A stretch of DNA of 64,000 nt. It comes from an uncultured Pelagibacteraceae bacterium. Lineage in GTDB: Bacteria; Pseudomonadota; Alphaproteobacteria; Pelagibacterales; Pelagibacteraceae. Under the pieces are notes generated by a model, which did no database searches, was not told the origin of the DNA, and was given only the letters and a program-made list of their open reading frames with translations. The stretch covers positions 1 through 64,000 of the forward strand of contig CABYZW010000001.1 of the NCBI GenBank assembly GCA_902523615.1, in the 5' to 3' direction. Shown piece by piece: positions 1 to 64,000 of the stretch (positions are counted from its first letter, which is position 1; the number at the start of each line of letters is the position of its first letter). The translations under genes were made by a program, and so were the position numbers.

Positions 1-582
1 AATTCTCGTTTTTGCACCTGCGGGGGTAACAGCATTTACAGCTATATTTTTGTCAGCTAGTTCTTTCCCAAGAGATTTTGTTAAGCCAATTGCTCCCGCT
101 TTACCAGAACTATAAGCACTCGCGTTTGCATTACCATCTTTTCCTGCAACTGATGCGACATTTACAATTCTACCATAATTATTTTCAATCATATTTGGTA
201 CTATTGCTCTACAGCAATTAAATGTTCCAAATAGATTAATTCTTACAATTTCATTCCACATATCAACATCATACTTCCACAATGGTTTAGTAGGTCCTGT
301 GATACCAGCATTATTAATTAGTATATCTATATTTGTTTTTTTTGTGATTTCATCAACTGTATTTTCAACATCTCGGTATACAGAAACATCTACAAGATTA
401 GAGGATAAATTATTATTATTAATATCCTTAAGAACTTTTTCAATAAGTTTGGCATCAATATCCCAAATTATCACTTTTCCACCTCCGTCTAAAAATCTTT
501 TTGCAATATCTAAACCAAATCCTTGAGCTCCACCTGTAATAATTGCAGTTTTATTTTTGAAATCAAATATGTTTTTATTCAT
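1..582 (-). CDS. SDR family oxidoreductase (3' part lies outside the window)
   Basis: Reverse-strand ORF starting at the cat at 580-582 and running off the window edge; the N-terminal Rossmann TGGxxGxG-type region and NNAG-type motif are readable on the minus strand. Confidence 0.8.
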   Translation of the reverse strand, partial: MNKNIFDFKNKTAIITGGAQGFGLDIAKRFLDGGGKVIIWDIDAKLIEKVLKDINNNNLSSNLVDVSVYRDVENTVDEITKKTNIDILINNAGITGPTKPLWKYDVDMWNEIVRINLFGTFNCCRAIVPNMIENNYGRIVNVASVAGKDGNANASAYSSGKAGAIGLTKSLGKELADKNIAVNAVTPAGAKTRI

Positions 583-586
583 TTAA

Positions 587-2044
587 TTAGTCTTTTGCTA
601 AAAGATAGTAAACCAAAAATGCAATGACAGCTCCAATTATCCACGAATAGGATTGTAAAAACATTAAATTATTATTCCATATAGTAGATGCAGCAAAAAT
701 AAATCCTAAAATTAATGAGTAAACACCTTTTATATGCCATCCATTTGAATAGTAATAACTACCACTTTTTTCTAGAGAATAAATATCTTTATTAATTAAA
801 GATTTTTTTTTAATTAAATAAAAATCTGAAATCATAATTCCAAAAATAGGTCCAAATAAAGCACCAATCGTGTCTACATATGATAAAATTCCAACTTGAC
901 TTAAATAAGTTAACCAAAAAACACTTACTAAAAATCCTAAAATTACAATTACGATACTTGAGTTTTTTAATGAAAAAGATAAGGGAAATAAATTAATTAG
1001 AGAATATTGAGATGGAATAAAGTTAGCAACTAAGTTTGTAGATGCAGATGCTATTACAATAAAAATTAAAATTAAATTTATAACAAGCAAATTATCCAAT
1101 TTACTAATAATATCAGTTGGATTTGTTAGTATTCTGTTTAAATTATCTGGATCTTGTTTTAAAAGCACATCAGATCCAATTACTATAAACAGAGTAAAGA
1201 ATGAAAAAATAATTAAATTTAGTATTAAACTCAAGTTTCCTTTTTTAAGATCTTTATCAGTCTTAACATAGCGCGAGAAATCGCCAAAACTTAATATTAT
1301 AATTGAGAAGTAAGCAAATGTTGTTCCTGTAACTGTAATTAAAGGTGCAATATTATTTTGATTTACAAAATTACTATAATCTAAAGTATTTAGAAATGCA
1401 TGAGTAGAAATTTTGACATCAATTAAAAAAACTGAAAAGAAAAAAATTGTCAACCCAATATATACTGCAATCGCAGAGAATTTAATTAGTTTTCTATTAA
1501 ACACCATTCCTGAACTAAATAAAAATGCTTGAAGAAGAATTGTAATTACGATTGAAAACCAATCTATAATATTCAGACCTAAAATAAACGTGAGAAAAAT
1601 ATCCTTGTTTAGTACATCGGGATTAATAAGAAAAATACCTATTCTCACTAAATAAACTAATGCTTTTGATAAAAAATATGTTTGAACTCCAAACATAAAA
1701 ATCCCAACTATACCTCGTGATAGTCCAAAAAATTTAGCACCATTAAATCCTAATGAAGATCTAAGCAAAACAACAAAAGGTAGGCCATATTTTTGTGAAG
1801 GTTTGCCAATTAAATTAGAAAAAAAATACACTAATAAAGAACCAAATATTGTTCCAAAAAAAACAATAAATGAGTTCATTTCATAAATGATATAAAGTGA
1901 TGCTATTAATGAAAATCCAATTATGCTTTGTATATTTACTCCCCAAAAATAAAAAAGATCTATCCAATTCCAATTTTTATTATTCGGATTTACAGAGACT
2001 AAATCCCAATTGATAAGAGTTTTTTTTGATTTTTGTTGACTCAC
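587..2044 (-). CDS. NCS1-family nucleobase/cation symporter-like permease
   Basis: 485 aa, about 12 hydrophobic segments, N-terminal NxDLxPxxxxxRxW-like start and GFNGAKFFGLSRG region typical of NCS1 permeases. Confidence 0.75.
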   Translation of the reverse strand: MSQQKSKKTLINWDLVSVNPNNKNWNWIDLFYFWGVNIQSIIGFSLIASLYIIYEMNSFIVFFGTIFGSLLVYFFSNLIGKPSQKYGLPFVVLLRSSLGFNGAKFFGLSRGIVGIFMFGVQTYFLSKALVYLVRIGIFLINPDVLNKDIFLTFILGLNIIDWFSIVITILLQAFLFSSGMVFNRKLIKFSAIAVYIGLTIFFFSVFLIDVKISTHAFLNTLDYSNFVNQNNIAPLITVTGTTFAYFSIIILSFGDFSRYVKTDKDLKKGNLSLILNLIIFSFFTLFIVIGSDVLLKQDPDNLNRILTNPTDIISKLDNLLVINLILIFIVIASASTNLVANFIPSQYSLINLFPLSFSLKNSSIVIVILGFLVSVFWLTYLSQVGILSYVDTIGALFGPIFGIMISDFYLIKKKSLINKDIYSLEKSGSYYYSNGWHIKGVYSLILGFIFAASTIWNNNLMFLQSYSWIIGAVIAFLVYYLLAKD

Positions 2045-2069
2045 TTAAACAATATAAAACTTAAATTTT

Positions 2070-3428
2070 CTACTGTCCATATAAGAGAGTTGGTAACCAT
2101 AGGGCAATTTTGGGAAATACAATAATTAAGATTAATCCTATTACTTGCAGCACCATAAATTGCATCATTCCATAATATATATCTTTAAGATCCCACTCAG
2201 GTACTACGCCTTTTAAAAAATATGCAGATAATGCGACAGGGGGAGATAGCCAGGCGGTTTGCAAATTTACTGCAACTAGAATAGCAAACCATGTTAAATT
2301 GAAGCCAAGAGCCTCCACTAATGGTAAAATTATAGGAATAATTATCATAACAATTGGAACCCACTCTAATGGCCATCCTAATAAAAAAATCATAACCATT
2401 ATCATCGCTAAAATTAAATACTTATTCATTTCAAGACCTAATAAAAATTCTGTAAGCAAAGTTGGAGTTCCTAATCTTGCAAAAACTGCGCCAAAGAAAT
2501 TTGATGCAGCGACTAAAACCATAATTAGAGCTGTTATCTCCAAAGTTTTTACTAAAGCTTCTTGTAACTTAGATAATGATAATTTTTTATAAGCTAAAGA
2601 CAGAAGTAATGCTCCCATTGCACCACATCCAGCTGCTTCTGTAGGAGTTGCAAATCCAAATAAGATACTTCCTAACGCAGCAAAAACTAGAGCTGCAGGG
2701 GGAACTAAACCAAGAAAAAACTCAACCCAAACTTCTTTCATGCTTGCAGCTCTCATATCATCTGGTAACACTGGTCCTAACTTAGGATTGATCATGCATC
2801 TTATTGTTGTGTAAGCTGCATATAAACTTGCAAGGAGTATTCCTGGCAATATTGCAGCAGCAAATAAATCTATTACTGGAATTTCCATTATGGGACCCAT
2901 AACAACAAGCATTATACTTGGAGGAATTAAAATTCCTAAGGTTCCACCTGCTGTTATAGTTCCTGCTGCAAGCTTAACATCATAACCAGATCTATTCATT
3001 GATTTTGCAGCCATAATTCCGAGAATAGTAACTGATGCACCAACAATTCCTGTGGCTGCAGCAAAAATTACTGAAACAAACAAAACTGCGTAATATAGCG
3101 AACCCTTAACTTTTGCTAACATCAATTGAAAAGCTGAAAATAATCTTTCCATTAGTCCAGCCTGTTCCATCATTATTCCCATAAATACAAATAGCGGTAC
3201 GGCGGCAAGGGTCTGTTCTGTCATTACCATCGAAAATTGTAAGGTCATTAAATAAAAAACTAATTTTCCAAAACCAAGATATCCAAAAACAAACCCAAGA
3301 AATATTAAAGTGAATGAAATTGGAAATCCTACAAAAATTGCAAAAAGCATTACACCAACAAGAATAAAACCTAAAATTGCTGGATCAATTAACTCAGCTA
3401 TCATTACTTGTTTTCCTCTCCTGGCCAC
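2070..3428 (-). CDS. dctM: TRAP transporter large permease (DctM-like)
   Basis: Polytopic; GTLGILIPPSIMLVVMGP and FATPTEAAGCGAMGAL motifs of TRAP large subunits; adjacent to DctQ and DctP genes. Confidence 0.93.
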   Translation of the reverse strand: MARRGKQVMIAELIDPAILGFILVGVMLFAIFVGFPISFTLIFLGFVFGYLGFGKLVFYLMTLQFSMVMTEQTLAAVPLFVFMGIMMEQAGLMERLFSAFQLMLAKVKGSLYYAVLFVSVIFAAATGIVGASVTILGIMAAKSMNRSGYDVKLAAGTITAGGTLGILIPPSIMLVVMGPIMEIPVIDLFAAAILPGILLASLYAAYTTIRCMINPKLGPVLPDDMRAASMKEVWVEFFLGLVPPAALVFAALGSILFGFATPTEAAGCGAMGALLLSLAYKKLSLSKLQEALVKTLEITALIMVLVAASNFFGAVFARLGTPTLLTEFLLGLEMNKYLILAMIMVMIFLLGWPLEWVPIVMIIIPIILPLVEALGFNLTWFAILVAVNLQTAWLSPPVALSAYFLKGVVPEWDLKDIYYGMMQFMVLQVIGLILIIVFPKIALWLPTLLYGQ

Positions 3429-4021
3429 TTACCTTTTTTAGCTGCCCAATAACTTTTAAGTAATTCTGAAAATCCTTGGATAAGTAAAAAAATTATACCA
3501 ACCAATAAACATGTTTTTATAGGCCACATAAAAGGCATCCATGTAGTATCCATGCCTCTTTCCCCTCTTCTTATAGACTCTTCGACAAATCCGACTGTCA
3601 TGTAAAGAAAAACTAAAAGACCTGGGAAATAAAATAACAAGTATAACCAAAAATCTATTATGCCTTGAGTTTTTACCTTAAAATTTCGATATAAAAAGTC
3701 TGCTCTTATATGTACACCCCGAGAAAGTGCGTATCCAGCTCCAAGCATGAACAATGCCCCATAAAGGAAACGGCTTATGTCGTAAGCCCATATAGTTGGT
3801 GCTAAAAATAATTTTCTTGCAAGAACTTCATAGGTCATTGCAAAAATTAGTGGTATCAATATCCAACAAACAATATTACCAATCCACTTACTGAATTTAT
3901 CAATATTGATAATAGAATTAGCCATCCATGATGGCATATCATTTGGCATTCTTCCTGATCCACCTCGCCTTTCGGCAATCATTTCATCTGAGATATCTAG
4001 TTTACCAGGTTCTTCTGCCAT
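3404..4021 (-). CDS. dctQ: TRAP transporter small permease (DctQ-like)
   Basis: Four TM segments, position between dctM and dctP, RGVHIRADFLYR motif. Confidence 0.88.
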   Translation of the reverse strand: MAEEPGKLDISDEMIAERRGGSGRMPNDMPSWMANSIINIDKFSKWIGNIVCWILIPLIFAMTYEVLARKLFLAPTIWAYDISRFLYGALFMLGAGYALSRGVHIRADFLYRNFKVKTQGIIDFWLYLLFYFPGLLVFLYMTVGFVEESIRRGERGMDTTWMPFMWPIKTCLLVGIIFLLIQGFSELLKSYWAAKKGKWPGEENK

Positions 4022-4040
4022 AAAATTCTAGTTAAAAAAA

Positions 4041-4070
4041 TTAGAGCGGACTTTTAAAGTCCGCTCTAAT
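4041..4070 (-). terminator. Perfect intercistronic hairpin between dctP and dctQM
   Basis: TTAGAGCGGACTTTTAAAGTCCGCTCTAA is a self-complementary palindrome downstream of dctP and upstream of dctQ. Confidence 0.7.
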
Positions 4071-4091
4071 CAAATCAAGATTAATTACTGA

Positions 4092-5186
4092 TTACTTTAA
4101 TGTTGCTGCGTGGGCCATCCCTAGCTTCGCATTAGACATTTGAGCCCCACTCCAGAATGGAACTGCAACATCAGCAAAGTTTTTCATTGAATCATAAACT
4201 TCTTTGAAAAATTTATTTTTTTCTGCATTTTTATTCAATGTAGCTTTTGCTGCTGCCATATATTCTACGAAATAGTCAGATGGAGTGTCTTCTAGTTTTA
4301 CTCCATGTTTAGTAGTAAGTTCTTGTAATGCTTTTCCATTCTCATAGATTCTATAACTTAAAGATTTAGCTAATGAAGCATTAGCTGCAACCTCAAGAGA
4401 CTTTTTCTCATGAGCACTCATAGCATTATAAGTTTTTCCAGTAATGTAAAAGTCAGCATTTACTACTACTTGGTGTAAACCTTGTAGATAATAATGCTTT
4501 AATACTTTTTGGAAACCAAATGTTAAATCTGGTTTAGGACAACACCATTCAGCAGCATCAATAGTTCCTGCTTCAAGAGCTGGTAAAATATCTCCACCAC
4601 CCATTGCAACAGAGGCTATACCAATGTCTTTATAAGTTTGTCCTGGAATTCCTGGAGGAGTTCTGAATTTATATTTTCTAAAGTCAGCCATATCTTTAAT
4701 TGGTTTTGGAAACCAACCTAAAGCTTCTGGACCAACTGGTTGAAGCATAAATCCTTTGATGTCTCTTCCCATTTCTTTCCAAAGTTGGTCGTATAACTCT
4801 TTACCACCACCGTATTGGAACCATGATAGGAACGCTAAGTTGTCGATACCAACTCCACCACCAGCTACTGGAGAACCAAATAACATAGCAGCTGGGTGAT
4901 CACCTGACCAATAGTGTGTCCATGCGAAACCACAATCAATCAAACCTTTATCAACAGCATCTAGAGTTTCTTTAACTCCCACAACAGCACCTGCTGGTAA
5001 AATTTCAAATTTTAATGAACCAGATGTAAGTTCTGTTACTGTATCAGTAAAGTCCTTTAACATTTTAACTTCATCAGCTTTAGTGTTAAGAACTGTCTGA
5101 CATTTTAGTGTTTTTGCAGCATTAGCACTAGATACAAATCCGAGTACTAAAACAGTTGCAAATAACATTGAAATGATTTTTTTCAT
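4092..5186 (-). CDS. dctP: TRAP transporter substrate-binding protein (DctP family)
   Basis: Signal peptide MKKIISMLFATVLVLGFVSSANA; DctP-type fold sequence; operon context. Confidence 0.9.
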   Translation of the reverse strand: MKKIISMLFATVLVLGFVSSANAAKTLKCQTVLNTKADEVKMLKDFTDTVTELTSGSLKFEILPAGAVVGVKETLDAVDKGLIDCGFAWTHYWSGDHPAAMLFGSPVAGGGVGIDNLAFLSWFQYGGGKELYDQLWKEMGRDIKGFMLQPVGPEALGWFPKPIKDMADFRKYKFRTPPGIPGQTYKDIGIASVAMGGGDILPALEAGTIDAAEWCCPKPDLTFGFQKVLKHYYLQGLHQVVVNADFYITGKTYNAMSAHEKKSLEVAANASLAKSLSYRIYENGKALQELTTKHGVKLEDTPSDYFVEYMAAAKATLNKNAEKNKFFKEVYDSMKNFADVAVPFWSGAQMSNAKLGMAHAATLK

Positions 5187-5319
5187 TATTATTCCTCTTG
5201 TTAGTTAAATTTAACGATAACATACAATCAGAAAAACAAAGGTCGTACAAGTGACAATTGGTTAATATGAGTGTAAAGGTAATCAAATGAGATTAATAAA
5301 AAAAACTTTACAACTGTAG

Positions 5320-6918
5320 ATGGAAAACTTCGATTTTATAATTTTAGGAGCTGGATCTGCAGGATGTGTTTTGGCTAATAGATTGTCTGAAAATCCAAAT
5401 AATAAAGTTCTCTTGATTGAGGCTGGTGGCAAAGATAATTATCCTTGGATACACATACCAGTTGGTTATTTCAAAACGATGCATAATCCATCGGTTGATT
5501 GGTGTTATAAAACAGAACCTGATAAAACAATGAATAATCGATCAATTCGTTATCCTAGAGGGAAAACTTTAGGAGGAAGCTCAGCTATTAATGGCTTGTT
5601 ATATATTAGGGGTCAAAGTAGAGATTATGATGTTTGGCGTCAATTGGGTAATACTGGTTGGGGTTGGGATGATGTTCTTCCTTACTTTATAAAAGCTGAA
5701 AATCAAGAACGCGGTAAAGATGATTACCATGGTGTAGGCGGGCCTTTATCTGTTTCAGATCAAAGAATTCAGTTACCACTTTTAAATGAATTTCAAAATG
5801 CAGCAGAGGAATTTGGTATTCCAAAAACAAAAGATTTTAATACTGGCGATAATCACGGATGTGGATACTTTCAAGTAACTGAAAAAGATGGATTTAGGTG
5901 TAGCACTGCAGTTGGATATTTAAACCCAATTAAAAATAGAAAAAATTTAAAAATTATTACTCATGCACATATAAAGAAAATAAACTTTGAAAATAAAACT
6001 GCTAAAAATGTAGAGTACTGGCAAGAAGATGCTCTAAAAAAAGTTTCAGCTAATAAAGAGATAATACTTTCATCAGGGTCGATTGGTTCACCTCAAATTT
6101 TGCAAACTTCCGGGATAGGCAATTCAGAAAAATTAAAAGATTTAGGTATATCTATGGTGCATGAATTAAAGGGGGTTGGTGAAAATTTACAAGATCATTT
6201 AATGTTTAGACCAATTTATAAAGTTCATGGACTCAAATCATTAAATAAAAAAGTGAATAGTATAGTTGGTAAATTAATGATTGGTTTAGAATACGTATTT
6301 AATAGGAGCGGACCAATGACGATGGGTGCTAGTCAAATGTGTATGTTTGCTAAGAGTGATCCATCACTGGAATTACCCGATCTTCAATGGCACGTGCAAC
6401 CAATGAGTATGGATACCTTAGGTGCAACAAAAAACCATGATTTTCACGCTTTCACACCTACTGTATCAAATATAAGACCTACTAGTAGAGGTTATGTTAA
6501 TATTATTGATAAAGACTCAAGAACTTATGCAAAAGTAAAACTCAATTACCTTTCAACTGATCATGATCGGATGGTTGCTGCAAAAGGTTTGAAACTTACA
6601 AGAAAAATAATAATGGAGTCTGAAACTTTTAAAAAATATAAACCAGAGGAATATAGACCTGGCATAGATATTAATGATGATGAAGAACTTGTGAAAGCTG
6701 GATCAGATTATGCACAAACTATTTTTCATCCAGTTGGTACATGTAAAATGGGACAAGATGATAAGGCAGTAGTTGATGAAACTCTTAAAGTAAAGGGTTT
6801 GAATAATTTAAGAGTAATTGATGCATCGATAATGCCCAATATAACTTCAGGAAATACTAATGCACCAACTATAATGATTGCAGAAAAAGGTGCTGATATG
6901 ATTCTTTCAAATTTATGA
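5320..6918 (+). CDS. GMC-family FAD oxidoreductase (choline/alcohol dehydrogenase-like)
   Basis: N-terminal DFIILGAGSAGCVLANRLSE FAD motif, GGSSAINGLLYIRG, C-terminal HPVGTCKMG and NTNAPTIMIAEKGAD. Confidence 0.92.
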   Translation: MENFDFIILGAGSAGCVLANRLSENPNNKVLLIEAGGKDNYPWIHIPVGYFKTMHNPSVDWCYKTEPDKTMNNRSIRYPRGKTLGGSSAINGLLYIRGQSRDYDVWRQLGNTGWGWDDVLPYFIKAENQERGKDDYHGVGGPLSVSDQRIQLPLLNEFQNAAEEFGIPKTKDFNTGDNHGCGYFQVTEKDGFRCSTAVGYLNPIKNRKNLKIITHAHIKKINFENKTAKNVEYWQEDALKKVSANKEIILSSGSIGSPQILQTSGIGNSEKLKDLGISMVHELKGVGENLQDHLMFRPIYKVHGLKSLNKKVNSIVGKLMIGLEYVFNRSGPMTMGASQMCMFAKSDPSLELPDLQWHVQPMSMDTLGATKNHDFHAFTPTVSNIRPTSRGYVNIIDKDSRTYAKVKLNYLSTDHDRMVAAKGLKLTRKIIMESETFKKYKPEEYRPGIDINDDEELVKAGSDYAQTIFHPVGTCKMGQDDKAVVDETLKVKGLNNLRVIDASIMPNITSGNTNAPTIMIAEKGADMILSNL

Positions 6919-7487
6919 AATTATTAAAGACCTTTGTAATTATATTCTTTAGTCTTGTCTCATGGACTAAGGCTGATGCTATTAGAGACTTTCAGATAGA
7001 AGGAATAAGTATTGGAGATAGTGCTTTGGATTTTTATAGCATAGATACAATTACATCTTCAATAAAAAGTTCACCTTATGATGATGATGAATTTTATGAA
7101 GTTGAATTTTTTAATGACAAAGGCACTTACAAAATAATTGGACTTATATTTAAAAAATTTGATAACAAATATATTATTTATTCAATTAAGGGAATGAATT
7201 TTCTTGAATTTGGAAAATGTATTAAAGAAAAAAAATCGATAATAAAAGATATAAAAAAAGATATAAATAGCACAGATGAAAAAAATTATAGATCTAATTT
7301 TCAAAATCAATTTGGTAATAGCTATGCAATGGTGACTGATTTAGTCGTAAAAGGTGGATCAATAAGAGTTTGGTGTGATAATTTTGATAAAAGTCATGAA
7401 GAAGCAAAACATTGGGAAGATGCCATTAGTATTGACCTTTCGACAGAAGAATTTTTAATTTGGTTGGATAATAAAGCATTCAATTAG
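6915..7487 (+). CDS. Secreted two-Cys paralog family, member 1 (type I)
   Basis: Signal peptide; DFQIEGISIGDSALDFYS, KCIKEKKSI, SIRVWCDNFD; ATGA overlap with the upstream GMC gene. Confidence 0.8.
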   Translation: MKLLKTFVIIFFSLVSWTKADAIRDFQIEGISIGDSALDFYSIDTITSSIKSSPYDDDEFYEVEFFNDKGTYKIIGLIFKKFDNKYIIYSIKGMNFLEFGKCIKEKKSIIKDIKKDINSTDEKNYRSNFQNQFGNSYAMVTDLVVKGGSIRVWCDNFDKSHEEAKHWEDAISIDLSTEEFLIWLDNKAFN

Positions 7488-7560
7488 ACAAGTGCGTGAC
7501 TCAAGAACCCAGGTATGGTGGTCTGATCAATTGAGCAATCAATATTAATTTCAATTTTTA

Positions 7561-7606
7561 AGAAATCTTGACACACATAGGACACAGTGAGAAAGTGTTT
7601 GACATG
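7561..7606 (+). promoter_or_regulatory. Conserved leader element copy A upstream of paralog 2
   Basis: AGAAATCTTGACACACATAGGACACAGTGAGAAAGTG aligns with 8803-8848 at the same 43-nt distance to the ATG. Confidence 0.5.
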
Positions 7607-8173
7607 AAGAGATTACTACTAATTCTTATCTTGACGTTGAGTTTTCAATCTTGGATTAAAGCAGACGAAGTTTCTGATTTTAAATTAGAGGGAATCAGTT
7701 TAGGAGATAGTTTGTTAAACTTTTTTGATCAAAAAAAAATAATTAGATCCAAAAGAAATTTTTATAACGATGATAAATTTCTAGTAAGTTTATTACCCAC
7801 ACTTAATAATGATACTATGTACGAATATATCCAAGTTCATTACAAACGAAATGATAATAAATTTTTTGTTTATGGAATTGATGGATTGGTAGATGTTGAT
7901 ATCCAAGAATGTCTTAAAATGCAAAAGAAAATTGTAAATGAGATTTCTTCGATGTTTTCAAAACTTAAAATGAAAGGCCCATTCACATATAATCACAGCG
8001 CTGATGCAACTGGTAAAAGTACAACAACTCATTATGAGTGGCAATTTGATAAGGCTAATATTGAAGTAGTTTGTTATGATTTTGTCAAACCTATGAATTT
8101 TCCTGACGGTTTAAATGTTGCCATTGTATCGAATGAACTTCAAAAATGGTTGAACAATGAAGCATATAAATAG
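7604..8173 (+). CDS. Secreted two-Cys paralog family, member 2 (type II); start re-assigned from 7568
   Basis: MKRLLLILILTLSFQSWIKADEVSDFKLEGISLGDSLLNFF; internal ATG gives a clean signal peptide; ECLKMQKKI and VVCYDF motifs. Confidence 0.78.
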   Translation: MKRLLLILILTLSFQSWIKADEVSDFKLEGISLGDSLLNFFDQKKIIRSKRNFYNDDKFLVSLLPTLNNDTMYEYIQVHYKRNDNKFFVYGIDGLVDVDIQECLKMQKKIVNEISSMFSKLKMKGPFTYNHSADATGKSTTTHYEWQFDKANIEVVCYDFVKPMNFPDGLNVAIVSNELQKWLNNEAYK

Positions 8174-8178
8174 TTAAA

Positions 8179-8768
8179 ATGAAAAAATTTATTTTAGTTT
8201 TATTTCTATTATTGAACCTTCAATCATTAACAAAAGCTGATGATATTAAAGATTTTGAAATTGATGGTAGGTCAATAGGAAAAAGTTTATTAGAATTTTA
8301 TTCTTTAAAAGATATCAAAATTGAAGTCGAAACTGCTACTTACTATCCAAAATCTAAAAAAATGATGGTTGTTGGATTTAGATCAAAAGATGGAGATCAA
8401 TACGAAAAACATGAATTTCACATAAAAAAGAAACGATGAAAAAATATATTATTTATTCCATAAAAGGAATAATTGAACTTCAAGTAAATGATTGTCTTGC
8501 TAAAAAAAAGAAAATAGTAAATGAAATAAAAAATCAAATTTCTAACGCAAAAAGAGAAGATTACAAAGGTACTTATGGTGACTCTTTTGGAAGTTCATTT
8601 GCACATATAACAGATTTTGATTTAAAAGATGGTGGCTCAGTAAGGGTCTGGTGCTCAGAATGGGATCAAACCAATGAAAAAGTCAAAGATTATTTATATA
8701 CTGATAGTTTAGCAGTTAATCTTAGTTCAAAGGAACAGATAAATTTTGTTGATAATGAAGCTTATTGA
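8179..8768 (+). CDS. Secreted two-Cys paralog family, member 3 (type I), split into two frames (8179-8439 and 8436-8768)
   Basis: First ORF carries the signal peptide and N-terminal half, second carries KYIIYSIKGI...DCLAKKKKIV...VRVWCSEWD; -1 frame change at ATA AAA AAG. Confidence 0.72.
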
Positions 8769-8802
8769 TAAAATGCTTAAATAAATATTAAGTTTTTACC
8801 CA

Positions 8803-8848
8803 AGAAATATTGACATAAATAAACCACAGTGAGAAAATGTTATTTATG
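8803..8848 (+). promoter_or_regulatory. Conserved leader element copy B upstream of paralog 4
   Basis: AGAAATATTGACATAAATAAACCACAGTGAGAAAATG; same spacing to the ATG as copy A. Confidence 0.5.
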
Positions 8849-9430
8849 AGAACATTTTTATCAATATTTTTTTTTGCATTGATTTTTCAATCCATAGCCA
8901 AGGCTAATAATATTAAAGATTTTGTAATTGAAAATGTAAGTCTTGGGGATAGTTTATTCAAACATTATAATGAGAATGAAATTAAATTAGCTAAAACAAA
9001 AAAAATTGATTACCCAAATAAAGAATTTTATGATTTACAATTAGATGTAAATAATTTTGAAATTTGGCCAATATTATCTTTCAGTTTAAGAAAAGATGAA
9101 AAAAATCTTTTAATTCACGCTTTAGCAGGCGGAAAATTAATGGATATTGAGGATTGCAAAGTTCAAAAGAAACAAATAATTAAAGATTTAAAAAGTGTTT
9201 TTTTTTCCGGGCTAACTGAGAATAAATATAATTATACCTATAAAAATATAGCTGATGGAAAGAGTATAGCTTATATAAGTGATTTTGAATTATCTAACGG
9301 AAGTTTAAGAGTTTATTGTACGGATTGGTCAGAGATTGCAGAAAATGAAAATGGTTATGCTGATAATCTGAGATTGGAAATAGGAACAACAGAGTATTTT
9401 AATTGGTTAAATACGGCTTACAATGGTTAA
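8846..9430 (+). CDS. Secreted two-Cys paralog family, member 4 (type I); start re-assigned from 8837
   Basis: MRTFLSIFFFALIFQSIAKANNIKDFVIENVSLGDSLF...DCKVQKKQI...SLRVYCTDWS. Confidence 0.78.
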   Translation: MRTFLSIFFFALIFQSIAKANNIKDFVIENVSLGDSLFKHYNENEIKLAKTKKIDYPNKEFYDLQLDVNNFEIWPILSFSLRKDEKNLLIHALAGGKLMDIEDCKVQKKQIIKDLKSVFFSGLTENKYNYTYKNIADGKSIAYISDFELSNGSLRVYCTDWSEIAENENGYADNLRLEIGTTEYFNWLNTAYNG

Positions 9431-10028
9431 TATAAGAACATTTCTAGCAATTCTAATTTTTACAATTAATTTTCAAATTTTATGTAAAGCTGATGATATC
9501 AGTGACTTTGAGATAGAGGGAATGAGTGTTGGAAGTACTTTATTAGATCATTTTTCACTTAAAAAAATTAAATCAAGTGAGGTAAATTGGTACGATGATC
9601 TTGAAAAAAACAGATATGTTGCTTTTGCCTTTGATAGTCCAAATTTTGAAACATATGACTTTGTAGATGTTTGGACAAAATATAATGATGATCAATATTT
9701 AATAGATACTATTGCTGGTGTCATTTATTTTGATATAGACAAAAAAATAAAAGATATAAAACATTGTTATAAAGAACAAAAAATTATTGCTGATGATTTG
9801 ATGCAAATATTCAGCAAAGCTAAAAAAGAAGGACCATTAACATTAGAACATTCGGGTGATCCATCTGGAGAATCCACTTATACAGATATTTATCTTAAAC
9901 TTGATGACAAATATGAGGTTGTAATTGCTTGTTATGATTGGAGTGACAAAATATATGAAACAGAAAATAAAGAGGATCATATCTATATATCTATAAGATC
10001 TTTAGAGCTTGAAAAATGGCTAAGATAA
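9423..10028 (+). CDS. Secreted two-Cys paralog family, member 5 (type II)
   Basis: CKADDISDFEIEGMSVGSTLLDHFSLKKIKSS...HCYKEQKII...HSGDPSGESTYTDI...IACYDWSD. Confidence 0.78.
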   Translation: MVNIRTFLAILIFTINFQILCKADDISDFEIEGMSVGSTLLDHFSLKKIKSSEVNWYDDLEKNRYVAFAFDSPNFETYDFVDVWTKYNDDQYLIDTIAGVIYFDIDKKIKDIKHCYKEQKIIADDLMQIFSKAKKEGPLTLEHSGDPSGESTYTDIYLKLDDKYEVVIACYDWSDKIYETENKEDHIYISIRSLELEKWLR

Positions 10029-10037
10029 AATGTAAAT

Positions 10038-10415
10038 TTATTTTTTTAACCTAGCGGGTGACCCATACTTATTTTTCTTTTTTTTACCTTCACTAGCTAA
10101 CCAAATAATTAATGGGATTAAACCAACTATTGTTAGAGCAATTAATTGCCACCAACCAGATTTATTTACATCATGCAACCTTCTAGCTGCAGCAGCTATA
10201 CTTGGAAAAAATGTTACAGCTACTGCAAGCCAGTACATTATTCCATTCCCGCTTGTATCACCCATTGAAGCATCCCAAACACTTCCACCAAGTTCAAGTA
10301 TCAGACAAAACAAAACAAACCACCAGTATTCTGATCTTGAACCTCTACCATTAAAGTTAAAATAGTTTGAAAAACAATAAGATATTGACTGACCAAAATT
10401 CATATTATGCAACAT
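10038..10415 (-). CDS. DUF805 family membrane protein
   Basis: YFNFNGRGSRSEYWWFVLF, AAAARRLHDVNKSGWWQL are DUF805 hallmarks. Confidence 0.9.
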   Translation of the reverse strand: MLHNMNFGQSISYCFSNYFNFNGRGSRSEYWWFVLFCLILELGGSVWDASMGDTSGNGIMYWLAVAVTFFPSIAAAARRLHDVNKSGWWQLIALTIVGLIPLIIWLASEGKKKKNKYGSPARLKK

Positions 10416-11874
10416 AGAATATTTGAGCAGTTAATAAAAGATAAATGACCCCACCCCAAATTTTAATAATTTTGTTAATTCTCATCACTTTTTTTTGATT
10501 TCTTGAAATGAATTTACTAAAGGCAATACTTAAAAATACAGGGATACAACAAAAAATGTACGATAATAATATGAATCTATCCATATCAGTTAGATATTCT
10601 AATTTTGGTATGTCATCTTGAAAGACAAAATTATAAGCAATCAATGCTAGCAGAGCTATTATAGAAGTATTTAATCTTGCTTCATATTTCTCAGTAGGTA
10701 TCCAAAGTACATACCATGCAACACAAAGTATTAAAAAAACTGGTAACATTATCTTCCACACATAATGTGACCAATTTCTTTCAATTATTATTTCAATATC
10801 CAAAACGTTTTCTGAACGAGAATTAATTTTTTTGCTATAAATATCGTATGCTTCTTCATTAATGATATTATTTTTTACTAAAATACTATCTTTTTTAATT
10901 TTCCATGCTTTTAGTTTATTAGTTTCTGGATTTATAAATTTTTCTAAATTTAGAAATACTCCTTCTTCTGGAGTAAGCAATGTAAAGTTTCTTGTTTCAA
11001 TAAAGTTTCCAACTCCAGTTTTAAATCTTACGACAAGTTTTTGAGTATCAAAAGGAAAATCCTCAAAATCAAATGATTGTCTAAAAAAACCTACTCCCTT
11101 TTCAGTTCTTAATGTTCTTAACTCATTATTATCATAAGTTATTTGAAAAACTGGATTAACTAGTTTCTCTTTATTTTTCAAACCTTCTCTTACATCAGCA
11201 TCATATTTAAATTCTTGAAGCTCAACCGAAGATAAGGGCCAAATTAAATAATCTTTTATTTCATCACATATATTATGTAACTGATCATCTAATAATTCGC
11301 TATTATTTATAAAAAGTTTTTTTAAATCATTTCTTTCATTTGTTAATGAAGCGTTAAATGACATTTCCAAAATGCCTTTTGTTGTATCAATATTTTGAAT
11401 ACTTAAAATTTCAAAAGTAGATAATTTAAAATTGTTCAATTTATATTTTCTAGATGGGATAGTAATAGTTTTTCCATTAATAAGTTCAAAATTTATATTC
11501 CCAGTTAAATAAGTTAATTTTTTTAGATCTTGATCATTTAAAGAAGAGAGATCATATGAATTAATTTCTTTTATCACGGTTTCAGAAGAAATTAAATTTT
11601 CATTATCAAAAAATGAAAACCCTACTATAGGATAATTTTCTTTATTTCTATTTAAGATAATTTTTTTTTGTTCTTTATCCCATTTAAAATCAAAAAAAAC
11701 CCCAGCATCATTTCGATTTTCATTAAAATGAAAATATTTTTCAGGAATGTTTTCGTAAAGATGGTTTATCAATTCACTTCCACATTTTTTTTCTTCAGCA
11801 AAAGATTTGAAGGTAATTAAAAATAATGCTGTTATTAAAAAAACTGCGTTTTTTAATAAATTTTTAAGTTTCAT
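10405..11874 (-). CDS. Pentameric ligand-gated ion channel (Cys-loop receptor superfamily, prokaryotic type) with extra N-terminal domain
   Basis: Signal peptide; Pro-loop FDFEDFPFDTQKL; M1 HYVWKIMLPVFLILCVAWYVLWI; M2-M3 TEKYEARLNTSIIALLALIAYNFVFQDDIPKLEYLTDMDRFILLSYIF; C-terminal M4. Confidence 0.85.
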   Translation of the reverse strand: MKLKNLLKNAVFLITALFLITFKSFAEEKKCGSELINHLYENIPEKYFHFNENRNDAGVFFDFKWDKEQKKIILNRNKENYPIVGFSFFDNENLISSETVIKEINSYDLSSLNDQDLKKLTYLTGNINFELINGKTITIPSRKYKLNNFKLSTFEILSIQNIDTTKGILEMSFNASLTNERNDLKKLFINNSELLDDQLHNICDEIKDYLIWPLSSVELQEFKYDADVREGLKNKEKLVNPVFQITYDNNELRTLRTEKGVGFFRQSFDFEDFPFDTQKLVVRFKTGVGNFIETRNFTLLTPEEGVFLNLEKFINPETNKLKAWKIKKDSILVKNNIINEEAYDIYSKKINSRSENVLDIEIIIERNWSHYVWKIMLPVFLILCVAWYVLWIPTEKYEARLNTSIIALLALIAYNFVFQDDIPKLEYLTDMDRFILLSYIFCCIPVFLSIAFSKFISRNQKKVMRINKIIKIWGGVIYLLLTAQIFYVA

Positions 11875-11926
11875 AAAATTTAATTTAATTATTTATAATA
11901 AAGATGTAAATTAAAGAATTAATATT

Positions 11927-12391
11927 ATGGCTAAAATCAGAAAAACAGGATCAATTGAAAATGGTATTATGCAAGTTTTAAAGACTTTAAATGAAAAAGA
12001 AATTCAAGAAACTATTGGGAAGAGCTCTTCTTATTTAAGAAAATGTAGTGATCCTTCTCAACAACAACAATTGGATCATAACGACTCTGTAAAGCTTGAT
12101 ATTGCTTGTGTAAAAAAAGGTAAAGCACCCCATTTATGTTTGGCTCACGAATATATAATTTCAAATATTGCAGAAAATTTAGAGGAACATAAACAAAACG
12201 ATATTGATTCAATGTTAGTTAAATCAACCATTCTTCATGGAAAACTTTTTGAAGTTGTTAAAGAAGCAGAAGACCCAAAAAGTGAAAAGGGAGTACAAAT
12301 ATCTCAATTAGAAAAAAAAGAAATAATGGAAGCTATTAAAAATTTAGAGGATAAAATAATGAAAATTAAAATTACAGTAGATCAAAAATAA
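11927..12391 (+). CDS. Hypothetical protein, possibly phage-regulator/HTH-like
   Basis: 154 aa; KEIQETIGKSSSYLRKCSDPSQQQQLDHNDSVKLDIACVKKG resembles prophage CII/YdaS-type regulatory proteins; weak. Confidence 0.5.
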   Translation: MAKIRKTGSIENGIMQVLKTLNEKEIQETIGKSSSYLRKCSDPSQQQQLDHNDSVKLDIACVKKGKAPHLCLAHEYIISNIAENLEEHKQNDIDSMLVKSTILHGKLFEVVKEAEDPKSEKGVQISQLEKKEIMEAIKNLEDKIMKIKITVDQK

Positions 12392-12393
12392 CT

Positions 12394-13683
12394 TTAGACA
12401 TTTTCAAACTTATCCCACTCGCCATCCTCATTATAGTCGTAAGCGATAACATCTGTTTCACCATCATCATCTTCATCAATATCTGCTTCATCTGGATTAC
12501 CATTGTTATTAGTATCAATTAAGATTATCTCAAAATTGTTATTTTCATTTTTATCAATTGCAACAGCCTCAATAGTGCCATCCTCATTCATATCTACATA
12601 ACCAATTTCATAAATTCCATTGTTGTTTTCATCAATTAACCACGCATCAATTACGCCATTTTTATTATGGTCTATTTCTTTTGCATTTGATAAATCAATT
12701 GAACCTTTTTCAGAAGTTTTCTTTTTCTTTTTTTTTATCCAGGTATTACCTTTGTCTTTTTTTTTAATATATTTACTTTTCTTTTTTTTAATTGGTTTAG
12801 GTTTTTCATTTAAAAAAGCAATTACATCATCAACAGCTATGGCAAAATTTAAACCTTCTCCTTTATCAGTAAAAGTGTTTACTCCAATTAATTCTTTATC
12901 TTTGTTAAATAAGGGGCCACCTGAATTACCAGGATTTATGCTAGCATCTGTTTGGATTACATTTGCTTTATGACTAGATCCTTTATATCTCCAGTCATAA
13001 TCAGGTCTTATTTGACTTACAAATCCAGGTGAGAAAGTCCATAAATGACCATGTGGGTGTCCCATAGCAAATACATTTTGTCCAGGTCTAACTTTATTAA
13101 ACTTACCAAATCTCACAGGCTTTATTTTTAAAGGCAAACCTTCAACTTTAAGTAAGGCTAAATCTTTTGTTTTGTTAACTTTTATTAATTTAGCAGAGTA
13201 AGAATCAATTTGATTGATAAGGAATTCTTCATTAACCATTTTTTTGGGCATTATCCAAACACTTAGAGAGTCTGCATCATCAATAACGTGCCAATTTGTA
13301 ATTATCTTTAATTCTTCTTTTTCTTTAATAACAAATCCAGATCCCATTCCTACAACTCTATTTTTTTTTAAATTTCCTATGAAGACGACACTTTCGATAT
13401 AATAATTATAAATATCTTCTGCTCCTTTATACTTAGGCTGACTTTTATTCTTATTTTTATTTTTTATTTCTTGTTCTTTTTCTGAATATGCTTCATTTAA
13501 ATTCTTTACATTATCTAAAAGATTTTCTGCATTCTTAGTATCAACAAGATTAGTATCATTTACATTGTAAGAAGCTTGAGAAACTACATTGGATTTATTT
13601 ATATTTCGAATGTCAAAAGCATTTGTGCTAGATATAAATAAAAAATTAATAACAAAAAAAATTTTTAAAAATTTAATTTTCAT
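12394..13683 (-). CDS. Secreted trypsin-like serine protease (S1C/DegP-like) with C-terminal Asp/Asn-rich Ca-binding-type repeats
   Basis: Signal peptide; triad regions TNWHVID, KTKDLALLKV, NPGNSGGPLF; TWIKKKKKK linker; DHNKNGVIDAWLIDENNNGIYEIGYVDMNEDGTIEA... repeats. Confidence 0.87.
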   Translation of the reverse strand: MKIKFLKIFFVINFLFISSTNAFDIRNINKSNVVSQASYNVNDTNLVDTKNAENLLDNVKNLNEAYSEKEQEIKNKNKNKSQPKYKGAEDIYNYYIESVVFIGNLKKNRVVGMGSGFVIKEKEELKIITNWHVIDDADSLSVWIMPKKMVNEEFLINQIDSYSAKLIKVNKTKDLALLKVEGLPLKIKPVRFGKFNKVRPGQNVFAMGHPHGHLWTFSPGFVSQIRPDYDWRYKGSSHKANVIQTDASINPGNSGGPLFNKDKELIGVNTFTDKGEGLNFAIAVDDVIAFLNEKPKPIKKKKSKYIKKKDKGNTWIKKKKKKTSEKGSIDLSNAKEIDHNKNGVIDAWLIDENNNGIYEIGYVDMNEDGTIEAVAIDKNENNNFEIILIDTNNNGNPDEADIDEDDDGETDVIAYDYNEDGEWDKFENV

Positions 13684-15155
13684 TTTTTAGTAATAAAAAC
13701 AAAATCACCACCATTATGACCCCAGTGCCACATACCATGTCCAAACGGTTGTTGTCTTTTGTTTGAATGAGCAAGGATTAAATCATCTCTTATTTTTAGT
13801 AAATTTACAGCTTTTTTATTTTGTTCTAAAGATTTAATAAATGTATACCCAAATAATGAATGATTACCTTTATTAGTGTCATCTACAGGTTGATTGGTTC
13901 CAGATGCTAAAACAATTCTAGCACGAGTTTTAAGATATTTTTGAAATAATAAATTTTCCTGACTATAATTATCTGAACCTTTTTGAGAAACTGCGAAATA
14001 ACAAGAATCCACCATTACTGCTAAATGATGTGCTGGGATTTTCTTTTCAAGATAAACTTCAATATCACTTATATTTATCCAATCACCAAAACCGAATTCT
14101 TTTTCAGCATCAGTAGGTATCCAAAATGATCGATCTTCAATAATTTCACCATGACCAGCATAGTAAATGAGAACATAATCATTATCAGTTGTCACTTTTG
14201 ATAAATCATTAAATGCTTTAAATATTTGTTTATAGTTTCCATCAATAACAGTGGTCACATCAAAATTATACTTTTTATCGAGTATTTTAGCTATTGCTTT
14301 AACATCATTTTTTGGAGATGTGAGGGAAGTCCATTTAACATATTTAGAATTTCCAATTAATAAAGCGTAATATTTACCTGTAACTTTTAAATTTAAGTTT
14401 TTTTCATTATTAGAATTGTCTTGATCAAAAATTTTATTACTCGCTATTAAATTTTCTCTTTCTTTTTTAAAATAAGCTAAATGAGTGTTAGCCAATTTTT
14501 TGGTTCCATAAAATTCTAATTTAATATCATTACCATTCCAATGTGTTCCTTTTCCTTCACCAAAATCATTTTCATCTTTAAAAGCCATCAGATACGAAAA
14601 TGACTCCATCATTTTTTTATTTCCACAATCAAAAATAATATCCGTGGCTAGTCTTGACCTAGTTGGCACAAACTCAACATCAAGTGAGCATCTGTTTTTT
14701 TTGTTTTCAAAATAAGCAAATCCTTCACCATTTTTATATGATTGTTTTCCCTCAAAATTAAATTTTTCTGATTGTTTATTATTCTTAATAAAACCATAGA
14801 AATATTCTGCATTTTGATTTTCATCATTTGGAATAATTTCTGCAATAAAATAAACATCGGCTTTAGGAAGGTTTTCTATTGTTTTATGCTTTTTTAATTT
14901 TTCTTTTATATCTTGGACCTTTTCTTTGCTTTTTTTAGTAATCCAAGATTTAGACTCCTTAATTTTTTCTTTTAGCTTTTTTTTATTTTGTTTAACTTTT
15001 TTTTTCTTTATCCAAGTTGATGTTTTTTTTTCTACTTCTTTTACTTCCTCAACTTTTTCAGATTTATCTTTTTTTTTAATCCATGAAGTATCAGATTGAG
15101 CAAAAGTTATTGCTCCTAGAAAAATTACAACAATTAGTAATAACTTTTTAATCAT
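13680..15155 (-). CDS. Secreted caspase-like (C14 p20 / metacaspase-type) protease with WIKKK-rich N-terminal region
   Basis: YYALLIGNSKY...LIYYAGHGEI (His) ... AVMVDSCYFA (Cys); signal peptide; SWIKKKD, TWIKKKKV, SWITKKSKE; 4-nt overlap with the protease gene. Confidence 0.87.
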   Translation of the reverse strand: MIKKLLLIVVIFLGAITFAQSDTSWIKKKDKSEKVEEVKEVEKKTSTWIKKKKVKQNKKKLKEKIKESKSWITKKSKEKVQDIKEKLKKHKTIENLPKADVYFIAEIIPNDENQNAEYFYGFIKNNKQSEKFNFEGKQSYKNGEGFAYFENKKNRCSLDVEFVPTRSRLATDIIFDCGNKKMMESFSYLMAFKDENDFGEGKGTHWNGNDIKLEFYGTKKLANTHLAYFKKERENLIASNKIFDQDNSNNEKNLNLKVTGKYYALLIGNSKYVKWTSLTSPKNDVKAIAKILDKKYNFDVTTVIDGNYKQIFKAFNDLSKVTTDNDYVLIYYAGHGEIIEDRSFWIPTDAEKEFGFGDWINISDIEVYLEKKIPAHHLAVMVDSCYFAVSQKGSDNYSQENLLFQKYLKTRARIVLASGTNQPVDDTNKGNHSLFGYTFIKSLEQNKKAVNLLKIRDDLILAHSNKRQQPFGHGMWHWGHNGGDFVFITKK

Positions 15156-15198
15156 TAGTTATATTCTACTAAAAAAGAGGATATTTTTAAATTAAAAT

Positions 15199-15399
15199 TT
15201 ACTTAGGTAAACGCCCACCACTATCAAGACAATCCTTAAGAGAATCAAAGCTTATAAAATTTTTTGTTTGTTTGTAATACTGACTTCCTTTTTTATGACA
15301 AATTCCAGTATTTGATTTTTTTACATTTGGATTAGATTGCTGAATATTATCACATGAGATTAAAAGTAATGAAAAAATGATTATATAAAAAAATTTCAA
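15199..15399 (-). CDS. Small lipoprotein
   Basis: 66 aa; lipobox-like LLLISC. Confidence 0.6.
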   Translation of the reverse strand: MKFFYIIIFSLLLISCDNIQQSNPNVKKSNTGICHKKGSQYYKQTKNFISFDSLKDCLDSGGRLPK

Positions 15400-15767
15400 A
15401 ACAATTTTCCTTCAGCATTTAATTCAGGCAAATCTTTAACCGTTATTTTTTGCATAATGCAAATTATTTTATTATTTTTATTTTTATATTCACCAGAATT
15501 ACGGTCTATTTTATTAGATCCAACACTAATATAATTTTCAGTATAAGCGTGAATGATGTGTTTATACTTAAATTTTTTTGTTCTAACGTTATAGTTACTC
15601 TCTAAATAAGTGCCAGTTAATCTATAATATCTATCATCGCATTTTAAATATGTATAAATTTCAGCGGTATGAGCAAAAGTTCCGATTGAAGTTAAAAAAA
15701 CTAAACTTGCTAAAAACTTACTATAAGAAAAAATCAGTCTTGAAATTGAAGAAAAAATAATTTTCAT
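15396..15767 (-). CDS. Small secreted hypothetical protein; start re-assigned from 15821
   Basis: MKIIFSSISRLIFSYSKFLASLVFLTSIGTFAHTAEIYTYLKCDDRYYRL; the upstream ORF extension crosses a hairpin. Confidence 0.6.
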   Translation of the reverse strand: MKIIFSSISRLIFSYSKFLASLVFLTSIGTFAHTAEIYTYLKCDDRYYRLTGTYLESNYNVRTKKFKYKHIIHAYTENYISVGSNKIDRNSGEYKNKNNKIICIMQKITVKDLPELNAEGKLF

Positions 15768-15780
15768 AAATAAAACCTCG

Positions 15781-15804
15781 TCTCCCCTATTTTCATAGGG
15801 GAGA
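15781..15804 (-). terminator. Intercistronic hairpin (attenuator/partial terminator candidate)
   Basis: TCTCCCCTATTTTCATAGGGGAGA inverted repeat between two minus-strand genes. Confidence 0.65.
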
Positions 15805-15813
15805 CAATAAAGA

Positions 15814-16026
15814 TTAGCCATCCTCCTTATTAATATTAATTAAAACTGTTCCAAGAACACCAAAGATAATTGGTGAAAATCTAGAAGCAGCCCCCATAAA
15901 TGGAGTAAGGTTGACACCCATCCATGATAAAACAAAGTCTGCAGCTGCAAATACTAGAAGTAAAGTTCCAAGAACTTGCAACACAGAAAAGCTGTCTGTT
16001 TTAGTTTTGATATTTACTTTTGTCAT
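15814..16026 (-). CDS. Small membrane protein (70 aa)
   Basis: Two hydrophobic segments, SD-like aaaggagaaaaa upstream (minus strand). Confidence 0.6.
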   Translation of the reverse strand: MTKVNIKTKTDSFSVLQVLGTLLLVFAAADFVLSWMGVNLTPFMGAASRFSPIIFGVLGTVLININKEDG

Positions 16027-16085
16027 TTTTTCTCCTTTTGTTGTTGTTTGTTATGATGCAAATCTAATTTTTTTTTAGAAAAAAT

Positions 16086-16156
16086 CTTGTCCAGCTTTTA
16101 AAAAATTTTTGGACAATGAATAAATTTGTCCAAAAAAAATTTTGATCTTGGACAAG
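16086..16156. promoter_or_regulatory. Divergent promoter/operator with four TTGTCCA half-sites
   Basis: CTTGTCCAG (16086), TTGGACAAT (16109), TTTGTCCA (16125), CTTGGACAAG (16147) in two inverted pairs between divergent genes. Confidence 0.7.
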
Positions 16157-16187
16157 AAATTTTTATTAAAAGATTTAAATATGAGTT

Positions 16188-16451
16188 ATGAAAAAAATTA
16201 TTAATATTATAATAATAATATTCTTATCTGGATGCACAACATCGTCTTGGACACACAAATCTAACAATAATTCGAATTTGGAATTTGATAGTGGATTTTG
16301 TAGATCTTATGCAAATGTAAGTGAGCCAACATACATATGCAAAGATCCTTTGATGTGTTCACCAGAAGAACTAAGCACAGCCATAATTGCCCTTGGCCAA
16401 AATAAAGCTGCTTATGATCTATGTATGTACAAAAAGGGCTATAAACAATAA
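16188..16451 (+). CDS. Small Cys-containing lipoprotein
   Basis: MKKIINIIIIIFLSGCTTSSW lipobox; 87 aa. Confidence 0.65.
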   Translation: MKKIINIIIIIFLSGCTTSSWTHKSNNNSNLEFDSGFCRSYANVSEPTYICKDPLMCSPEELSTAIIALGQNKAAYDLCMYKKGYKQ

Positions 16452-16480
16452 AAAAGGAGACTTTTAAATATACAAAAATT

Positions 16481-17977
16481 ATGATCAAGTTTAATTTTTT
16501 TAAAAGACTGAGGGAAATATTCAAAGGAAAAAAAATGACTTTTAATTTTGAAAATGTAAAAGTAAAGCAAATAGAGGATAAAATTAATCTTAAATCGACT
16601 GCTACAAATAATGGTAAAAACAATCTTCCAAGAGCTTCATCAGAAACTTTTTCCAATTGTGAAAATGAAGCTATAATTTCTGCTGATGAATTTAGAAATA
16701 GCCAGGTTTCAAAAGCTGTAGATTATTTAAATTCTATTAAAGGAAAAATCATTGATAGCACTGCTAAGTTAGGTCAAAAACATTTTTTCATTGATGAGCT
16801 TAAAAATAAGATTGAGAGAACTTTAACAACAGCAGAAAGCAAACTATCAAATTTAAAAGATGCTTATCAAACTCAAGATAACGAAGTAAAAAATTTTAGA
16901 TTAGAAAACAATTTAAATAGAGAGCCTAAATCATTAACAATGATGAATATTATTGTTGGAATAGCAGTGATAGCTGTTTTATTCATAATCGAGTTAAGAG
17001 TTAATGGAAATCTATTGGCACCTGCAATGGCAAGTGGTCAAAAGGAAGGTATGGCGATTGCAGCAGCAGTTGCAGGACTTAACGTATTTGTATCTTTTGC
17101 AGTTGGTTTTTATGCATTAAAAAATTTTCATCATGTTCAAATCATGAGAAGAAATATTTCAAAAGTTGGTTTAACAATTTATTTAATTTTTATAGTTTAT
17201 TTAAATTGGGCTCTTGGTGCTTATAGAGCAATTCATGAGGCCACTGGAGCAAATTTAATGGATGTTATAACAGGAAATGACACAGCAAGTTCTATAGCAG
17301 AAGGAAGTGCACCAATTCCATGGACCGTAGATTTAACATTTACATCTTTAATATTAGTATTTGTTGGAATTGGATTTGCAATTGGGTCTTTAATTGATGG
17401 ATACTTGTTTAATGATCCTTATCCAGGCTATGGTTCTGTTGGTAAAGATAGAAACGAAAATAAAAAAGAAATTAATAGAATAAGAGAACACCTTTCATCT
17501 GAAATAAGATCTATTTTTAACAATGAAACTAAAAAGACAAGTGAAAATAGAGATATGATTATAAGTGGTGTACTTAGAAAAGACTGGATACCAAACATCA
17601 CTTCATTAGAGAATACATTTGAAGGATACAGAAGATTTTCTGAACAAATTAGCGAAGCTTTAGACCATACTGTAGGGGAATATAGATCTATAAACTCTAT
17701 GTTCAGAACAGAGGCAGAGCCTAAGTATTGGAGAGATAGTAATGGAAAAGTAAAGACTAAATATTATGAATTAAGCGATGATAAAAAAGATCCTAATAAA
17801 GTATTTAGAGATTTTGCAATTCTTTATTTGAACAAAGATCAAATAGAAAAGAAAATTGAAGATTATCAAAATAAAATACAAGAAGAGGCTAATGAATTTA
17901 TTAATAATATAAATTCTTATAGTGATGAAACTAATAAAAAAATAGAGGAAATTAGATCAAAGTATGCAATTTCATAA
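16481..17977 (+). CDS. Membrane protein with about four TM segments flanked by coiled-coil-like regions
   Basis: 498 aa; TM stretches MMNIIVGIAVIAVLFIIE, AIAAAVAGLNVFVSFAVGFYAL, VGLTIYLIFIVYLNWALGAY, FTSLILVFVGIGFAIGSLIDGYLF; helical charged N- and C-terminal parts. Confidence 0.6.
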   Translation: MIKFNFFKRLREIFKGKKMTFNFENVKVKQIEDKINLKSTATNNGKNNLPRASSETFSNCENEAIISADEFRNSQVSKAVDYLNSIKGKIIDSTAKLGQKHFFIDELKNKIERTLTTAESKLSNLKDAYQTQDNEVKNFRLENNLNREPKSLTMMNIIVGIAVIAVLFIIELRVNGNLLAPAMASGQKEGMAIAAAVAGLNVFVSFAVGFYALKNFHHVQIMRRNISKVGLTIYLIFIVYLNWALGAYRAIHEATGANLMDVITGNDTASSIAEGSAPIPWTVDLTFTSLILVFVGIGFAIGSLIDGYLFNDPYPGYGSVGKDRNENKKEINRIREHLSSEIRSIFNNETKKTSENRDMIISGVLRKDWIPNITSLENTFEGYRRFSEQISEALDHTVGEYRSINSMFRTEAEPKYWRDSNGKVKTKYYELSDDKKDPNKVFRDFAILYLNKDQIEKKIEDYQNKIQEEANEFINNINSYSDETNKKIEEIRSKYAIS

Positions 17978-18884
17978 AGTTAAATTTATTATTTCATTAT
18001 TGTTATCTTTACTTTTTGTAAATAACTTAGCTTATGCAAAGAAATTTCCAGCAGGATATCCTGAATGTTGGCAGGATACAAAGAATCCCATTGTGCTTGA
18101 TCCAAAAAGCTCTAATCAATTTTGTCCTTTAAATTCAAAAGTAGGACATAGATTTTTCTTAGTTGATTTTACCTCACCATTAGCTCAAGCACAGATTGAT
18201 TGGATTTCAGGAAGAATATTTGGGTTGACATTAATTAAAGAAACACCTCCCTACCAAAAAGTTTCATTTATGAAAATAGATGATACGGCACCACAATCTC
18301 AAAAAATTAGTTATTCAAAATGTAGATTTAAAACTGGAAATAAATCAAAGTTTGAAGGAGAGGCAACAAATACTGGTTGCGAGGGTGAAAAACAAATAAA
18401 AGAAGTTCATAAAGGGTGGGTTGCACTTACCTCAAAGTTTGAAAACGAGTTTTTACATTTAAATCATAAGGAAGGAAAAAGAAGTCTCATTTTTGAATAC
18501 TTATTTCATATTTTAAGGGAGTCTAAAACTGATTTTACTTCAGAATATCCGGAGAGAGAACTGATAATTGTTTCAGATTTAATGCAACACTCAAAAAGAT
18601 TTTCTTTTTATAGTCACTGCAAAACTAATCTTGAATTAGCAAAACCTAATAAATGCAGATCTTTTGAAAATTTATTAAAAAAATCAAAAGTTAAAAGTTA
18701 CATTGATGACAGAAAACCAAAAAAAGAAACTTTAAGTAACCTAAAAGTAACTGTGCTTTATATAAATCATGATTATGAAACTAGAGATGGTTTATCTAGT
18801 TCGCTGGTAGCGCTTTGGGAAGATCTCTTTAAATATATTGGAATTGAAAATTACGAAATAATTAAACAATTAGACATTAAATAA
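17964..18884 (+). CDS. Secreted hypothetical protein, vWA-like Rossmannoid features
   Basis: Signal peptide; HRFFLVDFTSPL...ELIIVSDLMQHS...KVTVLYINHD spacing resembles a vWA fold; overlaps both neighbours. Confidence 0.5.
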   Translation: MQFHKVKFIISLLLSLLFVNNLAYAKKFPAGYPECWQDTKNPIVLDPKSSNQFCPLNSKVGHRFFLVDFTSPLAQAQIDWISGRIFGLTLIKETPPYQKVSFMKIDDTAPQSQKISYSKCRFKTGNKSKFEGEATNTGCEGEKQIKEVHKGWVALTSKFENEFLHLNHKEGKRSLIFEYLFHILRESKTDFTSEYPERELIIVSDLMQHSKRFSFYSHCKTNLELAKPNKCRSFENLLKKSKVKSYIDDRKPKKETLSNLKVTVLYINHDYETRDGLSSSLVALWEDLFKYIGIENYEIIKQLDIK

Positions 18885-19699
18885 TGTTTAGAGATCCATC
18901 ATTTATTTATTTAGCAACTATTTTACCTCCAATTCTATTAGGGATAGCTGTCTGGAAATCTGACAGATTTCCTGAGCCAGGTAAATTTTTAATTTCTTCA
19001 TTCCTATTAGGAATTTCAATCTATTTACCATTAGATTTTTTAATAATGATAACTGAAGATCATCTAGCAAGATTTATTGGTTTAAATCTAGATGGTGATA
19101 ATACAAGTTATAGAGGTGGTGAAAGAGCATTTATGCATTTTTTCAGAGCTGCATTTTTAGAAGAGGGTATAAAATTTGCACTACTTATTTTTATCTGTGT
19201 GAGACTTTCTGATTTAAATGAGCCAATGGATGCTATTGTATATGGAGCTGCCATAGGTTTAGGTTATGCAGCTATGGAAAATATTCCTTATTTAAATACA
19301 GGAGACCCTCAAACTGCTTGGACTATGACGGCTGTTAAAGCTAGATATTATCCTCTGATGATGCATTTAGGTTTCGGGGTAATAATGGGGTGGTTACTGA
19401 GTCAAAATTTATTCGAAGAGAGAAATAATTTTAAAAGAAAATTAATGCTAATACTATCTTTGTTAATACCTGTTTTATTTCATGGAACATACAATTATCT
19501 AGGAGCATATGATGTTTGGCCAATTTTAACAACATTAATGGTAATTGGAATTATTTATTATTATAGAAGAGATCAATTAAAAAAAATTACCGAGTCTGTT
19601 GATAAGGCAAGAGTTGAAAATCTAGATGTGCTATATACGTATTTGATAACTTTATTTTTTGTTTCAGTAGTAGTTTTATCAGCAATTTTTGTTAACTAA
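18884..19699 (+). CDS. PrsW-family glutamic-type intramembrane protease
   Basis: FLEEGIKFALLIF (EExxK), GLGYAAMENIPY, MMHLGFGVIMGW, LLIPVLFHGTYNY; 1-nt overlap with upstream gene (TAATG). Confidence 0.85.
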   Translation: MFRDPSFIYLATILPPILLGIAVWKSDRFPEPGKFLISSFLLGISIYLPLDFLIMITEDHLARFIGLNLDGDNTSYRGGERAFMHFFRAAFLEEGIKFALLIFICVRLSDLNEPMDAIVYGAAIGLGYAAMENIPYLNTGDPQTAWTMTAVKARYYPLMMHLGFGVIMGWLLSQNLFEERNNFKRKLMLILSLLIPVLFHGTYNYLGAYDVWPILTTLMVIGIIYYYRRDQLKKITESVDKARVENLDVLYTYLITLFFVSVVVLSAIFVN

Positions 19700-19727
19700 T
19701 AAAGGAAAAAAAATTAAGAAATAGAGC

Positions 19728-20315
19728 ATGAAAAAAGTATTAATTTTTATCAGTATATTTTTTCTGAATTCTTCAGTTTTAGCAGATAATATAAAAGACT
19801 TTGATATTGATGGAATTAGTATTGGAGAGAGTTTATTAAAGCACACAAGTCAAAATTTAATAAATAGTAAAACTAAAAGCTACTATCCTAACAATAATAA
19901 ATATTACATGATAGAGTTTAATTCTAATGAGTTAAAATTTTTAGAGACTTATTCACATATAGGCATACATTTAAAAAAAGATGATAAAAAATTTTTAGTT
20001 GCTTCAATTAAAGGTATTTTACCTTACAAAAAAAATTTTGAGGCATGTTTGGACCAAAAAAAAATAATTGTCGAAAGTATTAAAGAAACACTTTCGAATC
20101 CTAAAGAACAAAAATACACAAATGACTATGATAATTTATATGGTATGAGTAAAGCTTATATTTCTGATTTTAAAGTTAAAGATGGCTTTATTAGAATTTG
20201 GTGTACTAATTGGGATAAAAAAATTGAAAATGAAAATGGATGGGAGGATACTCTTAACGTTGATTTATCAAATCAAGTTTTTTTAGATTGGTTAAATACC
20301 GAAGCATATAAATAA
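19728..20315 (+). CDS. Secreted two-Cys paralog family, orphan member 6 (type I)
   Basis: ADNIKDFDIDGISIGESLLKH...ACLDQKKII...SKAYISDFKVKDGFIRIWCTNWD...WLNTEAYK. Confidence 0.8.
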   Translation: MKKVLIFISIFFLNSSVLADNIKDFDIDGISIGESLLKHTSQNLINSKTKSYYPNNNKYYMIEFNSNELKFLETYSHIGIHLKKDDKKFLVASIKGILPYKKNFEACLDQKKIIVESIKETLSNPKEQKYTNDYDNLYGMSKAYISDFKVKDGFIRIWCTNWDKKIENENGWEDTLNVDLSNQVFLDWLNTEAYK

Positions 20316-20359
20316 ATATTAGAGTTGCATAGAGAATCGAATGTGATAATTACAAATTC

Positions 20360-20953
20360 ATGTTCACTGATTTTATTACCCCAGAGCAATTGACTGTTCT
20401 TACACAAATTATTTTAATTGATCTAGTTTTAGCAGGAGATAATGCAATTATTATTGGAATGGTTGCATCCAAGTTTCCATTAGAGCAAAAAAAAAAAATA
20501 ATATTTTGGGGCATAGGAGGTGCTGTTGTTTTAAGAATAATCTTAACTTTATTGACTGCTTACTTATTACAAATTACAGGGTTAAGATTAATTGGTGGTC
20601 TTCTACTACTTTATATAGTTTACAAACTTTATATTGATGTAGTGAAAGGATCTAGTCACAATAGTGATTTAAAAGTAGAGAATTCAAGTTTATTAAAAGC
20701 TATTTGGACAATTTTATTAGCTGACTTTACAATGAGTTTGGACAATGTTTTGGGTGTTGCTGGAGCAGCTGGAGATCACTACTATTTGCTAATTTTTGGT
20801 CTAATTTTATCAATTGTTTTAATGGCTACTGCCGCAACAATAATTTCGAATTGGATTAAGAAATACAAGTGGATTGCATGGGCTGGTTTATTAGCAATTC
20901 TAATTGTTGCTATTGAGTTGATTTACACTGATATTAAAATATTATTTTTATAA
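20360..20953 (+). CDS. TerC/YjbE-family integral membrane protein (putative metal ion transport)
   Basis: LIDLVLAGDNAIIIGM and DFTMSLDNVLGVAGAAGD motifs. Confidence 0.88.
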   Translation: MFTDFITPEQLTVLTQIILIDLVLAGDNAIIIGMVASKFPLEQKKKIIFWGIGGAVVLRIILTLLTAYLLQITGLRLIGGLLLLYIVYKLYIDVVKGSSHNSDLKVENSSLLKAIWTILLADFTMSLDNVLGVAGAAGDHYYLLIFGLILSIVLMATAATIISNWIKKYKWIAWAGLLAILIVAIELIYTDIKILFL

Positions 20954-21720
20954 TGTTCTTAAAAAATTATAACTTCAAAAATAAAACAGCAATCGTAACG
21001 GGTGCGGGTAAAGGTATTGGCAGAGCCTGCGCTATAGCTCTAGCAGAAGCAGGATCAAATCTAATAATTATTAGCAGAACTAAAAAAGATTTAGATGAGG
21101 TTTCACAAAAAATTAAAAAATTCAAAACAAAGTGTAAATCTTATGTTTGTGACATTACAAATTATAATGATATTAAAGAAATTATTAACAAACAGTCTAA
21201 ACTAGATATTCTTATCAACAACGCTGGTAATAATAGACCAGCACATTTCACTAAAGTAAAAACTAAAGATATGGAACATATGGTTAAAATAAATACAATA
21301 GCCACTTTTAATCTTGCACATCTATGCGCACTAAAAATGATTAGATCAAAAAATATAAAAAAAACAGGTGGTGCTATTATCAATATGTCATCACAAATGG
21401 GCCATGTAGGTGGACCAATAAGAAGTGTCTATAACATGAATAAATTTGGTTTAGAAGGTTTAACAAAAGGAATGTCTATAGATCTTGCAAAATATAATAT
21501 TAGAGTGAATACTGTTTGCCCGACATTTGTAGTCACTCCAATGACAAAGAAATTTTTAAAAGACAAAAAATTTAAAAGAGATATGTTAAATAATATTCCT
21601 CTTGGAAGATTTGCTGAATTATCTGAAGTTGCGTCTGCCGTCGTATTTCTTGCTTCTGATGCAGCGTCAATGATTACAGGTACTTCTTTATTGGTTGATG
21701 GTGGATGGACTGCAAAATAA
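20953..21720 (+). CDS. SDR family oxidoreductase
   Basis: TGAGKGIGRACA, NNAG, YNMNK catalytic region, C-terminal TGTSLLVDGGWTAK. Confidence 0.92.
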   Translation: MFLKNYNFKNKTAIVTGAGKGIGRACAIALAEAGSNLIIISRTKKDLDEVSQKIKKFKTKCKSYVCDITNYNDIKEIINKQSKLDILINNAGNNRPAHFTKVKTKDMEHMVKINTIATFNLAHLCALKMIRSKNIKKTGGAIINMSSQMGHVGGPIRSVYNMNKFGLEGLTKGMSIDLAKYNIRVNTVCPTFVVTPMTKKFLKDKKFKRDMLNNIPLGRFAELSEVASAVVFLASDAASMITGTSLLVDGGWTAK

Positions 21721-22508
21721 TATCTAGATTTTTATTTATAATAATTTTTTTTACTACAACTCACATAAATGCTGTTGAATTTAAGGGTAAATTTTTACAA
21801 GGACATTTCATAGTAGGCTTAACAGACCCATCAGCTAAAATTATTATTGGCAAAAAAGAAGTTAAAGTATCAAATGAAGGATATTTTGTTTTTGGAATAG
21901 ATAGAGATAGAAAATTTGATTTAACTATAACTAAAATAATTGATGGAAAAAAAGATACAATTATTAAAAAAGTCTTAAAGAGAAAGTATAATATTCAAAG
22001 AATAGATGGTTTAGAGGAAAGTAAAGTCACTCCACCAGAATCAGTTTACAAAAGAATTAAAGAAGAAAATAATAAAATTGGAGAGGCAAGAGCAATTAAC
22101 TCAGATTTACCTTTTTTCAAAAATCAATTTATCATGCCTGTAGAGGGTATAATTAGTGGCGTTTATGGAAGTCAAAGAATTTTAAATGGCAAACCTAAAT
22201 GGCCTCATTATGGAATTGATATTGCTGCTAAACAAGGAACTATGATTAAATCATCTGGGTCAGGTATTGTTACAATGGCAGAGGATGATCTTTATTATAC
22301 CGGTGGAACAATAATTATGGATCATGGTCATGGCATCTCAACTATTTATTCACATCTCGAAAATGTAATGGTTTCTATAGGAGATAAAATTAATCAAGGA
22401 GATATAATTGGGACAGTTGGTTCAACTGGAAGATCAACTGGTCCACATCTAGATTTTAGGGTTAACTGGTTTCAGACTAGACTAGATCCTATGTCTGTAT
22501 TAGACTAA
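21705..22508 (+). CDS. M23-family metallopeptidase (LytM domain)
   Basis: HYGIDIAAKQGTMIKSSGSGIVTMAE, IIMDHGHGISTIYSHL, GRSTGPHLDFRV. Confidence 0.9.
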   Translation: MDCKIISRFLFIIIFFTTTHINAVEFKGKFLQGHFIVGLTDPSAKIIIGKKEVKVSNEGYFVFGIDRDRKFDLTITKIIDGKKDTIIKKVLKRKYNIQRIDGLEESKVTPPESVYKRIKEENNKIGEARAINSDLPFFKNQFIMPVEGIISGVYGSQRILNGKPKWPHYGIDIAAKQGTMIKSSGSGIVTMAEDDLYYTGGTIIMDHGHGISTIYSHLENVMVSIGDKINQGDIIGTVGSTGRSTGPHLDFRVNWFQTRLDPMSVLD

Positions 22509-22512
22509 AGAC

Positions 22513-22635
22513 ATGAAAACCTTGATACTTTTTATTTTAGTAATTGTTATTGGATGGGTTTTATTTAGACCAATTACTCAAAAAGAACTTGATAGGTATA
22601 ATAATAAAGACAACCGAACAAATTTTGATTTGTAA
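22513..22635 (+). CDS. Small single-pass membrane protein (40 aa), not in the supplied ORF track
   Basis: MKTLILFILVIVIGWVLFRPITQKELDRYNNKDNRTNFDL; directly follows the M23 gene. Confidence 0.45.
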   Translation: MKTLILFILVIVIGWVLFRPITQKELDRYNNKDNRTNFDL

Positions 22636-22655
22636 CAAAATAAATAAACCTTTCT

Positions 22656-24440
22656 TTAAGAAATTAAAGATGGTTGTTTTTTCATATCCTCTTTTTTAAT
22701 ACCAGCAACTTTTACAGGTTTTTTCATTGCGTCTCTTCTAAATGGTTCACCTAATTCCTGATTCAAAATTATTTCAATGAAAGTGGTGATTCCTTTCTTT
22801 TGATCTTCACAAGATTTTTTAATGGCATTAGTAGTTTCATCCATTGTTTTTACTGTTACTCCTTTTAATCCACATGCATTTGCTACTTTAGCATAACTTA
22901 ATTCCGGATCTAATTCTGTCCCAATAAAATTATTATCAAACCAAAGAGTAGTATTCCTTTTTTCTGCTCCCCATTGATAGTTTCTAAAAATAACCATAGT
23001 AATTGCTGGCCATTCTTCTCTTGCACAAGAACTCATTTCATTCATACTTATTCCAAATGCACCATCACCTGCAAAACCAATAACTGGAGTGTCAGGGCAT
23101 CCGATTTTTGCTCCTAAAATTGATGGGAAGCCATAACCACAGGGTCCAAATAAACCTGGAGCTAAATATTTTCTCGGTTTTTCAAAAGTTGGATAAGCAT
23201 TTCCGATTGCACAATTATTGCCTATATCGCTTGAAATAATTACATCTTCAGGCATTCCAGATTGTATTGCTCGCCAAGCTTGTCTTGGTGACATTCTGTC
23301 TTTATCTCTTTCTCTTGCTTCTTTATTCCAAACTGTTCCCTCATCATCATCTTCATGATCTAAACTTGACAATTTTTGTAACCATGCAGATTTTGTTTGA
23401 TGAATTAAGTCTTTTCTTTTTTGTCTATCAGTATCTCCTGCGTTTGAAGATAATTTATCAATTATCTGTTGAGCAACTAATTTTGCATCACCACTTATCC
23501 CAACTGTTACTTTTTTTGTTAAACCAATTCTGTCAGGATTGATATCTACTTGAATAATGCTTGCATTTTTTGGCCAGTAATCAATTCCATATCCAGGTAG
23601 TGTTGAGAAAGGATTTAATCTTGTGCCTAGTGCTAGAACTACATCAGCTTTAGAAATTAATTCCATAGCAGCTTTTGACCCGTTGTATCCTAATGGACCT
23701 ACTGCTAAAGGGTGACTTCCCGGAAAACTGTCATTATGTTGATAACCAGAGCAAACAGGTGAGTCTAATTTTTCCGCAAGCTTTTTTGTCTCCTCAACAG
23801 CACCACCAATTACAACACCTGCTCCTGATAATATAACTGGAAATTTTGATTTCGATAAAAGATTGGCTGCTTTTAAAATTGCATCCGCCCCACCTCCTTG
23901 TCTTTCTAATCTTACAATTGGTGGTAGTTCAATATCAATAACTTGAGTCCAATAATCTCTTGGAACATTAATTTGTGCAGGTGCTGAACCTCTAATAGCC
24001 TTTTCGATAACTCTATTTAATACTTCGGCCATCCTTGAGGGATCTCTCACTTCCTCTTGATAACAAACCATGTCTTTAAATAAATTCATTTGTTCAACTT
24101 CTTGAAAACCTCCCTGACCCATAGTTTTATTTGCTGCTTGAGGTGTCACTAACAATAAAGGAGTATGATTCCAGTAAGCTGTTTTAATTGGTGTAACTAA
24201 ACCAGTAATACCAGGTCCGTTTTGTGCAATGACCATAGACATTTTTCCAGTAGATCTTGTATAACCATCTGCAATTAATCCACCATTTGTTTCGTGAGCA
24301 ACATCCCAAAAAGTTATACCTGCATCAGGAAAAATATCTGAGATTGGCATAAATGCTGATCCAATAATTCCAAAAGCATGTTCAATACCATGCATTTGTA
24401 AAACTTTTACAAAAGCTTCCTCAGTTGTCATTTTAGTCAT
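22656..24440 (-). CDS. xsc: Sulfoacetaldehyde acetyltransferase (TPP enzyme)
   Basis: MTTEEAFVKVLQMHGIEHAFGIIGSAFMPISDIFP, NETNGG-type region, RNYQWGAEKRNTTLWFDNNFIGTEL; sulfur-gene neighbourhood. Confidence 0.9.
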   Translation of the reverse strand: MTKMTTEEAFVKVLQMHGIEHAFGIIGSAFMPISDIFPDAGITFWDVAHETNGGLIADGYTRSTGKMSMVIAQNGPGITGLVTPIKTAYWNHTPLLLVTPQAANKTMGQGGFQEVEQMNLFKDMVCYQEEVRDPSRMAEVLNRVIEKAIRGSAPAQINVPRDYWTQVIDIELPPIVRLERQGGGADAILKAANLLSKSKFPVILSGAGVVIGGAVEETKKLAEKLDSPVCSGYQHNDSFPGSHPLAVGPLGYNGSKAAMELISKADVVLALGTRLNPFSTLPGYGIDYWPKNASIIQVDINPDRIGLTKKVTVGISGDAKLVAQQIIDKLSSNAGDTDRQKRKDLIHQTKSAWLQKLSSLDHEDDDEGTVWNKEARERDKDRMSPRQAWRAIQSGMPEDVIISSDIGNNCAIGNAYPTFEKPRKYLAPGLFGPCGYGFPSILGAKIGCPDTPVIGFAGDGAFGISMNEMSSCAREEWPAITMVIFRNYQWGAEKRNTTLWFDNNFIGTELDPELSYAKVANACGLKGVTVKTMDETTNAIKKSCEDQKKGITTFIEIILNQELGEPFRRDAMKKPVKVAGIKKEDMKKQPSLIS

Positions 24441-24551
24441 GGTTGAACCTTTTTAATAAATATTTTTAATAATATATATAAAATTTAATTGTTAATTTTT
24501 GCGATTAATATATAAGATTTTGGGAATTTCAAACAAACAATTCGACACGAT

Positions 24552-24836
24552 ATGGCCACTGAAGTTATAATCCACGACCAAAAGGACAATGTAGGTGTTG
24601 TGGTAATTGAAAAAATTACGCCAAAACAAGAGTGTACCTGCTGGATTATGGAGAATGATAGCTCAACAAGTATTCAATCAAAGGATGAAATTCCTTTAGG
24701 TCATAAAATAGCAATGAATGACCTAAATGAGGGTGATACGATTCTTAAATATGGACATGACATTGGCAAAGTGGTCAAACCGATCAAAAAAGGTGAACAC
24801 GTTCATGTTCATAATGTGAAAACAAAAAAGTGGTAA
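24552..24836 (+). CDS. UxaA/SAF-domain small subunit (altronate dehydratase-type; SuyA-like candidate)
   Basis: SAF-domain pattern GHKIAMNDLNEGDTILKYGHDIGKVVKPIKKGEHVHVHNVKT. Confidence 0.8.
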   Translation: MATEVIIHDQKDNVGVVVIEKITPKQECTCWIMENDSSTSIQSKDEIPLGHKIAMNDLNEGDTILKYGHDIGKVVKPIKKGEHVHVHNVKTKKW

Positions 24837-26006
24837 TTGATGGAAATTCCAAAAAGTTTTTTAGGCTATAAAAGAGAAAACGGGAGAGCTGGAACAAGAA
24901 ATCATGTAATCATACTCCCAGTTGATGATATTTCAAATGCATGTGCAGAAGCAGTTTCAAATAATATTAAAGGTACAATCGCTCTACCTCATTCCTATGG
25001 ACGATTACAATTTGGAGCAGATTTAGAGTTACATTTTAGAACAATGATTGGAACTGGAAGCAACCCAAATGTTGCAGCAGTAATTGTAATTGGCATAGAG
25101 CCAAAGTGGACAAAAAAAATTGTTGATGGAATTGCAAAAACTGGCAAACCAGTTGAAGGTTTTCATATTGAAAGAACAGGGGATATTGGAACAGTAATGA
25201 AAGCTTCAAAGAAAGCTCAAGAATTTGTGATGTGGGCTTCTGAAAAACAAAGGGAAGAATGTCCAATAAGTGATTTATGGATCTCAGTTAAATGCGGCGA
25301 GTCTGATACAACATCAGGATTAGCGTCTAATCCAACAGTTGGAAATTTAATGGATAAATTAGAACCATTAGGTGTCCACTTGTGTTTTGGTGAGACATCA
25401 GAACTTACTGGTGCAGAAAAAGTTTGTGCAACAAGAGGAGCTACAAAAGAAGCGTCAGATAAATTTATGAAAACTTGGAGTGCATATAATGATTTTATTT
25501 TAAAGGAGGCGACGGATGATCTTTCTGAAAGTCAGCCAACAGCAGGTAACATTGCTGGGGGTTTGACAACTATTGAGGAAAAAGCATTTGGAAACTTTCA
25601 AAAAATTGGTAATTGTAAATTTATAGATGTCCTAGAACCAGCAGAAGAACCTAAAAAAGGTAAAGGATTATATTTTATGGATACTTCATCTGCAGCAGCC
25701 GAATGTGTAACACTACAAGCTGCGGCGGGTTTTAACATTCATTTATTTCCAACTGGTCAAGGTAATATTGTGGGAAACCCAATAGAACCTGTTGTTAAGT
25801 TAACGGCAAATCCGTTAACTGCAAAAAGTATGAGTGAACACGTAGATTGTGATGTTTCAAAAATTCTTTCAAGAGAAATGAATCTATCTGAGGCAGGAGA
25901 TAAACTTATTGAAACAACTTTAAGAGTTGCTAATGGAAGATTAACCTGTGCTGAAGCTTTAGGCCATAAAGAGTTTGTTATGACCAAGCTTTATAGAAGC
26001 GCATAA
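24837..26006 (+). CDS. UxaA-family large subunit (SuyB-like sulfolactate sulfo-lyase candidate)
   Basis: [49 protein letters not shown]; beside xsc and sulfite/sulfate exporter genes. Confidence 0.78.
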
Positions 26007-26020
26007 TTATTTTATTTGAA

Positions 26021-27094
26021 ATGGTATACAAAAAATACTTGGTCGTAGTACCAGGTATTATACTTGCATTTGTTCTTTATTCTCTTTCTCAAGGATTTAA
26101 TAATATAATTGGCATAGAGCTTTTAGAATATAACAAAAGTCCAATATCTACAGCTATGATAGCAATTTTATTAGGAATATTTTTCGGTAATTTTTTTAAA
26201 ATCCGAGACACTTTTCAGAAGGGATTAGATTTTACAAGAGACTATTTATTAAAACTTGGAATTATTTGTTTAGGTATACAATTAAAGCCTTTTGAATTTT
26301 TAGATTTTGGAAAAATCGCTATTCCATTAATATTAATTTGTATAATAAGTGTATTAATAGTTATTAAACTATTAATAAAAAAACTCAAAATACCTACCAG
26401 AATGGCTTATCTAATATCAATAGGCAGCACTGTTTGTGGAACCACTGCAATAATGGCTACAGCACCAGTAATAAAAGCAAATAAAAGTGAGGTGTCTTAT
26501 GCTATTGCTAATATTACTTTATTTGGAATATTGTCTATGCTGTTATACCCATATTTTGCAAATTTTTATTTTGAGGGCAACTCTCTATTTGCTGGTCTAT
26601 TTTTAGGTACTGCAATACACGAAACTTCTCAGGTAGCTGCAGCTGGTCTTATTTACGATCAACAATTTAATAGTCCTGAAACATTAAATATAGCAACTAT
26701 AACTAAACTTATAAGAAATACATCGCTGGTAATAATGATTCCTCTTTTTGCCTTCCTTTATAATAGAGGTCATGCAAATGAGAAAAATTATTCTATTTTA
26801 AATATATTTCCTTATTTTGTATTAGGTTTTGTTGGAATGATAATCGTAAGAAATGTAGGTGATCAAATTTTCTTAATTGATAACACTAGTAATTGGACTG
26901 AAATGATAAATTTTATAAAAACATGTTCTAAAATATTCTTAACTATGGCTATGGCAGCAATAGGTCTATCAACAAATTTGAAAGATATCAAGATTATGGG
27001 GCATAAACCATTTGTTGTTGGATTTGTTTCAATGTTGACTGTAGGGATTGTTAGTATCCTTACTATTGAAATATATCTAAAATTATTTACTTAG
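26021..27094 (+). CDS. YeiH/UPF0324-family putative sulfate exporter
   Basis: GSTVCGTTAIMATAPVIKA, FLGTAIHETSQVAAAGL motifs. Confidence 0.85.
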   Translation: MVYKKYLVVVPGIILAFVLYSLSQGFNNIIGIELLEYNKSPISTAMIAILLGIFFGNFFKIRDTFQKGLDFTRDYLLKLGIICLGIQLKPFEFLDFGKIAIPLILICIISVLIVIKLLIKKLKIPTRMAYLISIGSTVCGTTAIMATAPVIKANKSEVSYAIANITLFGILSMLLYPYFANFYFEGNSLFAGLFLGTAIHETSQVAAAGLIYDQQFNSPETLNIATITKLIRNTSLVIMIPLFAFLYNRGHANEKNYSILNIFPYFVLGFVGMIIVRNVGDQIFLIDNTSNWTEMINFIKTCSKIFLTMAMAAIGLSTNLKDIKIMGHKPFVVGFVSMLTVGIVSILTIEIYLKLFT

Positions 27095-28181
27095 ATTGTT
27101 TTACTACTTTCTTAAAATATTTTTCTCTGAACTTTGAAATTGATCTTCTAATAAATGCGGCGGCAATCCCTAAAATAACAGCAAATAAAATGGAAAATAA
27201 TCCATAAAAAAACGGCATATCTTCAGAAAACTCTTTGATAAATCTTGAAAAAAAATTCAAATCTTTTGATTCTACTGATTTAATTTCATTCTGAATATTT
27301 TCAGCAAAAAAAGTATCATAAGCTATAACGATCCCAACGATTAATAATAAAATTGCCAATAAAGCTTTTAATCCTGAACTGTCTATTTGCTCCCCAAGTT
27401 TTTGTCCTACCTGGACTCCTATTATCGAACCTACAATTAACATTAACACGAGCATTAAATCTATAGAGCCGAAGTTAATTGAATGAAGAAATGTGACTAT
27501 CACACTTACAAAAATCGTAACAAACAAAGACGTTCCAGGAACTAATTTTGTCGGCATTTTAATAATATAAATCATTGCTGGAACTAATATAAAAGCACCA
27601 CCTATACCCATGATAGCTGCTATAAAACCAACAGCTAAACCTATAATTATAGGAGTAAAAATACTTTCATATAATTTAGATTTAGGAAATCTCATCCTAA
27701 AAGGAAGTCCATGTATCCAATAATGAACATGTAATTTTTTTTTCTCTACAATATTTTTTTTGGCTTTATCAATTTCCCCAAGACTTTCGACCAACATTAA
27801 TGTTCCAATTATTGCAAGAATATACATATAAGCTAGAGAAATTATCGTATCTATTTTTCCAATACCTTTAAAATAAGTAAAAGTAAAAATACCTAAAGTT
27901 GTTCCTATAGATCCGCCAATGACAATAATCAAACCCATTTTGTAATCTAAAGTATTTTTTAGCCAATGGGTGGTAGATCCTGATACAGAGGTTGCCAAAA
28001 TATTATTTGCTTCATTAGCAACAGCGTATGCTGGTGGAACTCCCATAAAAATTAAAAAAGGGGTCATTAAAAAACCGCCACCCACTCCAAATAAGCCTGA
28101 GAGAACACCAACAATTGCACTTAATAATAGTATTTCGACTGGATTAATAAAGACTTGGGCTATTGGTAAAAAAACTTCCAT
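27087..28181 (-). CDS. TauE/SafE-family sulfite exporter
   Basis: GVLSGLFGVGGGFLMTPFLIFMGVPP and IMGIGGAFILVPAMIYIIKMPTKLVPGTSLF repeats. Confidence 0.9.
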   Translation of the reverse strand: MEVFLPIAQVFINPVEILLLSAIVGVLSGLFGVGGGFLMTPFLIFMGVPPAYAVANEANNILATSVSGSTTHWLKNTLDYKMGLIIVIGGSIGTTLGIFTFTYFKGIGKIDTIISLAYMYILAIIGTLMLVESLGEIDKAKKNIVEKKKLHVHYWIHGLPFRMRFPKSKLYESIFTPIIIGLAVGFIAAIMGIGGAFILVPAMIYIIKMPTKLVPGTSLFVTIFVSVIVTFLHSINFGSIDLMLVLMLIVGSIIGVQVGQKLGEQIDSSGLKALLAILLLIVGIVIAYDTFFAENIQNEIKSVESKDLNFFSRFIKEFSEDMPFFYGLFSILFAVILGIAAAFIRRSISKFREKYFKKVVKQSK

Positions 28182-28206
28182 CTAATGTAAAAACTTTAAC
28201 TATTAA

Positions 28207-28341
28207 TTATTTAAAAGTTATAAAAGTTCCAACTATAATGAAACCCCAACAGGCAGCAATAGCAGAAAAAATTCCAGTTTTAATAAAAGATGATTTTTTA
28301 CTTGTTATTTTATTTAAGATTTTTAAATTTGAAAGGTACAT
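28207..28341 (-). CDS. Small membrane protein (44 aa), not in the supplied ORF track
   Basis: MYLSNLKILNKITSKKSSFIKTGIFSAIAACWGFIIVGTFITFK upstream of the TauE gene on the same strand. Confidence 0.45.
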   Translation of the reverse strand: MYLSNLKILNKITSKKSSFIKTGIFSAIAACWGFIIVGTFITFK

Positions 28342-28385
28342 TTAATTTACTGAATACACCCAGTAAAAAAATTGTCAAATCTTAA

Positions 28386-28736
28386 TTAATAAATTGTTGC
28401 ACCAAAGATCTTGATCAAGTCATCCTCTACGCCAAGTACTAATCTTCCTAAAAATTCTCCAGGTATTTCCTTATTAGTTTGTTTGATCAGTACTGTGATA
28501 TGGTCACCTCTTCTCAGAGTTCCAAAGGGCTCATAAGTTTCATTCAAATTGGTTATTATTTTATTGTTAGCCCATTGTTTTCCAAGTTCTACCTCATTAG
28601 CTCCAAACAGCATTTGTGTTGAAAAATCCTTAGTAAAACCACCATAATCTTTCATATTTGAGGCTCGAACTAGATTTTCCCAAAAAGGTTTGGCAATTGC
28701 AAAAATCTCCTCATCTGATTTTGCTAAAAGATCCAT
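28386..28736 (-). CDS. Hypothetical protein downstream of aprA
   Basis: 116 aa, co-directional with aprMBA, 17-nt gap. Confidence 0.65.
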   Translation of the reverse strand: MDLLAKSDEEIFAIAKPFWENLVRASNMKDYGGFTKDFSTQMLFGANEVELGKQWANNKIITNLNETYEPFGTLRRGDHITVLIKQTNKEIPGEFLGRLVLGVEDDLIKIFGATIY

Positions 28737-28753
28737 TAAATTATTCTAGATTT

Positions 28754-30613
28754 TTATGAGGCCTTTTTCTTCTCTTTTTCATCCACAATATGATAAACTG
28801 GAACTTTCTCCATTGAAAATTTTCCAGTTTTAGGATCTCTTCTTGAAACAGTTAAACAGTGCCAGTTTTCATCGTCTAGTTTCATATGATCTCCTCTATA
28901 ATAATAACCTGGCCAACGAGTTTCTTCTCTAAAAAGTGTATGTTCTGTAACACATTGAGATGTAAGAGTTCTATGCTTTAACTCCCAAGCTCTCATTAAT
29001 TGATGATAATCCTCTGCACCAACATTTTCTAAATCTTCTTGAAGCCACACCAATAACTCTAAGGCTCTCTTAAGCATATTACCGTTCGTCATATAATTTG
29101 CAGTTATTCCACCAACATACTCATCCATAATTTTTTGAAGTCTTTGTAAACCTTGTATTGGAGAAATATAACTTGGAGACACTGTTCCTCCAGTAATTTC
29201 GTTTTGAGCTACAGTATAATTATCAAGCGGTTTATAAACCTCTTTTTTAAAATTATCACACTGTTGGTCTGAAACTTGAATACCTATGGCTTTTTGATCT
29301 TCAATATATTTAACCGCAGCTTTTGCAGCCAATCTTCCTTCTGTAAATGATCCAGATGAAAATTTATGTGCACTTCCTCCAACAGTGTCTCCCGCACCAA
29401 ACAGACCATTTATAGTTAACATTCTATTATAGCCCCAAAAATATTCTGGAGGGGAAAGATCTTCTGGTCCACTTACCCAGGCTCCAGAACAAGTTGCGTG
29501 TGAACCCATTACATATGGTTCTGATGTAGTTAACTCTGGATTTGTATACTTGGGATCTATATTTTGTGATGCCCAAACAACTGCTTGACCGACAGTCATT
29601 CCTAAAAAGTTTTCCCAACCCACTGTTTCTAAATGTGGGTCTTGAAAAGCCTCTGTTGTAACCATTTGAATCGGACCGTTACCTGAGGCTACTTCTTGAA
29701 TAAATGCATGATTTCTTAAACATGTTGGGGTTGGATGATGATCAATATATTCTCCTACTAATTCTTTAGTTTGATCATACCACTTCTTCTCGTAATTCTC
29801 TCCATTAGCATTTTGGGTATAAGTTTTTAAATGTAAAAAATATGCTCCAACCGGTCCGTAACCGTCCTTAAATCTACATAAAACAATTCTATTTTCCATT
29901 TGTGTCATTTTAGCACCTGCAGCAATAGGTAATGCGTAAGCTGAACCATTGCTCCATGGAGCATACCAAGTTCTTCCCATCCCTTCTCCAACAGCTCTAG
30001 GTTTAAAGATATGAGATGCACCTCCAGCTGCAACTATAACTGTTTTTGACCTAAAAACATGAAAATCCCCTGTTCGCATATTGAATCCCACTGCACCACC
30101 AATTCTATTTTCTTGAGACTCGTCCATCAACAAATGAGTAACTATTATTCTATTATAAATTTTGTCTGCTGATTTTTTTGCAGCCTCTGCAACGATAGGT
30201 TTATAACTTTCACCGTGGATCATGATTTGCCATTTACCCTCTCTTAGGTATCTACCTGTCTTTTCATTCTTCATCATTGGAAGACCCCATTCATCAAACA
30301 TATGAACAGTAGAGTCGACGTGTCTTGCCATATCATAACCTAAATCCTCCCGAACCAATCCCATAAGATCGTTTCTTGCATATCTTACATGATCCTCAGG
30401 TTGATTTTCGTTCCATTGCATACCCATATAACAGTTAATTGCATAAAGACCTTGAGCGACTGCCCCACTCCGGTCGATATTTGCTTTTTCTACACAAATT
30501 ATTTTTAAATCTCTTCCCCAGTGCCTTGCTTCAAAAGTAGCACCGGTTCCAGCCATTCCACCGCCAACAACTAATACATCACACTCTTCATAATGTGTTT
30601 TATGTTTAGCCAT
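28754..30613 (-). CDS. aprA: Adenylylsulfate (APS) reductase alpha subunit
   Basis: CDVLVVGGGMAGTGATFEAR FAD motif; APS reductase-typical GSHATCSGAWVSGPEDLSPPEYFWGYNRM. Confidence 0.95.
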   Translation of the reverse strand: MAKHKTHYEECDVLVVGGGMAGTGATFEARHWGRDLKIICVEKANIDRSGAVAQGLYAINCYMGMQWNENQPEDHVRYARNDLMGLVREDLGYDMARHVDSTVHMFDEWGLPMMKNEKTGRYLREGKWQIMIHGESYKPIVAEAAKKSADKIYNRIIVTHLLMDESQENRIGGAVGFNMRTGDFHVFRSKTVIVAAGGASHIFKPRAVGEGMGRTWYAPWSNGSAYALPIAAGAKMTQMENRIVLCRFKDGYGPVGAYFLHLKTYTQNANGENYEKKWYDQTKELVGEYIDHHPTPTCLRNHAFIQEVASGNGPIQMVTTEAFQDPHLETVGWENFLGMTVGQAVVWASQNIDPKYTNPELTTSEPYVMGSHATCSGAWVSGPEDLSPPEYFWGYNRMLTINGLFGAGDTVGGSAHKFSSGSFTEGRLAAKAAVKYIEDQKAIGIQVSDQQCDNFKKEVYKPLDNYTVAQNEITGGTVSPSYISPIQGLQRLQKIMDEYVGGITANYMTNGNMLKRALELLVWLQEDLENVGAEDYHQLMRAWELKHRTLTSQCVTEHTLFREETRWPGYYYRGDHMKLDDENWHCLTVSRRDPKTGKFSMEKVPVYHIVDEKEKKKAS

Positions 30614-31083
30614 TAATAGTAAACACCTTTTTTAAAAGACTCCTTTGGAACAGTTGGTAGCTCTTGATCTGTATTTAATCCTTCTGGTTCGGAATAAAGT
30701 CTTTGAGAGTTAATCTCACCTTGATTGGGTTTATCACCTTCAGCAAGTTTAGGAATAAATTTACCCCATGGTTTAGTTGTTATTGGAGAAACAAAGTTTT
30801 TTTCTGTTCCATTTCTAAATTTGATTTTCCATGAAATGGTGCCCTTCTCTTCCTCTCTTCTAACTCTTACACTATGTCCCATAGGAGCAAAGTCGGCATA
30901 ACCACGGACATCTATTGCATGATTAGGACAAGCCTTAACGCATGAATAACACTCCCAACAAAAATTTGGTTCTATATTTTTCGCACGTCTAATATTTTCA
31001 TCAATGTGCATAATATCTGAAGGACAAATATCTACACAATGCCCACAACCATCACATCTTGTCATATAAACAAAAGTCGACAT
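30613..31083 (-). CDS. aprB: Adenylylsulfate reductase beta subunit (two 4Fe-4S clusters)
   Basis: CDGCGHCVDICPSDIMHID ... CWECYSCVKACPNHAIDVRGYADFAPMG. Confidence 0.95.
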   Translation of the reverse strand: MSTFVYMTRCDGCGHCVDICPSDIMHIDENIRRAKNIEPNFCWECYSCVKACPNHAIDVRGYADFAPMGHSVRVRREEEKGTISWKIKFRNGTEKNFVSPITTKPWGKFIPKLAEGDKPNQGEINSQRLYSEPEGLNTDQELPTVPKESFKKGVYY

Positions 31084-31115
31084 AATTTTATTTTCTCCTA
31101 ATTTCTAATATCATA

Positions 31116-31910
31116 TTAATAGTGTTTTGGCTCTTCTCTTTTTATACCTAGGCCAAATTGCTCAGGTGCATCTGCTGGTGGTGGTAAATTATCTCTAGAA
31201 CCATCGGCTTCTGCTAAATTTTTTTGAATTGCTGCACCAGGTTTATAAAACATGTGTGCAAATTTAGACCAGTATACACCTCCAAATAAAGCCAGATTCG
31301 CTAAAACAAATAATGTAAGAAATAAAAAAGATAATCCAACTTGACCATTATATTGAGTATAAGACCATGCTAACCCGAAAGTTGCACAGGCTAGTAAAGC
31401 AAGAACAAATAAATCTGCTTTAATAATTCTATACCAGGGATGAGCCTCTGCTGATACATCAACTCTTAAAAAAAACCAAAACCAGTAACCACCTAAGCAC
31501 GTGAGTATCGCTCCGATGTGCCAAAGTAAAGACCAAAACTCAGAGTTAGATTTACCTATACCCGTATAACCAAAAACTAATACGGATGAAGATACCCAAA
31601 ATAAAATTGTGCCGTACATACCTAAAACATGAGCTAATCTTCTTTTTCCAAAACCTAATTCTGAAGTTGTACCAATATCTACAACTGTTGTTTTTGCAAT
31701 TATTGAAGTCTTTTCACCAATTCCCAATTTTTTAGTAGCAGCTAATTTGGCTTTTTTTGCATTATTAAAAAAGTAAGTCAAATTTTTATGGTGTATCATT
31801 TGAATAACCGTTCCAGCAATAATTAGAATTATCATTGCAAAAATAAAACCTTGCATAACTAAAGGAGAGAGAGTCTCTGCTAATATTGAAAATGGGTTTG
31901 TTTGTAACAT
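31116..31910 (-). CDS. aprM: APS reductase-associated membrane anchor (AprM-like)
   Basis: Polytopic, directly upstream of aprBA on the same strand. Confidence 0.8.
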   Translation of the reverse strand: MLQTNPFSILAETLSPLVMQGFIFAMIILIIAGTVIQMIHHKNLTYFFNNAKKAKLAATKKLGIGEKTSIIAKTTVVDIGTTSELGFGKRRLAHVLGMYGTILFWVSSSVLVFGYTGIGKSNSEFWSLLWHIGAILTCLGGYWFWFFLRVDVSAEAHPWYRIIKADLFVLALLACATFGLAWSYTQYNGQVGLSFLFLTLFVLANLALFGGVYWSKFAHMFYKPGAAIQKNLAEADGSRDNLPPPADAPEQFGLGIKREEPKHY

Positions 31911-32008
31911 ATCCGCCTAATGTTAATTTTTTTTTAAAGATAAATATCTAATCTACTTAAAAAAAGAGATCAACCTCAAACTAAGGGCAATTTATCTTTA
32001 TATTAAGG

Positions 32009-32407
32009 CTATTTTTTTCTTTTATAGTGTTGCTTACTTGGAATAACTGATCTAACTCCCCCTTGTGGATTCTCCACGTCTCCAGGTCTTCTTGGTATTA
32101 AATGAAAATGGCAATGTAGGATCGATTGACCTGAAACTTTACCGATATTAGTTCCTAAATTAAAACCTTCTACATCTTGGTCCTTATTTAGAATATCTTT
32201 TTTAACAGCCTTTATGAGATCATTACAGGCAACAAGTTCTTCATTTGTTAAATCAAAAAAATTCTTCATATGCCTCTTGGGTATTATTAAACAATGATAT
32301 CTTGAAACTGGATAAGTATCATAACTAGCGTAAGCAAGATGATTTTTAATTATAATACTACTTTCTTTGCAATTACAAAATAAACATGGATCATTTGGAT
32401 CTCTCAT
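32009..32407 (-). CDS. HIT-family hydrolase
   Basis: QSILHCHFHLIPRR His-triad motif; N-terminal CLFCNCKES. Confidence 0.9.
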   Translation of the reverse strand: MRDPNDPCLFCNCKESSIIIKNHLAYASYDTYPVSRYHCLIIPKRHMKNFFDLTNEELVACNDLIKAVKKDILNKDQDVEGFNLGTNIGKVSGQSILHCHFHLIPRRPGDVENPQGGVRSVIPSKQHYKRKK

Positions 32408-32410
32408 AAA

Positions 32411-33181
32411 TCAAAATTTATATAAACCAGTTCTGCTTATAGCTGAATTATAATATTTAGAAAATATTTTGTATTGATCTAACTTTTTTCTTTTCCAACC
32501 TAATTGTTTTATATTCTTAACAGAGGCAACACCTTTACCAGAACCAATTAATAATATTTCCTCATAATTATTTAATTCACTTAAAAAAATTTCTTTTTTT
32601 AATATTTTTTTTTTTGATTTAAAGAAATTATAAGTTATTCCCTTATAAAAATTTTTTGTAGGAGAAAATATATCACTTTTACAAACAAATAAGAGATTTG
32701 ATGTACCAGTTTCAAAAAGTTTATTTCTATGAACAAGTCCAATATCTGATTTAGAATTATCTATCTTGGATAAATAAGATAAAATTTTTTTATATTTGAG
32801 ATTTTTATAACTAGGATTTTCTCTTTTTAAATTTACAAGTTTTAAGCTAAAATCCAACTTTGGCTTTAATCTTTTTCTCAAAGATATTGATAAAATATTT
32901 TTATTTAAGGCAACTCTCAAAAGATGATTGTAATTTTTTTTTTTTGATAAATTTTTATTGATAGTTTTTAAAATATCGTTTTTAAGATTTCTTTTATTGA
33001 TATTATAACTTTTTAAAGACTTTATTAAATTTTGAATGTGTTCTTTAAAAAATAAAATTTTAGGGGGTTTTCCATAAACCCACATTGTTGTGAAAATTCC
33101 ATGGTCACCCCATAAATCTTTATAATTAATTTCTTTAAGATCTTTAAGACGATAAGATTTTTTTAATGAGTAAATTACCAT
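32411..33181 (-). CDS. pabC: Class IV aminotransferase-like protein (aminodeoxychorismate lyase, PabC-like)
   Basis: Overlaps pabA; DHGIFTTMWVYGKPP start, NLLFVCKSDIFSPTK region of fold-type IV PLP enzymes. Confidence 0.7.
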   Translation of the reverse strand: MVIYSLKKSYRLKDLKEINYKDLWGDHGIFTTMWVYGKPPKILFFKEHIQNLIKSLKSYNINKRNLKNDILKTINKNLSKKKNYNHLLRVALNKNILSISLRKRLKPKLDFSLKLVNLKRENPSYKNLKYKKILSYLSKIDNSKSDIGLVHRNKLFETGTSNLLFVCKSDIFSPTKNFYKGITYNFFKSKKKILKKEIFLSELNNYEEILLIGSGKGVASVKNIKQLGWKRKKLDQYKIFSKYYNSAISRTGLYKF

Positions 33182-33701
33182 TGGTTGTTAAAAATGATTC
33201 TGGGTGAAATTGAAATCCATAAATCTTTTCTTTTTTATTTTCAAAAGCCATAGCCACTTTTGACTCTAAACATCTCATTGTTATATCAAAATTATTAATT
33301 TTAAAAGGTTCTTTTAATTTCAAAGAATGATAGCGACCAACTTTAAATATTTTATTTTTTTGAAATAATGAGTTTTGGCTTGTTACTTTAATATTAGATT
33401 GAAAACCATGATAAATTTTTTTTTGTTCTATAATCTGTCCCCCCTCACAGAATAGAATTTGTTGAAAACCTAAGCATATACCTATTATTTTTTTTTTGCT
33501 TTTATATTGATAATAAATTTTTGAGGTAAATGGATAATTTTTGGGATTACCTGGCCCTGGTGAAAAAACAATAGTCTTAGCTTTTTTAAGTTTTGATTTT
33601 TTTATATTGTTGTAATTATCGCATTCTACTTCATCAAACAATGAAAATTGGTGAACAACATTTTGCGTAAATGAGTCGTTATGGTCTATTACATAAATCA
33701 T
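33144..33701 (-). CDS. pabA: Aminodeoxychorismate/anthranilate synthase glutamine amidotransferase
   Basis: MIYVIDHNDSFTQNVVH, FSPGPGNP, GICLGFQ, FQFHPES. Confidence 0.9.
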   Translation of the reverse strand: MIYVIDHNDSFTQNVVHQFSLFDEVECDNYNNIKKSKLKKAKTIVFSPGPGNPKNYPFTSKIYYQYKSKKKIIGICLGFQQILFCEGGQIIEQKKIYHGFQSNIKVTSQNSLFQKNKIFKVGRYHSLKLKEPFKINNFDITMRCLESKVAMAFENKKEKIYGFQFHPESFLTTNGNLLIKKILSS

Positions 33702-34858
33702 TTAAAAAGATCAATTAGAGCTTTAGCTTTAATATAATTTTCGGTAAATTCATGCTTTGAATTACTATCAACAACAACACCTGAAGCAACAGAAATCTCA
33801 GAAACATTTTTAAAATTTAAAATTGATCTAATAATAATATTAAATTTTAAATCACCATTAAATTTTAAATATCCAAAACTTCCAGTATATATATTCCTAT
33901 TTTCTTTTTCTTGATCGTTCAAAAGATTAAGGGTACTTATTTTTGGACAACCTATAACTGATCCCCCAGGCATCATTGCCTTAATTATATCAATATTTCT
34001 TACGTTATCTTTAAGTTTACCTTTTATTAAACTTACATAATGAAAAAGATCCTTATACTCCTCAACTATTTTTTCTTTGAATAATTGCACTGAACCAACC
34101 TTACATATACGTGACAAGTCACTTCGCTCCATATCTACAATCATATTATGTTCCTTAGTTTCTTTAAGATTATTTCTAAAATATTTTAAAGCTTTATTTT
34201 TGTTCATATCTTTATTTTTTTTAACTGTTCCTGCTATAGGTTTTGTAGTTATTGTAGACCCTTTTTTAGTAATCAAATTTTCAGGTGAGCAACTAATTAT
34301 AGAGTAATTTTTATCTTTAATCATAAAAGACTCAGGGGCTAAATTGGTTTGTGACAATCTGCAGAAAAGATATAAAGGATCAATTTTTGATTTCATTTTA
34401 TATTTAGTGCAAATTTTAATTTGATATGTTTCTCCACTTTTTATCTTTTTTTTAAATTTGTTAAAAATCTTAGTATATGACTTTTGATTAATATTGATTT
34501 TGAATTTTTTTTTAAAAACAAATTTATTTTTTTGATAATAGATAAGTTTATTATTAAGACTGATTATTTTTTCTGGTTTATAAAAAATTCCTTTTGGAAA
34601 ATTTAGACTTTTTTGTTTAGGGACCTTTACACCTATAAGATTATTTAATAATTCATAACCAAAAAAACCAATGAATAAATCTGTAGGTTTTGATTTTTTG
34701 ACTGACCTTTTTTTATTTAAAAAACGTAAAACATTTTTGTTATTGAGAATAATTTTTTTTGAAAAATCTGTATATAAATTAAATCCCTTGTCAGATTTAT
34801 AAATGATATAAGATTTTTTTAATCTATTAATATCTTTTAGTTGACTTATTTTACTCAA
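33698..34858 (-). CDS. pabB: Aminodeoxychorismate synthase component I
   Basis: GETYQIKICTKYKMKS, KPIAGTVKKNKD, EHNMIVDMERSDL, PGGSVIGCPK. Confidence 0.88.
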   Translation of the reverse strand: MSKISQLKDINRLKKSYIIYKSDKGFNLYTDFSKKIILNNKNVLRFLNKKRSVKKSKPTDLFIGFFGYELLNNLIGVKVPKQKSLNFPKGIFYKPEKIISLNNKLIYYQKNKFVFKKKFKININQKSYTKIFNKFKKKIKSGETYQIKICTKYKMKSKIDPLYLFCRLSQTNLAPESFMIKDKNYSIISCSPENLITKKGSTITTKPIAGTVKKNKDMNKNKALKYFRNNLKETKEHNMIVDMERSDLSRICKVGSVQLFKEKIVEEYKDLFHYVSLIKGKLKDNVRNIDIIKAMMPGGSVIGCPKISTLNLLNDQEKENRNIYTGSFGYLKFNGDLKFNIIIRSILNFKNVSEISVASGVVVDSNSKHEFTENYIKAKALIDLFK

Positions 34859-36081
34859 TTTATTCTGTTTTCTAATCTAATTACTGGTTGTTCTTTAATT
34901 GGTAAGTGGATTATTGCTGCAAAGACTGACAAAGCAATTGCTAAATACCACGCGTAATCATATGACCCATAGAGATCGTGGAATAGACCTCCAAGGTAAG
35001 CTCCAAAAAATGAACCTATCTGATGGCTCAAAAATACAATACCATATAAAACTCCTAAGTATTTTGTTCCAAACATATGAGCAACTATTCCACTCGTTGC
35101 TGGTACAGTTGATAACCACAGAAAACCAAAAGTTGCGCCAAAAATGAACGAATTAATATTACTAGCAGGTAAAAATATAAAAAAAATAATAGATAAACCT
35201 CTTAAGCTATAAATTGCACTTAATATAATTTTCTTGCTCATTTTAGTAGATAGATAACCACTACAAAGTGATCCAAATATATTAAATAGACCTATTAAAG
35301 ATAAAATTGCAGCCGCAGTCCAACTTTCTAACCCTCGATCAATTACGTAGGTAGGAACATGGGTACCAACCAAAGTTATATGAAAACCACACACAAAAAA
35401 ACCTGAAACTAAAAGAATATAACTTTTGGTTTCAAATGCCTCTTTAATTGCTTCTGTCGTTGTTTGTGAATTAGGTTGTTCAATAGTTTGTTCTAAAGAT
35501 GGAGATCTTACAAAAAATGAAATAGCTAAACCAATAGATAAAGCTATCAAAAATGCTACTAGTGTATTTTCCCATCCATTCTCAGTAAGAGAATACTCTG
35601 TTAAAATTGGAGATAAGAAATATCCAAATGACCCTACTGCGGTAACGATACTCATTGCGATTGTTCTATTTGATAATGGAAAATGTTTTCCAACAACTGA
35701 CATAGGAATACTAATTGCAGTGCCTCCTAATCCAATGCCTACTAAAATCCCTAAATCTATTTGAAAAAAAATTCCAGTATTTGGACCAGCATATAAGAAG
35801 TAAACTCCGGCAATAAAAAAGACAAATGCTAATGCAATTGCTTTATGTCCTCCATATTTATCTGCAATAGTTCCAAATATTGGTCCTGTTAGTCCCCACA
35901 TCAACATTTGCAGGCCAACAGATAAACCTGATTGAGTTAAAGAGATATCCAGATCATCTTTAAAATCCATAAAGAACATTCCAAAAGTCTGTCTTACTCC
36001 CAATGAAATTAAAACTACAAGACTTGCGGCAATAAGAGTAATTAAAGCAGTTCTATTTCTTATAAAATTTTCAGATCTCAT
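34855..36081 (-). CDS. MFS transporter
   Basis: About 12 TM; GTIADKYGGHKAIA motif-A-like. Confidence 0.88.
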   Translation of the reverse strand: MRSENFIRNRTALITLIAASLVVLISLGVRQTFGMFFMDFKDDLDISLTQSGLSVGLQMLMWGLTGPIFGTIADKYGGHKAIALAFVFFIAGVYFLYAGPNTGIFFQIDLGILVGIGLGGTAISIPMSVVGKHFPLSNRTIAMSIVTAVGSFGYFLSPILTEYSLTENGWENTLVAFLIALSIGLAISFFVRSPSLEQTIEQPNSQTTTEAIKEAFETKSYILLVSGFFVCGFHITLVGTHVPTYVIDRGLESWTAAAILSLIGLFNIFGSLCSGYLSTKMSKKIILSAIYSLRGLSIIFFIFLPASNINSFIFGATFGFLWLSTVPATSGIVAHMFGTKYLGVLYGIVFLSHQIGSFFGAYLGGLFHDLYGSYDYAWYLAIALSVFAAIIHLPIKEQPVIRLENRIN

Positions 36082-36087
36082 TTACAT

Positions 36088-37263
36088 TTATCTTAAATGC
36101 TTAGATGCTTGTCTTATATCAGCGATAAGGTCGCTAGGATCCTCAAGACCTATATGCAATCTTACCAAATGCTCATTTTTTGCAAGTTTCATATATTTTC
36201 TTTTTCCTGTTTCTCTAAATTCTTGATGTAATACTAAACTTTCAAAACCACCCCAGCTATACCCATAGCCAAAAAGTTTTAGCGAGTTTACAAATTTTCT
36301 AACTGAATTAGCATTTTTAGATTTTATCTTTAATCCCATCAATCCAGATGCTCCAGAATAATATTTTTTCCACATTTTAAAATTATGCGAATTTTTTTGA
36401 TACGGATAAAGAAGTTTAATTTTTTTATTTTTTGACAGGAATGCTGCTACTTTTTTTGCATTTTCACTATGCCTATCCAGTCTAACGTCTAGAGTTCTTA
36501 GACCTCTTATAATTAAGTAAGCATCGTCAGGTCCTAATCTTTGGCCTGTAATTTTTTCGGCTATTTTGACTTTAGAGAATACTTTTTTATTCACTGCAAG
36601 ACTTCCACCCATAACATCTGAGTGTCCCGAATAATATTTCGTTGCTGAAACAATTGACATATCAAAACCCAGCTTAATAGGTTTAAGATAATATGGAGTT
36701 CCCCACGTATTATCAATTGCTGTATAAATCTTATTTTTTTTTGCTATAGAAATAATTTTACCTAAATCTTGAAAATCAAAAGTATTACTCCCTGGGTTTT
36801 CAACAAAAATTAGTTTAGTTTTTTTTGTAATATTTTTCTCTAAAGTTTTAAGATCTTGTGGATCATAAAAAGTTGTTTTAATACCAAACTCCTTCAAATA
36901 TTTTTCAGTTAAAATTCTTGTGGGACTATATACGGGATCTGCTACCAAAATTTCATCTCCAGGTCTCACTATGCTAAAAATAGCAAGAAAAACGGAACCA
37001 AAGCCTGTTTGAGTTGTAAAAACATGATAACTCTCTTCAAGTTTAGTTAATATTTTTTGTAAGATGTATGTAGTAGAAGTGCCCTGTCTTGCATAATCAA
37101 AGTGCCCACCAATAGGATTTTTTAAAGCTTTTAATTGTGTCTTTCTTATATGTTGCATAGATTTAAATATAATGGTTGATGCTCTAACAACTGGTGGATT
37201 AACTGACTGATTATGAAAATCTTTAGCAGTGTGCTTTAAAAAAGTTTTAAAAAATTTAGACAT
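36088..37263 (-). CDS. metC: Cystathionine beta-lyase / Cys-Met metabolism PLP enzyme; start re-assigned from 37290
   Basis: SIVSATKYYSGHSDVMGGSL PLP-lysine motif; TVGFGSV and HIGLEDPSDLIADIRQA C-terminus. Confidence 0.87.
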   Translation of the reverse strand: MSKFFKTFLKHTAKDFHNQSVNPPVVRASTIIFKSMQHIRKTQLKALKNPIGGHFDYARQGTSTTYILQKILTKLEESYHVFTTQTGFGSVFLAIFSIVRPGDEILVADPVYSPTRILTEKYLKEFGIKTTFYDPQDLKTLEKNITKKTKLIFVENPGSNTFDFQDLGKIISIAKKNKIYTAIDNTWGTPYYLKPIKLGFDMSIVSATKYYSGHSDVMGGSLAVNKKVFSKVKIAEKITGQRLGPDDAYLIIRGLRTLDVRLDRHSENAKKVAAFLSKNKKIKLLYPYQKNSHNFKMWKKYYSGASGLMGLKIKSKNANSVRKFVNSLKLFGYGYSWGGFESLVLHQEFRETGKRKYMKLAKNEHLVRLHIGLEDPSDLIADIRQASKHLR

Positions 37264-37338
37264 AAAAAATTTGATAACTACAAAAGACAATGCTATATCC
37301 CTGGCATAATTTCAATTAAATTATAACTAAAGGAAAAA

Positions 37339-37422
37339 ATGGGTTACCCAAAAAAACATAGAGGCCGAAGAAAAATGGGCTCAAAAAAAAGAAGAGCTAG
37401 AAAAAAGAATAAAAAAAAATAA
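37339..37422 (+). CDS. Tiny ultra-basic protein (27 aa), not in the supplied ORF track
   Basis: aggaaaaaATG; MGYPKKHRGRRKMGSKKRRARKKNKKK; SD-like AGGA. Confidence 0.5.
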   Translation: MGYPKKHRGRRKMGSKKRRARKKNKKK

Positions 37423-37428
37423 ATCCTG

Positions 37429-38160
37429 ATGGATCAAGCAAATCTAGTCAATAAAGTTGCTAAGGTTAAGTTTATTAGCATTTGGATATTTCTCGTCCCA
37501 TTTGTTGGTATAAACACATGTCTAATTTTAATCACTCAATTTCATGGACTATTTCCAAACCAAGAAGATGTGATTTTAAATACATTCCCCTATTTAGATG
37601 GTGGTGCATCGATAAGTAGAACTGCAAGACCTTATCCTACTTGGTTAATATTCAAACCTACTATGTTTTTAACATCCTATCTTTTAGTAAAGTACTGGAT
37701 ATATAACAAAAATATAATCGAGTTTTTTAGTCATGATCATAAATATAAAAAAAGAATATTATTTTTTGGTATTGCATCAGCAATTGCGCTTACAATACAT
37801 TCTATATTTCTGGGTATAAAATTTGATAATGACTTTTACAAATTATTCAGAAGAGTAATATTAGTTTTATTTATTATATTCGAGTTAGTAGCACAAGCCT
37901 ACTTAGTTTCGACATTTTATTCATTTAGAGATAAATTAAAAAATTTTATAAACAAAAAATATCTTAATTTGAAAATTTTTTTAGTCACAATGTTAATTGT
38001 TATTGCTTTAATAAGTATACCTATTATCAGTTTACCAGGGGATGATGTTCTGGGTTTTAATGTAAAATTTTTTAAACATGCTCTAGAATGGGATTACTTT
38101 TTAGGTGTCATTAGCTTTTATATGTTAACACATCTAATGTGGAAAAAAATCAAATTGTAA
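37429..38160 (+). CDS. Polytopic membrane protein (Frag1/DRAM-like appearance)
   Basis: 243 aa, 6 hydrophobic segments; [23 protein letters not shown]. Confidence 0.6.
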
Positions 38161-39268
38161 TCCAACCTCCACCAAGGACTTTAAAACCATGTTTATCTTT
38201 TCTATAGAACACACATGCTTGACCTGGTGAAATACCATCCTCAGTAATTTCTAACTTTACTTCTGCGTCTTGAGAATTTTTAAAATCAATTTTTGCATCA
38301 AGTAATTTTCCAGTAGATCTAACTTTTACTAAAATGTTTTCATCAAACTCATTTTTATTTGCTAACAAATTTAAATTATTTAACAAAATTTTTTTGGTGC
38401 CTAATTCTTCTTTTGGACCAACTATAATTTCATTTTTTTTGGAGTCTATTTTAATAACATATAATGGATTTTTATCTGGAACTTTAATTCCTTTTCTTTG
38501 TCCGATAGTAAAATTCATAATACCTTCGTGAACACCAATCACTTTTCCATTAAGGTTTTTGATGTTTCCTTTCTTTAAGGACTCTGGTTTAAATTTTCTT
38601 ATTACAGACGAGTAGTCTCCATTTGGAACAAAGCAAATATCTTGACTATCAGGTTTATTTGACACATTAAGATCAAGCTGTTTTGCAATTTTTCTTGTTT
38701 CATCCTTTAGCATTCCTCCAAGTGGAAATCTTAAATAATTTAATTGGTCTTTAGTTGTATTAAATAGAAAATAACTTTGATCTCTGTTTTCATCTATAGC
38801 TCGATACATATTGGTCTCATTTCCTGATGTAACACTTTTAACATAGTGACCAGTGATCATTGCATCAGCATTTAATTCTTTAGATACATCTAATAAATCT
38901 TTAAATTTTACAGTTTTATTGCATTGAATACATGGTATCGGTGTTTCACCTTTTAAATAACTATCTACAAAATTATCTATTACGCCTTGTTTGAACTTGT
39001 TTTGATAATATAATATTTTGTGTTCAATATTTAACTTATTTGCTACACGTTTAGCATCCATTATATCTTGACCTGAACAGCATTGCTTAGATTCAGCAAT
39101 TTCTTTACCATCATCATAAAGTTTTAATGTTATGCCTATAACATTATATCCATCTCTCTTCATCATACCTGCAACTGTTGATGAGTCTACTCCACCAGAC
39201 ATTGCAACAACGACTGTTGTCTCGGAAGGTTTTTTAAATAAACCAATAGAATTTAAATCATTACTCAT
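38150..39268 (-). CDS. mnmA: tRNA-specific 2-thiouridylase MnmA
   Basis: [40 protein letters not shown]. Confidence 0.95.
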
Positions 39269-39309
39269 TTTGTGGTATTTATACTCATTTCTAATATAAG
39301 TTAAATTAA

Positions 39310-39480
39310 ATGATTTTAGATTATGAACCAGGTGACAAAGTTAAAAACCCTTACAATAAAGAATGGGGAATAGGTCAAGTTCAATCAATAATTAAAGATA
39401 AAGTAACTGTAAATTTTGAAAATGTTGGAAAAAAGGTAATAAATGTCAAAAATATAGAATTGGTTAAATTAAATGACTGA
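39310..39480 (+). CDS. DUF3553-like small protein (56 aa), not in the supplied ORF track
   Basis: [56 protein letters not shown]. Confidence 0.7.
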
Positions 39481-40246
39481 GTTGAATTTTAAAAAAATCG
39501 TCGAGGGATTAATCGATACTTTCTTACATGCTGGGGAGGTTTCGTTAAAACTGCGCGAAAGGGGATTAACAAAAAAAATTAAGTCAGATAATACACCCGT
39601 AAGCAATGGTGACCTTGAGGTAAACAATATTATTACAGATAAAATAAAAGAAATTACACCTAATATACCTATTGTTTCAGAAGAAACTTCTGAAAATAAA
39701 TCAATAAAAAATTTGAAAGATTTTTGGTTAATTGACCCAATAGATGGAACTTATGATTATATTAATAATTTAGAAGAGTTTACTATTAATGCAGGACTAA
39801 TAATAAACAATAATCCGGTAGCAGGATTGATAAATGCACCTTGTAAAAAAAGAATGTTCTATTCTTATGGTGATAATTTAGCTTACGAAATAAAAAAAGG
39901 GCAAATTACTAAACTTAATTGTTCAAAAAATTTCAATCAAAATGAAATTAAGTTTGTTTCTTATTCTAATAAGATAAAACCAGAAATAGAGAAAATACAT
40001 AAAAAACTCAATGTTAAAAAAATTGTACGTATGAAAAGCTCACTTAAATTTTGCGTAATTGCAGCGGGTGAGTACGATGGATATGTTGCTGAACCAAGAG
40101 CTTGTGAATGGGATATCGCCGCTGGTCATGCAATTTTAAAACATTCTGGTGGTATAATTACTGATTTTGAAAATAATGAAATTAAATATGGAAAAAAAGA
40201 TTTTAAAAATCCTAGTTTAATTTTGAAAAGTAAAAATATTTTATAA
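39473..40246 (+). CDS. cysQ: Inositol-monophosphatase-family / CysQ-type 3'(2'),5'-bisphosphate nucleotidase
   Basis: IVSEETSE, FWLIDPIDGTYDYINN, CEWDIAAGHAIL. Confidence 0.87.
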   Translation: MTELNFKKIVEGLIDTFLHAGEVSLKLRERGLTKKIKSDNTPVSNGDLEVNNIITDKIKEITPNIPIVSEETSENKSIKNLKDFWLIDPIDGTYDYINNLEEFTINAGLIINNNPVAGLINAPCKKRMFYSYGDNLAYEIKKGQITKLNCSKNFNQNEIKFVSYSNKIKPEIEKIHKKLNVKKIVRMKSSLKFCVIAAGEYDGYVAEPRACEWDIAAGHAILKHSGGIITDFENNEIKYGKKDFKNPSLILKSKNIL

Positions 40247-40389
40247 TGGACGAGCAATTAAGGATAATACTTATTATAATTGTATCAGTTTCAATATTTG
40301 GGCTTATTTTATTTGTATTTGTAAAAAATTATATGAAAAACAAAATTAATATTTTATTAAAAAATGAAAAAGAAAAAAAATTAAAGTAA
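40246..40389 (+). CDS. Small membrane protein (47 aa), not in the supplied ORF track
   Basis: Start codon overlaps the cysQ stop (TAATG); MDEQLRIILIIIVSVSIFGLILFVFVKNYMKNKINILLKNEKEKKLK. Confidence 0.5.
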   Translation: MDEQLRIILIIIVSVSIFGLILFVFVKNYMKNKINILLKNEKEKKLK

Positions 40390-40944
40390 TTTAATTATTT
40401 TCAAAAAATCGCTCTTTTCTATATCCATTACTTTTTTTGATGTTTCAAAATCAAAACCATTTCTTGCTAATAAAGAAATATCTTTTTTATAAAACAAAGA
40501 TCTATTATCTTCTATTCTTGCTGGGCCAATTCTTTTTTTTTTACAAATTTTAATTGCTGAAAAAAAATCTTGATCGAAATTTTCATCTTTTATTCTTTCA
40601 ACAGTATCTTTTATAAATTGATCTTTGATTCCCTTACCAATTAAATATCTTCTTATTTTATTAATAGAATTTCCTCTTTGAATCATACTTTTTGCCTTAC
40701 TGTCTGAGTAAAATTTATCGTTGATAAACTTATTTTTTTCTAAATCTGAGATCACTATATCTATTAAATTTGTCACATCTCTTTTTTTAACATCAGGTAC
40801 CGAAATTTTAAGATATTTCTTTAAAAGATATGTTTTAAGTTGTTGTTTAGACGGAGCAAATTTTTCAATGTAAGCAAATGCAAAATTTCTCATTTCTTCT
40901 ACAGTTACTTGTAAACTTTTTTTTCTATTTCTTATAGGAATCAT
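40381..40944 (-). CDS. recX: RecX-family regulatory protein
   Basis: RSKQQLKxxL-like repeats, DKFYSDSKAKSMIQRGNSINKIRRYLIGKGI. Confidence 0.8.
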   Translation of the reverse strand: MIPIRNRKKSLQVTVEEMRNFAFAYIEKFAPSKQQLKTYLLKKYLKISVPDVKKRDVTNLIDIVISDLEKNKFINDKFYSDSKAKSMIQRGNSINKIRRYLIGKGIKDQFIKDTVERIKDENFDQDFFSAIKICKKKRIGPARIEDNRSLFYKKDISLLARNGFDFETSKKVMDIEKSDFLKIIKLL

Positions 40945-40972
40945 AAATAGATCTAATATAATACATTTTAAA

Positions 40973-41446
40973 ATGATCGAAGAAATTTATAATTATTTTA
41001 CAATTGAAATGCTCTACTATTGGGTGAATTTAGGGGTTCTTCCCTTCTGGTTAATATTAATATTTTTTCCCCAATCCTATTTATGTAGATTTTTTGTAAC
41101 ATCTATATTTCCATTTTTGGTGCTGAGTGGAGCTTATATCTTTATGCTTTATAAATCATATATTAATTCATATGATTTTTCTGGAAATTTTACTCTTTAC
41201 CTTGGGCTTGGTAATTTATCAGAGTTATTTTCTCAGGATTTTTATATAATGTTTTTTTGGGTACATTTTATTGCTATTAATCTTTTTACCGCTGGTTGGA
41301 TTGTTAAAGATTCAGAAAAATTTTCAATCAATAAAATCGTTCTGATAATTCCTTTAATTCTTACGTACTTAGTTGGTCCACTAGGTTTGTTTATATATTG
41401 GCTCATTAGAATATTTCACGCCAAAAGTATAAATCTATATGACTAA
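40973..41446 (+). CDS. ABA4-like family membrane protein
   Basis: VHFIAINLFTAGWIVKDS, LVGPLGLFIYWLIR. Confidence 0.7.
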   Translation: MIEEIYNYFTIEMLYYWVNLGVLPFWLILIFFPQSYLCRFFVTSIFPFLVLSGAYIFMLYKSYINSYDFSGNFTLYLGLGNLSELFSQDFYIMFFWVHFIAINLFTAGWIVKDSEKFSINKIVLIIPLILTYLVGPLGLFIYWLIRIFHAKSINLYD

Positions 41447-42023
41447 ATCTATTGATTTCTACTTTGATTTTATAAGTCCATATTCATACCTAGCCAATAA
41501 TAAACTAAAATCTCTAAAAAACTATAGAGAAATAAAGATAAATTACAAACCAATATTATTAGGTGGACTGCATAATCTTGGAGGTATCACACCTCCCGCA
41601 TTCAATGAACGTAAATTAAAAAATATGAAAGATGATTGCAATTTAATCGCAAAAAAAAATAATATTCCATTCATTTGGAATATCAAATTTCCAATAAATT
41701 CATTATACTTGATGCGCGGTTATCTAATAATGAATAATGAAGTAAAAAAAAAATATTTTGAATTATTTTTTAATGCCTATTGGAGAGACAACATTGATAT
41801 TTCTAACGAAAAAAATATAAGTACCATACTAGAAAATCTAGAGATAAATAAAGAAAAATATTTTGATGAAATTAAAAAAATTGAAATTAAAGATGAATTA
41901 AAAAAACTCACAAGTCTTGCTTTTGAAAAAAATATTTTTGGTGCACCTACTTTTGTCGTAAACAATAAAATTTTTTGGGGTCAAGATAGATTAGATTATG
42001 CCTTGGATGAATATTATTCTTAA
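41439..42023 (+). CDS. 2-hydroxychromene-2-carboxylate isomerase / DsbA-family protein
   Basis: IDFYFDFISPYSYLA, NIFGAPTFVVNNKIFWGQDRLDYALDEY. Confidence 0.88.
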   Translation: MTKSIDFYFDFISPYSYLANNKLKSLKNYREIKINYKPILLGGLHNLGGITPPAFNERKLKNMKDDCNLIAKKNNIPFIWNIKFPINSLYLMRGYLIMNNEVKKKYFELFFNAYWRDNIDISNEKNISTILENLEINKEKYFDEIKKIEIKDELKKLTSLAFEKNIFGAPTFVVNNKIFWGQDRLDYALDEYYS

Positions 42024-42403
42024 ACTATTTTAAATTTACTTGTTTTGATTGCCCCAAAGCCACCATCTATATGAGAAACTTTTTCAAAACCCATATCTTT
42101 TAATGATTTTGCAGCCAAAGCAGACCTTAATCCTCCTGCACAAAATAAAACCATTTCTTTTTCCAGGTCTAGTTTTCCCTCTTTAAAATATGCACTTTCA
42201 GGATCTAACCAAAACTCTAACATGCCTCTTGGAATGTGATTTGCTCCCTCAACTTTTCCATCTTTTTGAAGCTCTCTAATATCTCTTATGTCAATTAAAT
42301 TACACTGATTATTATTTATCATCGAGTGAGCATCATCAGATGATATTGTCTTTACTTCTTTAAGTGCTTCAGAAACTAGAGTTTGAGATGATTTAATTAC
42401 CAT
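42020..42403 (-). CDS. Rhodanese-domain protein
   Basis: NLIDIRDIRE, MVLFCAGGLRSALAAKSL. Confidence 0.9.
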   Translation of the reverse strand: MVIKSSQTLVSEALKEVKTISSDDAHSMINNNQCNLIDIRDIRELQKDGKVEGANHIPRGMLEFWLDPESAYFKEGKLDLEKEMVLFCAGGLRSALAAKSLKDMGFEKVSHIDGGFGAIKTSKFKIV

Positions 42404-42440
42404 AATATTGTAAATATCTATATCATAAATTTAAAATTAT

Positions 42441-43409
42441 ATGAAAAAAATTTTCATTAAACTTGCTAAAATGTTTGGTTTTGAAATCATTGATCAAAAT
42501 AATTTTTCATCGCCAACACTCAATAAAGAATTGAATAAAGAACTTTCAATTATTAATGAAAAATCAATAGTTTTACCACTGGGTGAGGTTAAAATTACAA
42601 GAAGAGTAAATTCAATCCTAATTATAGTAAGAATGAATACTGAAGTAGAGATTTGGGACCAAAATAAAAAAAGATTATTTGAACAACCTAAAATCGAATA
42701 CTCATACCGTTCGATTAATTCATTAATTAATTCAATTAATTTTTGTCAAGGCAAGTATCCAAATTTAGAAATTAAAACTATAATTATTGACGATCGTTCT
42801 AAAAGAGGAAATTTAGCTAGAATTCAGAAATTAATAAATGGTAAAAACATTGAAATCTTACCTCTTAATCACAATAAGTTTGAGAAATTAATTAAGCCTC
42901 AAAAAAACAGAGACACATTTTCGAATTTATCAAGCTTGTTTCAAAGTTTTGAGATAGGAAAAAATGAAGCAAAAGATTTAATTTTTTTTGTAGAAGATGA
43001 TTATCTTCATTTTGAGTCAATGCTAGAAGAAATAGTAAATTCATATGAAAGAATATCTTCTCAAATTGGAAAAGATATTTTTATATGTCCAAGTGATTAT
43101 CCTTATTTATATATGAGCAATGAAAAAACAAATATTTTAATAGGTAATAAACGACACTGGCGGACAGTAAATAAAACTCTTTGCACTTTTTTGACTAGTA
43201 AAAATTTACTCAATAAATATTGGGAAAAATTTGAAAAAACATGTTTGGATAGACATGATCCATTTGAAAAATATATAAATGAAATTTATGATAATGAAAT
43301 CTGTATTTCACCTTTAAAAAGTTTATCTTTACATTTAACAAATATTAATTCTAGTTATGGTTTGTCCCCTTTTATAGATTACAAAAAACTTTGGGATACT
43401 AATAAATAA
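42441..43409 (+). CDS. Glycosyltransferase-like protein
   Basis: IKTIIIDDRSKRGNLARI, DLIFFVEDDYLHFESMLEEI (GT-A-like acidic motifs). Confidence 0.6.
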   Translation: MKKIFIKLAKMFGFEIIDQNNFSSPTLNKELNKELSIINEKSIVLPLGEVKITRRVNSILIIVRMNTEVEIWDQNKKRLFEQPKIEYSYRSINSLINSINFCQGKYPNLEIKTIIIDDRSKRGNLARIQKLINGKNIEILPLNHNKFEKLIKPQKNRDTFSNLSSLFQSFEIGKNEAKDLIFFVEDDYLHFESMLEEIVNSYERISSQIGKDIFICPSDYPYLYMSNEKTNILIGNKRHWRTVNKTLCTFLTSKNLLNKYWEKFEKTCLDRHDPFEKYINEIYDNEICISPLKSLSLHLTNINSSYGLSPFIDYKKLWDTNK

Positions 43410-43438
43410 AAAAAGCCCCCGAGGGAGGGGGCTTTTTA
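43408..43438. terminator. Rho-independent terminator, potentially bidirectional
   Basis: AAAAAAGCCCCCGAGGGAGGGGGCTTTTTAA GC-rich stem with A and T tracts. Confidence 0.9.
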
Positions 43439-43460
43439 ATTAACTAACATAGAGAGTTTT

Positions 43461-43513
43461 AAGGGGTCCATCGATAAGTAATCGCGGAGATACAGAGAGC
43501 GAAGAACCCCTTA
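43461..43513. ncRNA. Candidate structured RNA / 3'UTR element between convergent genes
   Basis: AAGGGGTCCATCGATAAGTAATCGCGGAGATACAGAGAGCGAAGAACCCCTT: closing stem AAGGGGT/ACCCCTT and internal CGAT-AAGTA-ATCG and CGC/GCG pairings. Confidence 0.4.
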
Positions 43514-43535
43514 ATTGTTATTGTTAACCTAACAA

Positions 43536-44837
43536 TTAGTCACGTATTGCGTAAGCAATTACGCCAGTTTCAGTAACGTCAGTACCTTTAGTTTCAGCTT
43601 CTTTACTTAATCTGATACCAATAGTTGCTTTCATAATACTCCATACAATCATGGCTACCACGAAAACGAAAACGTTAATTGAAATCACGCCTAATAATTG
43701 AGTTCCAAATGAAGTATCTGGGTTCGTAATCGGCACAGCAAGAGTACCCCAAATACCAGCAAATAAGTGAGCTGGTATTGCTCCTACAACATCATCAATT
43801 TTTAATGAGAATAGAAGTTTAGTACCATAAACCACGATTACACCACCAACTGCACCAATTAAAATCGCTGCTAATGGTGATGGCATTAATGGCTCTGCTG
43901 TGATAGCAACTAATCCACCAATACATCCGTTTAACATTTGAACAACATCTGTTTTTCCAAAATTCAATCTTGTTACAGTCGCTGCTGCCATTACTCCACC
44001 CGCACCTGCTAAAAATGTATTTAGAAAGATTGTTGACACTGCGATAGCATCATCAGCTGTACCTATAGCCAATTGGGAGCCACCGTTAAATCCAAACCAT
44101 CCTAACCATAGGATAAATACTCCTACAGTTACTAATGGAATTGAAGATGCAGCAAATGGCTTAATCGGTGCAGGAGCTCCAGACTTTGTAAATCTTCCTA
44201 GTCTTGGGCCCAACATTAAAGCACCTGCTAGAGCAGCTGCTCCACCAGTTGAGTGAACAAGTGTTGATCCAGCAAAATCTGAGAATCCTGCAGAAGCTAA
44301 CCAGCCTCCACCCCACTGCCAACCCATTACGATCGGATAAATAATTCCAGATAAAATTGCTGCAAATAAAAAGAATGGCCATAACTTAATTCTTTCTGCC
44401 AATGTTCCTGACACAATAGATACTGTAGTAGCACAGAAAACCATTTGGAAATACCAATCTGAACCATCTGCATAACCTGTATCAACAGCACTTGAATCTG
44501 ACCATGGAATAAAACTACCTATATAACCACCTTCTGGTATTCCATAAGCAAGATTGTAACCAAACATCCAGAACATAATTCCAGCAATGGATATTAAACC
44601 TATATTTTTTGCACAAATTACGGATACACTTTTTGATGTAACCATACCTGATTCTAACATTGCAAATCCACAAGCCATAAAAAAGACTAAGAATCCACAC
44701 ATTAAAAAAAGCAAGGTATTAAATATAAAACCTATTTCAGCAGAAACTGTTGTCTCCGCTATACCTGCACTACTCATATTTAATAAAAGTATTAAACTGG
44801 TTAGTGGCAGACTTATTGTTTTTAATAATTTAGTCAT
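43536..44837 (-). CDS. amtB: Ammonium transporter (AmtB)
   Basis: ACGFAMLESGMV, FGFNGGSQLA, DVVGAIPAHLFAGIWGTLAV; signal-like N-terminus. Confidence 0.96.
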   Translation of the reverse strand: MTKLLKTISLPLTSLILLLNMSSAGIAETTVSAEIGFIFNTLLFLMCGFLVFFMACGFAMLESGMVTSKSVSVICAKNIGLISIAGIMFWMFGYNLAYGIPEGGYIGSFIPWSDSSAVDTGYADGSDWYFQMVFCATTVSIVSGTLAERIKLWPFFLFAAILSGIIYPIVMGWQWGGGWLASAGFSDFAGSTLVHSTGGAAALAGALMLGPRLGRFTKSGAPAPIKPFAASSIPLVTVGVFILWLGWFGFNGGSQLAIGTADDAIAVSTIFLNTFLAGAGGVMAAATVTRLNFGKTDVVQMLNGCIGGLVAITAEPLMPSPLAAILIGAVGGVIVVYGTKLLFSLKIDDVVGAIPAHLFAGIWGTLAVPITNPDTSFGTQLLGVISINVFVFVVAMIVWSIMKATIGIRLSKEAETKGTDVTETGVIAYAIRD

Positions 44838-44911
44838 AAGACCTCCCTGTTAAGAGAGTGACTATATTTTTGAATAAAATTTATAACTAACGCTGATTAG
44901 GAAAATTGGGT

Positions 44912-44926
44912 ATGCAATATTTGCAT
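44912..44926. promoter_or_regulatory. Perfect 15-nt dyad upstream of amtB
   Basis: ATGCAATATTTGCAT, about 75 nt upstream of the amtB start. Confidence 0.45.
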
Positions 44927-44932
44927 GTAGAA

Positions 44933-44965
44933 ACAGCCTTAATACAGTATTTGTACTAAGGCTGT
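44933..44965 (-). terminator. Hairpin downstream of the HU gene
   Basis: ACAGCCTTaatacagtatttgtactAAGGCTGT inverted repeat directly after the HU stop. Confidence 0.6.
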
Positions 44966-44974
44966 TCAAAAGAT

Positions 44975-45250
44975 CTATCTGTTAAATACCTCTTTTAAAG
45001 CTTTAGCTGGTAAGAATTTTACCTTTTGTGAAGCAGCAATTTGTATCTGTTCACCTGTTCTAGGATTTCTTCCAACTCTAGCTTTTCTTTTAGCCACTTT
45101 ATAAGTTCCAAATCCAGCGATTTTTACTGAATCATCACCTTTTAAAGCGTCTAAAATAGTGTTGGTAATAGTGTCAAAAGTTCTTTCAGCATCCGCTTTA
45201 CTCAAATTTAAAGAGCCTGAAAGTTTGACTATTAATTGTTTTTTGTTCAT
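44975..45250 (-). CDS. hup: HU-family DNA-binding protein
   Basis: MNKKQLIVKLSGSLNLSKADAERTFD, GFGTYKVAKRKARVGRNPRTGEQIQIAA. Confidence 0.95.
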   Translation of the reverse strand: MNKKQLIVKLSGSLNLSKADAERTFDTITNTILDALKGDDSVKIAGFGTYKVAKRKARVGRNPRTGEQIQIAASQKVKFLPAKALKEVFNR

Positions 45251-45405
45251 TTTAGCTCCGGTTTTGTAGGTTATTTACTATTCTTATCAAAAGCATTGAT
45301 AAATCAAGCTTTTTTTTAGTGCATCAAAAAAAGTTATACACAAAATGTTGTAGATGTTGAATAAACCCTTATTTACAAAGCTTTTTTATATTAAAACCTT
45401 TAATT

Positions 45406-46518
45406 TTAATTAAATAATCCGAGGTCTTTTAAGTCATTAAAGGTTGTAAAAAACATTAATGATATCAGTATAAATATACCGATTCGAAAAAAACCTTCTT
45501 GTGTTTTTTGAGATAAAGGACGACCTAAAGCTTTTTCAAATGCATAAAACATTAAGTGTCCGCCATCTAATAGTGGAATTGGAAATAGATTGACTAAACC
45601 TAGGCTAATTGAGATGTAAGCCATCATACTGATAAATGCCAAAACACCAAATTCTGCAACTTGACCAGATATTTTAGCAATTCTGATTGGTCCACCTAAT
45701 TGGGAAGTATCAGCCTTGCCTACAATCATCCCACCAATATACTTTAAAGATGAGACGCTTACATAATAAACCTCACGTGCCGCATGATATATTGCTTTAG
45801 CTGGACCTAGTTTGACATGATTAATCTCATTATTATATGCACCTAGCTTTATTCCAACTATTCTTTTGTTTAATTTGTTGCCAAGATTGTCCTCACTCAA
45901 AACGGTATCTGGCTTGATTTGAAGTAATAACTCCTCATAAGACCGTTTAACCTTGAAATCGATAAAATCTGAAGTTGACATAGTAATATACTTTGAAACA
46001 TCCATAATACTTTGCACTTCATTTCCATCTATTTCCAAAATAATATCATTTTGTTTTAAACCACCAACCATAGCTGGGCTATCTTTTTGAACCTCATTAA
46101 TTACAGCAGGAGTAAAATCTTTTCCTACAAATGTATAAATAGAAAAAAATATTACTAATGCCAATATAAAGTTAGCTAAAGGACCTCCGAAAACAATTAA
46201 AACTCTTTGATATAAAGGCTTTAGAACAAATAGCTTTCGACGATCTTCCTCATCATATTTCTCTAGGATTTTCTCTTGGTCGGCTTGAGAAAATACATTT
46301 CGATCTCCAAAAAATTTCACATACCCACCTAATGGTATCCAGCAAATTTTCCACCTGGTTCCAGATTTGTCATTCCAACCAAATATTTCTTTACCAAATC
46401 CGATTGAAAAATCAGTAACTCCTACCCCATATTTCTTGGCAAAATAATAATGGCCATATTCATGAATAAAAACCACTACTAAAATTAATATTATAAAGGG
46501 TAAAATAAAATTAAGCAT
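45406..46518 (-). CDS. rseP: RseP-family site-2 zinc metalloprotease
   Basis: FIHEYGHYYFAKKYGV (HExxH-type), PDZ, NLFPIPLLDGGHL. Confidence 0.93.
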   Translation of the reverse strand: MLNFILPFIILILVVVFIHEYGHYYFAKKYGVGVTDFSIGFGKEIFGWNDKSGTRWKICWIPLGGYVKFFGDRNVFSQADQEKILEKYDEEDRRKLFVLKPLYQRVLIVFGGPLANFILALVIFFSIYTFVGKDFTPAVINEVQKDSPAMVGGLKQNDIILEIDGNEVQSIMDVSKYITMSTSDFIDFKVKRSYEELLLQIKPDTVLSEDNLGNKLNKRIVGIKLGAYNNEINHVKLGPAKAIYHAAREVYYVSVSSLKYIGGMIVGKADTSQLGGPIRIAKISGQVAEFGVLAFISMMAYISISLGLVNLFPIPLLDGGHLMFYAFEKALGRPLSQKTQEGFFRIGIFILISLMFFTTFNDLKDLGLFN

Positions 46519-46599
46519 AATTTATATTTTAAATGAATACAAAAACATACTCAATAGGCCATTTTACACTACTTTAAAGTTAAAACATTTTAATAAAGA

Positions 46600-46764
46600 T
46601 TAATAATACAGCAGTGTAAATATTACTCCTAATACGAGTAATAATATAAGTATAATTACATAATTAATTTTAATTTTAAATCTTTTGTAAATTAACTCGC
46701 TAATTTTTTCCCAAAACAATACTATCAAGAAAATGATTATTGCTGGAATAATAAATTTGATCAT
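46600..46764 (-). CDS. Small membrane protein (54 aa), not in the supplied ORF track
   Basis: MIKFIIPAIIIFLIVLFWEKISELIYKRFKIKINYVIILILLLVLGVIFTLLYY. Confidence 0.4.
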   Translation of the reverse strand: MIKFIIPAIIIFLIVLFWEKISELIYKRFKIKINYVIILILLLVLGVIFTLLYY

Positions 46765-46769
46765 TATTT

Positions 46770-48200
46770 CTAACTCTTGTCTCCAACATACACTGAAACA
46801 CCTCTTGAATTAATATCAACATCAAATTTCTTGTGCAAAGGAGGAAAAGCTCTTTGAGAACAGTCCAATCTATCACAAGTTCTACAAGAAACTCCGATTG
46901 GTATTTCGGTTGTTTTATCAGTTACATTCATATTTTCTGTATAAACAAAATCCTTAGCATATTTTGCTTCGCAGCCTAATCCAATAGATAAAATACTTTT
47001 TGATTGACCAAATCTGCCGATTCCCTTTTCAACAGTTCTTGCAATGCAAACATACTTCTCACCATTAGTCATTTTACTTACAGCAGCTTGAATTACTCCA
47101 GGTCTTGTAAATGCAGAATAAACATTCCATCTTGGGCAAGCTCCCCCATATCTCGGAATCTCTATTCCCGACAAAGAAAATCTTTTTGAAATATTCCCTG
47201 CCATATCCACTCTTAGAAAATGGAACGGGATTCCTGGAAGCTTAGGGTCTTGTAAACAAGTAACTCTATGTGTTACTTGTTCGAAAGATGTAGCGAATGT
47301 ATTTTGTAAAAGTTCTAAATCATACTTAAGTTTTTTACATTCTGTATGAAAAGGTTTGTAAGGCATTAATATCGCAGCTCCACAATAATTTAATAAAGCT
47401 ACTTTTGTTAATTTCTTAGATTCTTCAGAAGGAAATGTAAATGTAGACAGGTAATCTTCAATTTCTTTACTTGCACCTTCTTGGGCTATTTGGGCTGCTG
47501 CATGAAGTTTTTTGGTCTCTAGCGAACTATAATCACTTAATAATAATTCTTTTTTATTTTTATAATATATCTTTGAAAAAGGTTTATTTTCTTCAGGAAT
47601 TACATCTCTGACTGTTATTCCATATTCTGATTTTAAATACTCGCAAAGTGCTATGTATCTAGTACGATTATTTTTTTGAACATTTTCAAAAACTCTGTTT
47701 GCAAATTCCTCTAGTTTTGGAAAATAGTTCTTATTTTTTTGAAGAAAATCTGAAATTACTTCTCCAGGAAAGGAACTTTTTCTCCCATCAACAATTTTAC
47801 CAGAAATTTTTTCAATTTTATTTACTAGTTCATGATCTTTTTTTTTTAAAATATCTCCTAGTCTTACAATTGCTTTACCAATTTTAGGGTTCGTTCCAAC
47901 TAAGTCTTTAACTTCTGGGCCTAGAATATCTAAATCCTCAAATAATTCGTCATCTAAAATTTCGGACAAAGTATTTTCTAAATTTAAATCTGTTTTTGAG
48001 GTAAGTTGTGAGAGTTCAATATTTAACTTCTCACAAATTTTTAATAGAAGATCTCCATCAATTTTCCTTTTGCCACCTTCAATAAGATTCAGGTAACTCG
48101 GAGAAATCCCTAATTCCTCAGAGAGCTTATTAGCTTGAAGACCTAATTGTCTTCGAAAAGCCTTGATTTTTGGACCAATTTTTAAATCTAATTGACTCAT
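46770..48200 (-). CDS. ScfR/RamB-like XRE-family transcriptional regulator; start re-assigned from 48251
   Basis: N-terminal HTH IKAFRRQLGLQANKLSEELGISPSYLNLIEGGKR; C-terminal Cys-containing GVSCRTCDRLDCSQRAFPP; upstream extension overlaps operator-like repeats. Confidence 0.87.
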   Translation of the reverse strand: MSQLDLKIGPKIKAFRRQLGLQANKLSEELGISPSYLNLIEGGKRKIDGDLLLKICEKLNIELSQLTSKTDLNLENTLSEILDDELFEDLDILGPEVKDLVGTNPKIGKAIVRLGDILKKKDHELVNKIEKISGKIVDGRKSSFPGEVISDFLQKNKNYFPKLEEFANRVFENVQKNNRTRYIALCEYLKSEYGITVRDVIPEENKPFSKIYYKNKKELLLSDYSSLETKKLHAAAQIAQEGASKEIEDYLSTFTFPSEESKKLTKVALLNYCGAAILMPYKPFHTECKKLKYDLELLQNTFATSFEQVTHRVTCLQDPKLPGIPFHFLRVDMAGNISKRFSLSGIEIPRYGGACPRWNVYSAFTRPGVIQAAVSKMTNGEKYVCIARTVEKGIGRFGQSKSILSIGLGCEAKYAKDFVYTENMNVTDKTTEIPIGVSCRTCDRLDCSQRAFPPLHKKFDVDINSRGVSVYVGDKS

Positions 48201-48205
48201 ATTTT

Positions 48206-48311
48206 CTTTTTGTAAATTTTGTAAATTTATATTTACAAAATTTTTCCTCAATTTACAACACTTTTAAACTTTTTTATGGATTTTGTAAATACTGTAAATT
48301 ATAAACTTTAC
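48206..48311. promoter_or_regulatory. TGTAAAT/ATTTACA operator cluster between the regulator and aceA region
   Basis: TGTAAAT at 48211, 48220, 48284, 48293; ATTTACA at 48231, 48251; CTTTACA at 48305; includes near-perfect dyad TTTTGTAAATTTATATTTACAAAA at 48217-48240. Confidence 0.7.
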
Positions 48312-48473
48312 ATGGACGAAAAATTAAAAAACATAGAAAATGAAAGCCAAATCATAAAACATGAAGACCTTGCTAGACATAATAGCAGAGGAATCTACAT
48401 GAGAGATGATCATTGTGATTGGGGTTCAAGTGGAATGAACGATTTAATTGATTCTTTAACAGATTCAAATTAA
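48312..48473 (+). CDS. Small hypothetical protein (53 aa) upstream of aceA; start re-assigned from 48276
   Basis: MDEKLKNIENESQIIKHEDLARHNSRGIYMRDDHCDWGSSGMNDLIDSLTDSN; upstream ATG lies within the operator repeats. Confidence 0.55.
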   Translation: MDEKLKNIENESQIIKHEDLARHNSRGIYMRDDHCDWGSSGMNDLIDSLTDSN

Positions 48474-48535
48474 ATCTTCAAACTTCCTCTTAATTCATTT
48501 CTCAATATCAGCTTTCAAACTAAAGGTTTTAACTA

Positions 48536-49810
48536 ATGAGCGCCGAAAATATTTCATACGAGTTAAAAAGATTTGCAGGGATTAAAAGAGATTATACTCC
48601 AAAAGATGTAGAAAGACTAAGAGGTTCAATTAAGATTGAATATTCTTTGTGTAAACAGCAGTCAATTAAATTATGGAAACTACTTAATACAGAAAATTAT
48701 GTTAATACTTTAGGTTCTTTATCAGGTAATCACGCTGTACAACACGCTAAAGCAGGGTTAAAAGCAATTTATTTAAGTGGATGGCAAGTTGCGGCTGATG
48801 CTAACACGGCTGGAGAAATGTATCCTGACCAATCTCTATATCCCTATGATAGTGCACCAAAATTAGTCGAGTCAATGAACAATGCTTTGATAAGAGCTGA
48901 TCAAATTCAACATATGGAACTTCAAGATGGTGATATGAAAAAAGAAAAAAGAGTGGATTACATGTTACCAATAATTGCTGATGGTGAAGCAGGATTTGGT
49001 GGACCATTAAATGTTTTTGAACTAGCAAAAAAATTTATTAAAGCTGGTGCTGCAGGTGTTCACTTTGAAGATCAGTTAGCAAGTGAAAAAAAGTGTGGTC
49101 ACATGGGTGGTAAAGTACTTGTTCCAACTGGAACAATGATCAAAAATTTAAAAGCAGCTAGATTAGCTGCTGACATTGCAGATGTTCCATTAATTATTTT
49201 AGCTAGAACAGATGCAAATGCTGCAAAACTAATTACAAATGACCATGATGAAAATGATAAACCATTTATGACAGGCAAAAGATCTCCTGAGGGATTTTAT
49301 TATGTTAAAGCAGGAATAGAGCAAGCAATTTCAAGAGGTTTAGCTTATGCTCCTTACTCAGATTTAATTTGGTGTGAAACAGCAACACCAAATCTTGAAG
49401 AAGCTAAAAAATTTGCTGATGCAATTCATGAAAAATTTCCTGGAAAACTTTTAGCTTATAACTGCTCACCTTCATTCAACTGGAAAAAACATTTATCTGA
49501 TTCTGAAATAGCTTCTTTTCAAAAAGAAATTAGTGCGATGGGTTATAAATTTCAATTTATTACTCTCGCTGGATTTCATACACAAAATATTGCAATTTTT
49601 GAACTTGCTGAAAAATATAAAAAAGAAGGTATGTCTGCTTATTCAAAAATACAAGAACAAGAATTTGCTCGTGAGAAAGATGGTTATACAAGCGTCAAAC
49701 ATCAAAGAGAGGTTGGTACTTCGTATTTTGATGCAGTTTCCAATACAATCACTAGCGGGAAGAGTTCAACCACAGCAATGGACGGCTCAACTGAGTCAGA
49801 ACAATTTTAA
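48536..49810 (+). CDS. aceA: Isocitrate lyase
   Basis: [50 protein letters not shown]. Confidence 0.96.
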
Positions 49811-49900
49811 AAAATATTCCTTTTGAATATATAAATTAACAGATCAAGAAATTTGTCGATTAATTATTTATTGATTTAATGAATTTCTTTGTGATCCAAA

Positions 49901-51061
49901 ATGTGTATGTTATTAGCCCATATGGTAAATAAAAACTTTGGCTTTGGAACACAAATAAGAAAATCTCCTTTCTTTGAATCTACTGTGAAATGGGGTGCAA
50001 CTGGATTTTCGGTTTATAATCACATGTATATTCCAAGAGATTTTGGTAATCCTGAACAAAATTTTTGGAATTTAATTGAAAAATCTATACTTTGTGATGT
50101 TGCAGTTGAAAGACAAGTAGAAATTACTGGACCGGATGCTTACAAATTTATCCAATTACTAACACCTAGAGATCTATCAAAATTATCAGTAGGACAATGT
50201 AAATATGTACTAATTGTAAACGATAAAGGTGGAATAATTAATGATCCAGTTCTCTTAAGACTAGCTGAAAATCATTTTTGGTTATCTCTTGCTGACAGCG
50301 ATGTATTATTATGGGCACAAGGAGTAGCTGTAAATTCAGGATTAAATGTCAAAATTTCAGAACCAGATGTATCTCCACTTCAATTGCAAGGACCTACATC
50401 AGCAGAAATAATGATTAAGCTTTTTGGTAAAGACATTAAAGATCTTAAATATTATTGGTTCAAAGAATGTACATTAGATGGAATTCCATTAGTTGTCTCA
50501 AGAACTGGTTGGTCAAGTGAATTTGGTTATGAAATTTTTTTAAGAGATGGTTCAAAAGGAAATGATCTTTATGAAAAAATTATGGAAGCAGGTAAAGATC
50601 ATGGTCTAAAACCTGGTCATACTTCCTCTATAAGAAGAATTGAAGGTGGTATGTTATCTTATCATGCTGATGCAGATATTAACACTAATCCTTATGAATT
50701 AGGTCTGGACAGGTTAATTAATTTAGATAGTAAAATTAATTTCATAGGTAAGGAAGCTTTAAAAAAAATAAAACAAGAAGGAATAAAAAGAATACAAATC
50801 GGTTTAGAACTATATTGTCGCCCACTTGAAGGACCTAATACCACTTTTTGGCCAATTTTAAAGGACGGAAAAGAAATTGGTAAAGTTACTTCAGCCGTAT
50901 ATTCACCCAGGTTAAAAAAAAATATAGCTCTGGCAATAGTAGAGATTATTAATTCAAAGATTGGGAATAATTTAAAAGTTATTATAAATGATGATGAGAT
51001 ACTTTCTAAAGTAATTGAGAAACCCTTTTACGATCCAAAAAAAAAAATAGCTTCTTCTTAA
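49901..51061 (+). CDS. GcvT/DmdA-superfamily protein (DMSP demethylase-like)
   Basis: DVAVERQVEITGPDAYKFIQLLTPRDLSKLSVGQCKYV, SPLQLQGPTS, RRIEGGMLSY resemble DmdA more than housekeeping GcvT. Confidence 0.7.
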   Translation: MCMLLAHMVNKNFGFGTQIRKSPFFESTVKWGATGFSVYNHMYIPRDFGNPEQNFWNLIEKSILCDVAVERQVEITGPDAYKFIQLLTPRDLSKLSVGQCKYVLIVNDKGGIINDPVLLRLAENHFWLSLADSDVLLWAQGVAVNSGLNVKISEPDVSPLQLQGPTSAEIMIKLFGKDIKDLKYYWFKECTLDGIPLVVSRTGWSSEFGYEIFLRDGSKGNDLYEKIMEAGKDHGLKPGHTSSIRRIEGGMLSYHADADINTNPYELGLDRLINLDSKINFIGKEALKKIKQEGIKRIQIGLELYCRPLEGPNTTFWPILKDGKEIGKVTSAVYSPRLKKNIALAIVEIINSKIGNNLKVIINDDEILSKVIEKPFYDPKKKIASS

Positions 51062-51825
51062 GATTTAATATTATAGCCTTTTTTTAATAATATTGAGACA
51101 GCGATTACGCATATAACTAAAAATGACACCATAGAACCTACACTTATCCAAATATTAAAATCTGATATTCCATAAAATGAAAATCTTAAGCCATCAATTA
51201 GATAAACTACTGGATTAAAATAAGAAACAGTTTGCCAGAATGGTGGCAACATATCTAAAGAGTATAAACTTCCTCCTAAAAAAACCATTGGTGTGATAAC
51301 CAGTGATGGAATAATTGACATTTGTTCAAAGTTTTTGCTAACAACACCAATTAAAAAACCAAATAATGCAAAAGTAAAAGAGACTAAAACTAATAAAAAT
51401 ATCATTAAAATTGGATACTCTACAGACACTTCAGCAAAAAATGATGCAGTAGCATAAATCACGGCACCAACAATTAGAGTTTTGGTAGCTCCTGCTCCAA
51501 CAAAAGCTAAAACTGTTTCAAGTGTTGAAATAGGTGCAGCTAAAATCTCAGTAATAGTTCCATTAAATTTTGGAAAAAATATTCCAAATGAAGTGTTACT
51601 TATTGATTGAGTAAGTAATGTTAGCATTAATAAACCGGGTACGATATATGAACCATAACTCACGCCATCAATTTTTTGAATATAACCGCCAATCACTGAA
51701 CCGAAAACAACAAAATATAATGATGTGGATATAACTGGTGAGAGAAGAGACTGACCTACAGTTCTTAAAAATCTGTTCATCTCATGAACATAAATAGCTC
51801 TAAAACCATAATAGTTAAATTTCAT
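51058..51825 (-). CDS. ABC-2-type transporter permease
   Basis: Six TM; adjacent to and overlapping the ATPase gene. Confidence 0.85.
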   Translation of the reverse strand: MKFNYYGFRAIYVHEMNRFLRTVGQSLLSPVISTSLYFVVFGSVIGGYIQKIDGVSYGSYIVPGLLMLTLLTQSISNTSFGIFFPKFNGTITEILAAPISTLETVLAFVGAGATKTLIVGAVIYATASFFAEVSVEYPILMIFLLVLVSFTFALFGFLIGVVSKNFEQMSIIPSLVITPMVFLGGSLYSLDMLPPFWQTVSYFNPVVYLIDGLRFSFYGISDFNIWISVGSMVSFLVICVIAVSILLKKGYNIKS

Positions 51826-52750
51826 TATTTTCTCTTACTAAATTAACAAAAATCTTTTCTAAGTTACTTTGTTCTGTTTTTAAATCTCTTAACTTTAAGC
51901 CAGTATCTTTTAAATCTTGTAATAAATTTGTTATACCAGTTTTTTTTTCTTTAAGACTGTATGTATAATCTAAGCACATCTTATTATCTCCGATATTTAA
52001 ATCATATTTTTCTAATGATTTTGGTATTTCCTCAATTCTCTCTTGCAACTCAATTATTAGAATTTTTTGACCCATCTTTTTTAATAATTCTTTTTTTTCT
52101 TCTACAAGTATAATTTCACCTTGATTAATAACTCCAACCCTATCTGCAATTGCTTCAGCTTCCTCAATGTAATGCGTGGTTAAAATAATAGTGACCCCTG
52201 TTTTTCTCAGATTCTCAACAACCATCCACATATCCCTCCTAAGCTCAACATCTACTCCAGCCGTTGGTTCATCTAAAAATAATATTTTTGGTTCATGAGA
52301 TAAGGCTTTGGCAATCAAAACTCTTCTTTTCATTCCACCGGACAATTGTCTTAATCTTTGGTCTTTTTTATCCCACAAACTTAAGTCTTTTAAAACTTTT
52401 TCTATATATTTTGGTTTTGGAGGTTTACCATATAAACCTCTTGAATATGATACGGTATCGAAAATTGTTTCAAAAGACTCTAAATTTAATTCTTGAGGAA
52501 CCATTCCTATTCTAGACCTTGTTTCACGATAATCTTTGATTATATCAAAGCTATCAACAGTGACCGTCCCGGAAGAGGGAGTAACAATTCCACAGATTAT
52601 ACTAATTAAAGTTGTTTTTCCTGCACCATTTGGTCCGAGCATTGCAAAAATTTCACCTTGTTTGACATTAAGATTAATTTTTTTAAGTGCATTAAAGCCA
52701 TTATCATAAACCTTTGAGAGGTCATTAATAATTATCTGTTTATCTGTCAT
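51815..52750 (-). CDS. ABC transporter ATP-binding protein
   Basis: GPNGAGKTT Walker A, LSGGMKRR signature, ILFLDEPTAGVD Walker B. Confidence 0.95.
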   Translation of the reverse strand: MTDKQIIINDLSKVYDNGFNALKKINLNVKQGEIFAMLGPNGAGKTTLISIICGIVTPSSGTVTVDSFDIIKDYRETRSRIGMVPQELNLESFETIFDTVSYSRGLYGKPPKPKYIEKVLKDLSLWDKKDQRLRQLSGGMKRRVLIAKALSHEPKILFLDEPTAGVDVELRRDMWMVVENLRKTGVTIILTTHYIEEAEAIADRVGVINQGEIILVEEKKELLKKMGQKILIIELQERIEEIPKSLEKYDLNIGDNKMCLDYTYSLKEKKTGITNLLQDLKDTGLKLRDLKTEQSNLEKIFVNLVRENNEI

Positions 52751-52797
52751 TAAGACAGATATATAGCTATTAATTCATTTAATACAATCGAGTAATG

Positions 52798-54240
52798 TTA
52801 AAACTTTTTAGCTTTAAAAACTATTAATGGTAAAAAAGTTGCAATCACAAAAGATAAAAATAATAATGATTGTGCTACAAAAGGTCCAAATAATTCTTTA
52901 GGTAAAATAATTCCAACTAATAAACTTTTTGAAAAATCAGGTACTGGAAATATTAAAAAACCTCCAATCAACCCAACCATTATTGAAACATATGCAGTTT
53001 TTTCGTTAATATTTTTATTATAAAAACTATAAAATACAGTTAGTACGAAGGCACAGCAAAATAAATCAGCCAATAAAAATAAATACAAAATATCAAATCC
53101 TTTAGACGCAACAATAAAAGAAATTGATGATAAAAACAAAATCATATATTTAGAAACTTTCAAGTAATTTGTTTTTTTATCTAAATTGAATGTTGCTTTA
53201 CCATCAACAACAATCAGGCTCGATATTGCATTTACTAAAGTATCTACAGTAGAGATGGTTAATGCCAAACCTAATATAATCACTATAATAGAAAGTAGCT
53301 CTGTTTGATCTTTAAGCAATAATATAAAAAAACCAAGATCTGGTCTGTTAGTTGGATCTATAGAGAAAGCAATCATTCCTGTAAATCCCATGTAAAATAC
53401 GATAGGTATAATAATAAAAAAAGATATAATTAAGCTTTTTTTTAAAGTTTCAAAATTTTTAGCGGCATATACTCTTTGCCAATTACCTTGATGAAATAAA
53501 TTAGTTGCAGCAACTGCAATAAAAAAAGTCAAACCAGCTGTATAACTTGGTAAGTAAGATGTGCTTAATAGTTGAGGATTTTTTTCTTTTATAAAATTAA
53601 AAGAAAATTCAGATCCTGTAAAAGAGTTTATATAAGCTATAGAAATTAATAAAATGATTCCTATAACAACCATTTGAATATTATCAGTAAAAATAGAGGC
53701 TCTTAAACCTCCATATAAAGTATAAACAAGAGTTGATACAATTACAATTAAAGCAGTTATCCAAAGCTCTGTGCCTGAAATATAATTGATTAAGACAGCT
53801 ACTGCTGTCACTTCTGCACATAAAAAAATAAACATATAAAAAATTGTCATTAATAAAATTAGTTTGAATAAACTTTTTCCAAACTTCATACGCATAAATT
53901 CAATTAACGAAGATCCTTTGGGAAATTCTTTTCTTATTTTTTTCCCAAGATATATTAAAAAAAACATTGGAAATGCTGTACCAAGTGAATATCCTATGAT
54001 AGCCCCAATTCCACCCCATGATGCAGCTGAAGCTGGACCAAATAGAATCCATGCTCCTAAAGCTGATGCAGTTAAACTTGTTGTTAAAGAAAATAGTCCA
54101 ATATTTCTATCTGCAGTTAGATAATTATTAAGACCTTGGTATTTTTTTGAATTATATAAGCCTAAAAAAACAAATATTAAACTTATTATAATAACTAATG
54201 TTAATGATGTTGATTGACTTAAAAAATATGTTTTATTCAT
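52798..54240 (-). CDS. thiV: Sodium:solute symporter family transporter, candidate HMP (thiamin pyrimidine) transporter ThiV
   Basis: SSS topology and ADRNIG/GGLRASIFTDNIQ motifs; directly downstream of a TPP riboswitch. Confidence 0.82.
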   Translation of the reverse strand: MNKTYFLSQSTSLTLVIIISLIFVFLGLYNSKKYQGLNNYLTADRNIGLFSLTTSLTASALGAWILFGPASAASWGGIGAIIGYSLGTAFPMFFLIYLGKKIRKEFPKGSSLIEFMRMKFGKSLFKLILLMTIFYMFIFLCAEVTAVAVLINYISGTELWITALIVIVSTLVYTLYGGLRASIFTDNIQMVVIGIILLISIAYINSFTGSEFSFNFIKEKNPQLLSTSYLPSYTAGLTFFIAVAATNLFHQGNWQRVYAAKNFETLKKSLIISFFIIIPIVFYMGFTGMIAFSIDPTNRPDLGFFILLLKDQTELLSIIVIILGLALTISTVDTLVNAISSLIVVDGKATFNLDKKTNYLKVSKYMILFLSSISFIVASKGFDILYLFLLADLFCCAFVLTVFYSFYNKNINEKTAYVSIMVGLIGGFLIFPVPDFSKSLLVGIILPKELFGPFVAQSLLFLSFVIATFLPLIVFKAKKF

Positions 54241-54242
54241 TT

Positions 54243-54308
54243 TTCCCTTTCTGAATTACCGGACAGGTTCTTAGGGTTTAATCTCAGTCAACTAGGACAC
54301 CCCCTTAA
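54243..54308 (-). promoter_or_regulatory. TPP riboswitch (THI element)
   Basis: Minus strand: AAGGGGGTGTCCTAGTTGACTGAGATTAAACCCTAAGAACCTGTCCGGTAATTCAGAAAGGG with CTGAGA...ACCC...GAACCTG...GGTAAT core. Confidence 0.88.
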
Positions 54309-54315
54309 TTACTAT

Positions 54316-54603
54316 CTACAATTTATTATCCATAATTTCAACCATACATTTGGTTGCATACTCTTTCCACTCTGTAGAACTTTTACCTTTAAGTCCATCT
54401 AGGTGATTACGGTTATTTTGAATATCCTTTTGATGTCTAATTCTGTCTTTTTCATCCAAGTTTTTTTCCATTTTCTCTAGGTTTGCCTCCATAGCTTTTA
54501 TCCAGCTATTCCCTAATTCAATACATTTTTTATCATCTCTCTCGTCACAAATTTGCTTAAAAAAATTAAAAATTACATCATCAGTTTTAATTAATTTATC
54601 CAT
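54316..54603 (-). CDS. Hypothetical protein (95 aa)
   Basis: Charged, helical, two-Cys ORF. Confidence 0.5.
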   Translation of the reverse strand: MDKLIKTDDVIFNFFKQICDERDDKKCIELGNSWIKAMEANLEKMEKNLDEKDRIRHQKDIQNNRNHLDGLKGKSSTEWKEYATKCMVEIMDNKL

Positions 54604-54618
54604 TGCTTAGTAAAAAAT

Positions 54619-54801
54619 TTAGCTTTTAAAGCAGTTATTAAACAAAATTGCCATTAAAATCCAAATTATAAATACCTCTCCATTAGTGAAAGAATAATCT
54701 GCTCCAGCAATTCCTGCAACAATATTAATTGAATAAATAATTATCGTAGAAAAAATAAGGCTTATTATAAAACGAATTAATCCAGCTAAATATTTCATCA
54801 T
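54619..54801 (-). CDS. Small membrane protein (60 aa)
   Basis: Two hydrophobic segments. Confidence 0.5.
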   Translation of the reverse strand: MMKYLAGLIRFIISLIFSTIIIYSINIVAGIAGADYSFTNGEVFIIWILMAILFNNCFKS

Positions 54802-54857
54802 GGTTATAATTATATATTTATTTAATTATTCAATCAATTAAGATTTAAATATTTGTG

Positions 54858-57044
54858 TTAATTTTTTTTAATCTTTTCAAGTGTTCTAGTTATGAATCTT
54901 GGAGTTAATGTTTTGATTGGATTTACAGTGGTCTCTAAATTTTCTGGGGATCCTTTTATTTTAAAGCTTACCCCAAATACGCCTTCTCCTGTTTTGGAGC
55001 CCACGAGAATTTTACCAAGCACTGGAATAGAACCTATAGCCTTGTTAATTGTTGTTGCTGGAACCAATGTTCCTCTTAAACTTATAAGTTTATTTTTTTC
55101 AACATAACCATCCATTAGAATAGATATTGCTGGACCAATTGCATAAATCTCATCAATAGTCATTAAATTTCCTTTATTTTTAAAACTCATTTCAAATTCA
55201 TTAAATTTTATACCCTCACCTGACAAAATATCTGCAATACCTTGGAGTGAGGCTAAAGTTAAAATTTTAGTTAAAACTGGTAATTCTTTTAATCTAAAAT
55301 TATAAATCTTTAATTTTGAATTTGATTTATTGAGGATTTTTGAGCTATAAAAATCTAGTTCTCCGCCATCAAAACCTTTTATAAAGTTATAGCGTCTTAC
55401 AATTGATTCTGCCTTATCCAAATATAATGTGGTAATTTTAGTGTCATTTTTTGAATTGATGGTAAATCTTAGTTTTTTATCCTTCGTAAAATTTGCTACC
55501 AAATTAGCTTTAGTTAATTTTTGATCTTTTAAAAATAAATTCCCAGAAAAATTATAAATATTTTGACTCTTATCTAAAGAAACTTCATCAATTAATATAT
55601 TTATTTTATTATCTATATTAAAAACGTCCAAATTATTATCTTGAGATATCAAAAGATTGTCAATTAAATTGTTGGCATTAAAAAAGGATCCATTTAAGAA
55701 ATATTCATTTTTTTTCTTTTGAAATTTTATTTCATTTCTTTTTTTTTCTATATCTATATAATCTAAGTTTACACTATAAATATTCTTAATTTTGTAGTCT
55801 TTGTTGAGTTCTAAATCTTTAACTTCAAATTTATTTTTTTTTTCTTTTAATGAAAATAAATTAATAAAAATTTGTTTATTTTTTTTTAATTGTCCCTTAA
55901 CATTAATTATTGTGTCATTTTTGCTTTCATTTTCATAATTCAAAAAATTGATTAATAGAGGGTTATTTTTAATCTTAAGTGCTGTTTCGAAGAACAATAA
56001 ATCATTTTTTTCTCTTATAGAATATTTAATTTTATCGTTTAAATTTTGTAATAAAATTAAACCTTCTCCATTTATCAATAATTCTTCGTCTCTATAACTT
56101 AAATTTATTTTATTATTTGATATTAAAATATTATCTTTTAAGTTTGGTAAAAATTTTTTTAAACCTAAGAAATTTTTTAATTCTAATTTATCAATTAAGA
56201 ATTCAGATTTTATATTAACGTCAGAAAGTTTGTAATTCTTATTAAATTTAAAAGAAAAGTTGTTTTTCGAACTCAATCTAACTTTTTCTATTTTGAGATC
56301 AGATACAAAGTTTTTTAAAAATATGTTTAAATTTTTGTCTTGAATATCAAATACTGTATTATTTATAGAACCTTTAATTAAGAAGTCTTTATTTATTTTT
56401 TTCACCTCTATTTCGTCTGAAAAAAAGTTCAAATCATTTAATGAAAAATTAATATCATTTAATTGTAAATTATCTTTTTTGTGGGAAAAGGTTAAATTTA
56501 AATTTTCAAAATTGTAAATTTTCAAAAAGTTTAAATTAAGATCTTTTATTACTCCCTTAATAAAAAAATTTTCTTTAATCTTTCCCCTATCATCAAATTC
56601 AATTTTGATATTACCTACTAAAAATCCTTTCTGTAAAATTTTTTCTAGAATAAATAACTCAGGAGTATTTTTTAAGGTTCTGGAAAATTTAACAAGATTT
56701 TTAATTTCTATCGATTTTGTTGAAATCTCCAAATTTTTTATTGAAAATTTTTTTTGTATTATTGATCTTAAAGAAATTCGTGATTTTAAATTTTCAATTT
56801 CAATTATTTCATTTTTATTTTTTAATATTGGTCCAATAGTCTTCAGATTTAGACTTAATTTTAATGGATCTAAAACTAACTTAATTGTTTTTAAATCAAT
56901 TTCTAAATTTTGATCTATATTTTTGATTTTTTTTATAACAATATGATTAAATTTATCGGTATCTATTCCAAATATCGAAGTATATGAAATTAAAATTAAT
57001 AAAAGTGAAAATAAAATTAAAATTGATCTAATTATAGTTTTCAT
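54858..57044 (-). CDS. AsmA-like/DUF3971-type protein
   Basis: 728 aa, N-terminal TM, beta-rich, C-terminal GSIPVLGKILVGSKTGEGVFGVSFKIKGSPENLETTVNPIKTLTPRFITR. Confidence 0.78.
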   Translation of the reverse strand: MKTIIRSILILFSLLLILISYTSIFGIDTDKFNHIVIKKIKNIDQNLEIDLKTIKLVLDPLKLSLNLKTIGPILKNKNEIIEIENLKSRISLRSIIQKKFSIKNLEISTKSIEIKNLVKFSRTLKNTPELFILEKILQKGFLVGNIKIEFDDRGKIKENFFIKGVIKDLNLNFLKIYNFENLNLTFSHKKDNLQLNDINFSLNDLNFFSDEIEVKKINKDFLIKGSINNTVFDIQDKNLNIFLKNFVSDLKIEKVRLSSKNNFSFKFNKNYKLSDVNIKSEFLIDKLELKNFLGLKKFLPNLKDNILISNNKINLSYRDEELLINGEGLILLQNLNDKIKYSIREKNDLLFFETALKIKNNPLLINFLNYENESKNDTIINVKGQLKKNKQIFINLFSLKEKKNKFEVKDLELNKDYKIKNIYSVNLDYIDIEKKRNEIKFQKKKNEYFLNGSFFNANNLIDNLLISQDNNLDVFNIDNKINILIDEVSLDKSQNIYNFSGNLFLKDQKLTKANLVANFTKDKKLRFTINSKNDTKITTLYLDKAESIVRRYNFIKGFDGGELDFYSSKILNKSNSKLKIYNFRLKELPVLTKILTLASLQGIADILSGEGIKFNEFEMSFKNKGNLMTIDEIYAIGPAISILMDGYVEKNKLISLRGTLVPATTINKAIGSIPVLGKILVGSKTGEGVFGVSFKIKGSPENLETTVNPIKTLTPRFITRTLEKIKKN

Positions 57045-58136
57045 TAAATTTTATATAATGAGTGCTCTAAAAATTCATCTATTTCACCATTTAAAATCTT
57101 ATCTGGATTTGTACTTTCAAAATATGTTCTGTTGTCCTTAACTAACCTATATGGTTGTAGAATATATGATCTTATTTGGTGCCCCCAACCTATATCCGAT
57201 TTGTTAGACTCCATATTCTGTATTTGTTTTTCTTTTTTTTTTAGTTCAAAATTATACAGTCTCGCTCTTAACATATTCATGCAAGTTTCTTTATTTTTAT
57301 GCTGTGATCTTTCATTTTGACACTGTACAACTATTTTTGTTGGTATGTGGGTTATCCTTACTGCGCTATCAGTAGTATTTACATGCTGTCCACCTGCTCC
57401 ACTAGATCTATAAGTATCAATTCTTAAATCTTTATCTAAAATTTCTATATCAATGTTTTCATCAACCACTGGATAGACCCAAATACTGGCAAAGCTTGTA
57501 TGTCTTCTTGCGCCAGAATCAAAAGGTGAGATTCTTACTAATCTATGAATTCCAGATTCTTTTTTTAACCATCCAAAAACATAATCCCCTTCGATCTTTA
57601 TTGTTGAGGATTTTATTCCAGCCTCATCCCCTTTATGTTCACTAATTAAACTTGAGTTAAACTTTTTATAATCTGACCACTTAAGATACATTCTTCTTAG
57701 CATGTTTGCCCAATCCTGAGACTCAGTGCCCCCAGCACCTGCATGGATTTCAATATAACAATCAAGTGAGTCTTCTTCATTAGACAGAAAACATTTAATT
57801 TCATTTTTTTTTGCAATTAACCTAAGTCCTTTCATACTCTCAAAAATCTCATTTTGAATATTTTGATTTTTCTCTTCAATGGCTAACAGATTTAAATCAT
57901 CTAAATCTTTTAATTTTATAACAGACTCTTCAAATGAATTTACTAAATCTTCGAATAATTTTTTTTCTTTAATTATTTTTTTTGAAAAAGCTTTATCTTG
58001 CCAAAAATTAGCATCAAGCATTTTTTTATTGTGATCTTTTAATTTTGAGTAAATATTATTTGTTTCAAAGAAACTCCTTAATTCTTTGATTAATTTTTTC
58101 GATTTCTTTCTTAAAAATTAAATATTTTTCATCCAT
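57044..58136 (-). CDS. prfB: Peptide chain release factor 2, with programmed +1 frameshift at 58065-58070
   Basis: Long ORF 57044-58021 has SGAGGQHVNTTDSAVRITHIPT; upstream zero-frame MDEKYLIFKKEIEKINQRIKEFL-stop with AAGGAGTTTCTTTGA site; +1 frame continues ETNNIYSKLKDHNKKMLDANFWQD. Confidence 0.93.
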
Positions 58137-60472
58137 CAATAAAACTTTAATATATTATTTGCATCTAATCTATTACTATTTGAATATAAAACTGTTCCAT
58201 CAACAACATTCTTACTTTTATAGGCCTCCATGATTGATTTGTTGGTAGAAAGACTCGCTTTTTGTCCAGTTATAGGATCTACAACCATCATGGTTATTCC
58301 ATCTGATACTTTAAAAGGTCTAGCTTCAGATTTTTTAATAGCTTTTTTTACAAAATTTTTAAAAATTGGTAATGCAGTTTTCGAGCCAGTTTCAAATTTT
58401 CCTAATGGTGCGGGATTATCCATACCGACATAAACTCCTACTACAAAGTTTGATGTAAATCCTATGAACCATGCATCTGTATTTTCATTTGTAGTCCCTG
58501 TTTTTCCAGCTAAATTTAAATTTAATTTTTTTAATTTCTTACCTGTCCCTCTTTGAATTACACCCTCTAGTATTGACGTAATCTGATAAGCAGTTTGTGC
58601 AGAAAAAACTTGCTTGTAATTATCTATAATTTTTGGGAATTTTTCACTGATGTAAGATATTTCATTACAATTAGAACAGGCTCTTTTATCGTTATTCACT
58701 ATAGTGTTTCCCTCACTATCTTGAACCCGGTCAATTAAAATAGGTTCGACCAACTTACCACCATTAACAAAAGCGCAGTATGCAGAGGTTAACTTTAAAA
58801 GTGTTGTCTCTTTAGATCCTAATGAGATGGATAATAATTTTTCAGGATTTTCATATATACCTAATTCCTTAGAAAACTCTACGACACTTTCAATTCCTAA
58901 ATTTTGGGCAATTCTAACTGTCATTAGATTTCTTGATTTTTCTAGTCCTGTTCTTAAAGTGGAAAGTCCATAAAATTTTTTTCCATAGTTTTCTGGTTTC
59001 CACATCTTTAAATCCGATCCTTGTTCTAAAACAAGGGGCGCGTCTAAAACTAAGGAGGTCGGAGTGTAATTATTTTCTAATGCTAATGCATACACAAATG
59101 GTTTAAAAGCAGATCCAGGTTGTCTTAAAGCTTGAGTTGATCTATTGAATTCACTATTCTTAAAACTGAAGCCACCACTAAGTGCTAAAACCCTACCAGT
59201 GTATGGATCCATAACAACTATCCCTCCATTTATTTTGGGAATTTGTTTCAAACTAAATTTATTACTTTTAATTTTTTTTACATAAACTATGTCACCTTCT
59301 TTAAAAATTTCGTTAAGTTCTTTCTTAGTCCAAGAAATTTCACTGTACTCAATTAAACCTTTTACCTGATCTTTAGTCTCTATCTCCACTGAAAACTTTG
59401 ATATTCTTTTTATGATTGCAAGCTTCCAGCCAATTGAATTTTCTAACTCATAATCTTCAAGACCTTTATACCATTTTGAGTCATATTCTTTATTGTCAAT
59501 AACTCCTCTCCAACCTTTACGTTTATCATACGAAATTAATCCATCTCTTAATGAATTTGTTGCGATTTTTTGCAATTCTAAGTTTATAGGAGTATTGATA
59601 TTAAATCCTTGTTTATAAACTTTTTCATATGATAATTTTTGAATAATATTTTTTCTTACATCTTCTATATAATATTGTGCGTCCTCTAAGAAAATCTTTT
59701 TATTTTTTTTTAAATAAATTTCTTTTTTTTTCAAATCATTATACTCTTTCAAACTTATAAAATCATTATCTAGCAGATTTTTTAATACTAAATCTCTCCT
59801 AAATTTAGCTAATTCTATATTTCTGTACGGGTTATATTTACTTGGTGCTTTAGGAAGAGCTGCTAATAATGCCGCTTCTTCATAATTAAGTTCTTGAATT
59901 GATTTATCAAAATATTCAAGGCTTGCAGCTGCCACTCCATATGACCCACTACCTAAATAAATTTGATTCAAATATAGCTCTAATATTCTCTCTTTGGTTA
60001 AAGCTCTTTCAATTCTAAAGGCAAGGATAGCCTCCTTTATTTTTCTATTCAGACTTACTTCATTTGTGAGAAGAAAGTTTTTAGCCACTTGTTGTGTAAT
60101 AGTTGAAGCACCCTCTAGCCTTTTTGATGTCATCAAATTTCTTATATTGTTTAATATTGCTCTTAAAACTCCCTTAGCATCAACACCAGGATGGGAAAAA
60201 AAATTTTTATCTTCTGCTGATAGGAAAGAGTTAATTACATTTTTTGGTATAGACCCATATGGAACAAAAATCCTTTTTTCCTTGGAAAAATCTGCTACTA
60301 ATTCTCCATTTCCAGAATAAACTTTACTTGAAACTGGTGGCTTATAATTCTTTAAAAATTTGTAATCAGGTATATTATTAGAAAAATTCCATAGTACTCC
60401 TAAAATGATTATCGAGAATACTAGTAAAAAGCTAGCAAAAGTGATAAATATATTCTTAAATAACTTACTCAT
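58136..60472 (-). CDS. mrcA: Penicillin-binding protein 1A
   Basis: Transglycosylase EDKNFFSHPGVD, EGASTITQQVAKN; transpeptidase RQPGSAFKPFVYA, AGKTGTTNENTDAWF. Confidence 0.95.
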   Translation of the reverse strand: MSKLFKNIFITFASFLLVFSIIILGVLWNFSNNIPDYKFLKNYKPPVSSKVYSGNGELVADFSKEKRIFVPYGSIPKNVINSFLSAEDKNFFSHPGVDAKGVLRAILNNIRNLMTSKRLEGASTITQQVAKNFLLTNEVSLNRKIKEAILAFRIERALTKERILELYLNQIYLGSGSYGVAAASLEYFDKSIQELNYEEAALLAALPKAPSKYNPYRNIELAKFRRDLVLKNLLDNDFISLKEYNDLKKKEIYLKKNKKIFLEDAQYYIEDVRKNIIQKLSYEKVYKQGFNINTPINLELQKIATNSLRDGLISYDKRKGWRGVIDNKEYDSKWYKGLEDYELENSIGWKLAIIKRISKFSVEIETKDQVKGLIEYSEISWTKKELNEIFKEGDIVYVKKIKSNKFSLKQIPKINGGIVVMDPYTGRVLALSGGFSFKNSEFNRSTQALRQPGSAFKPFVYALALENNYTPTSLVLDAPLVLEQGSDLKMWKPENYGKKFYGLSTLRTGLEKSRNLMTVRIAQNLGIESVVEFSKELGIYENPEKLLSISLGSKETTLLKLTSAYCAFVNGGKLVEPILIDRVQDSEGNTIVNNDKRACSNCNEISYISEKFPKIIDNYKQVFSAQTAYQITSILEGVIQRGTGKKLKKLNLNLAGKTGTTNENTDAWFIGFTSNFVVGVYVGMDNPAPLGKFETGSKTALPIFKNFVKKAIKKSEARPFKVSDGITMMVVDPITGQKASLSTNKSIMEAYKSKNVVDGTVLYSNSNRLDANNILKFY

Positions 60473-60570
60473 TTTAATTCCATTATATATGGGAATTTGT
60501 TAAAGATAAGGCAATAAGAACAACAAAATTTATTAAACAATATTTAAATGAAAATATCAAAAATTAACCT

Positions 60571-62349
60571 ATGGAAAAAAATTTATATATTGATGCATCG
60601 CATCCTAATGAAACTAGAGTCGTACTTAAATCTAAAAATAATATTGAAGACTACGAATACGAAGGATTAAAAAATAACCTTATTAAAAACAATATTTATC
60701 TTGGTAAAGTAAGTAGAATTGAGCCATCTTTACAGGCAGCCTTTGTTGATTTTGGTCGAGAAAGACATGGTTTTTTATCTTTTAATGATATTCAGTCAGA
60801 TTATTACCAAATACCTAAGAGTGATTTAGAAAAAATTAAATTAGAGGAAGAAAGAGTTAGAGAAGAACTATCTAGAGAAGTTGCAGCTAAAGAGGAAAAA
60901 AATATTGCCGAAGGAAAATTAGAAATCGAAGACCCTATAGACAGTAAAGAAACACCAACAGATAGTAAAGAATTAGAAGACAAGAAGAAAAAGTTTGAAA
61001 ATAAAAGTAAATTTAAAAGATATAAAATTCAAGAAGTTATAAAGCCCAATCAAGTGATATTGGTTCAAGTCATTAAGGATGAAAGAGGGCAAAAAGGAGC
61101 AGCATTAAGTACATTTATTTCTATCGCAGGTAAGTATATAGTTTTAATGCCTAATACTGCAAAAGGTGGTGGAATTTCTAGAAAAATATTTAATCCAGCT
61201 GAAAGAAAAAAAATTAGGAATATATTGAATGAAATTGAGATTCCTAAAGAGATGGGTTTAATTGTAAGAACTGCTGGAAGTAATAAAACAAAAAATGAAA
61301 TTGATCATGATTTAACTACTCTAACAAATACTTGGAACCAAATTAAAACTAATGCAATTAATTCAATTGCACCATCATTAATTCATCAAGAGAGTGAAAT
61401 AATAAAAAGGACTTTGAGAGATATGTATGACGAGAATACAAAAAATATAATTATTGAAGGAAACGAAGGTTATAAAAAAGCACAAAATTTTATGAAAATG
61501 ATGATGCCTTCGCATGTAAAAAAAATCAAAAAATATAGAGGTAAAAACCCTTTATTTATTGAAGAAGGTATAGAACAAAAACTAAATCAAATTTTTGACT
61601 CTGAAATTAAGTTATCATCTGGTGGCTACTTAGTAATTAACCCGACTGAAGCACTAGTTTCTATTGATATAAACTCAGGAAGTTCAATTAAACAAAAAAA
61701 TGTTGAAAGTACTGCTTTAGATACAAATCTTGAAGCTGCTGAAGAAATTGCAAGACAAATTAAAATAAGGGATTTATCTGGATTAATCATCATCGATTTT
61801 ATAGATATGCTCAGTTATGGAAATAGAAAATTGATAGAAAGAAAATTAAAAGAAAAATGCAGATCTGACAGAGCTCGAATTCAAATTGGAAGAATAAGTA
61901 ATTTTGGTTTATTAGAAATGTCCAGACAAAGATTAAGGGAAAGTGCTGTTAAGTGGAAAGTTAATCTCACAGATGAGTCTTTTGCTTTAAAACTATTGAA
62001 ACTTGTTGAGCTTAAAGCTGTAGTAAACAAAGCTAAATTTGTGGATATTAAGGTATGTAAAAAAATTTCAGATTTTTTAAAAGAAAACTTTATAGAAGAT
62101 TTAACTTATTTTGAAAAAAAGAATAAAATGAAAATAGATATAATGATAGATAACTCCCTTATCATACCTGAATTTATAATTGATATTAAAAATAAATCAA
62201 AAAAAACTTTAGAATTAATTGAACATTACGAAAAACTTAAAAATCTTAATGAACTTAAAAGAGATGCAGATATCGTGGAATTAAAAGATAAAAAAAAATT
62301 TAAAAAGAAAACCTTTAGAAAAAAAAAATTCTTTAAAAAAGTTAAATAA
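60571..62349 (+). CDS. rne: Ribonuclease E/G
   Basis: [57 protein letters not shown]. Confidence 0.94.
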
Positions 62350-63115
62350 TACCTTTTTTTGGGGAGGATCGACTTCCCATTAATATTTTTTTAATTCTTC
62401 CTGAGAGATATGAATGTCTTCCAGCAACAACAGCATTTTTAAATGCTAACGCCATTGTAAAGGGGTTTTTAGCTCTGGCAATTGCTGTATTTACTAAAAC
62501 CCCATCACATCCGAGTTCCATTGCAATAGTTGCATCTGATGCCTGCCCTAATCCTGCATCGATTATTAACGGTAACTTAGTTTGATTTCTTATGATTTTT
62601 ATATTTGTTTTATTTAAAATGCCAAGTCCGGAACCTATTGGTGCAGCTAAAGGCATTATTGCTGACGCACCAGAGTTTTCCAATCTTTTGGCCATTAATG
62701 GATCGTCATTACAGTATACCATTACCTGAAATCCTTCTTTAGTTAATATTTCTGTAGATTTTAAAGTTTCAATCATTTCAGGAAATAAATTTTTTTTATC
62801 TCCTAAAACTTCAAGTTTTACTAATTTCCATCCTCCCATCTCTCTAGCTAGTCTTAATGTTCTAAGAGCATCTTTTGAATTAAAACATCCAGCTGTATTT
62901 GGAAGATATGTAATTTTTTTAGGATCAATATAATCCATTAATAAAGGTTTTTTTTTGTCTAATATATTTACTCTTCTTACTGCAACAGTTACAATATCTG
63001 CACCTGATATTTCTATTGCTTTTGCACATTCCTCCATATTTTTATATTTTCCTGTTCCTACAATTAATCTGGACTTAAAATTTTTTTTTGCAATAACCAA
63101 AATATCTTTTTTCAA
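62342..63115 (-). CDS. thiG: Thiazole synthase
   Basis: [66 protein letters not shown]. Confidence 0.95.
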
Positions 63116-63117
63116 TT

Positions 63118-63336
63118 TTAACCACCTCCAATAAAATGAACTATTTCTATTTTATCATTTGTTTTTAGCTTGATTTTATTTAGCTTTTTTTTATCCACTA
63201 TTTCTTGATTTAATTCAATAGCTACTTTTTTCAGGGGTATTTTAAAGTTTTTGATAATATTCAATAGATTTAAATTCTCTTTGACAGTTTTAATCTTACC
63301 ATTAATTCTTATTTTTATTTTTTTTATTTTTTTCAT
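63118..63336 (-). CDS. thiS: Sulfur carrier protein ThiS
   Basis: Small ubiquitin-like fold sequence ending HFIGGG; adjacent to thiG. Confidence 0.88.
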
Positions 63337-63352
63337 CGTATATAAAAGTAAA

Positions 63353-63799
63353 ATGAATAATAAAATTATTATTATTAATGGACCAAATATTAATCTATTA
63401 GGTGAGAGAGAACAATCACAATATGGATTAATAACTTATAAAAAATTAAAAGAAAAATGTATTACTAAATCAAAAGATTTAGGATTAGTAGTTGAATTTG
63501 CTCAATCTAATATTGAAGGGGAATTGGTGAATATTATACAAGAAGCAAGAAATCAATTTGATGGAATAATAATTAACGCAGCTGCTTTTACTCATACATC
63601 TGTCGCGATCAGAGATGCATTAGATATTTTTAAAAAACCTATTATTGAAATTCATATTTCTAATATATATAAAAGAGAAGAATTTAGAAAAAAATCATTA
63701 ATTAGCGATATTGCTACTGGTGGTATATTTGGATTAGGAGATAATGGTTATATTTTAGCCATAATTTCAATGCACAAGCTTTTAAAAAATGAAAATTAA
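63353..63799 (+). CDS. aroQ: Type II 3-dehydroquinate dehydratase; start re-assigned from 63251
   Basis: IIIINGPNINLLGEREQSQYG, IINAAAFTHTSVAIRDAL, EIHISNIYKREEFRKKS. Confidence 0.94.
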   Translation: MNNKIIIINGPNINLLGEREQSQYGLITYKKLKEKCITKSKDLGLVVEFAQSNIEGELVNIIQEARNQFDGIIINAAAFTHTSVAIRDALDIFKKPIIEIHISNIYKREEFRKKSLISDIATGGIFGLGDNGYILAIISMHKLLKNEN

Positions 63800-64000
63800 T
63801 AAAAAATTAATTAAAGAGCTTAGTGACTACTTAGAGGAGTTTAATCTTAATGAGCTAGAGTACACTGAAAAAGATACAAAAATTAAAGTATCAAAAAATA
63901 ATTCAAATTTCAGAGATAATTTTAAGTCTATTGAAGAAAAAAATTTTAAAGACTTGAAAGAAGAAAAAAAATCCATTTCAGGAATACAGATAACTTCACC
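63789..64000 (+). CDS. accB: Biotin carboxyl carrier protein of acetyl-CoA carboxylase (5' part; truncated by the window)
   Basis: MKINKKLIKELSDYLEEFNLNELEYTEKDTKIKVSKN; follows aroQ as commonly seen. Confidence 0.75.
   Translation, partial: MKINKKLIKELSDYLEEFNLNELEYTEKDTKIKVSKNNSNFRDNFKSIEEKNFKDLKEEKKSISGIQITS

Follow-up and report, generated by a model that had tools for sequence, protein, structure and literature searches.

A conserved paired operator between divergent caspase and PrsW gene arms in SAR11 and its probable CII-like regulator

We analyzed a 64,000-nucleotide stretch of DNA (hereafter, the window) from a SAR11 genome, in which two divergently oriented gene arms face each other across an intergenic region. 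The minus arm starts with a gene for a 70-aa small membrane protein (15814-16026, -), whose homologue adjoins the operator described below in related genomes. It continues with genes for a 141-aa secreted-type protein (15396-15821, -), a 66-aa lipoprotein (15199-15399, -), a caspase-domain protein (13680-15155, -; PF00656) and a trypsin-like protease (12394-13683, -; PF13365). The plus arm starts with a gene for an 87-aa lipoprotein (16188-16451, +), followed by genes for a 498-aa membrane/coiled-coil protein (16481-17977, +), a 306-aa vWA-like protein (17964-18884, +; the label is that of the initial annotation, and there was no Pfam hit) and a PrsW-family intramembrane protease (18884-19699, +; PF13367, 102 bits). 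Beyond the trypsin gene lies a gene for a 154-aa CII-like regulator (11927-12391, +), the proposed operator-binding protein. On its other side is a pentameric ligand-gated ion channel-like gene (10405-11874, -; PF02932, 26.5 bits against a cut-off of 28.1), which is a conserved neighbor of the CII-like gene.

Two further features of the surroundings may be mentioned. The caspase and trypsin proteins (12394-15155) have in common a lysine-rich motif, TWIKKKKK, which follows the signal peptide or precedes the C-terminal part. The locus is also flanked by tandem arrays of secreted-type paralogues of about 195 aa (DIxDFEIEGISIGDSLL...) at 6915-10028 and 19728-20315. Such arrays occur in relatives as well (L078, 8924-15085; L080, 1740-6298; about ten copies in G357), and the copy tested had no Pfam hit.

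The intergenic region between the arms (161 bp, 21% G+C) contains four TTGTCCA half-sites, at 16087-16093 (+), 16110-16116 (-), 16126-16132 (+) and 16149-16155 (-), with start-to-start spacings of 23, 16 and 23 bp. They form two perfect inverted repeats, TTGTCCA-N16-TGGACAA (7-16-7, 30 bp each), 39 bp apart in register. We propose pair A (16087-16116) as the site of the leftward promoter, serving the minus arm, and pair B (16126-16155) as the site of the rightward promoter, serving the plus arm. The sites and their grouping in two inverted pairs had been described in an initial annotation of this DNA, and all of them were confirmed.

The same annotation held that the repeated word was improbable by chance, and this was borne out for the arrangement and not for the word. 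The window has 11 copies of bare TTGTCCA, where 8.4 are expected, and 11 copies were reached in 19 of 100 shuffles. The word is thus at chance frequency, close to the commonness that the annotation had named as counting against its proposal. Four half-sites in a region of this size and composition have a Poisson P of about 8e-9, for a word picked post hoc. Two 7-bp inverted repeats of identical arm and spacer length lying within 100 bp (arms with at least three G/C) were found at one place in the window and in none of 300 simulations by a first-order Markov model of the window. The exact TTGTCCA-N16-TGGACAA repeat was present in this region only in the 796-kb draft genome to which the window belongs (67% complete), along with three 2-mismatch copies at other places. 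That the arrangement arose by chance or as a simple repeat artefact would suit the ordinary frequency of the 7-mer itself; against the simulations, the conservation in relatives and the co-occurrence with one gene family, it is vanishingly improbable.

Relatives were identified through the 498-aa plus-arm protein. In two of them, SAG-MED29 and AG-911-G13, the homologous divergent region carries the half-sites and has the 70-aa membrane protein gene on its opposite side. Alignment of 11 relatives showed that the outer half-sites of pairs A and B (CTTGTCCA and TTGGACAAG) are invariant, that the inner half-sites are mostly retained and that the gap between the inner half-sites varies. G114 has a 23/16/23 layout identical to that of the window; depending on the genome the pairs are 39, 38 or 35 bp apart, and in the main locus of G357 about 390 bp apart. 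What is fixed across relatives is the N16 spacer within a pair and a distance of N20 to the -10 box. Conservation of the sites in relatives with the same gene arms, a check named beforehand, was therefore confirmed by the alignment. The element is operator-like, non-random and conserved between these two arms among relatives, and the co-regulation of the arms first suggested by the initial annotation is likely.

Seven relatives contain a second, distant target, a single pair located between divergent genes for 79- and 76-aa membrane proteins. In G114 it is about 69 kb from the main locus (C1, 247003 versus 316322), and in G357 it is a 2-mismatch copy of the operator. The layout at this target is N20-TATATT-N6-ATG, with N20-TATATT on both sides of the pair in 5 of the 7 genomes, and one pair serves two divergent promoters. 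The 79-aa protein had strong matches in only four of 201 genomes, all of them operator-bearing. In G254, a homologue of its gene is located in the main locus behind an operator of its own, again as N20-TATATT-N6-ATG. The window's own genome, an incomplete draft, yielded no second target.

These observations bear on how the four half-sites are organized. The initial annotation viewed them as one cooperative operator; they are operator-like, being non-random and conserved, but the case for a single four-site unit is weakened by the varying distance between pairs and the single pair at the distant target. An obligatory four-site operator was rejected on these grounds. Since the pairs in G357 are some 390 bp apart and the distant target has one pair only, one pair per promoter appears to be enough, and cooperativity among four sites is then not required.

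The initial annotation also stated that the locus has no obvious regulator gene. This is not supported, as the locus contains the conserved CII-like gene at 11927-12391 (+). The assignment of this gene is based on a weak PF06892 match, on matches of its family and on co-occurrence with the operator. The window protein scored 22.6 bits against Pfam PF06892 (Phage_CP76), under the cut-off of 26, and phage 186 CII itself scored 163.6 bits. Among relatives, 17 of 29 matched PF06892 at E<=0.1 (best E, 1.3e-8) and 14 of 29 matched PHROG_101, annotated as 'CII-like transcriptional activator' (best, 1.9e-9). At 50% identity, 44 CII-like proteins fall into nine clades, and a clade-1 member, L075, reached 27.0 bits with PF06892, above the cut-off. 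Compared by hhalign with 11 aligned phage CII proteins, the family profile gave a weak match (probability 1.4%, P 0.036). In both hhalign runs, each with low scores, the helix-turn-helix (HTH) was aligned without a shift, and V36/Q37 of 186 CII faced S34/S35 of the window protein. V36 and Q37 are positions of DNA-binding mutants of 186 CII (PMC7708051). The S34/S35 stretch varies among clades that have different operator words. Homology to 186 CII is thus likely, as judged by these profile matches, and remote. An AlphaFold model built from three sequences was poor (pLDDT 52), and no related chain was found among PDB chains searched with the family profile. Searches of phages (tblastn) and viral contigs found no relatives of the protein, and in the literature searched neither this locus nor CII-like proteins of SAR11 were the subject of a paper. 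No Cox/Apl-like, CI or integrase gene of a P2/186 lysogeny module was present among the Pfam-scanned genes of the locus.

The neighborhoods of CII-like genes in other clades also have recurrent members. In clade 3 (L061-L066; for example, L062, 7785-10406) the CII-like gene is directly followed by genes for a PrsW protease and a pentameric-channel-like protein in apparent operon order. Those of clades 1 and 5 are near PD-(D/E)XK/Cas4-like nucleases (L093, 6235-9617; L069, 10463-14036; L075, 8355-9152); near those of clade 5, a large protein matching the Castor/Pollux ion-channel domain is also encoded.

The distribution of the gene follows that of the operator. In a set of 399 genomes used for both searches, close homologues of the CII-like protein (>240 bits) occurred in 11 genomes and the exact operator, sought as TTGTCC-N18-GGACAA, in 11, with 10 in common. 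Fisher's test gave 4.8e-18, an optimistic P given that the genomes are related and the counts not independent. A reversed control pattern gave eight single sites, in other genomes. In G254, the eleventh genome with the gene, both pairs are present at 1-2 mismatches and a third site occurs as well. In G095 (draft 79% complete) the distant operator was present and the CII-like gene was not found.

We also searched the intergenic DNA around each CII-like gene for conserved inverted repeats without presetting a word. Clade 1 has CCGTAGG-N16-CCTACGG in 7 of 7 members, and AGTGAA-N16-TTCACT was found in 6 of 6 members of clade 5 and 4 of 5 of clade 7. The N16 register recurs in both members of clade 6 (2/2) and in singleton words, CTGAA-N16-TTCAG (L070, twice) and ACCCCAG-N16-CTGGGGT (L063). 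In clade 3 (L061-L066) the TTGTCCA word is everted, TTGGACAAA-N21-TTTGTCCAA, over the promoter of the CII-like gene. This everted element could also be read as mixed pairs, ATGTGAA-N16-TGGACAA and TTGTCCA-N16-TTCATTT. The search further returned a conserved N8 repeat in clade 1 and an N19 repeat in clade 7, and it missed clade 4 itself because the divergent L067/L068 and truncated contigs were included. In a spacer histogram that included coding DNA, N16 (28) was not singled out from N12 and N14 (29 each); N16 stood out only in the clade-wise search for conserved repeats in intergenic DNA. CGTAGG-N16-CCTACG was present in exactly 7 of the 399 genomes, which are the clade-1 genomes, and in none elsewhere; it always adjoins the gene. 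In several clades, then, different CII-like proteins are paired with different words in one fixed geometry.

This matching bears on the possibility that the sites are bound by some other regulator, with its gene elsewhere, and that the CII-like gene is a linked passenger. Binding by the CII-like protein is deduced from sequence, G095 carries the site without a detected gene, and in clade 1 the operator is simply next to the gene. However, the words change with the CII clade within the same geometry even where the neighboring genes differ entirely. Because a passenger would not predict clade-matched words, we consider this explanation quite unlikely. The regulator of the operator is probably the CII-like gene of the locus.

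The position of the operator relative to candidate promoters is also regular. We scored -10-like boxes (5/6 or better to TATAAT) by their offset, counted outward from the end of the half-site. They peak at offset 20 (window's clade, 15 of 48 arms; clade 1, 5 of 14; clade 5, 4 of 28), a peak that rests in part on near-identical promoters; most other offsets have few such boxes. In the window's clade, the mean match is 3.75 at offset 20 and does not exceed 2.8 at any other. The seven clade-1 arms that face the homologue of the 70-aa gene all start with TATA, and clade 1 has a further peak at offsets 7 and 10 on the other side, facing its own CII-like gene. No -35 box could be recognized at the operator arms. 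Three clades share this promoter plan, with no good -35 and with the -10 box at a fixed offset of 20 from a half-site.

In the window, the outer half-site of pair A is followed at 20 bp by TAGATT (16061-16066, -), the predicted -10 box of the leftward promoter; there is no -35 box, and the predicted start is at about 16054. The outer half-site of pair B is followed at the same distance by TAAATA (16176-16181, +), the predicted -10 box of the rightward promoter, and homologous promoters are laid out alike. The start of the rightward promoter is predicted at or beside the ATG at 16188. Many arms, including this one, have a -10 box followed by 6 nt and ATG, which suggests leaderless mRNAs. A terminator or RNA hairpin was rejected, as the sites are upstream of the predicted starts.

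A half-site at a set distance from a -10 box might alternatively be recognized by a special sigma factor as part of the promoter, since TTGGACAA occurs at such a fixed distance. However, TTGGAC is 22 bp from the -10 box, too long for an ordinary -35/-10 spacer, and a -35 element of a special sigma factor was rejected on this spacing. In addition, the inner half-site and N16 are conserved as well, and the word follows the CII clade. We regard this explanation as very improbable.

The geometry can be compared with that of known CII systems. In the annotated GenBank record of phage 186, from which the geometry of pE was taken, the promoter is annotated to end 35 bp beyond the CII site, ATGTTTG-N13-CAAACAT. 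Like the window operator, this site consists of inverted 7-bp half-sites approximately two helical turns apart, and its proximal half-site, judged by the annotated promoter end, is about 19-21 bp from the -10 region, as in the window promoters. The two proteins are of similar length (169 aa in 186, 154 aa in the window), and the HTH of 186 CII has a putative counterpart in the window protein. The spacers differ (N16, 23 bp center to center, in the window; N13, 20 bp, in 186), as does the half-site word. Unlike 186, the window locus has no phage lysogeny genes, its promoters are paired and divergent, its targets are membrane, protease and caspase genes, and the similarity of the two proteins is remote. 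CII-like activators of Vibrio P2-like phages probably belong to the same protein family as the window protein; in three of these phages (L134, L137 and L138), ATTGAGT-N20-ACTCAAT, with an N20 spacer and another word, lies over the start of the CII gene. Spacer length may therefore be specific to CII subfamilies (N20 in Vibrio phages, N13 in 186). Lambda CII, which binds direct-repeat sites, shares the name and the role proposed for the window protein, that of activating promoters with a poor -35. The CII proteins of 186 and lambda are unrelated (PMC7708051). The operator is a real, conserved element of activator type and a variant of the 186-CII system rather than a new category.

From the computed sites, conservation, co-occurrence, cross-clade geometry and N20 spacing, we infer binding, activation over repression, and leaderless starts. 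In the model that we consider probable, the 30-bp operator is present twice, once per divergent promoter; both promoters lack a -35 box, and the CII-like protein of the locus binds the operators to activate both arms and the distant gene pair. By analogy, the protein (11927-12391) would bind each pair as a dimer of dimers or a tetramer. The outer half-site would cover the -35 position (approximately -39 to -33), with the inner half-site some 23 bp further upstream. Bound protein would touch RNA polymerase at the -35 position and bring it to the -10 box, which lies exactly 20 bp downstream of the outer half-site. Both arms, caspase/protease and lipoprotein/PrsW, would be switched on together, and the distant divergent pair of small membrane-protein genes in trans.

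The same protein might instead bind here and repress both arms. In clades 1, 3 and 7 just 9-10 bp or so separate an operator from a -10-like box of the clade's own CII-like gene, which suggests negative autoregulation there, and the family may thus include repression among its roles. In contrast, the pairs discussed here lie wholly upstream of -32, at promoters with no recognizable -35 and a fixed N20, as at the activated pE promoter of 186, so repression of the arms appears unlikely.

Proteolysis could add a feedback to this scheme. Phage 186 CII is a substrate of two proteases, FtsH and the intramembrane RseP, which degrade it (PMC7708051). Because an intramembrane protease thus acts on 186 CII, and because PrsW is encoded in the regulated arm and directly beside the clade-3 CII-like gene, proteolytic feedback on the CII-like protein via PrsW is plausible.

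If the model is correct, a regulon, comprising regulator, operator, promoter spacing and targets, can be read from sequence alone, and the caspase/PrsW/ion-channel locus would gain a defined switch. As sister clades keep the geometry and change the word, the recognition code of a poorly characterized activator family becomes testable. SAR11 bacteria are some of the commonest cells in the ocean and are considered poor in regulators. As a tentative and rather doubtful extension, they may possess a diversified set of chromosomal CII-like activators with differing operators in one geometry, each controlling a membrane-surveillance module (an ion channel, an intramembrane protease, secreted proteases or a nuclease). 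The stability of each activator might be tuned by the membrane protease under its control, and the whole would then act as a switch triggered by stress or infection.
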